Assembly (NCBI GenBank): GCA_022457155.1
Contig: JAJGOT010000039.1
Location: forward strand, 405,001-469,000
DNA from: Cladopsammia gracilis
Taxonomy: Eukaryota > Cnidaria > Anthozoa > Scleractinia > Dendrophylliidae
Direction: 5' to 3'
Length of the DNA stretch: 64,000 bases
Of the stretch, positions 1 to 64,000 are shown one piece after another. The position numbers were made by a program, and so were the translations under genes. How positions within the stretch are numbered: the stretch's first letter is position 1; every line of letters begins with the position of its first letter. The notes under the pieces are model-generated. The model worked only from the letters and a program-made list of their open reading frames with translations, searched no databases and was not told the DNA's origin.

Positions 1-474
1 ATTTATTTTTTACATGGTATTGGCTATGTATTCGTTGAGGGATGGTTCTGTCTATCCTCAATAGGCTGTTTTAGCAACAGGACGGGACGTCAGGTGAGGA
101 CGTCGCGCTCGGTTAAAGGGACTGGAAACTAGCAGTTTTGGCGCGTTCTCATTTTGTCAAGTCGTGTTGAGGACGTGAGATCAGCCATTTTGCCGTCGGC
201 GAGAGAACGTCGAAGAAAAAGCTAGGTAAGAGGCCTTAAATTAACTTCCTAACAAATAATTTCGATTTGTTTAGCTTACATGATCTCGGGGAAGTCTAAC
301 AGTAGTATTTTTCTCGGTTTTGTTCTTTTAAAATCGCCAAAACATTCTATCACAACAAAGCATATTTTTCTGTGCTCCAGTGAAGCTTACAGTGTCCAAG
401 TGTTTCCTCGCCGTGAATATTTTAGCAGGCTTTTATGCTAATGAATTGCACTATCTTTCGTATTTCAGGTTGGA

Positions 475-854
475 AATGGCTGATGCACATAAGAAGTAAG
501 ACTTAAGTAAATTCGAATTTTAAAATGTTTATTCTTAACTTGGAGAACCAGTTACAACTTTTTAAGCTTACTGCTCGTTACTAGAAATCTAAAAATTTTT
601 AAACTTATCGAATTGAAGTTTGTTACATAAGTACCGTATATAGAATATGGCTTTGGATCTGAAAGCCGTAAATATGATGCACATGGCTGGAAAAGATGGG
701 TCTGCTTCAAAAGCAACTCCAAATGCAGATAGAAAGTCAACAGCAACAACAGCAGCAACAGAACATGATACAACAGCAACTCATGGCCATGATGCAGCAG
801 CAACAACAGCAAATGCAGCTTATGTTTGGACAAGTCTTTAAAGACAAGCAGTGA
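475..854 (+). pseudogene. remnant of second Harbinger ORF (Gln-rich C-terminus)
   Basis: A possible short exon after an AG at about 474 starts with ATG at 477 (MADAHKK) and meets a GTAAG donor. Further on, one frame open from 678 to the stop at 852-854 encodes a Gln/Met-rich tail that begins near WLEKMGLLQKQLQMQIE and ends FGQVFKDKQ. The preceding TAA and TGA in that frame mean the copy is broken or that splicing is not understood. Harbinger elements usually carry a Myb/SANT-like partner protein. Assigning this tail to such a partner rests on position and composition only; no Myb domain is visible. Confidence 0.35.
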
Positions 855-1024
855 TATTGTTTGGTGAAACTGTTTTTTTAATCTGTAACTTTTGATCAAT
901 ACATTCCATGTTTCAGTCCCTTATAATTTCAGGCGGCTGTTATGTAAATTTAAAAAGTTAATTAATAAACGAGGTTGTTGTTATGAAATGCATAATGTAT
1001 TGCTCAGTTACTATTCCGTGTAGA

Positions 1025-2099
1025 TTACCAGAAATAGTCTTGGAGACTAGGAGGATCAAAATTAAAATATTCAGACACAATATTCCCATAGATGCATGTA
1101 TGGGCATTCTGGAGAATACCACAAACTAGGTATATTTTCCCCACTGGACTTAGGCCAATTTTAAGTTGCTTTTTAAAGTCAACAAACTTGTAATAGTTTT
1201 GAATGTTTCCGAATATCCACTCTACAGATATCCTGACTTCACTCATCGCTTCATTGAATCTCTGCATTTGAGGCGTCAAATGTGCATCTCTAAATGGAGC
1301 TTGTAAATGAATTCCTAGGGGGTAAGCTGGGTCCCCATACAAGCATAAGGGTTGACCATGATCCCAAGCAACCCTTTGCAGTTCCCTTAACATTCCTGAT
1401 TCGTGTAGCATCGTGCTATCGTGTCTTCGTCCTTCAAATGGCCCAGCTAAATTAGCGATAAGGCCATTTGGGGTCACAATGCTTTGAAATTTTATAGCAT
1501 GGACACGTTTGTGTCCATTGTACACTACGCGTTGATTGTTTTGAGGCCTTGCTATTCTGCAGAGTCCCATCAACAAAACCAAAACAGTTATGCAATGGAG
1601 CCCCTCGATTGTGGATGCTTGCTGCATAGCGCCGCAGTATTTGAGGCTGAAGAAATGGCTGATTCCAAGACTCGAGACGATGGTGATGTGTGGTGTATAC
1701 GTAATTCAATACTGTGTTGAAAATAAGGCACAATTCCGTCGGATTTCTGCCAAAGCGCGGAACCATGTCAGTGTACCTGCATGGAAAAGCGAGCCGTTTT
1801 AAAAGAATGCACAAGCCTTCAAGTTTAGAACATACTGTTCTCTGTGAACAAATGAACGTGTCTGGTAAACCTAAAACTTCCAATAACGAGTAGATGTCAG
1901 CTTTGTTGAATCTTAATTCTGTTCTGCACTCGGCATCATCCCAGTTATCGAAGTCAAATTTCTCAAATTTCCAGTAGGGAAACAATTCCCTGGACTTGTT
2001 TTCCTCGTATAATACAGCAAATTCCACGGCGTCGATAACATTGGCTTGATATGCAAAAAGGAATGCCTCTCTAACGCTTCGAAGACCTCCGTTCGCCAT
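1025..2099 (-). pseudogene. Harbinger DDE nuclease (HARBI1-like), frameshifted
   Basis: The protein is read from ATG at 2099 in one frame to about 1560 and then in a second frame to the stop at 1025. Frame 1 holds the N-terminal region and the first catalytic Asp in FGFVDGT. Frame 2 continues with NNQRVVYNGHKRVHAIKFQS, the second Asp in YGDPAYPL, and the Glu in SVEWIFGNIQNY, followed by the usual CGILQNAHTCIYGN tail. These are signatures of the DDE_Tnp_4 / HARBI1 family. The frames part just after the first Asp, at about 1558-1566, consistent with a +1 insertion or a 2-nt deletion. Apart from this break all three DDE residues are present, so decay looks fairly recent. It lies in an element with matching terminal inverted repeats. 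Confidence 0.85.
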
Positions 2100-2236
2100 G
2101 ATGAAAACAAAACCAACATCCGCGTCTTGGATTTCCCGCGCTTTTCACTGCGCGCGTTCTGCCCCAGTACTCCCGTCCTCATACGCGGTCAAATGACGCG
2201 TCCTCTGGCCATCGCGTCCTGTTGCTAAAACAGTCT

Positions 2237-2814
2237 AATTTCTTTATCGCGACAGCAACATGATATTTCAAATTCTTTGCCTATTACTCATGGTCACGCG
2301 CCGCTATGACGTGGGTAAACATTTGAATTCGAGCTCTCATCTGTTGCCATCACCACGTGCGATTTGGTAAAGAATTGGCGTTCGCGCTAGTTTTTCTATT
2401 TTTTTGCTGCTACACCGTACAACCAGGTCAAAACAGCTGTCCACGGTTGCATTTTGGCTTTCAGTTTGGGCTCTATCATGTCGTTGTCGCGTTAAATGTT
2501 CTACGTAGTATCAGCCTTGCTCTATACTTTGATCTTAATACTAACGCACTTCTGCTTCAACGATTTTGCTGAAACTTGGTAAGGTCATGTGTTAAGTCAA
2601 TGTAAGCTGATTCCAGAAATTTAACACAAATATAACAGAAAACGTTTTTTACTGTGTGCGCTTTTGTTCAAAAAGTGGGGTTTATTTAAGCTCGACTATC
2701 ACTAAAAATATTTTTCCCAGTTAAATAAAAATAATAAATAAATAAATAAATAAATTACTTTTAGTGTCACAGGTATTTAGCACGCGAGTACTAATAATAG
2801 ACCTCTTTGGCTGC
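2237..2814. repeat. non-coding; dispersed repeat copy (about 2536-2790)
   Basis: No gene is seen. The part from about 2536 matches, base for base over long stretches, the sequence at about 23473-23690 (cacttctgcttcaacgattt ... ttttcccagttaaa), so it is a dispersed repeat with at least two copies here. An (AAAT)n microsatellite lies at about 2728-2757. The short ORF at 2357-2572 has no recognisable features. Confidence 0.6.
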
Positions 2815-4125
2815 GGTCACATCTGGGCTACTAACTATAGTTAAGACGGAGATAACTATAGTTAGCTATTTCGGTAATGTGACCGCTTCTCTGTTCGCTC
2901 TAACTATAGTTAGGCCCAGTTCAGACGCCGAACTTTTATGAGCCGAACTTAATGCAAATGAGCAAAAGCTATTGTTTTTGCTCATTTACATTAGGTTCGG
3001 CTCATGAAAAGTACGGCGTCTGGACCTGGCCTTAGAAAATAGACAAATTCGGCTAACGCATTGCTGTACCTAATTCAAACCTTCTGGGAATAACATCCTT
3101 TGTTCACAATATTTCCATATAATTTTCATGTCAATGCTTCATTGATATGGAAATATGACGAACAAAGAGTTCTAATCCCAAAAGGTTTGAATTGGGTACA
3201 ACAATGCGTTAGCCGAATTTGTCTATTGACGCCTCGGTGATCTAAAACAATACAGACTAAGGCCCCGTCCACACGTATGCGTTTACGTTCGTAAACGCAT
3301 ATTTTTTTTTAATCTAAAACGCTCCCGTCCACACGAAGCCAGCCATCGTTTACGATTCGTTTTCACCTGTCCACACGTAAACGCTAAAACGATACGTAAA
3401 CGCTAAACATCTGCATTGAGCATGCGCTAGATGACTTGAACATGCGCCATAAACAGCTGTGACATCAGCGTTTACGAAAATATGGTAAACGGCGTTTTCG
3501 AAAATATCCACTTTGGAGAGCGTTCTCGAAAATATCCGTTTAGGGTGACGGTTTTCATCGATTAAGTGTGGACGGGAGGCCTAAACGCATAAAAAAATAT
3601 GCGTTTACAAACGTAAACGTATACGTGTGGACGGTGCATAACTATAGTTATACCCAAGCAGGGTTCATGGGTTAGTCTTAAGTTTACAAACAAACAACCA
3701 ATCAGAATGTGACAATTCTTTTCGCACGTGCGAGATGAGCATATATAAATATGCAAAATAAAAACCAAGCGTGAAGCGAGGGGGAAACCAAAAACAACAA
3801 ACAAAAAACTTACATACAACAAGGTAGCAACACGTGTACCCGGCGTCGAGCATCCGTTAAAATTCTCAGCTTATTTCTCATGTTTCTCCGACGGTTTGCC
3901 GCACGAAAAAAATAAATAAAAAGAAAAACTAGACACACTTTACGTCGGTCAACCATGTTGACATTTCACGGATCAACAATAAGGGCCGTCACGAACCTCT
4001 TTTAATTCTGACGTCATCCATAGGCTAATAAGAACTAACTGTAATTAACTGCGTGGTGTGACCGCAAAGTCGACCGAAAGCACTAACTATACTACAGTTA
4101 GGTATGACGTCACGTAACTTGAGAC
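2815..4125. repeat. nest of palindromic MITEs
   Basis: Three near-perfect hairpins follow one another: 2911-3034 (arms GGCCCAGTTCAGACGCCGAA... and its inverse), 3039-3228 (arms AGACAAATTCGGCTAACGCA...) and 3261-3636 (arms GGCCCCGTCCACACGTATGC...). They sit inside a region whose outer edges carry GCGGTCACA near 2815 and its inverse near 4058, plus repeated taactatagtta motifs. The simplest reading is serial insertion of small non-autonomous DNA transposons into each other. Confidence 0.7.
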
Positions 4126-5465
4126 TAACTTAAGTCAGGCGGTGTGCGTCACGAGATTTGACCAATAGCAAGCCGTTGTTTAAACAATAGTCCTCGCGGC
4201 AAACAAGAAGCTATTTCAGCGCGTGGAGTTGAAAAAATTGTTCCTTTTCAAGGATTTCGGCGGTGTGAATTGAAAATGTTTTCAGGCAGAATTAAAGAGA
4301 AATATCCCTTCTTCGTTATGGCTACAATTAAATGTTACATTCGAGCACAATGACTGCCTTAGCTGATCTCAAAGTAAACCTACTCGGTTCAATTGCCACA
4401 TTATCGTCAACTGAACTTTCACACCTTTTCTTAGACTTCTCATTCCTTTACACGTTTGTTTTTCGTCAATAATTTGGGACATACAGTTAATTTAGCCTTT
4501 CTTCTTTGAGAATTTCGGGGTCTACCCGGGTCTACCCCTTTTAGTTTTTATCTCGTTAATGTGCATGCGCATTAAACGAGATATAGGTATCATGTACAAG
4601 AAAAAGGGACAAAAGTTGTTAACAAAAGTTTGTGGACTTTTGTCCGGAGAGGTAGTTCTTTATACAAGCTATATTATGGCATTGAGGATATAGTTGGTTA
4701 AACCGGTTAGGATTTCAAGAAGGTCGTCACATACGGCCACTAAAATTTTTGGGGAGCTCCCCCGGACCTATTGTTAATTTCCCTAGGGTATTGGGATGTC
4801 ATGTCATGTCATGTTTTTAAGTGGATGTGTCCGAGACGGCTTAATTGATCTTCAAAGGTTTAAGAAATTTGTGTTTTTCTTGTCAATCATTTTTCGTAAA
4901 GCCATAAGACCTCGTTTAGAAGGGTAAAAAAGGTCAAATGTATGTTCTTGGGAAACGCAGTTTTAGAAATTCACGGTGTATTTTTATAATGAATGGAGAC
5001 GTTTTGAGGAAGTTAAATGGCACGGGAAAGTTTGTGTTTTTATATGAGCGATAATATAATAAATTGAGGAATAATCAATTAAGGAAAATAACGAAATATA
5101 ATATCCAATGTATTCAACACTTTTGAGAGATTTGACAGATCGTAAAGTATAAATAGGTGATGTCATGTTTAATTCTCGCGGAGAATGCAGAGTGAATTTT
5201 TGTGTTTAGTTAAATATACGTATTGGATTCGTTTAGCAGTAAAATTTTGTTCCTAAAGATTGTTTTTTTGTATGTGTTGATAGTTTGTCGAGATTTTTGA
5301 GGAAAACAGTAATTAGTAATTTCAGTTTTGAATGGGTAAAAATGTTGAGGTGTCATGATTATGCAATAGTATGCAAGAGAGGTGAGATTTTGTCGACTAA
5401 GCTAATGAAGTATCAATCTTTCGGTTTGATTATGCAAGAGTATGGATTTGGCTTTTGTTCTATTT
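4126..5465. repeat. repeat unit, copy 1 (4537-5050), no gene
   Basis: From about 4537 to 5050 the sequence is closely repeated in direct orientation at 8530-9050. It starts with a hairpin around TCTCGTTAATGTGCATGCGC and runs through GGGAAAGTTTGTGTTTT and ATATGAGCG. No gene-like ORF was found in the stretch. The flank to 5465 is AT-rich and also has weak similarity to about 9100-9140. Confidence 0.6.
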
Positions 5466-5816
5466 GGCATGTTGTAAAACCTGGACTGGATTGGAGTGGA
5501 ATGCACTGGACTGGATTTGTAAAGCATGGACTGGATTTGTAAAAGGTGGATTTGTAAAAGGTGGATTTGTAAAAGGTGGATTTGTAAAAGATGAATTGTA
5601 AAAGGTGGATTTGTAAAACGTGGATTTGTAAAACGTGGATTTGTAAAACAAAAAAAATCAACAATGAAAAACAATGAAACATTTATTTATTTTGTTTGCA
5701 GATTCTTTTCTTTCTCTTTTTACCTTGATTACCATACAGTGATCCGATCAAACAACGTCAATGGGATACATTCCAAATAATTCATTCTTTACTTTTACGA
5801 TTAATTCACTTCAACA
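5466..5816 (+). repeat. left inverted arm with 15-bp tandem array
   Basis: The array of TTTGTAAAAGGTGGA-type units runs from about 5513 to 5648. The unique inner arm then runs to CACTTCAACA at 5816. The 15-bp period is a multiple of three, so all frames stay open; the ORFs reading FTNPPFTNPP or YKSTFYKSTF here are artefacts. Confidence 0.85.
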
Positions 5817-6305
5817 TTAACTGTAACGAAAGCATAATAAGCAATAATTCCCTAGTTTCCTTTATATTGTATCAGAACGCAATAGTTCAACGACAACAAG
5901 AACAAAAAACGAAACATGGGTGCTAGACGCGTTAACACTGTTGAATCAACAAAAGTTTTACAATAATGTCCAAGCGTTCGACCTAGTAACGAAACAACAG
6001 CAACAATAAATGTAAGTGTGGCGCTGGTCACCTCGCTAAACCTAATACAAGATGATGAAAAACCTAATACATGATGATGCTCCCCTGATTCGACAGGTGA
6101 TTTAAAAAAAAACGTTATACTCTTCAGCTTAGTAACTGTGAACTAAAGTTAACGCGATCTTTTTGCATCATTTTTTTTTAAGTTCGTAATCGTAACCTCT
6201 TGCAGGCGCAAAAAAAAATGTGATAGAAACGCTTTTGACAAACGTTGTTCATTTCTTGTTTAATATTTACATATATATAAATATCGATAACGATTATGAT
6301 CCAAT

Positions 6306-7190
6306 CTAATCAAGCCGCGCGCATTTGTTTCCGTCAGAATAAACCTCGCCCCTGTACGGGTTGGTGAGATTGGGGTTCTCAAGCGAGTACATTAGAAGAC
6401 CTAGAGACCAGATGTTAGCCTTCTGAAGATCTTCTTGACTTGCGAACTTCAATTCGTCGAGCTGAATCTCTGGTGCCATGTAAACAGGGGCACCACGACA
6501 GGTAGATTCCGTTCTTGTTTCCAGAAACGAGCCGGTCTGGATGTCTAGTAATCGGCTGAGGCCAAAGTCTGCGAGTTTGCACACTATTGGGCATTTACCA
6601 TACGATGTTGTGATATCATTCTTATCGTAGTGTTGGTTGCAGACGAGAGTATTCCCAGGCTTCAAATCTCAGTGGGCAATACCGTTGTCATGAAGAAAGG
6701 CAAGTCCAGTTACTGCATCTCTAGCACAAACCAGTAACAAGTCGGCGAATGAAGAAAAGTCGAACTCAGCATCGACAAAATGGACGAAGTCCTCTAGCGT
6801 AGACACTTTTTTCTCAACACCAAGGGGACCGAAGTCGAAGCACGAATGCTCCATCATGATCGTGTGGGGCTCCTGGCAAAACTTTAAAAAACAGGAGATG
6901 TTTCGGTGGCCTTTCACGCTATGCAATGTAGCAGCTTCTTTTTCGAAACGTCGTTTAGCATCTGCCGCTTCCCCTTTGAGTTTCTTGATGACAACACAAT
7001 GCTCCTCGTCGGTGCATTTCGCCAAATAAACAGATCCAAATGTGCCACTCCCTATCTCTTCCTTCATGCATATTGTATTCCATGTAAACTCTGGCAAAGA
7101 AAACTGCCGTCTTCGCTTTTTAAGAGAAAGAGATGGAAGCTTGAAAGCTGCCATCTCAATCACAAGCGCACCGTGAAGCTTTCGCGCCAA
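6306..7190 (-). pseudogene. protein kinase, nonsense mutation in HRD motif
   Basis: Reading from ATG at 7190, the kinase fold is clear: Gly-rich loop in EEIGSGTFGSVYLAKC, the ATP-anchoring Lys in CVVIKKLKG, then LAFLHDNGIAH. The next codon is TGA at 6669-6671 where the family has Arg of HRD. The frame then resumes as DLKPGNTLV, ADFGLSR (DFG), PVYMAPEI (APE) and LQKANIWSLG, where the usual Asp is Asn. It ends at a stop just after subdomain IX, so the C-lobe is incomplete. CGA to TGA is a single CpG-type transition. The gene has no introns and lies wholly between the inverted arms of the foldback element, minus strand. The exact kinase subfamily is not recognised. It is probably a captured host gene copy, now dead. 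Confidence 0.8.
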
Positions 7191-7507
7191 AATTTAAATT
7201 ATGCAATATTAAATTGGTCAAAGGTCAAAACATTCTATTTATGGATGCATGTGTTGGTGGTTTTCACTGTCACGCCATCAAAAAATAAATTCGAAACCAT
7301 TTCATGAAAAAAGCTGATAAATTCAAATGTTATAAAATGGTAATAAATAAACAACATCTCCCAGTCTCAGTTCTGTACGGTACACCAGTCTTGAGTTATC
7401 CAAGTGTCAGGCTTAACACGACTCCCGCTGGTCGCTTAATGTATTTTAGCCTTCTTTGTTCTGAACGGAGGATTATATGTTCTTTTCGGAGTCATTTGTG
7501 TAGGGTG

Positions 7508-7902
7508 TTGAAGTGAATTAATCGTAAAAGTAAAGAATGAATTATTTGGAATGTATACCATTGACGTTGTTTGATCGGATCACTGTATGGTAATCAAGGT
7601 AAAAAGAGAAAGAAAAGAATCTGCAAACAAAATAAATAAATGTTTCATTGTTTTTCATTGTTGATTTTTTTTGTTTTACAAATCCACGTTTTACAAATCC
7701 ACGTTTTACAAATCCACCTTTTACAAATCCATCTTTTACAAATCCACCTTTTACAAATCCACCTTTTACAAATCCATCTTTTACAAATCCATCTTTTACA
7801 AATCCACCTTTTACAAATCCACCTTTTACAAATTCAGTCCATGTTTTACAAATCCAGTCCAGTCCATTCCACTCCACTCCAGTCCAGCTTTTACAACATG
7901 CC
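7508..7902 (-). repeat. right inverted arm with 15-bp tandem array
   Basis: This is the reverse complement of 5466-5816, with only occasional mismatches in the unique inner part (7508-7665) and a slightly longer 15-bp array (about 7674-7850). The outer end TTTTACAACATGCC abuts the second copy of GTTCTATTT at 7903-7911. Confidence 0.85.
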
Positions 7903-8529
7903 GTTCTATTTGGGAGCTAATTGAAAACATAAGCTTACCGCAATATTGCGTTACGTGTTAGCATTTCTTATTCACGGTTTGGCTGTGGCGTAATACAATC
8001 AATCTATTTTGAACAAATACGCTACACTAACATGAAAATTATTTATAGTCACACTCGAGACTCTTTTGTTACTCATGACTTTTATTGATTTGCTGGCTCC
8101 TAAAAGGGCTCTTGCCCTTACGCCGGCTATAATAAACACAAGCAACAAGTCGCATTACATCCGTCTAAAAACTAATACTACACTACATTCACCTACTTGT
8201 ATTCATAGAAATATACATATATTTGCCTCAATCAAACAGTGGGCTGGCATAAACGTAGCAGTCGCTAGACTGTCAAAAATGCCAACGAAGGTTTTAGCGA
8301 GCTCCACGCAGCTATAAAGCGTAGCGAATACAAGCTCAAATTACAGCCTTTACTGAGACACTTACGATACGACCAAAAACAGATCACTGGATTCACCCCT
8401 CTCATAAAATAGAAGTCTGTATACGGGTGAACATTTCAAGTTCGTTTACCAACAGGTTGCAACTGAACTGACTGAAAATTCTAAAAACTGACAGGAATCT
8501 TCTGCGACACCTCCTTTCAACAACCTTGA
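7903..8529. repeat. TE-derived flank, no gene
   Basis: A stretch at about 7922-7985 (aaaacataagcttaccgcaa...) recurs at about 21850-21912, so it is a dispersed repeat into which the foldback element seems to have inserted. The part at about 8365-8465 is an inverted copy of 9517-9600. No supported coding region. Confidence 0.5.
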
Positions 8530-9938
8530 CGGGCTTTTTATCTCGTTAATGTGCATGCGCATTAAGCGAGATTTCGGAATTGAGTACGAAAATGGGACAA
8601 AAGTTGTTAACAAAATTTTGTGGACTTTTGTCCGGGGGGTTTCTTCTTCCTTCTTTATAGAAGCTATATTAGGGCATTGAGGATATGGTTGGTTAAACCG
8701 GTTAGGATTTTAAGAAGGGCGTCACATACTGCCACTAATATTTTTGGGGAGCACCCCCGGACCTATTGTTAATTTCCCTAGGGTATTGGGATGTCAGAAC
8801 TTGTCATGAACTTGTCATATCTCACATTACGTTACCGCAAAGGTATTAGTCCTTCTTCAATTTCGATATCTCACGTTACCTATCAGTTTCAATCATTTGT
8901 CGTCAAGCCATTATAGCTGCTTTAAAAGGGTAAAAATAGGTCAAATGTGTTTTCTTGGGAAACGTAGTTTGAGAATTTCACGGTGTATTTTACTAATGGA
9001 GACGTTTTAAGAAAGTTAAATGGGACAGGAAAGTTTGTGTTTTAATATGAGCGGTATGGCAGAGCAAAATAGCATGAACTTTGCGTTTTTTTCTATTCAT
9101 TGCTATTACGGTTTGATTGTGCAATAGTATGGTAAAGACGTCATAGTTTTGTTGATTTTTTGGCTTATAATGATGACGGTTGAATGGAATTGCGGCAAGC
9201 GTTCAATGGCGAAAATTTTTACGTCTTTTGCGTACTGTTGCATAATCAAACTGTTATAGCAATGATTAATGTTTTAAAATAGCACAAAAGCGAAAGCGCG
9301 AGCAGTCCGCCGGCTTTGTTTCAAAGCCACGGGCTACAAGCACATCGAAAACGGCATCCGTGTCGTAGAATTCACACGTTTACAAAAGGCAGTGCCACGC
9401 AAATTAGTCACTCAAGGGCTTGAGTTATTTTTTAAGTACACGGGTCAGCCAATACTATGCTACCGGTGCCAGTCTTCCGAGCACGTTGTGTTCTCATTGC
9501 AAGTGCAGGTTCAATCAAATTAGTTGCAACCTGTAGGTAAACGAACTTAAAATATTCACCCATATACGGACTTCTATTTTATGAAAGGGGTCAATCCGGC
9601 GATTTTTTTTTTCTGTTAGCCCCTGAAGAAGGTTTGTTTTCAAACCGAAATATTGGGCAAATTCGTTTTAATATATATATATATATATACCTGAATTTTT
9701 CAAAACGTGTTCAATGAAAATTTACGCAATTTCACTGCAACTAGCCCAAACAAGGGTTTTTATGAGCCCAATCAGCCCGAAAATGACAGAGAAGAGAGAG
9801 AAGAGGAAAAGGGAGCAATTGCGAGCGAAAAAAATGACTAGCAACAATCTATTATATTTTATACCTTTATATTAAAAACAAGGCCAAGAACGCTCACAAA
9901 CGCTTACTTGGAGCGATATCGTTTTCAAAAATCCAGGT

Positions 9939-9972
<34 letters not shown>

Positions 9973-10405
9973 TTTGTTTTATTCTTTTATTTACTCCTTC
10001 ATCGCTTTGCCGTAAGGATCAGTTTGCCGTTTTCTGATTTTTTTTTAGTCATATGGGAAGTTTGACTCAGTCAAAGCTTTAATTTTAGCTTGTATTCAGT
10101 ACGCTTGATAGCTGCGTGGGGCTAATTAACACCACTCGTATTACTAATCACGTTAAAAGTGACATCAAATGTTCTAGATATGGCTTGTTCTCAAAAGAAC
10201 ATGCTATTTTGCTCTGCCTATCGCTCATATTAAAACACAAACTTTCCCGTCTCATTTAACTCCCTTATACGGACTTCTATTTTATGAAAGGGGTCAATCC
10301 GGCGATCTTTTTTTTTAGTCATATGGGAACTTTGACTCAGTCCAAGCTTTAATTGTAGCTTGTATTCACTACGCTTGATAGCTGCGTGGGGCTAATTAAA
10401 ACCAC
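8530..10405. repeat. repeat unit copy 2 and nested TE remnants
   Basis: 8530-9050 is the direct copy of 4537-5050. A further partial inverted copy lies near 10190-10262. The phrase acggacttctattttatgaa occurs at about 9560 and 10268, and a block starting agtcatatgggaa occurs at about 10049 and 10317, i.e. a local tandem duplication. CTGAAGAAGG...AACCGAAATATTGG near 9630-9660 looks like a common retroelement tail, which is a weak call. (AT)n microsatellites lie at 9670-9690 and 9943-9968. No gene. Confidence 0.55.
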
Positions 10406-10428
10406 TCTAACCCTAACCCTAACCCTAC
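10406..10428 (+). repeat. short interstitial telomere-like repeat
   Basis: Just over three units of CCCTAA, the animal telomere repeat, are present. They sit at the sharp change from the preceding repeat block to a G-poor, A/C-rich block. Confidence 0.7.
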
Positions 10429-11329
10429 AAAATCAAAAACATGACGGTAAAATTAAATCAAATAAATTGCCACTTTTACACTCTATATAGTTTAACACTC
10501 AAAGAAAACAAACTGCTCGTAGTCTAAACGAACGTCTCTGTAACAGGCTATTCTCTTCTAAAAATCACATCTTTCTTAGTTCACTCACCACCCTTCCCCC
10601 CCCCCCCCCCTCGCTCAAAAAATATTAAGACTTTTAACAATAATTAACTTCAAATACCAATAAAATAAAAACCAATTCATTTCTAAAATTTAAAATGATC
10701 CATTTAATCCCTAATAGTTAGGAAACAGATGACACCACAACAGCATTAGATCATTCCTTCAACAACCATTGACAACTAACCACAATTAAACAAGTTTCAA
10801 CAAAATATTACAGATCATACAACATTTAATAACCAATCTTAAACAATTTGTCAATGTTGCTAACCCTTACATTTAAACGCTATTTCGGACAACCCATCTC
10901 TTTAAATCGTAATTCATCTTCATTTTCTTTCAACTTACCAATTAAACGTTATCCTTATAAAAACACAGCCCTTTGCATTGTTTTATCAAACATATCAATC
11001 AAAATATAAAAGGTATCTCCACAATACAATGCTCTTCCTTAAAACGATGTACACCTTTTCAGTTCAAAAACAAAAGAGAATAATCACCCATTTTACCCGT
11101 CAAGCTGTAAATCAAATAATTAGACAAATTCGCAAACAACTGCACGAAAAAGTGCTTTTCAAACACTACAAACAATGTCTCTCAAATAGACATACAGTAT
11201 TCTCACGAATAACCAGCATCACAGCTACCCTTGGCTACAAGTATAAACGCAATGAAACTTCACCACACTTCGAACATAAATTCGCCTTTCGCGCTCCATC
11301 ATAGTCCATCATTTAATGTGAAGGCCGAC

Positions 11330-11760
11330 GAGAGACCCCCCGGGGGGGTACTGGGGGGGTACTCCCTATAATGAGCTATACGGGGATGCTCCGCCCGAAA
11401 GGGGTACCTTTTTGAGGCTGGAGGTATATGAAAGGGTCGGGATTTTACGAGTTGAAGTATATGAAAGGGTAGGGATTTCACGAAGAATAGGAAAGGGTAG
11501 CGAAAACACGCCGTTGAAGCATAAAAAAGGTAGGGAAAACTGCCATTTAAGTATTATAAAAAGCGCCTTTCAAAATATATCAAACAGACGGACTTAAAGG
11601 CTATATGAAAGGGGTGCCATTTTCAATGAAAGGTATATGAAAGGGGTACCTTTTCTGTCAAAAACGGTATATGAAAGGGTAAGGGTTTGGACCTCGGGGC
11701 GGAGCATCCCCGTACAAAACTTTGTTGAGTACCCCCCCCCCCCCCCCGGGCGAGAGACAG
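11330..11760. mobile_element. small DNA element, copy A
   Basis: The edges carry GTACTCCC...GGGGATGCTCCGCCC and the inverse GGGCGGAGCATCCCC...GAGTACCCCC, next to long G or C tracts. The interior is built from tandem variants of tatatgaaagggta. An inverted-orientation copy lies at 60563-60960, right behind the MVP stop codon, and the end of a third related element is at 63568. Confidence 0.7.
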
Positions 11761-11849
11761 CGGGGAGGACAGGACCATACTGCCGACAATTAAAGATAAC
11801 GCCTATTGACAGTAGAAAACCAACGTTTGAAACTCCTTTTAACTCCTAA

Positions 11850-12970
11850 TTCAGTCACACACTACAATTTTAGAATTTCTAACTATCACAAAACCAAAAT
11901 TACCAAAAACGATACCCTATTTAACGACTGAGCATGACCTCAAAAACCCTAACGTATCGACCCGCACATAACTATATAGTGTACAAAACGAACTCCCCCC
12001 TCCCCCCGGAATATAACTGCAACGCTGCGGTGACCAAAACTTACGACATTCTATTCTAAATCACGCTAAACCATTCTACAAAGATCCAAGTCTTCTGCAA
12101 TAATCACCACAAACTAAATTCTACCTTAAATTAAATTGACGTCTTTCTAAAAACTACATTTACCTCCATTGTCACACATGGCATTATTCCGTCCGCTTCT
12201 CCAACATCAAAGCTGTTTGATAATTCTTACATATCAAATCGTCACTATTCTATACTCTTTAAGCACGACTAAAGAATTTGAAAATCCAATAGAAATCGTC
12301 TACCAATGTACGAACTACCCATTTCATTCACAATGGAAGACGAACAGTCGAAACCCATTTTCAGAGAATATTCTCTACCATCATATCGCAGCGCCACGTG
12401 CATTTTTAAAACAATGTAAGCTGTCAAATTTTATCGTTAAAACAGCTCAGATGACATATCTGATCCACAACTCAAATGAAAAAGACGTTGTATACCCCAA
12501 GGAAAATACTCCCATATAAAAATAACGGCTTCTCGTACGTTTTGGTGTCTCTGTTGAAATCAAGGAACTGTCGACTCTCCAATCTTCACAATTAACCAAA
12601 CTAAACTTCACGAAAAGAAACATATACATGACATGACAACAAATACCATCCAACGAACAATACAAATTATTGACACTCTAAAATACTAAAAGTAGATATA
12701 CAAACCAAAACAACTCGTAAAAACGATACAACTTTTCCCCCTTTCCGTTTGCCCTTTAATATAAATGTATCGTAACCGCAAAACCACACGACGGAGTCTC
12801 TATAAGCCTAAACGTTAACTTGCCACTACAAATCAACTGCGAAGTCACGAAACCACTTGTTTCGTCTCCACGAAATCCAATTAAATTGGCATATTGTTAG
12901 CACGAAAATATGGGTGTGACGTAATTGTGCAAGCATGGGACTGCTAAAATAAACAGTTCTCAAATGACTA
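11850..12970. repeat. duplicated non-coding block, copy 1
   Basis: This block is matched by 13555-14350, starting with ttcagtcacacactacaatt / ttcagtcgcacactacagtt. The second copy lacks several hundred internal bases. It is A/C-rich with very few G on the plus strand, and no ORF has protein-like features. Confidence 0.65.
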
Positions 12971-13554
12971 AATACAGTCTTCTACTCTCACTTCAACAAT
13001 GAATTCGCAGCTTTTTCTTTCTTTCAAAAATATAACACACGTTTTCTAAATCTTCTCGTTTCTTTCACCTTAAAAAAATCTCTAACTGTAATACTTACGC
13101 CGCCGACAGATCAATTGAGAACGAATTCAACTCGAAATCCTTAATGATCACCTCCTTTACCCATCACAGCAAGAAAACAACCAGGGGAGACTGACAAATG
13201 AAATGCGCGAAAAAGGTGTCCATATAGTGAAACAGTTAAACAAGAAACCTCCAAGACATCGCCCGGAACCATTCTGATCTAAGAAACGGAAAAACCACAC
13301 TCCCCTCAAAAACACCCCCCCCCCCCCCTCCCCCACCGCCCAGAACGCAATAAACGATCTGAGTTTCAGTTTTTACACGATTAAACTAAACAGTTTGCAG
13401 AATTAAACAAACAGCATTTCTCTTTTCAGAGACAAAAAGAACGTCTCGTGATATACGTCAGAGAACGTCATGAAAGAAGACTTATTGACAAACTTTTAAA
13501 CTTTTACCTCTTCTTGTGCCACCAAGGTTCTCAAACATAACGAACTCCCCCCTT

Positions 13555-14350
13555 CCCCCCAATTCAGTCGCACACTACAGTTTTAGAATTTCTAACCATC
13601 ACAAAACCAAAATTACCAAAAACGATACCCTATTTAACGACTGAGCATGACCTCAAAAACCCTAACTTATCGGCCCGCACATACCTATATAGTGTACAAA
13701 ACGAACTCCCCCCTCCCCCCCGAGACATGACTGCAACGCTGCGTTTCCAAAACTTACAACATTCTGTTCTATATTACGCTAAACCATTCTACAAACATCC
13801 AAGTCTTCTGCAATAATCACCACGAACTAAATTCTACCTTAAATAAAATTGACGTCTTTCTATGAAGAATATTCTCTACCATCATATGGCAGCGCCACGT
13901 GCATTTTTAAAACAATGTAAGCTGTCAAATTTTATCGTTAAAACCGCTCCGGAACCGCTCAGATGACATATCTGATCCACAACTCAAATGAAATAGACGT
14001 TGTATGTTTCAGTGAAAATATACTTTTATATAAAAATAACGGCTTCTCGTACCTTTTGGTGTCTCTATTGAAATCAAGGCACTCTCGACTCTCGAATCTT
14101 CACAATTAACCAAACTCAACTTCAACCTCGTTCCCAAGAGAGACCCTGGGAACGAGGTTGACTCAACTTCACGAAAACAAACATATACATGACATGACAA
14201 CAAATGCTAACCGCAAAACCACACGACGAAAAGTTAATCGACTGCGAAGCCTATTAAATTTGCATATTCTTAGCACGAAAATATGGGTGTGACGTAATCG
14301 TACAAGCATCGGACTACTAAAATAAACAGTTCTCAAATGACTAAATACAG
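13555..14350. repeat. duplicated non-coding block, copy 2
   Basis: This is the shortened copy of 11850-12970. It contains an insertion with a perfect 14-bp-arm hairpin at 14123-14160 (CAACCTCGTTCCCA and its inverse around AGAGAGACCC) that the first copy lacks. Confidence 0.65.
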
Positions 14351-14639
14351 CTCTTGTCTAAATTTCCCAAATTTCATAACACCCGTGCGAAACGCAAGGA
14401 GACAAAAAACAATAAACACCTTTTGCCATCGCGTGCTCACTGGAGGCCGCACGGTTTATTAAGGTAAAAACAGACTGAATCGTTACACGGGAAGGGACAA
14501 CAAACAGAACTTTGGAGAGAACGAACGAGCATCAATAGGATGAAAAAACCCCATAGCGCTCGCTACGAAAAGACAGAGGAAAAATCCCGGCCTCATAAAC
14601 AATTCTCTCCAACCTGCCGGGCTCAATCGAAACAAAACT

Positions 14640-15320
14640 TTACAGTAATTTTAAATCCTAAATGACTGAGAAACTGACAGCCGTAATAGATATTGTCTTT
14701 GGCATAGCCATCTTTGGCATTTTAACTCGCCCATCGACTGCGACGCTTAAAAAATCTATCTTGAATGCCAGCGTTCGCTGCAGCAGTGGCCCCTCCGGCT
14801 CTAAGTCTGTGAACACTGATAATGAAAACGTCTATAAACTCTCTAAAAGCGTCCTTGGTAAACTCCCTCGTTCTTGTGTAGTTAATCCCCTGGCAAGGGC
14901 TCTGAACAGCGGTAAATCTTCAGAGAGATCAATATGCGCAGCAATCCACGCCCCATCACGAAACTGGTCAGTCTTTGACGATTCTAGAAATATGGAAACA
15001 TAAGGGGAAAAACTTAGTATCACAAGCTCTTAGAACGCATAACTCAGTGAAACGGAAAAATCCGCCAAAACCCTGTAGAGGACATTAAGCACCGAAGAAG
15101 AGGAACTGACTTCATTAAGCAGGCACTGCAGCTAAACTGCAAATTGAAAAGGGTTGACAGGCAGGTAACAGATGTGATTAGACGAAGCCCACTGTTTCCA
15201 TCTTTTGAAACCTCCTAGGTAAGAACACACAGTACCATCCGCTCTAGAAGCGAGGACGGTTCCTTGAACCAAGCTGGCCGGCAACGGCTGAAAACTGTAG
15301 AGGAACTGAGGCGAAAAACG
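14640..15320 (-). pseudogene. tyrosine recombinase (Crypton/DIRS-like), decayed
   Basis: Read on the minus strand, 15132-15290 encodes an N-terminal SAM-like part (LASRADGTVCSYLGGFKRW, then CYLPVNPFQFAV and a stop, continuing LQCLLNEVSSSSVLN). The next part, at 15003-14830, has FLESSKTDQFRDGAWIA. After a frameshift the C-terminal catalytic region reads ISVHRLRAGGATAAANAGIQ (the HxLR box), then KRRSRWAS, an in-frame stop, and NAKDGYAKDN with the expected catalytic Tyr. The order and spacing fit eukaryotic tyrosine recombinases of Crypton or DIRS/Ngaro elements. At least one frameshift and two stops make it a pseudogene. No reverse transcriptase is visible nearby, so the element class stays open. 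Confidence 0.75.
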
Positions 15321-15426
15321 CCCTCCACATCTCAGAGCGACATACATCTGCAAACAGAAAAGCACTAACAAAAACATAAAATATTGCATTCGAAAACTCC
15401 TCGTGCACATTTCGTCCCCAAGATTC

Positions 15427-15890
15427 GAACTAAAATGGCCCCTTACTGACCGGGCACAGATGGCCTCTTACTGACTGGCCACAGATGGTCCCTGTCTAAC
15501 TGGACACAGGGCAAAGATGGTCCTTTACTGTCTGGGCACAGATGGTCCCACACTCTTTAGCCACAGATGGTCCCTTAGTGACTGGCCACAGATGGTCCCA
15601 CGCCTTCTCGGCACAGATCGTCTCTTAGTGTCTGGACACAAATATGTCCTTGAATTTTCTTTTCTTTTTTTTTATAGGCACTGATGGTCCCTAACAGACT
15701 GGACACAGGGCACAGATGGTCCCTTACTGACTGGGCACAGATGGTCCCTGACAAACTGAACACAAAAATGTGCTTGAATTTTCTTTTTTTTTAATGAACA
15801 CAGATGGTCCTTTACTGTTTATGGTCCCACACTCTCTGCGCACGGACGGTCCCTTAGTGATTGTGCACAATTGGCCTCTCTCTGGGTGGA
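15427..15890. repeat. degenerate minisatellite
   Basis: About 15 imperfect copies of a roughly 28-30-bp unit centred on ggcacagatggtcccttact. The array is interrupted by T-rich stretches with tgtccttgaattttctttt. Confidence 0.7.
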
Positions 15891-17157
15891 CACAAAACAA
15901 ATCCTGAATTGAAATAAAGTAAATAAAATAAATAAATAAATAAATAAAAGTCAACCGCCTCCAGCGAAGAGCACCAAGAGAACGAATTAACATACGACAA
16001 CTCTTTAAATACACTTACCAAATCCCTTGATACTACATAACGACAAGAGGATATTTTTCAGCTAATTTATTCAAAAACACAGAAAAATCTTATCCTCTAG
16101 TCTCAATTCCACAATGAATTGACAGCTCTTTTTTTTTTCAAAGATATAACACGCGTTTTCTAAATCTTCTCGTTTCTTGCACCTTAAAAAAAACCTTAGC
16201 TGTAATCTAACGCATTAACGAGATGGCTTTACGAGCCCTTTGATTTAATTTCGTTCCTATTACAAAGTTATCGTCTCTTTCGTAGAAAAATACGTAAACA
16301 TTGGGAACATCAAACTTTAAGAGGGTATAAAGGAAAAGTAACACACATCTGAACAGCGCCACCATTTTGGACGGCAATCTATCCGTTCCGATGTTAATCG
16401 CGTAACTCTTTCCGGTTCTAGATTTCTGTTCGTGAAATGACGAGATCAAAACCCCCCGAAAATAACCTTCAGGCTGAATAGCGTATTACATTTCACAATT
16501 CCAAACCTGAAAAACTTAGAAGTTACACAAAAAAAACTAAACATAAATATATAGCGTTAAACTAGTACTTTCAATGTAAAAGTGAGTGCTGGCGAAGGGG
16601 GATAAAACAGTGGGAAGTGAATTGAACATTGGACAGCTCCGGTAAATTTTTTCAACTTTTTAAGGGAAGGGGTTTAAAGGTTGAGTAGAGTAGGCTTTCC
16701 CTGGATGAGTTGTAAAAATTACTACAGCAAGTGGTGTTTTTGAAAATTGCCCAACCATAGCCTTACTGACTTGTATTACCCACACTGCTAAACTAAACTA
16801 CATTTGTAAGCTATGGACTATGGGCTGCTTTATATAAAAAACTTATTGCCAAGAACTTATTGTTCAAGTTACAGATATTTTAAAGATACAGTAATAATTG
16901 ACAATGAAGAGAAATAACTTTTACAAAGGACAATTCAAGAGGGTTTTGTCTCAAGCTAATTGAAGATTTCATAATAGCTCTTAAACAAAACAAAAGTACA
17001 TTGCTTTACTAAGTATCTTTACTTACGTCTGTTTGTTTACATTTTTAATAATTCATTGTTCAAGTTAGAGTTATACCTAAAAAAGTCTGGGCATTTAGTC
17101 CCTTTTGTCGTATGTTTTAATTACCTTATTTGCCCTTTCTGTGTCTCTATTTAGATC
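15891..17157. other. no gene seen
   Basis: The stretch contains an (AAAT)n microsatellite at about 15917-15947 and, at 16090-16205, a diverged copy of a segment near 12990-13100. ORFs here are short and featureless. Confidence 0.5.
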
Positions 17158-17235
17158 CATTTTGCATCAGATGACTGACTGACGCATCCTAAATAAACTT
17201 TCACATTGAATCTCTCGTGTAAGTGTAGTCAGAAT
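17158..17235 (+). repeat. 78-bp direct repeat, left copy
   Basis: This is identical by eye to 17650-17727 (attttgcatcagatgactga...gtagtcagaata). The pair brackets 414 bp of G/T-rich sequence. It could be a short LTR-like pair or a local duplication. Confidence 0.7.
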
Positions 17236-17649
17236 ATGTAATTTATGACGTTTGAATGGCGTGAATGAATTAGTCAGAAATTAATATTCTGACGGCACGA
17301 TTTAGAGATTTGCGGGTGGTTGTGGGGTGTTTTAGAGGTATTTAGGGTTTTTGGCGGGAGATTTGGATCATTCTAGGTCAGTTAGTCGTCCTCTCCGCTC
17401 GTTTTTTTTTCTTTTTTTGCATTTGCTCTTTTTCTCTTGTTCAATTTTGTATGTTGTATAATGTTTAGGCTTATTTAGTTGTACCCTTTCCTCGGGGTCA
17501 TGTGCTGCTGCATTAGATGAGGAATACGTTTCTACATATTTTTTGGCCACTTCTAAAGGGTGGTTTTTTAGTGGTTTTTCGTATCTGGCGTAGCACAATT
17601 TCTCGTTGTTAGAAACATTGTTATTCGTAAGGCTGTATAAAGTTATTGT

Positions 17650-17727
17650 ATTTTGCATCAGATGACTGACTGACGCATCCTAAATAAACTTTCACATTGA
17701 ATCTCTCGTGTAAGTGTAGTCAGAATA
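17650..17727 (+). repeat. 78-bp direct repeat, right copy
   Basis: Second copy of the repeat at 17158-17235. No divergence was noted, which suggests a recent event. Confidence 0.7.
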
Positions 17728-18061
17728 GGCGTTTGAGTTGGGAGGTATAACAATAGCAATTGACCAATCAGAACGCGCGCATTTTATTCAGTTAAGTCTC
17801 ATGGTCTTTCTTAAAAGTATTTTTAGGAGGAATTCTCTTGGCATTAGATAAAACAACAAAATTAAAGAAAAAGACAAGAATAAAGGATGCAATTTTTCTT
17901 TTCTCAACATCGTATTTCACTGCCAGGGTCAGGCAGAGCGCAGTCGTATTGTGCAGTGCTCGTATCTATAAATCAGAACGGTCTTTATTGATTCCAAGTA
18001 CACATCTTATGTCACAAAATATATATTAAAAAGAATATAAGATAAAATACTAGAAACTATA

Positions 18062-18991
18062 TTAATTACTTTCCAACACCTGCCCAGCCTGAGAGAAACA
18101 ACATGGTTTTACTGAGTTTTTTCCTCTACGACGAAGCAAAGATTTCGTTTCTCGTTTTATATCTTGTTTAAGAAATGCGTACACTAAAGGGTTCAAAACG
18201 GAGTTCGCCATAAGAAGCAACGAAAAAGCAGTTTTTGTGTGCACAGTCACCTCACAAAGTTCAAACGTATTACAGAATGTTATGTAGATCTCAGTTCCAT
18301 AGCACGTCACAAAAATAGCCACAACTGCGACTACAATCCGTACTGTTGACATTTTTAATCCTGTTTTGGGTACCTTTATTGTTATTTTCCTTGTTGGTTG
18401 GTTAAAGCGAACCTGAATCAACAGAGATGACATTTCAAGAGATATCTTTCGAGCAATATATAAGATATGCAAAGTAGCAACTATGAGAATAATTGTTGGC
18501 GCGATTTCAAACAACAGTGTGTAGGTGATAACGAATGCACGTTCTTGTCCGGCAGAGAGCTTGCTATAGTAAAGGCTGTGGATCCATCGAGCTGCAAAAA
18601 GAAAAGTTGGAGTTCCCCAAGATGCCGCAATCAAAGCGATAATCCTTTTCGAAGTCATGACACTAACGTATTTTAGCGAATATACGATGGCAATATAACG
18701 TTCTGTGATCATAGCCATTAAAGCGAACATAGAAGCTTCACCGAAAGAGGACACAAAATTAAGGCGAACGTCATCGTCACATACATTTTTAAGTAACAGG
18801 TTGCAGACAAAAGAAGCTGGGAAATATCCGCATGTTACACTTAAATCAGCAACAGCAAGCGACAATATAAACCAATTGGCATTTGTTTGTAACCTTCTCC
18901 GTTTCGCGATAATAAAAATAACCCAAGTATTTCCCACAAATCCAAACATCGTTACGAACCAACCAACAATCCAAAACCAGTGAATGGACAT
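18062..18991 (-). CDS. class A (rhodopsin-like) GPCR, single exon
   Basis: This intact 309-residue ORF has seven hydrophobic segments and the class A landmarks in order: GNTWVIF in TM1, LSLAVADLS in TM2, ERY at the end of TM3 (MITERYIAI), a Trp in TM4 (ASWGTP), a Pro in TM5 (IAPTIIL), and NPLVYAFL in TM7 followed by a basic helix 8 (KQDIKRETKSLLRRRGK) and a CC pair that could be palmitoylated. It should sit in the plasma membrane and signal through G proteins. TM6 lacks the usual CWxP, reading VTCYGTEIY, and the N-terminus is very short. The ligand cannot be inferred; the family placement is at class level only. Lack of introns is common in such receptors. It stands alone between repeat-rich regions. 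Confidence 0.9.
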   Translation of the reverse strand: MSIHWFWIVGWFVTMFGFVGNTWVIFIIAKRRRLQTNANWFILSLAVADLSVTCGYFPASFVCNLLLKNVCDDDVRLNFVSSFGEASMFALMAMITERYIAIVYSLKYVSVMTSKRIIALIAASWGTPTFLFAARWIHSLYYSKLSAGQERAFVITYTLLFEIAPTIILIVATLHILYIARKISLEMSSLLIQVRFNQPTRKITIKVPKTGLKMSTVRIVVAVVAIFVTCYGTEIYITFCNTFELCEVTVHTKTAFSLLLMANSVLNPLVYAFLKQDIKRETKSLLRRRGKNSVKPCCFSQAGQVLESN

Positions 18992-20030
18992 CTTTACGTA
19001 AACCGTGGTTGCAGCTTGGAATAATTACGTTGGGTTACTTCAGTTTGCTTTATGCTTATGAAAATGTTCTGGGTATTAGTCACTCTAAAGGACGTCTATC
19101 ACAAGCCACCCTTAGGTATACATCTATCATCGCCTTACATATAATTAATGAATCGATTTATATATTTCTTTCCTTTTACGACCATCGTAAAATTTATTGC
19201 TGTGTGAATTGATGACAGACAGGCTGTCAAGTCCGGCGTGTTTTCCGCAAAAGACAAACGATCTTTTGACTTTTGCTAAGAGATAATTAGCAAAAAAGAA
19301 AAAAAAAATAGACAGTAAAAATGATATTCATGCTGTTTTTCAAAACCCCACCGCATTTTGAGCAGAGCTGTATTGTTTGCCGATGAGTATTTCCTTCCGT
19401 CAATTTCCCCCGGAGTCTTTCTAAGGAAGGATGTCGGTTAGCAAAAACCATTAGTGGGTTTTTATTGTTCCATACGCTCTTTATTTTATTAAGTAGTAGA
19501 TAAAATATGAGCGGAAGATCTATATGGGCGTTGACAACGGCGAGCCGAAGGCGAGCCATTGTAAACGCCCATACAGATCGGAAGCGAATATTTCATCGTT
19601 CTTGTGAAATGAAACAATTAATAATGAGTAGAGATCTCTATAAAAAGTTAATGAATAATAATTAGCTGAGCAGGTGTTTGTATCAAAAGTTAATTCTACT
19701 GTTTAATAATTCATCAACTCAGTTGGTTTGTATTGGGGTTTACAAAGGTATACATGTGACTCATATACTGCCTACTTATTGGTTATAACTGTTATGAATT
19801 ATTAACGGATTTAGAATGACCTTTTAACATGTGCATGGAAAGGTCCCATATCTTTCTGATAGCAAACTAATAAGTTTTGATATCTTCCTAGCGAGCGCGC
19901 ATTAACTGTTCAATTACAGACCGATGCCATTAACTCCAAATTGAAGTTAAAAAAGATAGTAGTAAATGGAATCAAGCAGTTAAGAATTTAAATACATTAA
20001 AGATTATACAGTAAATGACAGGTGAAATAA
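18992..20030. other. no gene seen
   Basis: AT-rich sequence upstream of the GPCR on its strand; the receptor promoter must lie here but no clear core element was identified. Short ORFs are featureless. Confidence 0.4.
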
Positions 20031-20057
20031 TAGCCGCGGTTACACGTTTCAACTTTT

Positions 20058-20169
20058 ACCTAGGTAAATTCGAAATAACAATAGCCGCTGCACGATTAAT
20101 TTGAAATAACAATAGCCGCTGCACGCTTTTTATGGCCTTGGCTATTGTTATTTCGCATTTACCTAGGTA
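20058..20169. repeat. palindromic MITE
   Basis: The arms begin TTTACCTAGGTAAATTCGAA with the inverse at 20150-20169. The internal phrase gaaataacaatagccgctgc is repeated twice. Confidence 0.65.
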
Positions 20170-20170
20170 A

Positions 20171-20333
20171 GGGCCTGGTCGCACTACAGTCAAAAACAAA
20201 AATTAGCCCGTGCAAAAATCGAGGGAAACAAAAGAAACCGCTCCGGTGGGACACGCTTTTTGTAGAATTTTTTTGTTTTTATGTTATTTTGCACTGGCTA
20301 ATTTTTGTTTTTGACTGTAGTGCGACCAGGCCC
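20171..20333. repeat. palindromic MITE
   Basis: Arms of about 36 bp (GGGCCTGGTCGCACTACAGT... and its exact inverse) enclose about 90 bp. Confidence 0.8.
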
Positions 20334-20345
20334 TACGTAATACTG

Positions 20346-20728
20346 GCCGTGTTTTCACGAGCGATTTTTCAAGTCGCTGAGCGAGTGACAGTCAGAAATC
20401 TCGTGAAAACAGTTGCTTGTCCAACTCGCTTAAAGTTAAGCGAGTCGGCGAACTACAATAGAATTCTCATTAAATTTAAGCCACCAAACCAGGTCGCTTA
20501 AGCTTGTCGGCAATTAAACAACAAAGAAGGGCATTGTATTGTCGTTCTTTTGTGTTCTAATTTTCTATTGTTTTAACAAAAGAAAATATATCGCGCATGG
20601 TATAAGAAAAATGAATAAAGTTCTGTCCGTGAAAACGCATAAATTTTTTAAGCTGCTTAACTCGGTCAGTAAACAAATTACCTACAGGAATGTTAAGCGA
20701 GAAAAACCGCCTCGTGAAAACACAGCCA
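20346..20728. repeat. MITE with short terminal inverted repeats
   Basis: GGCCGTGTTTTCACGAG at the left end matches the inverse of CTCGTGAAAACACAGCC at the right end. The interior repeats gagcgag/aagcgag motifs. Confidence 0.65.
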
Positions 20729-20885
20729 CTGTTTTTGAGAATTACTCAAATTGAAAAATAGCCCAGTCGTTTACTGATTTTATTGCTTTTAAAAGTAGTC
20801 TTTTGAAATGTAACAGAAAGCAGTCACGGTTTGGGAAACATTAGACGCAAATTTGTTCGAATGTTTTTCTCATGAAGCCAATAAT

Positions 20886-22241
20886 GGCCCATTTCACACT
20901 AGAAGACGGACAAATCGTCTGGACGGACAAGTCGTCCGACGATTTGTTCGTGTAATGTGAATTCTAGACGGACAACTCACCTTGTATTGGTCATCGTAAA
21001 TTCATATCTGAACGAACAAACAGACGATTTTGATAGCAAGGAGCCTGGCACTAACAGGCTTGGTATCAAGTTCATATGGAGAAGGCTTTTATTAAACGGA
21101 AGAAAACGTCAACTCAGCGAAGATTTCGTTTCGTTCCAGAGACCACTGACATCAAAGTACCTACTCTTAGACCTAAGTAATTCAGTACCACCAGTTTTAG
21201 CTGCCAACGCCGCTGTTTGTGTAGCCAAAGGTGACGACAAGACAAGGAGTGCAATTCCTGCTCGGACCAGACCTTGTTTTTAAGCTTTGCGTTTGTTTTT
21301 ATCCCGTGAAAATACGCGCATGCGTAATGAACGGGTTATCGGTAACGGCGACAGATATGCAAATGAGTCACTCACTCGCTCACTCCTTCCATCAGCTGTA
21401 AACTTAGTGACGCAATGCTTTGTTACGAATGCGTTTTGGAACAAGAACAGCGTGAATCCAGCGATAACAATAACTAAATTGGTGTAAACGAATATAAACA
21501 ACAATAAGCTTAAAGATGTTTCGCATTTGGAGTCTTTAATGCAACGTTAAAATCAATCTAAAAGGAATTTTCAACTGAGACACGCGTTTTGATGGTTATC
21601 TACCTTCAAGTCATAAAATTTATCCCACCTCAAGTGATTCTCAAGTCAGTGGTCACGTTGGTCGAGTGTTGTAAGGCGCAGACTTACAGCCGAAAGACCC
21701 CTGTTGGAATCTCGACGTTCAGGCAGTTCTTTTTTTTCTTTCTTCTTCGGACTGAACATTATGAAAGTGATGTACTGTATTTTTATTTTTTGCGTTTGTC
21801 AAAAATCCTTACGTTTAATTTAAAAAAAAAAAATTGAACCGTGACAGAGTGAAAACATAAGCTTACCGCAATATTGCGTTACGCTAGCATTTCAAATTCA
21901 TGGTTTGGCTCTAAGGAGCCTTTGATTCTCTTTCTTTCTATCCGCCATTTTGATTTTTCCATAAACCATCACTCCATTTACTAGTTCCATTCCCCTTAGC
22001 GAGTACTGGGACCGAGATGTCTGGTGTGAATTTAAGTCGGACTTTGGACGACTTATCCGTCTAGACGAACAAATCGTCCTCGAAAAATCGTCTAAATAGA
22101 CGGCCAAATCGACGGACAAAATCAGACGACTTTTACGTCCAAAATTTTGTTCGTCCCGTTTTCACACTAAGACGACTTGTCCGTCTGAGACGACTTGTCC
22201 GTCCAGACGATTTGTCCGTCTCTAGTGTGAAAACGGCCAAT
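20886..22241. mobile_element. 1.36-kb DNA element with GACGGACAA-rich inverted ends
   Basis: The left end (TTTCACACTAGAAGACGGAC...) has its inverse at about 22180-22241 (...GTCCGTCTCTAGTGTGAAAA). Both ends carry several copies of acggacaa(g/a)tcgtc in alternating orientation. A repeat shared with 7922-7985 lies inside at about 21850. No transposase was recognised; the ORF at 20957-21283 starts at the TIR and has no known motif. Confidence 0.65.
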
Positions 22242-23472
22242 CACGGTAAAGGCACGCTAGTAAATATAATTGAATTAAATAGCGCTTTCTGAAATAAAGT
22301 TTGCTTTCAAGATTTTTTTGATTCGCGAAAACATTATGCGAATCATCTTTACGGATAAAAATGGCATTCTATATACACAAAGGAGAAGTCGGAAATTTTA
22401 GAAAACACCAGATATACTAAAGCAGGCTGCTGAATTCAAATATTATTTTGTGTTATATAATACAATTCGCAGATGCTCTCCGCGCTGCAATTAGGATAAA
22501 TACATTTAAATCGCCAAGCACAAGCCTTCCGGAAGCAGAAAATCACTGAAATTCCAATAAGTGTTTAACTCTTTTATTTAAGGGAAAGACATTTTCATTA
22601 AGGGAAATATGAGTTTCATTAAAATGTTTTGACATTTAGAAAAAATTTACATACCAACTCTCTTCCAACGAAACAAAAACATTGTGTGTAGTTCTCGTTC
22701 TTTAATTGTGCCAAGCGAAAACGATAAAACGGTGAGCATTCATCCCTTTAAAACTGAAATACATCCTCAACGAAACAAAAACATAAATGTGAAAGTATCT
22801 GACCTCCTCAACGAAACAAACCAGAACGGAAAGAAACGAGGAAAATCTGATAGCTTCTTGCTTTATTCCACAGAGATCCAGCAACTACGTTGGCCCAGAG
22901 AAGAACCTTTGTCCATGTTCAACTGAATTCCAGTGTACTTCCAGACATTACCAAGTCGAATGGACCGTGCATAAACCGCTTGACAACCAGTCGAAAGCGT
23001 CGTGAAAACATAAACAGCGAAAGTAGTGCGCAGATGCATGCTCGAGTCGGCTTGTCATCACTTTCATCACGTTCATTTCGTAGTAGATCTTCTTCCGCTC
23101 TTGATTGGTTCTCAAACAATTCATTGTTACTTTCGGAAAACCGAGACAGACAGACAGACAGACAAACAGACGGACAGACGGATTCCCTATTCTACACAAT
23201 TAGTAAACTGCCTGCAGGCAGCAATTAATTAATTAATTAAAATCAACTGGTTTAACAAAATATGCGCGCCAGTTATCCCAGGAGGGGAGGGGAGGGAGCA
23301 TGTACGCTTCAAAAGAAGTTTTCATGAGTGATGTTTTTAAATGCGGGGACTAGGCTGACAATACGCCCGCATATCGTGTTTCGCCTAGAAATTTGGGTTC
23401 GTGGATTTTTTGTCAAAGAACATGAAGTATCTAAAATGTGAAGAAAATTTTAGGGCTAAATTTGATGGCCTT
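22242..23472. other. no gene seen; microsatellites
   Basis: (CAGA)n at about 23147-23182 and (TTAA/ATTA)n at about 23224-23241. The overlapping ORFs on both strands at 22684-23232 have no conserved motifs. Confidence 0.45.
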
Positions 23473-23690
23473 AATACTTGCGCACTTCTGCTTCAACGAT
23501 TTTGCTGAAACTTTGTAAGGGCATGTGTTAAGTCAATGTAAGCTTATTCTAGAAATTTAACACAAATATAACAGAAAACGTTCTTCACTATGTGCGATTT
23601 TGATCAAAAAGTGGGGTTTAATTAAGCTTGACTATCACTTAAAATATTTTTCCCAGTTAAACAGGTATTTAGCTCGCGAGTACTAATTGG
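23473..23690. repeat. dispersed repeat, second copy of 2536-2790
   Basis: Same order of phrases as near 2540-2700 with a few per cent mismatch and loss of the (AAAT)n. Confidence 0.65.
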
Positions 23691-23999
23691 AGAGACTTTC
23701 CAGATCCAATTGGAATTTGGAAGTTGAATTTTAGGAGAGGGGAAAACCGGGGTACCCGGAGAAAAACCTCTCGGAGCAAGAACGAGAACCTCAACCAACA
23801 ACAAACTCAACCCACATATGACGCCGGGGTCGGGAATCGAATCCGGCACCACCCCTGCTCCCTAAAGAATAAATCGAATTCTATCATATTATTGCTTAAT
23901 GATAGCTGTAAGTTTTAGCAAAGTTTTATAGGAATCGCTTTAGAGTCAAGAAAGTTATGACCCAAAGTTTGTAACAGACGACTGCGCCTGAAATAACAA

Positions 24000-24317
24000 C
24001 GGAGCCTCTGGGTTAGGGTTAAAAGCCATTGAATGAAAATCCCATACTGCCTTGCGGTCTTGGCTTTTCGCCTTTTTCATCCGACAACGTTAATTGAAAT
24101 AACTGTATACCTGAAGGCTGTATACAGCTATTTCAATTAACGTTGTCGGATGAAAAAAGCTCAAAGCCAAGACCGCAAGGTAGTATGGGATTTATATACA
24201 TAAATTCACCACAACTGCTATTAACAACTATCCACACTACCTTGCGGTCTTGGCTTGTAGGCTTTGAGCTTTCATCCGACAACGTTAATTGAAATAGCTG
24301 TATACCTAATTCAATAA
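24000..24317. repeat. inverted and direct repeat module
   Basis: A module of about 90 bp containing ccttgcggtcttggctt and tcatccgacaacgttaattg occurs three times at 24050-24310 in alternating orientation. The first two copies form a large hairpin around gtatacctgaaggctgtata. Confidence 0.65.
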
Positions 24318-24386
24318 TGTGGCTCAAGCAGTAGAGCGACGGAAGATCTAATCCGGAGGTCGTGGGTTCGAATCCCACCGAGGTCA
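24318..24386 (+). repeat. tRNA-like head of a SINE
   Basis: An A-box-like GTGGCTCAAGCAGTAGAGCG and a near-perfect B box GGTTCGAATCC are spaced as in a tRNA, but no proper cloverleaf acceptor stem is formed. The surroundings are repeats. I read it as a tRNA-derived short retroelement, not a working tRNA gene. Confidence 0.6.
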
Positions 24387-24516
24387 AAGATTTTTTTCTT
24401 TCCCTCGTGTGGTCCCTCATTTCCTTACTAGGGCTAACGCTCAGTATAGGGAAATTTATGGGTTTATCTTAGCACTATAATTTACACACAGAGTTAATTC
24501 TCTGATTCCTTGTTTA

Positions 24517-24672
24517 ATTCAATAAAGGTTGCTTTGGTCATTGGTAATTGGACATTGGAAAGCTATTGTTTGGCGGTCACTCAGGCAAAGCATTGCATTG
24601 TGTTCCGTATGCCCAAATGCCAAAGCCCAATTACCAATGACCAATTGCCAAAGCAACCTTTATTGAATTAGG
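24517..24672. repeat. palindromic MITE
   Basis: The arm AATTCAATAAAGGTTGCTTT... with ggtcattggtaattgg is inverted at 24627-24672. The loop is about 70 bp. Confidence 0.75.
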
Positions 24673-25047
24673 TATATATACCTAACGTGAACATCACTAA
24701 TGTAAGTAGGGTTGTAGGAGACGATGTCGTGACACTTAGGTAACGCTGTTTTACCGGAAGGGAGAGTAGCCGGAAGTCACTAAACAGGAAGTGTAAATGG
24801 CAAAGCTATGAACCGGACGTGCACAATTTGAAATATGCGTGCATAAATTTGCATGCAAAATCGTCACAAAAAATAATAAAGAAAAATTTTAAAAAAGAAA
24901 AACGAAGGGCATTTTTTAACTCATTGCTCTTTGCGCATGAGTAATAACAGTTTTTTCTTTACCATGGCGGGAGCCTGGGGTAGGTTTTTTGTTTGATTTT
25001 GTTGTTGCGTTAGTCCTTTAGGTCCAGTACTGTATCACTTCAAAGAT

Positions 25048-25594
25048 TTAAGGTTACAGTGTACCTTCAGATCGAAAAATTTATTGAAAATTTTTTTTCG
25101 GCGTTAAAATAAAGTTTACAGGATGAACTTTCATCCAAAAAAAATTATCGAAAAATAGTGAAAATTTACGGAGAAATGACGGTATAACTTTTGTGGGCGG
25201 AGTTAACTTTTTCGTCAAGAGCCATTTCCGTGCGATCATTCCATTTTTTTTTCTCCCCTTTTCGAAAATATTCTGTAACTTTTCACTGCAATTGAATATG
25301 GGAAATCGCCGACACGTTTTTTTAGCGCTTCGTGTCCGGAAACCCGAGAACAAATCAAATTAGCAAAATATAATAATCGCTTTGAGTTGTAGCGTTTTAA
25401 AGCTGATTCGGACGTTCGAATTTAGACGTCGTAAAAAATTCGACAATTCATTTTCTTACCAAATGGTTTCCATATTTAGATAGCCATCTCTATAAGCTTT
25501 AATTTGATATCTGGGTTTAGGTATATTAAGCGTAATCTTAAGACGCTAGAGCTGTTATACTGGAGACACCCCCGAAGGTACACTGTAACCTTAA
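25048..25594. repeat. MITE, about 545 bp
   Basis: The terminal inverted repeat TTAAGGTTACAGTGTACCTT begins at 25048 and its inverse ends at 25594. The TTAA at both ends may be the target site. Confidence 0.75.
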
Positions 25595-26486
25595 TAGAAT
25601 TCAGTGAAATGTCTCTGAGAAGAGCGTACCGTAACTCAACAAGTAATAAAAGTTGAAAATATTAAGTTTCCTTGTTAATGTTCTGCTGCTGGTCGCTGCA
25701 TGCTTTAACAGGAAATCGCAAAAATTAGTTCCCAGCAGACATTTCAGTCACCTCGACCGCAAAAACTTGTCGTCAATTCGCAAAATAAAACTCCAGCAAA
25801 CTACACCGTACGTGGAACGCAAAAGAGTGGCGCATGGGCAGCCAAACTTTAACCTGGTTCCGAAACTTGTAACATTCGAAACAGTAATATTTTTAAAAGC
25901 AATTGGATGTTTGTAGATACAAAATAAGATATCATTATGCTGCCATAATCTATAATATAAATTCAAATGAAATATTTACCGCTACTTTTTTGTAATAAAT
26001 AAGGAAAAACCATCAAAACAATAAGGGAGTGGATTTCCCAGCAACTAAGTTGGCAAGAAATTACGATTTTTCCTTGGAGCTTCATTTATTAATAAACTGT
26101 TACCGTAAAAAGATTTTCAATCACGCTTAAATTAATGAAGTACGTTTTGAAGTCAGTGACAAAAAAATTAAATGAATAAATAAATATATACAACTAACAA
26201 TCAGCAAAGTCTGTTACTTTAAGGATTAGAAATTGATGCAATCAAAGCTTTTTAAATGCGTTCAAATTATTTCTGTTCATGTATTGAACTACGGAAAGAA
26301 AGAGTTTTCTGATCCATTGATGTTGAAAGTGTAATTTTTGACTTGAGGCTGAGATGGGACTAAATATTCTTATTTTTTTGGCGATTTGAGCCTGAAAACG
26401 TTGTTGATTGTGAAGTATTTTAGTCAGTCATAGTTCTGAATGAAAAGAAAGAAAAGTGGACAAAGTGCCATAAATTTGCTAATTGA

Positions 26487-26763
26487 AAGGGTGAGTGGAA
26501 TAAAGCCCCAAGTGAATTCTGATCAACTGCTAGATTCTCCTTACAGTCTGTCTTGTATATGCTCATGTAACAAAGGGAGAATTTGGCAATAGATCAGGAG
26601 TCACTTAGGGCCCTATCCCAAACTGAAATAAGGCCCTAAGTGACCCCTGATCTGAAACCAAATTCTCCCTTTGTTACATGAGCATATACAAGACAAACTG
26701 GAAGGAGAATCTAACAGTTGTCTTGATCAGAAGTCAGTTAGGTCTTTATTCCACTCATCCCTT
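26487..26763. repeat. long hairpin MITE, family H copy 1
   Basis: The two halves (arms from GGGTGAGTGGAATAAAGCCC) are almost complete inverses. A second copy lies in a KMT5A intron at 32964-33230. Confidence 0.8.
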
Positions 26764-26814
26764 CATTATTGTTATACAAATTTGCTCTTTTCAAGTGGAA
26801 ACAACTTGCAACAT

Positions 26815-27252
26815 ACAGTAATAGCCCACGTATAAGAACCTGATTTTTTTTAAGTTAACCTAAATAGGTTCTTATATAAATGGTACTTATAGCAAATTTA
26901 GGATAACAAAGTTCTTAAAATAGGTTCTTATATTTTCATATGAATTTCATTTAAATATATTATGTAATATTATAAATATCATCTCACAGTACAATATAAA
27001 TCATTTATTTGTACCACACAGCAATGCCTATAGGCAGTTCAGTGCAGGTATACAGTATGTCAAGTTACTTTTAAATAGATGATGATCTTAATTCAGCAGT
27101 TCCTACCTATATACTTTTACAGCAACCCCACTGATAAGAACCTAAGTTAAAATTTTAGCCTTAATAGGTTCTTATGTGGAGGGGGCTTAAAATGAAAATT
27201 TTAGCCCAACAGGTTCTTAAAACCCAGGTTCTTATACGTGGGCTATTACTGT
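26815..27252. repeat. MITE, about 440 bp
   Basis: Perfect ends ACAGTAATAGCCCACGTATA and the inverse. The interior is built of repeated ataggttcttat phrases in both orientations. Confidence 0.8.
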
Positions 27253-27253
27253 A

Positions 27254-27517
27254 GTTAATAGAACAAACTGGTTATGAAGCTCAACAAATTTCAAAAAGAG
27301 TGTACAAAGCTGCTTTGTTTTATGTTGAACGAACCGTGACCATGCATATTGTTTTGTTTAATGTGTGAGCCCAAATGTTTCTACTGGTCAGTAGCTCATA
27401 TGCATTTCAATACCTTTTGTGTTTTGTGCAGGGTCAAGGCAAACGAACAAAAGAAATGGTGAACAAAAACATATAACAAAGGACTGACTGAGTTTCATAA
27501 CCAGTTTGTCTATTAAC
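27254..27517. repeat. MITE, about 264 bp
   Basis: The terminal inverted repeat GTTAATAGAACAAACTGGTT is matched by aaccagtttgtctattaac with one mismatch. It directly abuts the preceding element. Confidence 0.7.
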
Positions 27518-27753
27518 TATGCTTGCAATGTCGAAAAAATTCAAGCATTTTGGACCCAGTTTGACCGTAGTTACTCTGACCAAAGGATTACACTTTATTT
27601 TATCCTTAGTTAGCTAATAACGTTTTGTAAAAACAAGGACAGAATATAAAGACATTCTTAACAAACTCTCAACCTGGGTTTGTTCTAAGCACGTTCGTAC
27701 AATTTTGGCCAATCCCAGCCTCAATGTTCTCATAAAAAGGGTTCTTATAACAA

Positions 27754-28115
27754 ACCCCAGGTGGGGTACTCAGGTATATTAGTGACAGGAGGTGTGAAGG
27801 CCTTTTGGGGGTTTGAAATTAGTGATATGATGACTTTTTGGGGGGTGGACCAGAAGCAAAACCCAGGGTTCTCATTTTTATGTTAAAATGAGCATCAGTT
27901 TTATGTACAAACGTAAACTACATGCAATTAGATTTGTTTTTTTCCCCTTTTTTAAGCAGAGAAAAAAGGGACTCTTGGGGGATTATGTTCTAGGCCATTT
28001 GACCTTTTTTGGGTCTAGTTTTTGCCTAATAGGACTTTTTTGGGGTCTAACAATTTGGCCTCATTTGCATCTCCCCATCACTAATATACCTGAGTAACCC
28101 CACCCCTCCCCCCAG
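27754..28115. repeat. MITE just downstream of KMT5A
   Basis: Ends ACCCCAGGTGGGGTACTCAGGTATATTAGTG and the inverse CACTAATATACCTGAGTAACCCC. It lies about 40 bp beyond the KMT5A stop codon and so probably forms part of, or limits, its 3' UTR. Confidence 0.7.
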
Positions 28116-28154
28116 GATGCAAACTATCTTTCCATACAGCCATATCAATCTCTG

Positions 28155-31100
28155 TTAACCTTTTAACCACTCATGAAATTGAATAACATCCTTGCTTCTC
28201 TCTCCATAATCATATAACAGTTCTTCTCCTGCAGTCACATCTCGGGTTGTCTCCAATATTAAGTAGGGCCTGTCTTGTACAGACACCAGCTTTGTGGCAC
28301 AGTTTGCTTTAGTTTTGCTGTGATTTAACAGTCTTCCAAGCCTTCCACTCTCTTTAGTGGCATCAACGCTATTTGGATTGGAGGAGGAGAAAAAGTTAAT
28401 CAAAAAGTGAACATAAAATAAACACTTGTTAACATAGCTTTACAGTTTGTTTTAATTTTTTGTTGAGTATGAGTCCAATTTGAAACACTTTCAGAACTGT
28501 TTATACACTTTGACCTCTGTCTCACTCTGTGTACCAGAGATTTTCTTGTCGCAGTCTATCGTATGGTGGTTAGCTGACAGAAGAAGACTTACGAGCACTT
28601 GAAAAGCCTCTAGCAACCGGTACTTTCATCTCAGAGGAATTTAGGTTCTGATTTACTCCTATCATTTTGATTTGACTCAGAAGCCTACATGTAGATTATA
28701 CTATGTAATCCCAGCTGTCAAATTCTCCTCTTTAGCTAGCCTTGTGATGCTTTTCATCATCAACATACTAATTACCAATTACAAAGACTGAGCTCTTTCC
28801 TTTAGCCAAACTATAAGGTCCAAGATACTTCTGTTGCAAGAATATCATCCAAGTAGTATTATCAGAAACACAAGAAAACAATCTTAATTTAGCTTTTCAT
28901 ATAATGTATTTATAACGATATTAAAATAATAGTAACTAACACAGGAGTTTTTTTCTCTAGTGAGTGAGAAAATGATAAGAAACTGTTTAACTGTTTATTA
29001 ATTATTACAGATTTTACAGAAAGCAATATCCACTGCCAGCAGTTAGCAAGTTAGCTAGTCGACAAAATTCGCCACACTAACACATCACACAACTCGAATA
29101 ACATGATATAGTAACTACTTAGAAAGCACTCACCACAACTTTTTGTTCTTGAAGCTAAAGTAATACATATAACATCCAAATTCTGTTTTCCCTTCATAGA
29201 ACTTCTCTCGTTCCTTTGCAGTTTTGTAATCAATGAGTTCTCCAGCATATTCACATACAAACTGTCCTCTGGTAAAGTTTTGTTTGGAAAATACGCCTCT
29301 TCCTTTGCCTTCTACTTCCTGCACCTAATGACAAAGAAATGTTTTATGTTAGCATTAGGTTACTAGTCAAGGTTGTATGCCACTCTTGGCTATCGTCTCA
29401 AGTAACTCTTATGCTTCTTTCGTGCTTAGCAACCTCCTGTGTGCATCCATAACTCGAAGGTTGCATGTTGCACATTTACCAATTTTGTTTTCTTTTATAA
29501 CATAATCAAAAGAGAAAAACATTTAAATCTGCTCACAGATAGTAGGGGAGTGGTGAATGTGGAAAATGTGTCATCATATGGATGCACTATGGTGTGTACA
29601 AATCATTCCTTGCAAAGATTTCTCATTAAAAAAATATTCTCGCCGATTAAGTAGTGTTTTGTCTTTATGTGGAATGTCAAACCTTTTCTTGTTAGCCCAA
29701 ATGATTTTTGTACACTTCCCCTCAATATTATGATAAAAAAAACTTTACAAACTGCCATAAAAACAAATTATAGTTGGGTAAACATTAACATGTACTACTT
29801 TGAGTTCACGCTAGCTGTTGTCAGCATTCACCTGTGGGCAAATAGTAAATAAGATATTGACCAATCAAGTGTGCACTTTACTTTTGTTATGGTATAAATG
29901 AGGTTGTAATTACAGGCTTGTGATCTAAAGACGTCAGAGTCAGATTGTGTCACTTATCTTTGCCACAAAACCCTGCATAGTCAGAAAAAAAGATGCCGAT
30001 CACGATATAATAACAACATGCGAAGACAAAATGCTGTTACCTCGAGACCATCTTCCTTGCCAGACAACAAGGCTTGTTCCAGAGCTTTTTGCTTTTCAGT
30101 CTGTAAACAAAAATACAGTTGAATCCCAATATAAATCAATAAAAGAAGAAATGTTTGGTTACATGGATCCATGGTTTGCAGTCAACAACTATGAATAAAT
30201 TATAAAATGTTGAAAGAAATGCCTCAACAAGATTGGTCAGATTGAGTTCATTAAACTGCCATAATGTACACACCCTAGACTACTGTATGTCATGCATGTC
30301 CTTTATTGAGTTTAGTGCAGGCTACCTATGTCACCACTTTTGGGACATTTTCCCTCCATATCCACCTTATTTATCTCAAAACACCATCGAATCACACACT
30401 TTTTCATTGTGAATATGCATCTCACCTTGCCTCCTTCAGTGTATTGGTTTGAAACAGTTTGCAATTACATTAGAAAAACTGCCAAACTGATCTGACTTCA
30501 GACTGGTCTTAACTTCACTGATTCATGTCAGTTCAGTTCCCAGAATGAGTTAAACTGGTCTGGGGTGATTTTTCAAACCAGTTTCATGTGAAGAGAAATA
30601 GGGATTTGTAAAAAGACCGATCTGAAGTCATATCGGTCTCCTGATCTCCTACTTTCAAGTTAACTCCCCCAATGACAACTAATTTTAAAAGTTATTGAAA
30701 CCCCTGGAATCCATTAAGTTGTATCATCAAACAAACCAGGAAAAGTATACCTCTAAAGCTGACTTGCACTTCCTATCACTTCTCCTTACTGCAAAATAAT
30801 CAGACACCTCAGTCTGTCGCGACTGCTTCTCTTCCTTCTTTTTCCTGAAATATTATTAAACAACCAATTTTCATCCATTTTTGATTGTAACAATGGTCTC
30901 CTATGCAGCTGTTATTTGGGCGGTCATGCAAAAGATATCTCCTACAAGGGTTTTATAACACCACAATACAGGAAAACATAATGACTTACTGTGAAGTGAA
31001 CATAAAATAATACACTTCTCAAAGCTGTTTGGTTGGTTTTGAAGATAGTGAAGATAAAAGAATGTTTTATTGCTGCCCACACAAAGAAGACGTGATCTTA

Positions 31101-34100
31101 ATTATCCTCCAACACTTGGATAGCTGTATTTGGAAATTTAAGTTGTGCACACGTTAATCAGGTGCAATTTTTTTTGTTTCTCTCCAGGTTTTAAACTGAT
31201 AGAAAATATCCCTAACCTTTTGGGTAGAAGAAAAGCTCATATTGACTTTTAATCTTGAATTTTGTTATTGAATATGTATAGTAATTGGACTTTCGGTCCT
31301 CATTTCAGCGGTACCATAATCATGCTCGTTATTTCAGATACTTAATCTTATGCCAGGTGCTCAGCTGATTTGAAATTAATCCCCCGATTACTCCCTGAAT
31401 TGTACTCCACTCAGCCCAATTACAACTACTTAATGTAATTATCATTATTTGTTACTATTAATAAGTATTATAATTTGTTGTTATTAATATGTGATCTAAT
31501 ACCGGTATTACTACTGTATGGCTAACTTAGACGCTAGGCATTTCCTCAAATGTTATTTATATTTAGTTATTTGTCCTATTGTTTTAGTAATTTTAGTTTA
31601 GCTAGATATATATTTTCTTCTAACAAAAATGTCATGGAAATGTGAAAATAAAGTATTGTATTGTACTGTATTGTATACTATGAATATAGCTGGTAGTATG
31701 TAGTTACATACGGAAGTTTTACAAACAGGAGAGTCTATCAAATCAAAATGGAAATTCACATACTCTTTCTTTTTTCTCCCTTTAGTTTCTGTCACTGGCT
31801 TTTTGTTACTCCACTTCAATAATTGGGAACTGGATTTATTTGGTGTTGTCTCCACTTTTTTCCCATCTGATTTGTCCTTTGTTTCAGTCACCATGCCTTC
31901 ATCTCCTTTGGAGTTGGAGGGTTTTTCCTCAGGTTTCCCCATCTTTCCCATGGGCACAAAGTCTGTTGAAGTCTCTTGTGAACATGAAGGCTTGTCTTCA
32001 CCAACTGTGCTCTGTTTAGTTGTAGATGGTTCTTGTGTTCGTTGTGGGGATGTTGGCGCAGTGGTGGAAATTACACCTTTACTTGCTTTTTCCTCAGATA
32101 ATAAGTAGTCACTTTGCTTTTCCTGTGCAACCAAAGGATAAATACTGACAATAAATTTGTGAGATGTGTATAAAACATACACACATATACTTGTTTACTG
32201 CATTTGGGAAACTAAATTCAAAACAATATTTTGTCAAAACCTTAGCGACAAGAATACAGCATGTCAGATCTGAGCATTCTTTTGTTGAGTAATCTAAGCA
32301 ATATATTAACCCTATTCGGCCTGGGCTTTTTTTGAGTTCCTGAGCCTGGGGGGGGGGGGGGGGCACATTGTGCCCCCCCTTCGTAACTTCAAGAACATTA
32401 AGGCTACGACAATGAAACCTAGAGGGTACATAGTACGTCCAAAACTGTCTCCTTTGCGGTCCGCACAATGGAACGATGACGTCATATGACGTAGTTATTA
32501 GGTAATTAGTTTTACGGCCCCCATCTTGGATCCGCCATCTTGGATTTCTGAAATTTTTTAAAACCTCTTAAAAACGGTCCAAATTGACTCAAAATTAATC
32601 AAAACAAATAAATAAACGCTAAATGACGTAAAAATATAAAAGTTATACCAATTAACATTGTTTTTCTTCATTCAAAGGTACAAATATGCAAATTTAAAAA
32701 AACATGGCTGTCAAAATCTTGTTGCCATGGAAACATCAAGTCACGTGATCACAAAATTGTCATACAAAATTGTTGTCAGATAAATTTTAGGAAAAGTCAC
32801 AAAGTTTGATGGCGTTTGAATACATATTAAAGAAGTTATGAACATTCAAAGTTAGCGCGGGCACTTTGTGCCCCCCCCCCCAGGCCGAATAGGGTTAAGA
32901 AATCAAGGGGTTAGTTTCTAACATGAAAATGTGTTTTATCAACTGAATTGATAAGGTAAAGAAGGGGTGAGTGGAATAAAGCCCTAAGTGAATTCTGATC
33001 AACTGCTAGATTCTTCTTCCAGTTTGTCTTGTATATACTCATGTAACAAAGGGAGAATTTGGTTTCAGATCAGGGGTCACTTAGGGTCTTATTCCAGTTT
33101 GGGATAAGGCCCTTAGTGACTCCTGATCTATAGCCAAATTCTCCCTTTGCTACAAGAGCATATACAAGACAAACTGGAGGGAGAATCTAGCAGTTGATCA
33201 GAATTCACTTAGGGCTTTATTCCACTCACCATAAAGTGAATATAGTAAATATTGGTCACCATAAAGAGATTGAAAAGCTGATTTGCACTTAGGAAGGGTT
33301 AGCGTTTAAAACATGTAGCTTTTGAATCTCTCTTTACGGTGGCCAATTTACCTAATCAACTCACTTGATAAAAACAAATTTTCGTATTAAGAAATAACTA
33401 TAGCTGGGTGCTGACATAGAAAGGGCTTATAACATTTATTTCTTATGAATGCAATACAGAGTGTGTTATGTTATTTCTATTGTTAGTAACGAGTGTTCAC
33501 CTTATTAGGTGGTAACCGGTAAAATTTACTGCTTGTAGAACAGCTTGTTAATGCCTAGAACTATACATGTACATGTATGAAGGCCTGAAAAATCCAACAG
33601 ATTTGGATTGTGTAAAGATTTCAGTAGATATAAACTGTTTTCTTCTTAAATAATCACCTGACTGTCTTGATCAGCTGGCTGGTCTGTTGATCCCTGTATT
33701 TCATTTATTTCTTCCATGTCATTGCGCAGTTTCTTTTGTTGAACATTTTTGTTTGTGGAATCATTACTACTTTTCTCCTTTCCTGGAACAAAACTAATAC
33801 AGTCAAATAACTTATATGAACAGGGATGTAGCTAAGATATCCAACAGGTAAAATTTTGCTCATCGCAGATGAAATATTTTGGTTAAAAAAAGAGAAAGAG
33901 TTAAAAAGACACAGTTTTCCAAGCGGAAAAAATCAAGAAAACTCAGTGTTCAGGTCGTTATTTTTTCTGCCTTCCACCTATTACCTTCCACAAAATGAAC
34001 TAGGGTAGAAATTCATGATTTAAGCAACTTGAATCATAAGTTTCTTATAAATATGAATCTTCGGAGATAACTGGTGGGAGTTCAGTTGGACAAAAGTTGA

Positions 34101-35856
34101 AAAATAGCAGGGGCCAAATGAAGACAAGAGTGACCGAGAATTGATACTTTAATCCAAGTAGCATGTACACATGATAGAGCAAGTGCTCTATCATGTTAGA
34201 TAGTTTAGATAGGTGTCCTTACTTAGTGGGTAACTGCTATATTTTATCTTGACACAAAAATAAAGTTTTTATTATTATTATTATTTATAAGTGCATCATA
34301 GTCCTCGTTAGCTATCTCTTTTATTACAATTTTTGTCGTCAGTTTAGCTTGTTTATTGTTTTGTTTTGTTTCATTATAGTTTCCTTTTAACTTGCGAATG
34401 CAAGGTGAAACATCACATCACTGTCTCATTTTTGTCTGTTGTCAATAAACAAGAAGCTTATCATGGCGGATAAGCTTCTGATAAACCTATGCTCAACAGC
34501 TTTCACATCAACAAGTTTGACCCTATGTTGGTCTGATAAACAAAACACAGTAACTACTAACCGTCACACAGTAACTACTGACCGTCACACACAGTAACTA
34601 TTGACTGTAAAATACAGTAACTTCTGACCGTACAACACAGTATCACGATTCTCAGATACTTTTGCCTTCTTTTGAGACGTCAATATAAAGTCGTATTGTC
34701 GTCTCAAAAACCAGCCTGTGATTGGTTGAAAATTTCCCGCGGCAATTTAATGGCTTCCTTGCGTAGAAAACCAAAATTTAAAATTATCTTCAAAGGAGGG
34801 GCAAAAATGTTGATTACTTTGTCAAGTTTGGCAGATAAACAACGCTGTATTCAATGCAACGACCCTTTCTATCGAAAGTTAACGATAAGATGAGTTTAAA
34901 AGCTGCTTTTGTTCGTTTGAATGGCTTGTTTACATTGAGCTATGCTGTGTGCGCGCTATCACACCATCATAATTTGAAAAAAGGTTTTGGGCTAAAACCT
35001 CGACAAGTTTGTGTTATTTAATCATTTTTTCGACGTTTGTAACTGTGAAAAACTTCAAAAAGATGTTCTAACAAATTTGTTCTATTTGACTGAGCAATTT
35101 ATAGCGTGAAAAGTCCATGTTTTTGAAGTTTTTTTGCAAAACAAAAATATGATAACGCGTACAAAACGTCGTGTACGTCAGCTCGTTACTACTAAGAATT
35201 TCAGCTTTGATCAGCACAAATTATCTTCAGTTTTGCTTTCTTTTTGCCCGAAAAACAGTTGAATCGTGATACAAAACTAATTTCGATTTTGAGGCGTCAA
35301 TACTACATTATATTGACGGCGATGGAAGAAAATATATTCTCCGTATTGGGCGGAGTCGCGAATATATTTTCTCCCAACTAGCCGTCAATATAATGTAGTA
35401 TTGACGCCTCAAAATCGAAATTAGTTTATAGTAACTACTGACCATAAAACACAGTAACTACTGACCATATCACACACAGTAACTTCTGACCGCAAAACCG
35501 TAAAACACAGTATAAACTACTGACCGTAAAACTCATGCAAATCTCAAGGCCGGGCTGAATGACAGAAACTCTCAATGACTTTTTTTCACATTCGATGAGA
35601 GCGTTGCCGAGATTATGCATGAGGGTGCTTTAACCACAGAGCACGTACACTGTGGATCTAAATCAATAAACAGCTACAAAAATTGTAAAGCCTGAGTGCT
35701 TATATAATAAAGCTTATCTTATATGTTCAGAACATCGGTGGCTCGATCCGTGCAGGGTCAAAATTTTAGCACGCATAACCTATAAACTCGTGAAAAATAC
35801 CTTCGCGCTTTTCCCAAATATAAATTACAAATCAAATCGTTACCTTTGCGAGGCAT
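28155..35856 (-). CDS. KMT5A: histone H4K20 methyltransferase KMT5A/SETD8, 7 exons
   Basis: Coding exons in transcript order: 35856-35844, 33782-33658, 32122-31764, 30844-30751, 30100-30041, 29324-29134, 28368-28155. All introns are GT-AG and phases match, giving 1056 nt or 351 aa. The first exon encodes MPRK plus one base. Exons 2-3 encode a Lys/Ser/Thr-rich disordered region. Exon 4 carries SDYFAVRRSDRKCKSALE, aligning with the region before the SET domain in vertebrate SETD8. Exons 5-7 encode the SET domain: EGKGRGVFS, FVCEYAGELID, GCYMYYF, VDATKESGRLGRLLNHSK and GEELLYDYGERSK, ending HEWLKG. These include the cofactor and catalytic motifs (GxG, NHS, ELxYDY). The family monomethylates H4 Lys20 in chromatin for replication control and chromosome compaction. 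The gene is divergent from XBP1; the start codons are 712 bp apart. Introns hold several MITEs. Confidence 0.93.
30781..30816 (-). other. KMT5A: PIP-degron-like motif in KMT5A
   Basis: The codons read QTEVSDYFAVRR. The known PIP degron is Q-x-x-(I/L/M/V)-T-D-(F/Y)-(F/Y)-x-x-x-(K/R). All positions match except Ser for Thr. Vertebrate SETD8 has such a degron at the same place (LTDFYPVRR), used for PCNA-coupled CRL4-Cdt2 destruction in S phase. Confidence 0.75.
32307..32898. repeat. MITE in KMT5A intron 2
   Basis: TTAACCCTATTCGGCCTGGG at the left end and its inverse at the right end. A 17-base G tract and C tracts lie just inside. Confidence 0.8.
32964..33230. repeat. long hairpin MITE, family H copy 2, in KMT5A intron 2
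   Basis: Same arms and centre as 26487-26763. The two halves are nearly perfect inverses over about 120 bp each. A further repeat at about 33240-33365 (gtagcttttgaatctctctt) is shared with XBP1 intron 3. Confidence 0.8.
34537..35531. repeat. minisatellite split by an inserted palindrome, KMT5A intron 1
   Basis: Units like cagtaactactgaccgt run at 34545-34645 and again at 35428-35531. Between them is unrelated sequence ending in a near-perfect palindrome (35274-35427, arms AAACTAATTTCGATTTTGAG...). The arrangement suggests insertion of an element into a pre-existing tandem array. Confidence 0.65.
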
Positions 35857-36568
35857 TTCCTCGATATATATCTCGCTTGTGTGAGTATACAAAACAAAAT
35901 GGAGTCTACCGCGACAACGTTTGTATTTTGTATCGTGACTTTTGATTGGCTGATTTTGCTGTGTTTTATCCAATAGAAGCGATGTTTATTACTACAAGCG
36001 CGCATGGGCTTCTCGAACTAAAAATTAAACATTTGGACTGGATCACTGGAAACAATAGAAAACTGTTTGGAAGAAACACTTTTGTTTGTATATTTATAGT
36101 TGCATTGCACCAAAACAGATTTTTGTTGTTTTCGTGTCGTTTTGGCTATTTCCCTTTTGCTTGGAGCATCTGACCTGTTCGATTAAAACGAGGAACTTGA
36201 GTAGCTTAGATTGAATTTGATATAAGGTATTTTGAGTGTCGTTTGCCCTGAACACATAAAGCTTCCGGCTTCCAAGTAAATAAATACTGGTTGGTTGAGT
36301 GGGGGGGGGGGGGGGGGGGTAACCCAAAATTCATGTGAAAAATGATGTAGTATATTGCTCGAGAGATTTTTTTATTGTTTAGGGAAATTTCACATTGAGG
36401 TTCGTGGCGGATTTTGATTGGCTAAGCCACTTCGTCTGATTCTATTTTGGGAAACACTTTTCCATATTTGGAAGTATGATGAAACTTTCGTCAAAATTTC
36501 CTGCTTATTTCGCATCAAAAAAGTAGTGTTCGAAGAAGGCAGTTTAGTTTACGTTCTTCGCGATAAAA
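35857..36568. promoter_or_regulatory. shared divergent promoter region KMT5A / XBP1
   Basis: The 712 bp between the two start codons must hold both 5' UTRs and promoters. Inverted CCAAT boxes (ATTGG) occur at about 35945 and 36417, and a direct CCAAT at about 35971. A 19-base G tract is at 36301-36319. No convincing TATA box was seen, in keeping with a bidirectional CCAAT-type promoter. Confidence 0.6.
36403..36421 (-). promoter_or_regulatory. ER stress response element (ERSE)
   Basis: The plus strand reads CGTGG, nine bases, ATTGG, i.e. CCAAT-N9-CCACG on the minus strand, an exact match to the ERSE consensus bound by NF-Y with ATF6 or XBP1. It lies 148 bp upstream of the XBP1 start codon. 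Vertebrate XBP1 is itself induced through an ERSE, so the site is in the expected place. Confidence 0.8.
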
Positions 36569-38992
36569 ATGGAATCGCAACGCGTTGATAGAGAGGCTGT
36601 ACTAAATTCACTTGTTCTAAACAATTCTACAACAGATGGACAGCCAAGAAAACGGAAAAGATTGGATAATTTATCTGCGGAAGAAAGAGCCCTTCGAAGG
36701 TTAATAGTAGCGACGATCGATTGTTCCTCGACTCGATTTCGATTTCGATTTCTTTCTCATTTCTTTCTCATTAGAACTCTTTTGGCTAATCCTTCGAACA
36801 ACTGTATTTTGGTTTTATTTTGCTCAGAAAATTAAAGAACCGTGTAGCAGCTCAAACAGCTCGCGACAGAAAGAAGGCTCGCATGACGGAACTTGAAGAA
36901 ATGGTGGAACAATTAGAGAAAGAGGTAAACTTAATAGTTTTCTTGTAGTTGCCCAAAACTTGAATTGACGCTTAACGTCTCTTGCGTTTTGTCAAAAGAA
37001 CTATAATTTAAGCTATTCCCAAGCGATACACAAAATGCCATCAACGTAGCCGTATTAGCCCTTTGGGGATTCGCCTTTCGCTTTTTAAGATGTGTATAGA
37101 CAGTCTAAAAACAATGAAAACGGGCTTCATACGACAATCAGACGTTCAGTCATTCCGTGAAAACTTGTTTCTTTTCAGTTTAATCCAAGGACTGAGATTT
37201 ATCTTTGTGTGAGTGCGAGGTGTCAGATTTTCCGTGTTGTAGTCAAATTTCCTTCCTGAAAAGCATCGACACCGCACCACTCAACGACATCAACAACTTT
37301 AATACATACAGTTGTTTTCATTAGTTTTCCTTGTGTACTGAAGAAAAATAGCCCTGTTTGTGTGAATATTGGGCAAAAATACTGTATACCCATACATTTA
37401 AAAAGTACTGAATATTTTGATTAGCCTGCTTGCATGTTTCCCATTTCCTTGTGACGTCTGCACGTTGGCTATATTTTGTTAAGTATAAAAAATATTTATA
37501 AGCTGAAAAAAAATTCTGAATATCTTCTATGAAATGCTTAGTTAAATGTTTTACTTTCAGAATAAAGCCCTTCGCTCAAGCAACGAAAGCCTAAGAAAAC
37601 ACTCCGAGGCTGTACAAATCGAGAATGCAGAGCTAAGAGTTCGTCTTGGCCTTACACCTCCAGTTTCACCAGAGCCAGTCGCCCACACATACCCCCCAAG
37701 CCCGGAAGCTTCACCTGCGAAACCCAGTTCAGTTGTGATCAAGAAGGAAACAGAATTCGACGAGTATGCATCACTCTCAGTTTCTCAGCAGCAGGAACGC
37801 CTGATTCTGTTTGTTTCTCTGATCACGACTTGGATGATGATCAACAACAGGTAAACTGGGTGCAAAAAGAAATCGGTGAATTAGCCACTGTAAGGAGATC
37901 AAGATTCAAAAGCTGACGTTTCCTTGAGTTACGAGGAAGGGCTAGTGCTCGAAACATCAGCTTTTGAATCTTTTCATGGCGGCCAATTTACCTTGTTAAC
38001 TTAGTTGAGAAAACCAAATCTTCATGTTTCACTCCCCTACCCACGCAGCACCACAGTTTCCACGGAAACTATTAAACCCGGCATTCATCTATATATATTT
38101 TTCCCTCTTATTCTTTATAACCTTGAAAAATGCTTCTTTTACAGCAGTGAAAAACAAGAGCAAAAAAAAATAACATGTTACCATATCGGTATATCTTTTC
38201 TGGCTGATTATCAGTTGTATTTTCTCCTAAATGGCAACTATTTAGGGAGGCAATAAAATTATTATACAAAGAAAAGTTTAGCTGTGGTTATTTTGAAAAA
38301 AAAAACACCATTGAAATGGTACTGTTTTTTGAAGAACTGTTATTCATAAAATCTGATAGTTTTCCCACCATTTTCAGCAGACACCGTTGCGGTTTCCAAG
38401 CAGCACATCTGTTGCTATGGAATTGGTCATTTCTTAAAAGTTGCACTGTCCACCCACACAGCAGATAAATTTGCATGAAAACTAACAGCTGTTAAAATAT
38501 TTTAATTTTTTGCCCTTTCCTTAATTATTATTTTTTTTACATTGATTCTTTTCTGATCCTATGAATTTGTATGTACAGTATAAATTACTTGTGTTTAATG
38601 ATAATTAATTTATTGTACCCTTATTTCCTTTTCAGTCTGACATGGGTTTTAGCTTTCTTGAAATTGATGAAGCAGGAGAATCTCTCCTTCAGCCAAAGCA
38701 AGAAGGCAAGTCTGCTTCCACCTGTTGTCAGTATGACGAAATCTCAGCCACAAAAGAGAAAGTCATCCACGCAGATACCGAGACAGTCCCAGAATCCAGC
38801 GGCAGTGACATAACAGTAGAAGACCTGGTTGGAATAGAATGCGAGGGTTTTAGTTCCTTGGACGATTTATTTAACATGAAAGATTTCTCCAAAGAATTCA
38901 AACCACTTGATGTTGAGCCTGAAATACTTGATTGTGGAATGTGGGAGGAAACCTTCACAGAAGTTTTATTCCCTTCCCTTTTGACTGTCTAA
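36569..38992 (+). CDS. XBP1: X-box binding protein 1 (UPR bZIP factor), 4 exons
   Basis: Coding exons: 36569-36699, 36828-36924, 37561-37850, 38636-38992 (spliced form) or -38813 (unspliced form). The bZIP spans exons 1-3: RKRKRLDNLSAEERALRR, KLKNRVAAQTARDRKKARM (the N-x-x-AAQ-x-x-R basic motif), then a leucine zipper to ENAELRVRLGL. Without IRE1 cleavage the frame yields 231 aa, ending PRQSQNPAAVT, with a hydrophobic stretch RLILFVSLITTWMMINNS followed by LTWVLAFLKLM, like HR2 of vertebrate XBP1u. Removing a 20-nt stretch in exon 3 (37769-37788) gives 284 aa. That form has AAGTPDSVCFSDHDLDDD, an acidic activation region, and a C-terminus WEETFTEVLFPSLLTV that matches the end of vertebrate XBP1s (WEDTFANELFPQLISV). 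The spliced protein should activate ER chaperone and ERAD genes in the nucleus. A likely AATAAA is at 39693. Confidence 0.93.
37762..37798 (+). promoter_or_regulatory. XBP1: IRE1 target hairpin pair bounding a 20-nt non-canonical intron
   Basis: The 5' hairpin is GAGU[AUGCAUC]ACUC at 37762-37776; the 3' hairpin is GUUUCU[CAGCAGC]AGGAAC at 37780-37798. Both have 7-nt loops and are separated by three bases, the known XBP1/HAC1 layout. Cleavage after the third loop base (after 37768 and 37788) removes 20 nt and switches to the XBP1s frame. The 3' loop fits CNGCNGN. The 5' stem equals the vertebrate one as I recall it, but the 5' loop has A, U and U at positions 1, 2 and 6 instead of C, N and G. 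A 23-nt alternative using the next CAG (after 37791) also keeps the frame. Confidence 0.8.
37902..37995. repeat. dispersed repeat in XBP1 intron 3
   Basis: AGATTCAAAAGCTGA and the inverse TCAGCTTTTGAATCT flank gaaagggctagtgctcgaaac-like sequence. A related copy lies at about 33285-33365. Confidence 0.6.
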
Positions 38993-41258
38993 GCCCATCT
39001 GGCAAAAACTATGACTGATCACTGTGGAGTGTAAAGTAGTTTGTTACAGACAGTAATCTGCACTTACCTCCTAAGACCAGGGCTGCACTGCGGCCATTCC
39101 TGCCAAAAAATGCCATACCTGTAGAATGGTAATGTTACAACAATGTTCTGTTCATTGCCTTGGTAATGTTCTTATGGACTACACACTAGCTGTGTGCGTT
39201 AGCATTCACAATAGTATAGTGCGACATCTGCAGTACACCATTCTAGAAGCAGAGATGACAAACATTATTATACATTGTAAATTGTCAGTCGCCATTCAGT
39301 TACATTATAGCCTGCGAATATAGCTGTCTCGCATCTCTCCTGGCCATTAGGGGTGTTCAAAATACTCCTAGCATATCTGGAAGTGATGGGAGGCAGGTGT
39401 ATTCACAGGATAATTACAATATTAATACAAGTTGATACGTCTGTGTCGGCAAACAAAATATTAAGATAATCTACCGATATCAATAGTATTTAATTTATAC
39501 TATAAAGTAGAGTAGCTTCTACCAAAAAACTTGTTGGGTTTAGACAGCAATATATTGATTATATTAGCACAAAAATAACTGCCATTGATTTCTAAAAAAA
39601 TGTTTACATTTCTCATCAAATACTAATTTTATTAGACTAAACTTCTGTGAAGGTTTCCTCAGTTGTTGTAATAGCATTAAATCACATTGCTCAATAAAGT
39701 GTGCATGGGTTGTATTGATTTGGTGTTTTATCCAACAAAACCCCTCAGAAAACTTCCCATTTTGTTTCCTGGAAAAATAAGAGGATTTGCATACAGACAA
39801 AATATAATGCAACAATACTGGTCATTGAAGAAGCTTTGACCATCATTTCAATAATTAGATTTCAGAATGGCTGTTTATATAATTTAATAACTTTGTCATC
39901 TCGGTAACTCCTTATAGCTTTACAGCTGTGCACTCACTGATGATGTGAGCTTTTGTTATTTTCCACACATTGGCACAAAAATGAAAGTTTTATTTTTGTG
40001 ATGTCAGCAAAGCAAAATTAATCCCATGTTTTTTCCGTGTCAATCCTTTAGTAAATTATTCTAAAACTTTTTAAAACAAAATCTGTTAGAGCAATTTAGT
40101 TAAATACACTGAATTGCATGATATTGGAAAAACTATCAGAACAACCCTATGTTTACCAATTCAAAAACTTTGCCAAGTCACTAGTTTCCCCTGCCGGGCT
40201 CTCGCCACCCTTATCCAAATTACAAATGTTGAACCATCCTATACAGAGTAATTTTTCCAAGATGTGATAACATTGTTGGGAACGGTGGTGTGGCATACTG
40301 TATTTTGAATTCATTATTTTATGGTTGTATCCCTTCGCATGGTTTTGAAAAGTTTTAAAGGGGCTATGTCACTATTTTTTTAGTGTTTTTTTTTTATTAA
40401 GCTAAAAGACATACCGCGTATTTATATCAGTGGAAACGCGAAAATAATGGTCCAGTTTTGTTTAAAATTGCTTTACGAGTATAATGAAACTATAAACAAG
40501 TGTGTCTGACTACAGATTGCCAGGATGGATATGAATTGAAACTTGAAAAAATGGCCAATTTTTTCAAGTTTGTTCAAGGTGTTTTGGAAAATTTGCTTAA
40601 AACTGATTTTTTTTTTTGTTCTACAAGATTTTTACTTGATATCTTGTTCTTGGTGTTCTAAGAGCATTTTGTGTTAAAAGTAAGATGCTCAGTTTGTTTT
40701 AATTCTAGCACAGTCTAAGACAAAAACATAAAAACCGCCATGACATAGCCCCATTAAGTACCAGAAAAACCAAGGCCAAAACAATCCAATCAGAAGGAAC
40801 CATAAATAATTGGCATTTCTGAACCATCTTTGATCCCCATCCCAATATTATTCTTGTACGAGACACAACTAATCAATGGTTAGTGACCCGAAGAAGTACT
40901 CAATGAATTACCCATATTTGATCAAATAACTTATCCGCAGATTGGTAAGTATTCATTTTGGATCAACTATGTAAACACAGTCATGACGTCATGGGAGGGG
41001 AGTGACCATCCCCATCCCCCAGATCTGGGCAGTTTTGTACTCATTCAAGTTTAGATAAATTTAGCTTATTAGATAATTGAGAAAAGAAAAACATGGCAAA
41101 TGTTACACAGTCTGTAAAGTATTTGTTGAGTCATGATTTTCTACAGAGAATTGAAGACCGTTTTTGATGATCGCTGCAATAATATTTTGTGCAAAATAAA
41201 CATTTTCCGCTTTCATTCCATTGGTTGATTGGTCAATGTTAGTTCCTGACGAGATTCC
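38993..41258. other. XBP1 3' UTR and intergenic; one MITE
   Basis: No further gene is seen. A MITE lies at 40358-40753, with ends AAAGGGGCTATGTCA and its inverse TGACATAGCCCC. A TGACGTCA site is at 40984-40991. Confidence 0.55.
39693..39698 (+). terminator. candidate XBP1 polyadenylation signal
   Basis: AATAAA in tcaataaagtgtg, about 700 bp past the XBP1s stop codon. It is the first canonical hexamer noticed on this strand after the stop, giving a 3' UTR of ordinary length. Confidence 0.45.
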
Positions 41259-41407
41259 TGACGTCATTCCGTGAGCGTGAGCTTGTGATTGGCTGGAACC
41301 ACTTGCTAGTGCCGTACCTTGCAGTTTCGACACGGATTAGAACATCAAAACTTCTGGTTTCGAGCTGGAAAAGGGAGGATTTGTGCGCGATCTTTGCAAG
41401 AGCTGAG
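41228..41407 (+). promoter_or_regulatory. candidate MVP promoter and non-coding first exon
   Basis: A full CRE palindrome TGACGTCA (41259-41266) lies between two inverted CCAAT boxes (ATTGG at 41228 and about 41288). It is followed by a strong splice donor, GCTGAG|GTAAGT, after 41407. The MVP start codon at 44728 follows a good acceptor (tttcaaatag, ending at 44710) by 17 bases, so a non-coding upstream exon is needed. This is the nearest donor-plus-promoter candidate seen. It is an inference; no transcript evidence is available. Confidence 0.4.
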
Positions 41408-42122
41408 GTAAGTGCAAAGGAAAAATCGCTTTTCACAGATTCTATGTTCACTGAAGGTATGGATTCTGAGCTAAGGACTAGCGCAAGAAAATTGTGTAGT
41501 TTTAAAGAGTTTGAATGAAAACATGTTCGCGATCTACAGCTCTCTCTCTCAGTTAGATCTCGACGATTTTGAGTCCTGCTTTAAAACATCTAGTTTCTAA
41601 TCGTCTTTCATACTCCTTTTGTAAATTCCCTTTAAAAGAATTCCTACGACTCAGTAAAGTCAATTCACCGCCGTTGCTAACGACTTTAGGGAGTTTTCTA
41701 AACCCTGAAAATTATGCTATGTATAAGCTTATTTCCTGCAGAATCATACCTAATAGTACCATAAGTTCTTATATATTTATGTGTTCCGTTTTTAAATTAA
41801 AGCAACTTAACTTAACAAGATGAAATATCCCAGATAGCTTGTTGTTAATATTGTAAGCATGCCAGCTGCCAAGAATGTGCAGACCTTGCAAGATTGTTTT
41901 GCATGAAGCTGCAAAAAACATAACATTTGGGGGTTGTGCGGGGGTTTGGTCTAAACCCCCAAATTAAGGCAAAATTGTAATAATTTTTTATTTAGCAAAT
42001 GTTATCTAGGCTTGCTGATCCCATCTTTAGAAAGGACAGTTTTCTATTTTTGTAGGGTTACTGCGCCTTTCAATAACATGTGGAATTTTAAATTCAAATT
42101 TTCCACCAACAGTTGCAGTCCC

Positions 42123-42957
42123 TCAGGCTACGTTTACACGGTATCGGACGAATTTTCGACCGGCTAAAAAATTTGGCTGGACATTTTGTTCACACGGAAC
42201 CCTGCAATATTTTCGTTCTGTTCACACGGAACTGACTAACCGGTTAAATTTTAACCTTTGTCAGTTGTTTTACCATCTGCCCATGCGCAGAACGCTACTT
42301 AACCAAGTCCAAAATGGCTTCTAGAAAGAGAAAGGTCAACAATGGGCGATGACGACAACAACGATATTATTGACAAAATTGTCCCACCAAAGACACGTCC
42401 TCCCCGGTCTCACCTAGTGTGACTCTAGTGTTTTCGCCTGTGCTTCATCTTCGATTTACGGATAGATATGCGACTGTTTTGAACTCGGTTTTCTGATATT
42501 AACAGGATTCCAGCACACCGTCGCCTTCGTGCATGATTATCATTTATTTATTTACCTTGGCACGATGGGCAACCCTTGCCAAGTATAAATATAGATGTAG
42601 ATGTCGATGTAAAGCTCCGCATGTCATAGCCATTTGCAAGATGATATTTTGCATTAATACTGTAATATTAGAGAGCAAAGCGATTAAGAATCCGACACAT
42701 TCTATCTTTGTAGTATAGACTTTCTTTCTCTCTTCTAGCCGAGTTACCATGCATCCATGCAACCACGCCTTTGCCGTACAAAAATTTAGACGGTCAAGGT
42801 GTTCACACCGTGCCGGTTAAATTATTGACCATACCGGCTAAAAATTTGTCCCCGATTTTGGCGTTCAAATTTTTGAATGGCCAGGCGGAACACCTATTAC
42901 CACACAAAATTTCAACTGGTCGAGCATTCGTCCGGTGCCGTGTAAACGTAGCCTCAG
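42123..42957. repeat. MITE, about 830 bp
   Basis: Ends CAGGCTACGTTTACACGG and the inverse CCGTGTAAACGTAGCCT. Subterminal sequence repeats accggctaaaaa(a)ttt. It would lie in the long first intron of MVP if the upstream exon is right. Confidence 0.75.
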
Positions 42958-43397
42958 TTAACAAAACCATACAAGTGTGCTTTAAATACATTAATTTAAA
43001 ATAATTGTGTATGGCCTGCTGGTATAGAAATTCTATAACTTCTTTTCTTGTATCATAAGAAGAGATAGATATAAAGTGCTTTGTAATCAATTTGTCTTGT
43101 GACAGGTGTTTCTCCCCATCAAAGTCTTGTTTCCTTGATTTCCTTTCTCTGCAAGTCAAACCTGTATTTAAACATCAACCTATAATAAGTGGCCTTTTAG
43201 CCATAATTTCCCAAATGGTGACCACATAAATTATATCAAACATGAGGAAGAGTGTTTCATGAGAATTTCCAAACACCTACATCCAAATAATCTTCTTTGA
43301 TACTCTTACCGATAATCTTTATTATCATACATTGGTGTCACTAGCTTGATTTTGATTGGCTATAAGCACGCAGCTAATTATTGCTTGCTGTTTCTGT

Positions 43398-43670
43398 TAC
43401 GTCATACCTACAGACAATAGTTTTATGCATGCAGAAGTGACGTCATACCTACAGACAATAGTTTTATGTATGCAGAAGTGCGCGCTCTTGTCTTTACAAG
43501 TGCAGCTCAGGAATATGCATAAAACAATTATTGGATTCGGTTTTTGCATGATAGCAATAATTATCAAGGCCTCAGTTTGTGTTATCCGCCTCAGCCTTTG
43601 GCTTCGGCAGATAACACAAACTTTGGCCTTGATAATTATCGCTATCATGCTCAACCTCATCCAATAATTG
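43398..43670. repeat. 40-bp tandem pair and palindrome
   Basis: TACGTCATACCTACAGACAA... is repeated twice at 43398-43478. A near-perfect palindrome of about 145 bp (43525-43670) follows, with arms caattattgg and gatagcaataattatcaagg. Confidence 0.65.
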
Positions 43671-44710
43671 TTAATACATGATCTTAGAAAGTTACATGTA
43701 CAGTGTATGCCGAACAATAAAAGCGAAAGTCGCATGTCGCTTCCGAGTCGAAAAGATACATGCACTTGCGTGTAAATGAATAACAAAAGGTCTTCCCAAA
43801 TATAATCTAAGTACACGCATATGCGTGTAATTGAGCTTTTTTACTACACGCATGTAAAATTTACACGCACAAATTTTGCATGTAAAATGCGTGTATTTCA
43901 CATAAATTACATGCAGTTTATGCGCATGTAGGTGCTGCATTACACGTGAGGGGTACTGTAGAAGTGGGTTGAAAAATGAGGTGTAGCAGTTTTTTTGACC
44001 AACTTTAATTTGAGGTGTTTGGATACCCGACGAAACACTCTTTATTGCATCCTCAAAAGAGTTTTGTTCGCAGAACGATAACAAAACACAACCAGGACAT
44101 TACACTCCTTTGCTCACCTCTAACCACAAGGAGCTCATCCCCTAGAGGGTATATTCACAATTGAGCAACAGTCCAGTGTCCTAACAGGGGTAGGGTAGGT
44201 AAGGTCACTACAGATACAGCTTTGAATTCTCAAAGTGATCATTAAATGCAGAGAAAACAGAGGAATAAGATCGCCAAAATCTATGCTAATTAACACAGCT
44301 TCCAAACACCACCATTTCAACATAGTTTCCTTTAATTGTTCAAACTTTCTTTTTCTTTTTTTTTCTTTAATTTTTTTTTGACGGGCAGCAACAAACAACA
44401 AAAGAATTACACACACAGTGCGATTACTAAAGCATGTTGCAAAAAAAAAACTAAAAACAAATAAAAGAAAAAAGTGTGGAGCAAAGAAGTTAATTGTGTA
44501 ATTATAATTCCATATATTTGTATATATTTTGTAGCTGCATGATTTCAAAGTTGTTTTAATTTGTTTTTCTTTTTGCTATTAGTTTGTCAGTCAGTCAGGG
44601 GAAGGGGGAAACAGGGTTTCTTTTTTTTGTTCAAACTTGATAAATTATTAAGAATGTATAATTACAATTTTATTCATATGAAGACCTTGACTGAATCTTG
44701 TTTTCAAATA
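43671..44710. other. no gene seen
   Basis: The stretch includes acgcatgtaaaattacacgc-type self-similar sequence at about 43800-43950. It ends in the acceptor upstream of MVP. Confidence 0.4.
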
Positions 44711-44727
44711 GTTAATCCTTCAGAATC

Positions 44728-47700
44728 ATGAGCAGAAAGGGAGGTTCTGCACCTCATGATGAGGAGAGTATCTACCGCATTCCACCTTATTATTATATCC
44801 ATGTATTGGACCAGAACACAAACGTTACCAAGGTTGAAGTTGGTCCAAAGACCTTCATCAGACAAGACAATGAAAAGGTAAAAAACACATCTGTTGGATA
44901 TATTTTGTTTCATTAACCCTTTCATTCCCAGAGTCAATTATGGAGGCATGACTAGTCTAGTTCTAACTTTTGAGTCTGTTGATGAAATCCTATGGTGTGA
45001 CCATTCAAATGAAACCTCTTCAGCAATACTTTTGCATGGTACCATTTGTTCTAACTTTTAAGTCTGTGGACGAAATCCTATAGTGTGACCATTCAAATGA
45101 AACCTCTTTAGCAGTACGTTTGCATGGTACCATTTGTTCTAACTTTTAAGTCTGTGGACGAAATCCTATAGTGTGACCATTCAAATGAAACCTCTTTAGC
45201 AGTACGTTTGCATGGTACCATTTGTTCTTCAATACTTCACAAAATGAAATGTGGTGTTTTTCTTGCATTTTGATGTTTGGTACTCTTGGTAGTTAAAGGG
45301 TTGCGATTAAAAGGCTTGTTAGATATCTTCACATTGGCCGATATTTAACTATTGTGTTTATAAACACCTGAAAATTAAGAATAAATATTGGCAATTTTGG
45401 CAATAAAAAACAGTGGTACAGGAAAAAATGTTGTGTACTTAGTTGTAATAATTGCATTATTGTCTACTATGTATAACCTTCTTTTCCAGTAAAGGTCTGC
45501 TGCACAGCTGAATCCAGTTTCCTGAGCACAGTGTATTATTCAGTTTTTATAACATTTTAACCTCCTTTAAAAAATTGGCCTTCTTGTTTTCACATCCACT
45601 TCATGTTGGCTAATGCCATGCTGCTGGTCACAATTAGATCAGGGTAGTCACTAATTTTTTTACACACATACTGTGAAAAAAGTAGCCAGGGAAGTGTTGT
45701 TTTCCAGCATTGTCAAGGTTTTGTATTCTTATCAAGGTAGCCAGGACTCAAACACATAAACAGCTGAAGAAAATCCCAGGCACCCGGCTCTTAAAGTGCT
45801 ACTACAATGAAAATTTTTGCATTTCTTTTCCGCTTTTTTTAACACAAATGTATTTAGTAGGTTTAGACAAATGCCAACTGCTATAAATTAGATTGATATA
45901 TTCTTACACAGCTGAGAAATAGCAGGCCGAAAAATCACGTAAAATCCATCCGCCCACCATTACTCAGTTCATAAATCCGAGCCCACGTTCTACTGGTTTG
46001 CGAGCTGGTACACATGACTTGATTTGTGATGTCAATGACTCAATGCAGTTCCCTCCAGGTCACAGACAACAAAAGGCATGTGTCGAGTCATTGACGTCAC
46101 AAAATCTTTAGGCCAACTCGATCCAACTCTCAGTGTCCGGTCCCAGTCATTTTTTAATTGAGTAATGGCGGCAAGCCAAATTCGAAATGTAAAGTTAAAA
46201 TAATGGCACTTCCAGTACGAGTTTTGACTTGAAACTTCCCAAGGTAAGTAATGAGTACTCATATTTTCAAAATATGAAGAGAACAGAAAATGTATATTTT
46301 TGATCATAGTGGCACTTTAACAGCCCTGACAGATCCTGTGTTATGAACTCTGCCTTGTTCTTCTCATCATTTTGCAGGTCATTCTTGGCCCAGAGAAAAT
46401 GATTACTGTTCCTCCTCGACATTACTGCGTCGTTGAGAATCCAGTGCTGAGGGACAAAGATGAACGTGTGGTGGTTGACAGCAATGGACAGATCAAGCTA
46501 GCCCATGCTGACCAGGTACTTTATATTTTCACCACCTATTGATGACAAAAATACAACTGCAGTAATTACACCTGTTATTCTCTTGCACTTTGAATTCCAG
46601 CTACCTTGGGAATCCCATAATCCACCTCTGAATTAAGTATTAATAAGTTCTACTACTTTGTAGGATATCTGCCTCACACAAGACCCATTTCCACCTTGGC
46701 AATCCTGCTCTTCACCCTCTCTTTTCCCATCTCTCATAGACTTGCCCCCTGTTCTTTCATGCCCACCTGCTCCCGCCCAAACCCCCTCTGAACTTAGTTT
46801 TGATTGGTTCTACTATCTTGTAGGATATCCACCCCACACAAGACCCATTTCCTCCCTACCACCCTGGCAATTCCACATTTTACCCTCTCTTTTTTCACCT
46901 TTCCTAGACTTACCACCATTGTTACATACTCACCTGCCCCAGCAAACCCCCTCTGAAGTCAATTTTGATTGGTTCTGCTATTTTGTAGGATATCCGCCTT
47001 GCTCAAGACCCATTTCCTTTGTATCCCGGGGAAGTTTTAAAACAAGGTGTTTCAGCTCTCAAGGTGGTGATGGCAAACTCTGCATTAAGAATGCGTTCTA
47101 TGCTGGATTTTGAGTCTGAATCAGGAGAGAAAAGGATTGCTGGTGATGAGTGGCTGTTTGAAGGACCAGGTAGATAAATTGATACTTTTATATCATATTG
47201 TTGATTTAAACGGTTAATTACCCTGCTACAGTTGTACTTGTATTAAGTGGCACCGTATTAAGCGGTCACCCTCTATTAAGCAGTCACTTAACAAATCCCC
47301 GGAATTAAATCGCTCCCCATATTTACTGTAAACTTCACCCTTTTTAAGTGGTCACCTCTATTAAGCGGTCAGTTGGCTATTCCCCGAGGGTGACCGCTTA
47401 GTAGAGGTTTGACTGTAGTTAGGAGCACAGTGGAGTAGTGGTTAGCTCATTGGACTTCAGATCTTCAGATCCATGGTTCAAGGTCTGGTCTTGGCCATCG
47501 TGATGTTTCCTTAGACAAGAAGCCTTGCTCCACATTGTCTCTCTCCAGTCGGGTATATAAATGGGTGTACCAGCAACAAAATGCTGGGATAATCCTTTGA
47601 TGGGCTAACCATCCGGGGGTAGCAATACTCCTAGTTGCTTCATGCTACAGAAACCAGACCTCTCAACCCCAAAACACCAAAAACCTGGAGATTTATCGAC

Positions 47701-50700
47701 GGTATAAAAAAAACTAAAACCAGGTGTTCATCAAAATATAGTTTTTGTTTCTGTTTATCAATGTCGTAAAATATTATGTCACCCTAGCAACAGAGAAATT
47801 AATGTTATTTTGAAGGCTTCAATACACTCACGGTTTAGGGTCAGTGCTCATCGTTATATGCCTTAGAACTGCGCATTTCGACAGAATTGGCACCAGAAAT
47901 GAATTTTAAAAGACAAAAATAAAAATATTCAAGGAAAGTGTATTCCATCAGCTTGTGAATCTGCTTACCGTGAGATTTCTGTGCCTCGTCGTGAGACCGT
48001 GAGATTGCCCTCAAAATCGTGAGTCTCACGGCAAAACCGTGAGAGTTGAGAGGTCTGAGAAAGCTCTGGCCGATTGAACCACCTGTGGCTCATGTGCAGT
48101 TTTCCCCTCACCCACCATACATACCACCATCCTATTCTGTCCACCTTCTCATTACAACCACTTTGTTATTATATTGTGCCTACATGTATACATGACCAGT
48201 AAAATGATTTCAAGCCTGTTACACAAGTAATGGTAAAAAGAGGTAATTCATGTACTATTTTTTCTGTCAATTTTTGACATGGTATTGCAGGTTTTGCCGA
48301 GTTTGTTTTTCCAATGTTGTGGTTTTGGGCACACCTAGTGTCCACCTCACTACTGTAAAATCCTCTATACTAGTCGGGTCTTCTAATTTGTGTTACTGTA
48401 TTCTACCACTTGCAGGTACTTACATCCCAAAGAAAGAAATTGAAGTTGTAGAAACAATCCGTGCAACAATTATCCAGCCAAACCAAGCCATCAGGCTCAG
48501 AGCTAGAAAAGAAACAAAGGTAACAGATGTTGATGTTAAAGAACAGCTTTTTTTTTCATATTAAGGCACAGTGGTCTGTATATTGTTTCGGGTGCTGAAG
48601 TTTCGATCTGTGTTTCAAAGCCTTTTATCTCTATAAGTCCATGAAGTCTGCAGTCTGTCCACAGTATTTTATTATTAGTTTCCTTAATAAAAATAAAGTT
48701 CACTTTCAAAAATTTTGGTAGATCGGAAATTAAATTGCCTGATCAGAGTATTACAGTTCTAAACATATACAATCATATATCATTCTCAGCATTCGGTATT
48801 TTGTTGTTCCATACCTTACCCATGGAATTTTTTTTGGTTTAACCCCCCCCCCCCCCCCCAACTCCTCTGGAACTCTGGAAATTCCAGTTTAGCCTCATAC
48901 TTTTCTTTAAAAAGTTTGGTTTTATGATTCCTCCTCTTCCCCCCCTTTGGAATTTCCAATGACCTTCCATGGATAATTCTTGGAACCACTCATTTTTTCA
49001 GTCTATTCAGTGATAATAATTATTGTTGTTTGTGATTATGTGTAGCTGCAGCTGCTGTAAAACCCAGAGAGTGTGTAAAACATTTAGAAAATAACAAATA
49101 TAATACAGTAATATGAATCTGTACAAACTATGAGTTTGCTTTGTCATTGATACAGGATCGGGAGGGAAACCTGCGTGTTGCTGGAGAGGAGTGGCTGGTG
49201 AAAAAGATAGGTGCTTACCTTCCAGGTGCTTATGAGGAAGTGGTGGATGTTGTTGATGCCTATGTATTGACTGAGAAGGTGAGATGCATGAAAGTCTTAA
49301 GAAATGCAATTTATTCTGCTGTTATATATAAATCCTTAGGAGTTTTTAATGTACAATAATTTTTTTCATTTCAGAAAGCTTTACACTTGCGTTCCACACG
49401 GACATTCAAAGATGATAAAGGCGTTTTACGCAAGAATGGTGAGGAATGGCTGATCACAATGGCTGATACTGAAGCCCACATTCCAAATGTGTATGAAGAG
49501 GTAAGAATTTATGATTTACCGAATATTTAAAATAACCTTTGTTAGCTTTTTTTTGCGTAGGTTTCATCCATTTCTTTGTGTTGTGTGTAGGGTCAATGAT
49601 GGGGTGTGGTGGAGTGTGATTTGTGGTGTAATAGGGTATGGTGGGGTATAGTGTAATGTGGTGTCGATGTGGTGGGTTACAGGCTGTGACATCATGGGTT
49701 GGGTGTAGTTTGGTGGGGTGTGGTGGGTATCCCATGGTATGAAGATGACATTTGGCAAGCTTTGGTGTTTGCAGGCCGTCCAAAAGATATTTTCCATCAT
49801 AAATGTTTAAAAGATTAGGTGCAATTTTCATGAATTTCTTCAAAAAGTGGGTGTCCATAGGACGCCCGAACACCCTGCTGGCTAAAAGCTTGGGTGTTTG
49901 ACTGGTGGCGTTTGGCGTAGTAGTATACAATGGAGCTTGGTGAAGTGAGTCATGGTGTGTTGGCTTAGTAGTATGCAATGGAGCTTGGTGGAGTGAGTCA
50001 TGGTGTGTTGGATAAGTAGTATGCAATGGAGCTTGGTGGAGTTAGTCATTGTGTTGGATAAGTAGTATGCAATGGAGCTTGGTGGAGTGAGGTATAGTGT
50101 GTTGGATAAGTAGTATGCAATGGAACTTGGTGGAGTGAGACATGGTGTGTTGGATAAGTAGTATGCTGTGGAGCTTGGTACAGTGAGGCATGGTGTGTTG
50201 GCTTAGTAATAGTATGCAATGAAGCTTGGTGGAGTGAGGCAAGGTATGTTGGATAAGTAGTATGCAATGGAGCTTGGTGGAGTGAGGTGTGGTGGGTTGG
50301 ATAAGTAGTATGCAATGGAGCTTGGTGGAGTGAGGCATGGTGTGTTGGATAAGTAGTATGCAATGGAGCTTGGTGGAGTGAGGTGTGGTGGGTTGGATAA
50401 GTAGTATGCAATGGAGCTTGGTGGAGTGAGGCATGGTGTGTTGGATAAGTAGTATGCAATGCAGCTTGGTGGAGTGAGGTGTGGTGTGTTGGATAAGTAG
50501 TATGCAATGGAGCTTGGTGGAGTGAGGTGTGGTATGTTGGATAAGTAGTATGCAATGGAGCTTGGTGGAGTGAGGTGTGGTGGGTTGGATAAGTAGTATG
50601 CAATGGAGCTTGGTGGAGTGAGGCAAGGTATGTTGGATAAGTAGTATGCAATGGAGCTTGGTGGAGTGACGTGTGGTGTGTTGGATAAGTAGTATGCAAT

Positions 50701-53700
50701 GGAGCTTGGTGGAGTGAGTCATGGTGTGTTGGATAAGTAGTATCCAATGGAGCTTGGTGGAGTGAGGCATGGTGTGTTGGGGTTAAGGGAAGTGTGGTAT
50801 GAACCTCATTCCTTGAGCCTTTGCTGCTTTCAGAATGGTGCAAGGGCAGGAGTAGATACCCCTGGAAAAGGCTGGCAAAATACGTTGTACTTGTGGAGTA
50901 TTTTGTCATGTGACAGTCATGATGAATTGGTGTTTCTGGAGGTTCTTTTCAGTGATTAGCAGCCATTTTTGTTTTCTATTTTTGTTTTCATCATGTTTTT
51001 TGCAATAAAATGCACCAGGATTTTTGGAGTAATTTGGCAGGCTTGTCCAGGAGTGTCTATGCCCACCGTGCCAAGCAGTGAATGCCTTGGGGATGAGATT
51101 GGTGTAGTGTGTTGAGGTGGGGTATTGTGTGTAGTTTGGTGGGATGGTGTAATATGGTGCGTGGTGGGGTAAGTGGGGTGTTTTGAGGGGTGGCAATTTA
51201 GGTCATTGTGAAGAAAAATGGGGTGGGGTTTGACTGCTACATTCTGTAGTCAGTTCACCGATTGGAAACTAGACATGAGCTTTTTATCCTGATGGTAAGC
51301 ATAATAGTACAGTAGCATAGAAAGGGTTATCCTCAAGATGTAATTATCTTTGCTACAGGTTGTTGGAGTTGTTGACATCACAACACTGAACAATCGGCAA
51401 TACTGTGTCATTCTTGATCCAGTTGATAAAGATGGCAGACCCCAACTGGGACAGAAAAAACTTGTCAAGGTACGATACATTTAGTGTATTCATTTGGTTT
51501 TATTCTAACTTCTAATTTACCTCTTTGTCTGTTCATAAACCTGATGTTAATTTAAGAAAAAAAACTTGTCAAGGTACTCAATAAAAACCTTTTTAAAAGG
51601 TTTTTGTAATTCTTGCTTTAAGATATTATGGAGTACCTCAGTGGTATTTATTTTTGTGGGACTTTAATTTCATGAAAATAGATGAGGAATATTTCATGAG
51701 TCTTAAACTTCGTAGTTTGGCACTAGAATTGTGTTAAAAGAAAGTAAATTTTGTAAAAAAAATTTAAAATGCTAATCCAGAGTGCCTTGTCAGGTGCGCA
51801 CTCATTTACAGGGTGTTCATTAGGCATCGGAGATCGGAGAATTCTCCGCCTACTACACAGAATTCTCCGACTAAATTTCGATGGCAATATGTAGCTATCT
51901 TCGCTCTTTCATTAATATTCTCCTGTTACTTTACACTATTCTCCTGCTACTACAATTCTTAATGAAAACCCTGATTTACAGCTTCTCATAGCGTACATCA
52001 AGTACCAAAGAAGAAGAGATTGTGGAGAAGGCAGATGCTGATGTGCATAAAAATATTTGTGATCTCAAAATCTGCACTTCATATTTTAATTGTACATGTG
52101 AAATAGCTATTTTTGCAATATTAGAACCATAAGAAAACTGAAACCAGGTTTTACATGTTCATTTGAGACAAAGCACATTTGTCAAAAGATATGTTGTAAT
52201 GCCTGACACTTCATTAATTCACAAATCAAGGCATATTTCCATCCCTCGTGCATAAAGGGTTTTGTTTTGTTTTAATTTCACGTCGTTAATTTTCGCAGTT
52301 ACTTTTTTTGAAAATTGCGGAAATTTTGTCCTGTGAAAATAAGTACCATTAAGGTAAATATTAGTGAGGAATTACCTGTGCAGCAGTGGCTTTGAAGGCA
52401 GGTGCAGTGAAATGGTATACACTGTCTCTGTGTGTGGTGGCAACACTGTGAAGTCACATAACTCTAGGAGGGAAAGAATGTGAGTGGTTGATTATTTGTC
52501 ATGGACATCATGTAGAGAACTAAGATCAATTTTTCAATATTAGTGACTACCAGTAGACAATACTCAATAATATTTTAGGATTTGCTAATTATCAGTGTGA
52601 ACATTTTGTTGACCCATACAGGGAGAGAAATCCTTTTTCCTGCTCCCAGAAGAGAAACTTGAGCATGGCATCCAAGATGTGTTTGTTCTCGGTGAAGATG
52701 AGGGCTTGATTCTGAAAGCAAATGAAGGTTTCATTGATGTTGATGAAAAGGAGGTAATTATGTCAAATAAAAAGGATGGTTGTAAAGCCATCCATACTCC
52801 CACTATGGAACCTTGATCTTTCACTTGTCCAGAATTATTGTGCATTTTTGACACTCTAATAATTTTAGAAACTCCCCTAAAACATGATGGGAACACTCAT
52901 CAAAAAAATTTTAATAAGAGTCCCTAATTTGTATTGACAGTAACATTAATTTCATCATCAAAGTAATCTACTTGCACTGAGATTTTGAAAGAAGTTGTAC
53001 ATGGATATATACCTCCTGGGTTTTTTTTGTCCCATATAAAAAATGACTGGGGTGATCAATGCACCTTTTAGGGACAAAGATTGTAGATTGGTACCGCTTA
53101 GGGTACTAAAATCTACAATGAACACCATTAGAATTATTTTGGTTCCATTTTTGTGTATTGAGTCAAAAAATATGACTGCAGGAATATGACATGTCCTGTT
53201 TTAGAATTGGCTATCTAATGATCGTTATTGATATCCATCCTGCACAGAAAGAGGTCCCAAGACGACCTGGTGATCGCTGGATGATCCGCGGGCCCAGTGA
53301 GTATGTTCCACCAGTGCAGGTTGAAGTTGTGGCACGCAGAAAAGCCATTCCACTGGACGAAAATGAAGGTATCTACATCCGTGACATCAAGACTGGAAGA
53401 GTGCGGGCTGTGTGTGGACAGACATACATGCTGACTCAGGATGAAGAACTCTGGGAGAAGGAACTTCCGCCGACAGTTGAACAGCTTCTGGCCGGAGGAA
53501 AGGATCCCCTGGCTGACAGAGGAACAAGGAATGTTATGGTACCACCAATGCCGAGTAAGAATATGTTCATTGGCACTGGTATTAGACTTGAATTGCACTG
53601 CTCTTAGCCAATTTTTTTCATGGATATTATTAGTTAATTATGAGTTTCTAAAGATTGTAATTGGCTGAAGGAATTTTACCCTGTCTAAATGAAGTTATGT

Positions 53701-56700
53701 TAAGTTATCTTATCTTAGATCTAAGGCACTTGAAAGTGAGTAATAAGTGATTGTGTATACTCGGGTGACGTATACTCTGACAATGGACCTTGCTTTAATA
53801 TCTGTGTAGATTTTCCATCATATCAATCAATGTCCAATGAGTGGGATGAGTCACCACAGATTCAACAGCAACAGCAAATGCCAACTTCATCAATACGCCC
53901 GCTAAGACGTATGTACCATAAATACTCCTTTAAGCTCCCCCTCTCAAATAAGCCCCCACTATCTTGTAGGCTTCCAACCCTCCTCCCTCCCCCCCTCCCC
54001 CTCCCCCTCCCTCTCCCCCTCCCCCTCCCCCCTCTCCGCCTCCCCCTCCCCCCTCTCCCCCTCCCCCTCCCCCTCCCCTTAACCCCCTCCCTCTCCCCTT
54101 AACCCCCTCCCTCTCCCCCTCCCTCGAGTGTTTGAGATGGGGCTAGCGTCAATGGACATGAGGATGTGACAAGTTAACCTGCACGACAAGTGATTAATAC
54201 ATCTATGTGTACTTACACAGTATAGTCAAATGAAAGACATATGCATATGTAGGCTTAATTTGCCCAGTCCCTGGGTTCAATTGACGTTTTCTAATAACTA
54301 AATTTTTTTACTTATTTTGTAGAACAACGAGAACCTACCAGCAGGTTTGGAAGAAACAAAACCAGAGTTGTGACGTTCAGAGTTCCTCACAATGCAGCAG
54401 TACAGATTTACGATTACAAAGAAAAAACGGCCAGGTAATCAATGACTGCATTGTCTTTGAGAGTAAATACAGTCCATGACACCACCTCCCCTAAGCTACA
54501 ACTTCTCCAAATTACCAATTTTTTTTCCAATCAAATCGTTATTATCAAAACCTCTTGCAAACGACCACCTCCCGTTAAAAAAGAACTTCCTGTAAGCGGC
54601 CACAACTACTAATGTTTCTAACATCAGATAAGCAACAACTCGCCCATATTTCGATGTCAATTATGACGCAAATTGAAAAATGTTCAATACAACTTCAATA
54701 AATTGAAAAGTGTGTGAGCTCATCTTTGTAAATGTACCTTGTTAGGGTTGTGTTTGGTCCTGAGTTGGTTATGCTGTGTCCTGACGAACAGTTCACCCAA
54801 CTCAGTCTGTCAGGAGGAAAACCAAAGAAGCCGAATGTCATCAAAGCACTGTGCCTGCTGCTCGGCCCAGACTTCTGTACTGATATTGTCACTGTAGAAA
54901 CCTCTGACCATGCAAGACTGCAGCTGCAGCTGTCGTACAACTGGTAACAAATTCACAAATACCGTAAAATGCCGTTTATAAGTCCCTTCCGCTTATAGGG
55001 TCATCCATCCACCTGTAAACAAAAAAGATTCCGATTATAAGTTATCGATTTTTTTGTGACGTATTTCGATAATGCTGTATGTTAGTCAGCACTTAGTCTT
55101 AGCTTATTTTTTATCAGCTTATTCTGAAACCCCTGCTTATAATGGGTTTGGCTATATCAAAGGCGTAGAGTGAGGGACGGACACCTTATTGAGACTTATA
55201 TAACGGAGTAACCGGTTAGCTTTCAGTTGATGTTAGGGGTAGCAGTTTATAAAGTTAAATTTAGGACTAAGCAACCCGAGAAGCTAGGTGGTACAGTGGT
55301 ACGGTAGGCTATGTAAGCCTAAGCCTAGCTGAGGTCACAGGTTCAATTCTCAGTGGGGATTTTAGATCTTCTTTTTTACACTTAAAAATTTATTGAAAAT
55401 AAAATTCTAAGTGTCGACATTACGTTATATAAGTCTCAAAAAGGTGTCCGACCCTCACTCTACGCCTTTGATAAAAAACCACTTATAAAGTTGTATAATC
55501 CCAGGGCTTATAACCGGCATTTTATGATATAGTGAATTCTACGCGCATTTTGATTGGTCATTGCCTATAATGTATTAGAGTACAGATGCATAGCTGACGT
55601 CATACACCTTATCCACAAATGGCGACCGATTCGTGATTCTTTTATATTTATGTTAATAAGCCTCACTAGCCTCATTTTAGAGTATAAGTTCTTTTGAATT
55701 TTGCACATGCTAACGAGGCCAGTGAGGCTAATTAAAATGAATACAAAAGAATAATAAATCGGCCGCTGTTAATGAATAAGGTGTATGGAGAATTTGTTTT
55801 CTCTGTTTCGCCCAACATGGCGGACACTATTGAAAGGGGGGCGATAGTTTTGAAAGGTGAAGGCATTGAAAAAATGTTTAGTGGAAGGTATTGATAATTT
55901 AGGAAAAAGACGAAACCTTAGCGAAAACTAGTTTTATTAACGTGAAAAATGCCGAAATTAGAAAACAATCCTTAAACAGTCACGATCACGGTCGAGTGCT
56001 GTGAGGTTAATTTTTCATCCTTGTTATTGCATAAAACAAATAGATTCCATTTTGCCGTGTGTCTGTTCAGTCATAGATCACAGAAGACCTCTAAATGTGG
56101 TAAGAACATCAGTGACCAACTTGCCTGCTGATCGTTGGCCACTTTTTTATTCTTACCACATTTTGACGTCATCTGTGATCTACAACTGAACAGATGCACT
56201 GCATTTTGCGTGTCTTTTCTGTTTTTAGGCGTGCTAAGAACATTTAATAAGGGGGGGGGGGAGGTTTGTGTGCAACATTCCAACTTTTTTTTCTTTTGCA
56301 GGCATTTTGAAGTCGGAGACAAGAGCGCAAAAGATGCTGCCAAACTATTTTCCGTTCCAGATTTTGTTGGAGATGCTTGTAAAGCAATTGCTTCTAGAAT
56401 CCGCGGTGCAGTCGCTGGGGTTCAATTTGATGATTTTCACAAGGTACAGAATCAATTCATTCATTTATCTCATACAACGAAGAGTACAACTAATCAAAAG
56501 GATGTAAAGTTTTAGCACGTGGCCTGATCTTCAAAGGTGTTGGGACATAGTCACCTTCGGCTTCCTTAGCTATAACGTTTTTTTTACCTTTCGCTATAAC
56601 AGTAACCAACGTAACAGATGCTTTTGCGGTGAGCGAGTGCGGAGCGCGCATCGCGCGTCGCGCGTTAGCAAAGCGCGAGTCACGCGCATCACAGAAGTCC

Positions 56701-59700
56701 CTATTACCCGGGCTACTATAACAAACACTTTTGGGGCAATTTCGCATACTGTGAACTATTTTCAGTCAAGTGTTGTACGACAGGACTTCAACTACTGTTA
56801 CAGCGGTGTTCTTTACAGCGAGTTGTCTACAACATACAAGATTTGCACCAAGAGTTAATGAGCCTTTACATTGTGTCTTGGTTGTACCTATTTTCCTTTG
56901 GAATCTTGGAAAATGATCGGAACTTTTTGAAGACCCTCAGTCAATCTTCGGAAATTTTTAGACAATATTTGTAAAACATCAGTAAGGCATGTCAGGTTAG
57001 CCGTGGCGTAAAATAGCAACCATTCTTGTCTGTCTACATTGCAGAATTCAGCAAAGATCATCCGATCTTCAGTATTCGGACTTGATGAGAATCACAAAGT
57101 TCGAAACAAGTTTACTTTCCCAGCAAACAATTTGAACATCACAAGCGTTGACATCCAGTCTGTGGAGCCAGTGGATCAACGCACCAGAGATGCACTGCAA
57201 AAATCCGTTCAGTTAGCCATTGAGATTACAACTAATTCACAAGAGGCTACAGCAAGGTGAGGGCTTCTGCAAGCCGTTGGGAATAAGGGGAAACAGACGG
57301 TCTACCTCATTCCTAGGGTCTTTCTTCCGGTGGTGGATCTTTGGGAGTGGCCCGCCCCCCCTCCCTTATGTTGGCAAAAATGAAGAATGAATGAAAAAAC
57401 ATGTTTTCAGTCTCTACATTTTCATCCCCCCTTTACTCACTCCCCCCTTATTCACTCTCCCCCTTATTCACCCCCATTATTTACTCCCCCCTTATTCACT
57501 CCCCCTTATTCACTCCCCCCTTATTCACTCCCTCCTTATTCACTCCCTCCCCCTTATTCACTCCGCCCCCTTATTCACTTCCCCTCTTATTCACTCACCC
57601 TTATTCACTCCCCCCCCCCCCCCTTTACGATAGAGTCTGGATCCGCCACTGTCTTCTTCCGCTCCCCTGATGCTAGATTACTTTCCATTTCCTATATCCC
57701 CTACTTCCGGTCCTTGCCTCTTCCCTTGCGTTTTATTGATGCAAAATATTTTGCAATGTGGCGAAATCTTTTCCAGTTTCTCCATCTTCCCATCACCTTC
57801 ACGGCTTGAGAATCTCGCTTCATATTGTCTCTTTTTTTCGATCTTCCGTTGACTTCCCATATCCTATCCCCTAGCACGAATCTTTTTGCATTCATTTTCG
57901 TTGCCCTCCGATCTGTGGACTTAAGGTGGTTCGACTGGGTTTTTGAGTGACGATACCGTTTAGCTTTGAGAAACTTGTGTACCACCACAAACGATCCAAC
58001 GGAAAATCGATTGCCACAGCTGTACTAGGGAAAGATTAAAGTTTCAGATCAGGTAAGTTTTATGGAAATCGGAGTTGCCAAAGCAACGTTACGACGTCGT
58101 TCCCTGTTTTACATAATACCGAATTACTTGTCATCAAGAGATAATTTTGGAAAACGCTCTCTGGATCTTCGACCTGACGTACTTGTCCTAAGGTCTACAA
58201 AATTTTACAAATTTCTATGGAAGCGTTTTCGAGAAAATTTCGAGTGAAGTTTTAAGGTGTTAAAATACAACAAAAACAAAACAATTTTGAAATGTTATTG
58301 TAACTTATGTCTACAAGGCTTGATGAAATAATATTTTGGTCTTAAATGAATTTTATACCATCCAAATACCTTTGGTGAAAATCTGAAGGAAATCCAGGTG
58401 TGTTTGTTTTCTCTAAGGTTTTCTACTTCTAAATCTTTTGTCTTTTTCAGGCATGAAGCAGAGCGGCTAGAGCAAGAAGCCAAGGGTCGCCTGGAGAGGC
58501 AAAAGATCACAGACGAGGCTGAGGCCGAACGCGCAAGGAAGGAGTTGCTCGAGTTGCAGGCTCTGAGCGCAGCAGTGGAGTCAACAGGTCAAGCTAAGGC
58601 TGAAGCACAGTCCAGGGCAGAGGCGGCGAGGATTGAAGGAGAAGCTGCGGTACAGCAGGCGAAGCTGAAAGCAGAAGCTGCTAAGATTGAAGCTGTAAGT
58701 CGTGCTACCTTGTTGTTATACTAAGTACTTAGAGCGGGTTTCGATCGTATCGAAAGTATCTTCGCGTTTACTTTAATTTTGCATTGTTACGCTTTGCGAG
58801 TCTGCAGAGGAAATCCTATGGAACAGTAGCTTCCTGTGGTACCGTTTGTTATGATGATGTACAGGGTGATTCGAACTTTTGAGTCTGTGGGTGAAATCCT
58901 AAAGTTAGTGACCATTCAAATGAAAGCTACTGAGCAGTACTTTCCTGTTGTACTGTTTATTACACTATACAAGGCGATTCTAACTTTCGAGTCTGTGGCT
59001 GAAATCCTAAAGTGCGACCATTTAAGTGAAAGCTATTGAGCAGTACCTTCCTGTGGCACTGTTTATTACACTGTACAAGGTGATTCTAACTTTCGAGTCT
59101 TTATATAAAATCCTAAAGTGTGCGGACCATTTAGATAAAAGCACTTCATTAGTACTTTCCGGTGATACTGTTTGTTTTCATTTTTCCCTCCTGTAAGGAA
59201 TCTTCACTGCAGCGTCTTAGCAAAACACGAGAAGCAGAACTGAAGTACCAATCAGAACAAGACAGTCTGGATGTATCTAAGGCCAAAGAAATGGCAGCCA
59301 TTGAGACAGATAAATTTCAGAACATGGTGTCATCTATTGGTGCTGATACTATACAGGCAATCGCCACTGCTGGGCCGGAGATGCAGGTAACCATGGTAGA
59401 ATAAGTGTATGTATGGTAGGTAAGGGAAAGGAGGGCGCGCACGACTCACAGGTGGTCCACACGAGTCACAGGTGGCCCACACGAGTCACAGGTGGTCCAC
59501 ACGACTCACAGGTGGTCCACACGAGTCACAGGTGGTTCACACGAGTCACAGGTGGCCCACACACGAGTCACAGGTGGCCCACACACGAGTCACAGGTAGC
59601 CCACATGACTGACAGGTGGTCCACACGAGTCACAGGCGGTTCACACGAGTCACAGGTGGCCCACACACGAGTCACAGGTGGCCCACACACGAGTCACAGG

Positions 59701-60520
59701 TGGCCCACATGACTGACAGGTGGTCCACACGAGTCACAGGTGGTTCACACGAGTCACAGGTGGCCCACACACGAGTCACAGGTGGCCCACATGACTGACA
59801 GGTGGTCCACACGAGTCACAGGTGGCCTACACGAGTCACAGGTGGTTCACACGAGTCACAGGTGGTTCACACGAGTCACAGGTAGTCCACACGAGTCACA
59901 GGTGGCCCACACATGAGTCACAGGTGGCTCACATGACTCACAGGTGGTCCACACGACTCACACGTGGCCCACACGAGTCACATGTGGCCCACACGAGTCA
60001 CAGGTGGCCCACACGAGTCACAGGTGGCCCACACGAGTCACAGGTGATCCACACCAGTCACAGGAAGCCCACAACTAACCACTACACCGTCGCACAGGCT
60101 TACCACTACAACACCGCACAGGCAAATCACTACACCACCGCACAGGCTAACCACTACACCACCGTGCCTCCGCAAGTGTATTTAAAGCAGCGGCTAAATA
60201 CTGCAACTTTAGATTTAGTTCTGCATTGAAATACGTAAGACGCGCTGTATTAGCTTCATGTAAATTCAAGGCTGTTGTGCAATGCGATGCTGTACCTCCC
60301 TGTTTGTGGCGCTGGTTGATATGATATTAATTTACTCTGAACTAGTTGTTTTCATTGTTTGTGTTCCTAACACGCGTTGTTTGTTGTTGCACTGTAGGTC
60401 AAACTGCTGCAGTCGTTGGGTCTGAAGTCCACACTGATTACAGATGGTAGCTCGCCTATCAACTTGTTTAGCACTGCTCAGGGTCTGATCGGCGCCATTC
60501 AACAGCCAACTTACGAATAA
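44728..60520 (+). CDS. MVP: major vault protein, 17 coding exons, complete
   Basis: Coding exons: 44728-44877, 46378-46515, 46989-47169, 48416-48519, 49156-49278, 49375-49500, 51359-51469, 52622-52753, 53248-53554, 53810-53908, 54323-54434, 54746-54943, 56302-56443, 57045-57256, 58451-58694, 59198-59386, 60398-60520. Every junction is GT-AG and in phase; the total of 2691 nt gives 896 aa, close to human MVP (893). Residues 1 to about 490 are the beta-rich vault repeats ([57 protein letters not shown]). About 510-650 is the shoulder domain ([37 protein letters not shown]). About 650-800 is the Ala/Glu/Lys-rich cap helix that forms the coiled coil. The protein builds the shell of the cytoplasmic vault particle. 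The sequence shows no break. Introns carry several minisatellites and MITEs. Confidence 0.96.
44967..45235 (+). repeat. tandem repeat in MVP intron 1
   Basis: Three copies of a unit of about 85 bp (gtctgtggacgaaatcctat...accatttgttctaactttta). Related units recur in MVP intron 15. Confidence 0.75.
45791..46320. repeat. MITE in MVP intron 1
   Basis: TTAAAGTGCTACTACAATGA at the left and the inverse (catagtggcactttaa) at the right. TTAA at both ends. Confidence 0.7.
46641..46988 (+). repeat. tandem copies of the exon-3 acceptor region in MVP intron 2
   Basis: The real acceptor (TTTTGTAG|GATATCCGCC at 46989) has two upstream look-alikes, CTTTGTAG|GATATCTGCC (46664) and CTTGTAG|GATATCCACC (46824). 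Each is followed by a decayed start of exon 3 (caagacccatttcc). The period is 160-165 bp. Confidence 0.85.
47434..47500 (+). repeat. tRNA-like SINE fragment in MVP intron 3
   Basis: AGTGGAGTAGTGGTTAGCTC resembles a polymerase III A box and GGTTCAAGGTC a decayed B box, with text beyond typical of a SINE body (ttccttagacaagaagcctt). The preceding 47230-47415 is self-similar (attaagcggtcacc). Confidence 0.5.
49914..50785 (+). repeat. 48-bp minisatellite in MVP intron 6
   Basis: About 18 copies of a 48-bp unit (ggataagtagtatgcaatgg...agcttggtggagtgaggc). The unit is 16 codons, so antisense frames stay open and encode [16 protein letters not shown] repeats; these ORFs are by-products of the period. 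A and G variants at a few positions alternate (gtgtggtgggtt / catggtgtgtt), pointing to higher-order duplication. Confidence 0.9.
53985..54125 (+). repeat. C/T-rich simple repeat in MVP intron 10
   Basis: CCCTCC/CTCCCC tract of about 140 bp, followed by ttaaccccctccctc twice. Confidence 0.85.
54961..55529. repeat. nested MITEs with tRNA-like core in MVP intron 12
   Basis: The outer inverted ends are CCGTAAAATGCCGTTTATAAG and ttataaccggcattttatga. An inner pair, atcaaaggcgtagagtgagg and its inverse, spans 55156-55473. Inside that is a tRNA-like segment (about 55284-55360; ggtggtacagtggtacggta ... ggttcaattctc). Confidence 0.7.
57420..57622 (+). repeat. TTATTCACTCCCCC simple repeat in MVP intron 14
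   Basis: About 14 imperfect copies of a 13-16-bp unit. Confidence 0.85.
58840..59165 (+). repeat. tandem repeat in MVP intron 15
   Basis: Three to four units of about 105-110 bp (gagtctgtggstgaaatcct-like, then accattcaaatgaaagct). This is the same family as the array in intron 1. Confidence 0.7.
59449..60068 (+). repeat. 20-22-bp minisatellite in MVP intron 16
   Basis: About 30 copies of GGTGGTCCACACGAGTCACA with variants (gcccacaca, gttcac). It sits between the last two introns' splice sites and does not disturb the exons. Confidence 0.9.
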
Positions 60521-60562
60521 ACCTGGAATCCTTAGCGCGGTTTTCAATTGACTGTCGAAAGT

Positions 60563-60960
60563 ACCCGGGGGGGGGGGGGAACTCAACAAAGTTTTGTACT
60601 GGGATGCTCCGCCCCGAGGTCCAAACCCTTTCCCTTTCATATACCGTTTTTGACAGAAAAGGTGCCCATTTCATATACCTTTCAATGAAAATGGTACCCC
60701 TTTCATATACCTTTCATTGAAAATGGTACCCCTTAACTTTCAAATAGCCTTTACGTGCGTCTGTTTTTTATATTTTGAAAGGCGCTTTTTTCTCTACCCT
60801 TTTATACTTCAACTCATGTTTTCCCTACCCTTTTTCCTATACTTCGTGAAATCCCTACCCTTTCATATACCTCCGGCTTCAAAAAGGTACCCCTTTCGGG
60901 CGGAGCATCCCCGTATAGCCGTATAGCCCATTATAGGGAGTACCCCCCTCCCCCCGGGCG
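60563..60960. mobile_element. small DNA element, copy B, directly behind MVP
   Basis: Reverse-complement copy of 11330-11760. It begins 43 bp after the MVP stop codon with a G tract and GAACTC, and ends GGGAGTACCCCC. The MVP 3' UTR must include it unless polyadenylation uses the AATAAA that overlaps the stop codon (60516-60521). Confidence 0.7.
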
Positions 60961-63567
60961 AAAGTAATTCCGCAGTTGCTTTGGTTTTGCAATTGCAATT
61001 GGCTAAAAAATCTAGCGCCACTTCCTCGGCCAATCAGAAGTAAAACCAATCGCCAGTGACTTGCTCATACTTGTTTTCCCGTGATTGGCGCTACATGTAT
61101 TTACCTCGAGTTCTGATTGCGATTGACCAGAGTAATTAGTTTGGTTTTGGTTTTACGACAGTCAACTGAAAACTGCGCTAATTATGTAAAATCAATAACT
61201 ATAGTTGCTGTAATACAATTTAATCCCTATATGTCAAACTCGTGTGTTTTCTTTAACTTTCATAAAGGCTAGGTAAATCCACAAACGTAGTAACAGGCAT
61301 TCGATCGGAGGTTGGACCCAGTTTCTGTTATATGCAGTGACTGAGAGTGTCACCACTTACCTCCAGTTCTGGAATCAACAGTCGGTCATCGATACTGTCT
61401 GATTCAAATCCTAAAATGCATTGCTAATCGCAAAACGTAGAGCACGTCGTATGTGCTGATGATTGTCTCGGGAAAATAATCCATAATGGCGGGATATCCG
61501 ACCAAATTTGTAAAATGTGCGATCAAAAGGGGGTTTTGAAAATACACATGTCCTTCTAAGTACTGTAAACGTTGTTGTTGTTGTTGTTGTTGTTGTTAAC
61601 TTTAAATGGTTTAGAGTGATTTTACTTCATCTGTGAAACACTATCTAACAATTAGTGTGTGATAGTCCAAATTAAACAAAAGGAAACAATGGAATTACAG
61701 TCTAATAGTGCGTACTATTCTACTAACTATTTCACAGATGAAGTAAAATCACTCTACCAGTAGATTTTAGGGTTACCCTCATAAGTTTATTAGTTTTCTC
61801 AACGGTTCGCCGACCTTCATTTTTTGCCCTACTTAAACACCTTGCAAAGTCTGCTGAATTGAGAATTAATACTTTCACTAAAAGAGCAATGTTCCAGACA
61901 AGAACCAGCATAGATCTGGTGAATTTTCAACACATTTAGCAATTTAGACCATATAATTTAATGCTAGAATTAAATAATAATCTTCCGTAGAACGGCTTCT
62001 TAGTACTAACAAATTAAGAATAAATATAGACAGTAGTAGGTAATTCCTAATTGTCACTAAATTAACCTAAAGTAGTGAACCATCTAGCGTATGGTTGGTA
62101 TGTTATTACGGACAATTTTCTTGTTCCCGGCCAAAGGCCCATAATATTTGCCCACTACAACAATCTCGTAAACCATGAAATTATGTAGTTAATTAGTTGA
62201 AATAAACTGCAGCGGCCATTTCACCTCACGGTACCTTCCATATGCTTTGTTCTTGTCAAAATATTTTATTAATGACAACTGTCATTTTGATATGAATGGG
62301 AAAAAAAGAAAAGAAAAAAAATGTAACAGCAGTCACTCTGTAGTCTCTGTTTGTCAAACATCTTTATCGAGATATAAAGCTTGTCATCTTTATCATACCG
62401 GCGATCGCTCCATCGTTTCTTTATCTATAAAGATGATGGTTTATATGAAAAGACAGACAAAAGTCTCAAGGTCAGAGAACATCACTGGTTAAATTTTTTT
62501 GACAGTTTATTGACTGATATACATGTATTCTTTTCGAGACTTCTTGTTATTGTATTCATCAAGATATTACTGAAGAACATTTTGATCAATTTAGCTTTTG
62601 AATCATGAATTTAGAAAAAAAAATGTAAAATGTGATCACGAATAATGATGAAAAAATTACCCCTGTTTAATAAACGCCGGATTCAAATAAAACGGCGGGT
62701 CCTCGTGGCCGAGTTAAATCTCGAAAATACGGTACTGCAGTTTTCCGTAAGAACAATAGAACGCTTAAAAAAAACCCTCGGTCAGCTTTTTTCAGCGGTC
62801 TTTCTCACTACATAGTGCGATTATCGTAGATGAGTACGCCACGCCAACATATCAGTGGTTTCTCGCTTCTTGACCCTATAGTCTCGCTTTGATGATTACA
62901 AGAACCTCTGACGACGATAAGCGTAAACATCAAAACGAGACTATAGGGTCAAGAAAGCGAGAAACCGCTAATATGTTGGCGTGGCGTACTCATCTGCGAT
63001 AAAGGCCATTGAGTGTGGTAAAACGAAAACCAAAGTGATCACTCTGGCCAATCACAGCAGATGCAGTGAAGCTAATGAACCAATCAAGACATGTAGCCGG
63101 CGCCTAGCGCGGGAAAACGCGCACAAGCAAGTCACAATTGGTTTTGGTCTTACTTCTGATTGGTTGAGAAAGTGGCGCGAGATTTTTTAGCCAATCACAA
63201 TGTATAGTAATGCCAAACCAAAGCAGTCAGGAACTTTCGACACGAATGAAAACCGGCATGGCATGCATATCAATAAGCTTCACTTCACACGACGTCGTTC
63301 GGCCATGGGCAGCCCAGGCGCGCAGTGTGACACGCGTGGTGTGACGTTTGGTCGTTTAACAGTGTCCCCGTGGTCTTTTGAGCATTTTCAATCATCTTCC
63401 AATTTGTTAAATTTATATTCCAGTTTTGACACTGCTGAATTAATGTTCTCAAGCTTTTTATTCATAGTTTCTAGACTTGTAAGAATGAAGTCAACTTTCG
63501 ACAATAAATTCGGCATTTCGAAGACCTCCGAGTTCGCGTCCGCTGAAGTTTAGGGCGAGGAGGTTGA
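60961..63567. other. no gene seen; palindromes and microsatellite
   Basis: (GTT)n at 61571-61598. A palindrome at 61611-61755 has arms TTTAGAGTGATTTTACTTCA. A palindrome at 62821-63002 has arms of about 75 bp starting TTATCGTAGATGAGTACGCC. The ORF at 63200-63553 has no known motif. Confidence 0.55.
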
Positions 63568-64000
63568 GCCCCGGAGGGGGTACTCCCTTAAAATTTGGGT
63601 GGTGGTGTGCGGCGCGCTTCTTGCAACCCTTACCCTATTTCAGACCAAAATATGTGATTTTCCATGCCCTATTCCAGACCTGATCCAAAATTTGTTTCCC
63701 TATTTCAGACCAGCACGTGATGATCGCATGCTGGCCCGGGACCCAGGAACTGCTGCGGCATTTTTAGAACATTTGAGAAGGACTCAGGGAAGGGCTTCAG
63801 ATTGCCAATGTTAATTACCACACTTCTCAAGCAATGAATTCTAGTAAAAAAAAAGAAGCTTCTTCTAAAAACCATACCCAATTCCAGACAAGAGTGCACA
63901 AACATACCCCATTTCAGACCAAAAATGGTCAAAATCGATACCCTACTATGTTCAGACCAAACCCAAATACCCTTTGGCGACGCACATTCTTTGAAAATTC
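63568..64000. mobile_element. DNA element cut by the window edge
   Basis: It starts CCCCGGAGGGGGTACTCCCT, like the ends of copies A and B, and continues with repeated phrases ccctatttcagaccaaaa. The far end is outside the window. Confidence 0.55.

Follow-up and report, generated by a model that had tools for sequence, protein, structure and literature searches.

Positions 5466-7902 of the window (the whole stretch of DNA analysed, 64,000 nucleotides) are occupied by an element with long terminal inverted repeats, i.e. arms of 351 and 397 bp, between which lies a damaged protein kinase gene. The element and its flanks are composed as follows.

5457..5465, no strand: target-site duplication, left copy GTTCTATTT, 9 bp (sequence and script)
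5466..5816, plus strand: left arm, with the outer end GGCATGTTGTAAAA, a CTGGACTGGA-type stretch, an array at 5532-5648 and a unique inner part at 5650-5816 (sequence)
5817..6350, minus strand: element sequence 3' of the kinase (comparison with other copies)
6345..7154, minus strand: kinase pseudogene, retaining ~270 N-terminal codons of what is a longer protein elsewhere (383 aa in P0001) (Pfam and comparison)
7155..7505, minus strand: element sequence 5' of the kinase, also present in other copies (comparison)
7506..7902, minus strand: right arm, inverted, with an array at 7674-7833 and the outer end GGCATGTTGTAAAA reading inward (sequence)
7903..7911, no strand: target-site duplication, right copy GTTCTATTT (sequence and script)

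The sequence-only reading of this DNA had described inverted arms with a 15-bp tandem array in each, perfect outer ends and a 9-bp duplication, and all of these were located. The arms are complementary at 99% over 224 nt (5593-5816 with 7506-7729) and at 95% over 132 nt (5466-5597 with 7771-7902), and their arrays comprise 7.9 copies on the left and 10.7 copies on the right. GGCATGTTGTAAAA occurs at both outer ends with 0 mismatches, and the two copies of GTTCTATTT are perfect. The agreement of 99% over 224 nt rules out a chance structure. A second copy of the element within the 64-kb window was not detected by blastn. Elsewhere in the window lie two large tandem arrays, one with a 48-bp unit (x17.9, 49919-50780) and one with a 20-bp unit (x31.1, 59440-60073).

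The kinase, reported as an intronless gene on the minus strand, is present on that strand, where it reads from 7154 and matches the Pfam Pkinase profile at positions 4-191 of 263 (E 1.4e-29). However, it is a broken pseudogene with a truncated C-lobe, and full-length relatives (see below) carry a further exon-like stretch. With one in-frame stop codon (TGA, 6669-6671) inside the HRD motif and the end of the C-lobe deleted, the window kinase is dead and plays no part. GTTTAT after RGE was considered as a splice donor and rejected, as comparison with other copies shows that at this point of the window the kinase has been joined to element sequence from further downstream.

The stretch at 5817..6350 is common, up to the same point, to seven of the nine other kinase-bearing loci (L032, L033, L034, L035, L037, L038 and L039), and a shorter part of it is shared by L031 and L036. 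L045, in which the kinase was not detected, has the full extent of it as well. In L032, L033 and L034 this type of stretch lies next to transposase C-terminal sequence, which is absent from the window, and the earlier statement that the window copy carries no transposase was borne out.

Copies of the window family in the genome

A search of the 878-Mb assembly with the window element (40 of 399 candidates scored) yielded at least 169 matches, and the window copy was compared with 37 fetched regions (20 + 17). Listing the copies with their flanking 9-mers, as had been proposed, revealed consistent ends. Sixteen copies were two-ended, 15 recognised by script and one (L032) missed by the script filter; L031 and L039 were not counted, because the single right 'end' of each deviated at three positions. 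Eight of the 16 are flanked by a 9-bp duplication, perfect in five (the window, L038, L046, L059 and L061) and with one mismatch in three, while one copy has an 8-bp duplication and seven, including L032, have none; these counts are not fully independent, as L051, L054 and L055 (no duplication) have common flanks and those of L052 and L061 (duplication) are alike. By our own arithmetic, the chance of at most one mismatch in a single 9-mer pair is ~1e-4.

The common sequence GGCATRTTGTAAAA was seen in 52 outer ends (A at position 6 in 41, G in 11), which were picked at two or fewer mismatches to those of the window and are therefore biased toward likeness. L035 represents an insertion within a repeat whose uninterrupted copy is found in L038, i.e. 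a paralogous empty site (L035 1-1396 and 3562-5001); its left border is exact and its right border has a small deletion. Because half of the copies with two ends show 9-bp duplications, and because the kinase is found among arms at ten places, we conclude that the window family is mobile.

Two candidates for an autonomous form within this family were rejected. The extra sequence of L039/L040 resembles nested inserts, and the L039 ORFs gave no good Pfam match; L038 has no ORFs of 100 aa or more beyond arms and kinase, and its interior is the uninterrupted copy of the L035 repeat. On C1464 (L039 3212-6848 and L040 4653-5576) a kinase-bearing copy is split by ~9.6 kb of nested elements, containing several minus-strand ORFs (the scanned ones without a good Pfam match) and a zf-RVT (LINE-type) ORF. 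In L043, two left ends lie in tandem at 1305 and 1725, each after the 9-mer AAAATATTT, as if one element had landed against another.

Kinase copies and their protein relatives

The genome search with the P0001 kinase (107 of 269 candidates scored) produced matches of 83-93% identity at ten places, all of them element copies with arm matches, while the remaining matches had 71% identity or less; a host parent gene ~90% identical to the window kinase was not found among the candidates scored. The window-type copies end at different residues, which fits internal deletions of one ancestral element. They differ by a few per cent, with dN/dS of at least 0.8 in 26 of 45 pairs and 0.35-0.70 in eight; the ratio was defined for 34 pairs (the other 11 had no synonymous change), and it includes misaligned ends (L031 against the window tail, L033 tail). 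A coding-like stretch comes after the kinase in L032-L034 and, by eye, is also joined to it in P0034 and P0012. This stretch matches the C-terminus of the transposase described below at 47% (E 2e-64, the query being a mix of copies), and Pfam and NCBIfam gave no useful match for this window-family fragment.

A protein search for relatives of the kinase returned 98 proteins with E <= 0.001. For 78 of these, E was 2.1e-26 or lower, and similarity fell off sharply after them. Names among the 78 point to the octocorals Dendronephthya gigantea and Paramuricea clavata, one other is called a serine/threonine protein kinase, and most are nameless. In P0058, P0060 and P0135, all from public contigs, the kinase runs in frame into a translated arm array and on past the translated outer end. 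P0058 and P0060 have a common junction and different sequence beyond the outer end, which indicates the same kinase-arm unit at two sites.

The array part of P0058 retrieved 45 proteins, including P0058 and P0060, in 37 of which (by a loose pattern) the array is followed by the outer end, in one of its three readings, and then by varied sequence. P0104, a pentapeptide-repeat protein, was rejected as arm-bearing. P0102, P0113, P0118, P0121 and P0137 are arm fusions with another common interior (M[PR]SDFAGFQCH...) and different outer flanks, i.e. a further multicopy subfamily. The arm pattern had 0 matches in viral contigs and 0 in genome contigs.

Full-length relatives

The longer kinases among the remaining genomic matches are 61-67% identical to P0001, several with open frames. 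Eight loci selected from these (L050 and L068-L074) were read upstream; C20, C1160 (twice), C285, C317, the second C272 copy and more, at 56-71%, were left out. All eight have an arm-like stretch upstream (GGCATACTGT, CTGGACTGGA, TTGTAAAA or TAGTAAAA array) oriented like the right arm of the window element, and the arrays in L069-L071 were also called by Tandem Repeats Finder. Seven of the eight arms are 88-100% alike, at different flanks, and L050 represents a second lineage. As these seven loci resemble close copies of one lineage, the sequences suggest about three independent lineages: the window type, the C953 type and the C1212 type. The kinase match is one unbroken frame in three loci (C1212, C953 and C1094) and is stopped or split in five.

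Two of these loci, C953 and C1094, proved to be complete elements when read to their far ends, with homologous arms and a MULE-like transposase frame; they are apparently autonomous relatives of the kind that the sequence-only reading had proposed to look for. The C953 element, of 8673 bp, is flanked on both sides by CTTTGCTTT and the C1094 element, of 8654 bp, by GCAAAGATG, each a perfect 9-bp duplication; both units terminate exactly at inverted GGCATACTGT ends, at different genomic sites. Their identity is 97.8% across 8.1 kb and drops to 90% in the final 0.6 kb. The C953 arms, of about 174-190 bp, are diverged from those of the window but homologous to them, and C953-type arms contain 23-bp arrays. 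At both sites one pair of arms encloses the kinase together with the transposase frame. The open kinase frame has 434 aa in C953 and 422 aa in C1094 and is followed by an exon-like frame of 181 aa, absent from the window; the transposase frame, of 972 aa, is open in C953 and broken in C1094. The right end of the C272 copy was not found within 685550-686150.

The best Pfam match of the 972-aa frame is PF10551 MULE (residues 327-424, profile 2-97 of 99, E 0.0059), with a score of 17.4 bits, below the curated cut-off of 27.6 bits; no PDB match was better than E 2, and a Pfam scan at E up to 1 detected no PHD finger. A script located the motifs VDCTF (329), TDGEE (397), LRCDIH (417), ASES (528) and CDKGC..LCSH (709-724). 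By eye, we take VDCTF, TDGEE and ASES to be the Asp-Asp-Glu stations, the motif at 417 to be a C..H motif after the second Asp, and CDKGC...LCSH to be SWIM-like. Because the profile score is sub-threshold, we file the full-length element with the MULEs with moderate confidence.

The C953-type kinase retains the K, HRD, DFG and APE stations. Its exon contains DGTNCCAFLAL shortly before a GT donor-like site, and FLVDTH lies in the next exon-like frame; from a by-eye reading, we presume this part to be a papain-like cysteine protease (Cys, Asp-x-His), for which Pfam and PDB searches gave no support. In L078 (C997:800700-810600), a relative with ~37% kinase identity, the kinase and protease-like parts form one 584-aa frame, the AlphaFold model of which has a mean pLDDT of 69.5, lower over most of the protease part. 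Neither element arms nor a C953-type transposase were found within 9.9 kb at L078, which means that the kinase family also exists outside elements. C997 (L078), C964:1081504 and C1229:1802362 have identical scores (200.3 bits, 37% to P0001), and loci of this type are either host genes or another mobile family.

Selection on the kinase and kinase tree

Between C953 and C1212, the kinase (384 codons) has dS 1.25 and dN 0.12, i.e. dN/dS 0.096 (bootstrap 95% 0.064-0.138), and the second exon dN/dS 0.196. The ratio between C953 and C1094 is 0.41, based on 15 changes, and in comparisons with the window kinase synonymous sites are saturated, with dN about 0.21-0.23. Because the position of the arm is identical in the C953 and C1212 types, the simplest reading would be that the kinase already belonged to the element while it was being conserved. 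Selection within the element is the weakest link in our argument, because C1212 shows one arm only and a transposase was not detected across the 11.7 kb read there; by eye, a downstream frame in C1212 is reverse-transcriptase-like.

The kinase tree comprised 56 rows (sequences of at least 200 aa among P0001-P0065, and element rows), with P0055 and P0057 removed by hand and arm parts trimmed. The seven element-labelled rows fall within one well supported 13-row clade together with P0001, P0014, P0018, P0037, P0002 and P0049, and the element label requires four changes, not one. L050 and P0003 (the latter by eye of the C953 type), both unlabelled, are placed in the sister clade; if they are counted, arm-linked kinases span both sister clades.

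Origin of the window element

Based on these observations, we suggest, with a probability of roughly 85%, that the window element belongs to a Mutator-like (MULE) foldback family of a cnidarian, probably an octocoral, whose own genes include the kinase, and that it is a non-autonomous member shortened by internal deletion. The autonomous form, of ~8.7 kb, would consist of an arm, the kinase gene, the protease-like exon, a MULE-like transposase with a SWIM-like motif and the other arm, and the kinase gene probably continues by splicing into the protease-like exon. A transposase supplied by an autonomous copy may recognise the repeated arms in trans, and short copies, such as that of the window, would have been moved by cut-and-paste, leaving 9-bp duplications behind.

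The sequence-only reading had envisaged an active, gene-capturing foldback or Mutator-like family with a captured piece of a host kinase gene as its cargo. The family was indeed active, as its consistent ends and 9-bp duplications indicate, but host-gene capture was not upheld: the full-length relatives agree with the window family in where the kinase lies and which way it points with respect to the arm, and in its order with the transposase. Since these relatives hold the kinase together with the transposase and its coding sequence is conserved, we regard it as a gene of the element.

A Pack-MULE or Pack-TIR origin, in which a foldback element captured a host kinase once or several times and amplified it as a passenger, has precedents in animals, namely Ssk-FB4 of Drosophila and 370 Pack-TIRs in 100 genomes, according to an excerpt of PMC8277862. 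It would also agree with the dN/dS near or above 1 among most recent window-type copies, with the four changes of the element label on the tree, with the arm-free relative at ~37% (L078) and with P0058/P0060 and P0135 being cut at different residues beside the array. Different cut points are, however, also expected from internal deletions of one ancestral element, and window-subfamily copies retain transposase sequence beside the kinase. A Pack-MULE should have an identifiable host parent outside elements, lack a transposase and carry a cargo that is no part of the autonomous element. Here the 83-93% matches are all element places, the eight examined loci at <=71% are also armed (107 of 269 candidates scored in this genome), and the window copy lacks a transposase, yet C953 and C1094, with the same kind of arms and target duplications, contain both kinase and transposase frame. 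As the kinase is moreover conserved between diverged arm-linked lineages, we consider such capture unlikely.

The MULE affiliation itself may be questioned, because the profile match is weak and more than one superfamily can give rise to foldbacks; Galileo, for instance, belongs to the P superfamily, as stated in an excerpt of PMC4079207. A P/Galileo-like or hAT-like foldback seems very unlikely to us, given the 9-bp duplication, the long arms, MULE as the only sensible Pfam match, and, by eye, the C..H motif after the second Asp and the SWIM-like C-terminal motif. An ordinary host kinase family beside which arms had landed, C953 and C1094 being segmentally duplicated copies of one host locus into which arms had inserted, would explain why the few named homologues are annotated as ordinary octocoral genes and why C1212 has a single arm. 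We find this extremely unlikely, as both units end exactly at inverted GGCATACTGT, each with its own perfect 9-bp duplication at a different site, and the transposase frame lies inside them.

With the kinase regarded as an element gene, it seems on balance probable that an autonomous octocoral transposon lineage encodes and has for a long time maintained, under purifying selection, its own serine/threonine kinase spliced to a cysteine-protease-like domain, i.e. a signalling effector. In that case, many octocoral kinases annotated as host genes would be transposon genes, and expanded kinase families in octocoral genomes may reflect the spread of transposons. More tentatively, the kinase and its protease-like partner might serve the element as an accessory protein of its own, similar in role to the VANC/KIU proteins of plant MULEs; its target might be the transposase but would more likely be the host's control of the element. 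If conserved, a transposon kinase of this kind may affect the transposase or host silencing, which is testable.

Comparison with known systems

The published systems are compared here as they are described in excerpts of the respective papers. MULEs generate 8-11 bp duplications and may contain extra ORFs (PMC6446971), and Tetris was placed in Mutator on duplication length (PMC4079207). The duplication in our elements is 9 bp, perfect in the window, L038, L046, L059, L061, C953 and C1094, and their long terminal inverted repeats are a MULE trait too; the inverted arms of tandem repeats, variable in length, together with this duplication, are those of a foldback element. None of the open-access literature matches listed described a protein kinase gene carried by a Mutator-like transposon, nor was an octocoral example among them; for Nematostella, PMC9842752 mentions a possible pack-MULE.

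Ssk-FB4 of flies (Tan et al. 2021, PMC8277862), where the gene captured by the foldback shows signs of selection, is like the window family a non-autonomous foldback: its arms are long and repetitive, its duplications measure 9-10 bp and several of its copies carry a gene. It differs in representing a recent host-gene capture with a known parent, whereas in our family the gene resides in a full-length element and no parent was found. Rehavkus also has a 9-bp duplication, TIRs of up to 400 bp and a minisatellite near the end, but it is listed for arthropods and annelids and has a single ORF and a PHD finger (PMC6446971).

Tm1, a Mutator/Foldback element of root-knot nematodes, has composite arms, ~14-bp tandem motifs, 9-bp duplications and non-autonomous forms, as does our family, and the Phantom-like Mutator transposase in some of its copies links foldback arms to Mutator; its groups are histone-hairpin, MITE-like and transposase-bearing, and the excerpt mentions no kinase (PMC3169594). 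The VANDAL/Kaonashi (KIU) MULEs of plants are comparable in that one of their three element genes is a conserved accessory gene of once-host origin, which is said to help related elements mobilise. These MULEs are, in contrast, plant and non-TIR elements, the Ulp1 protease domain being found in VANC-type genes and no kinase being mentioned in the excerpt (PMC13317346).
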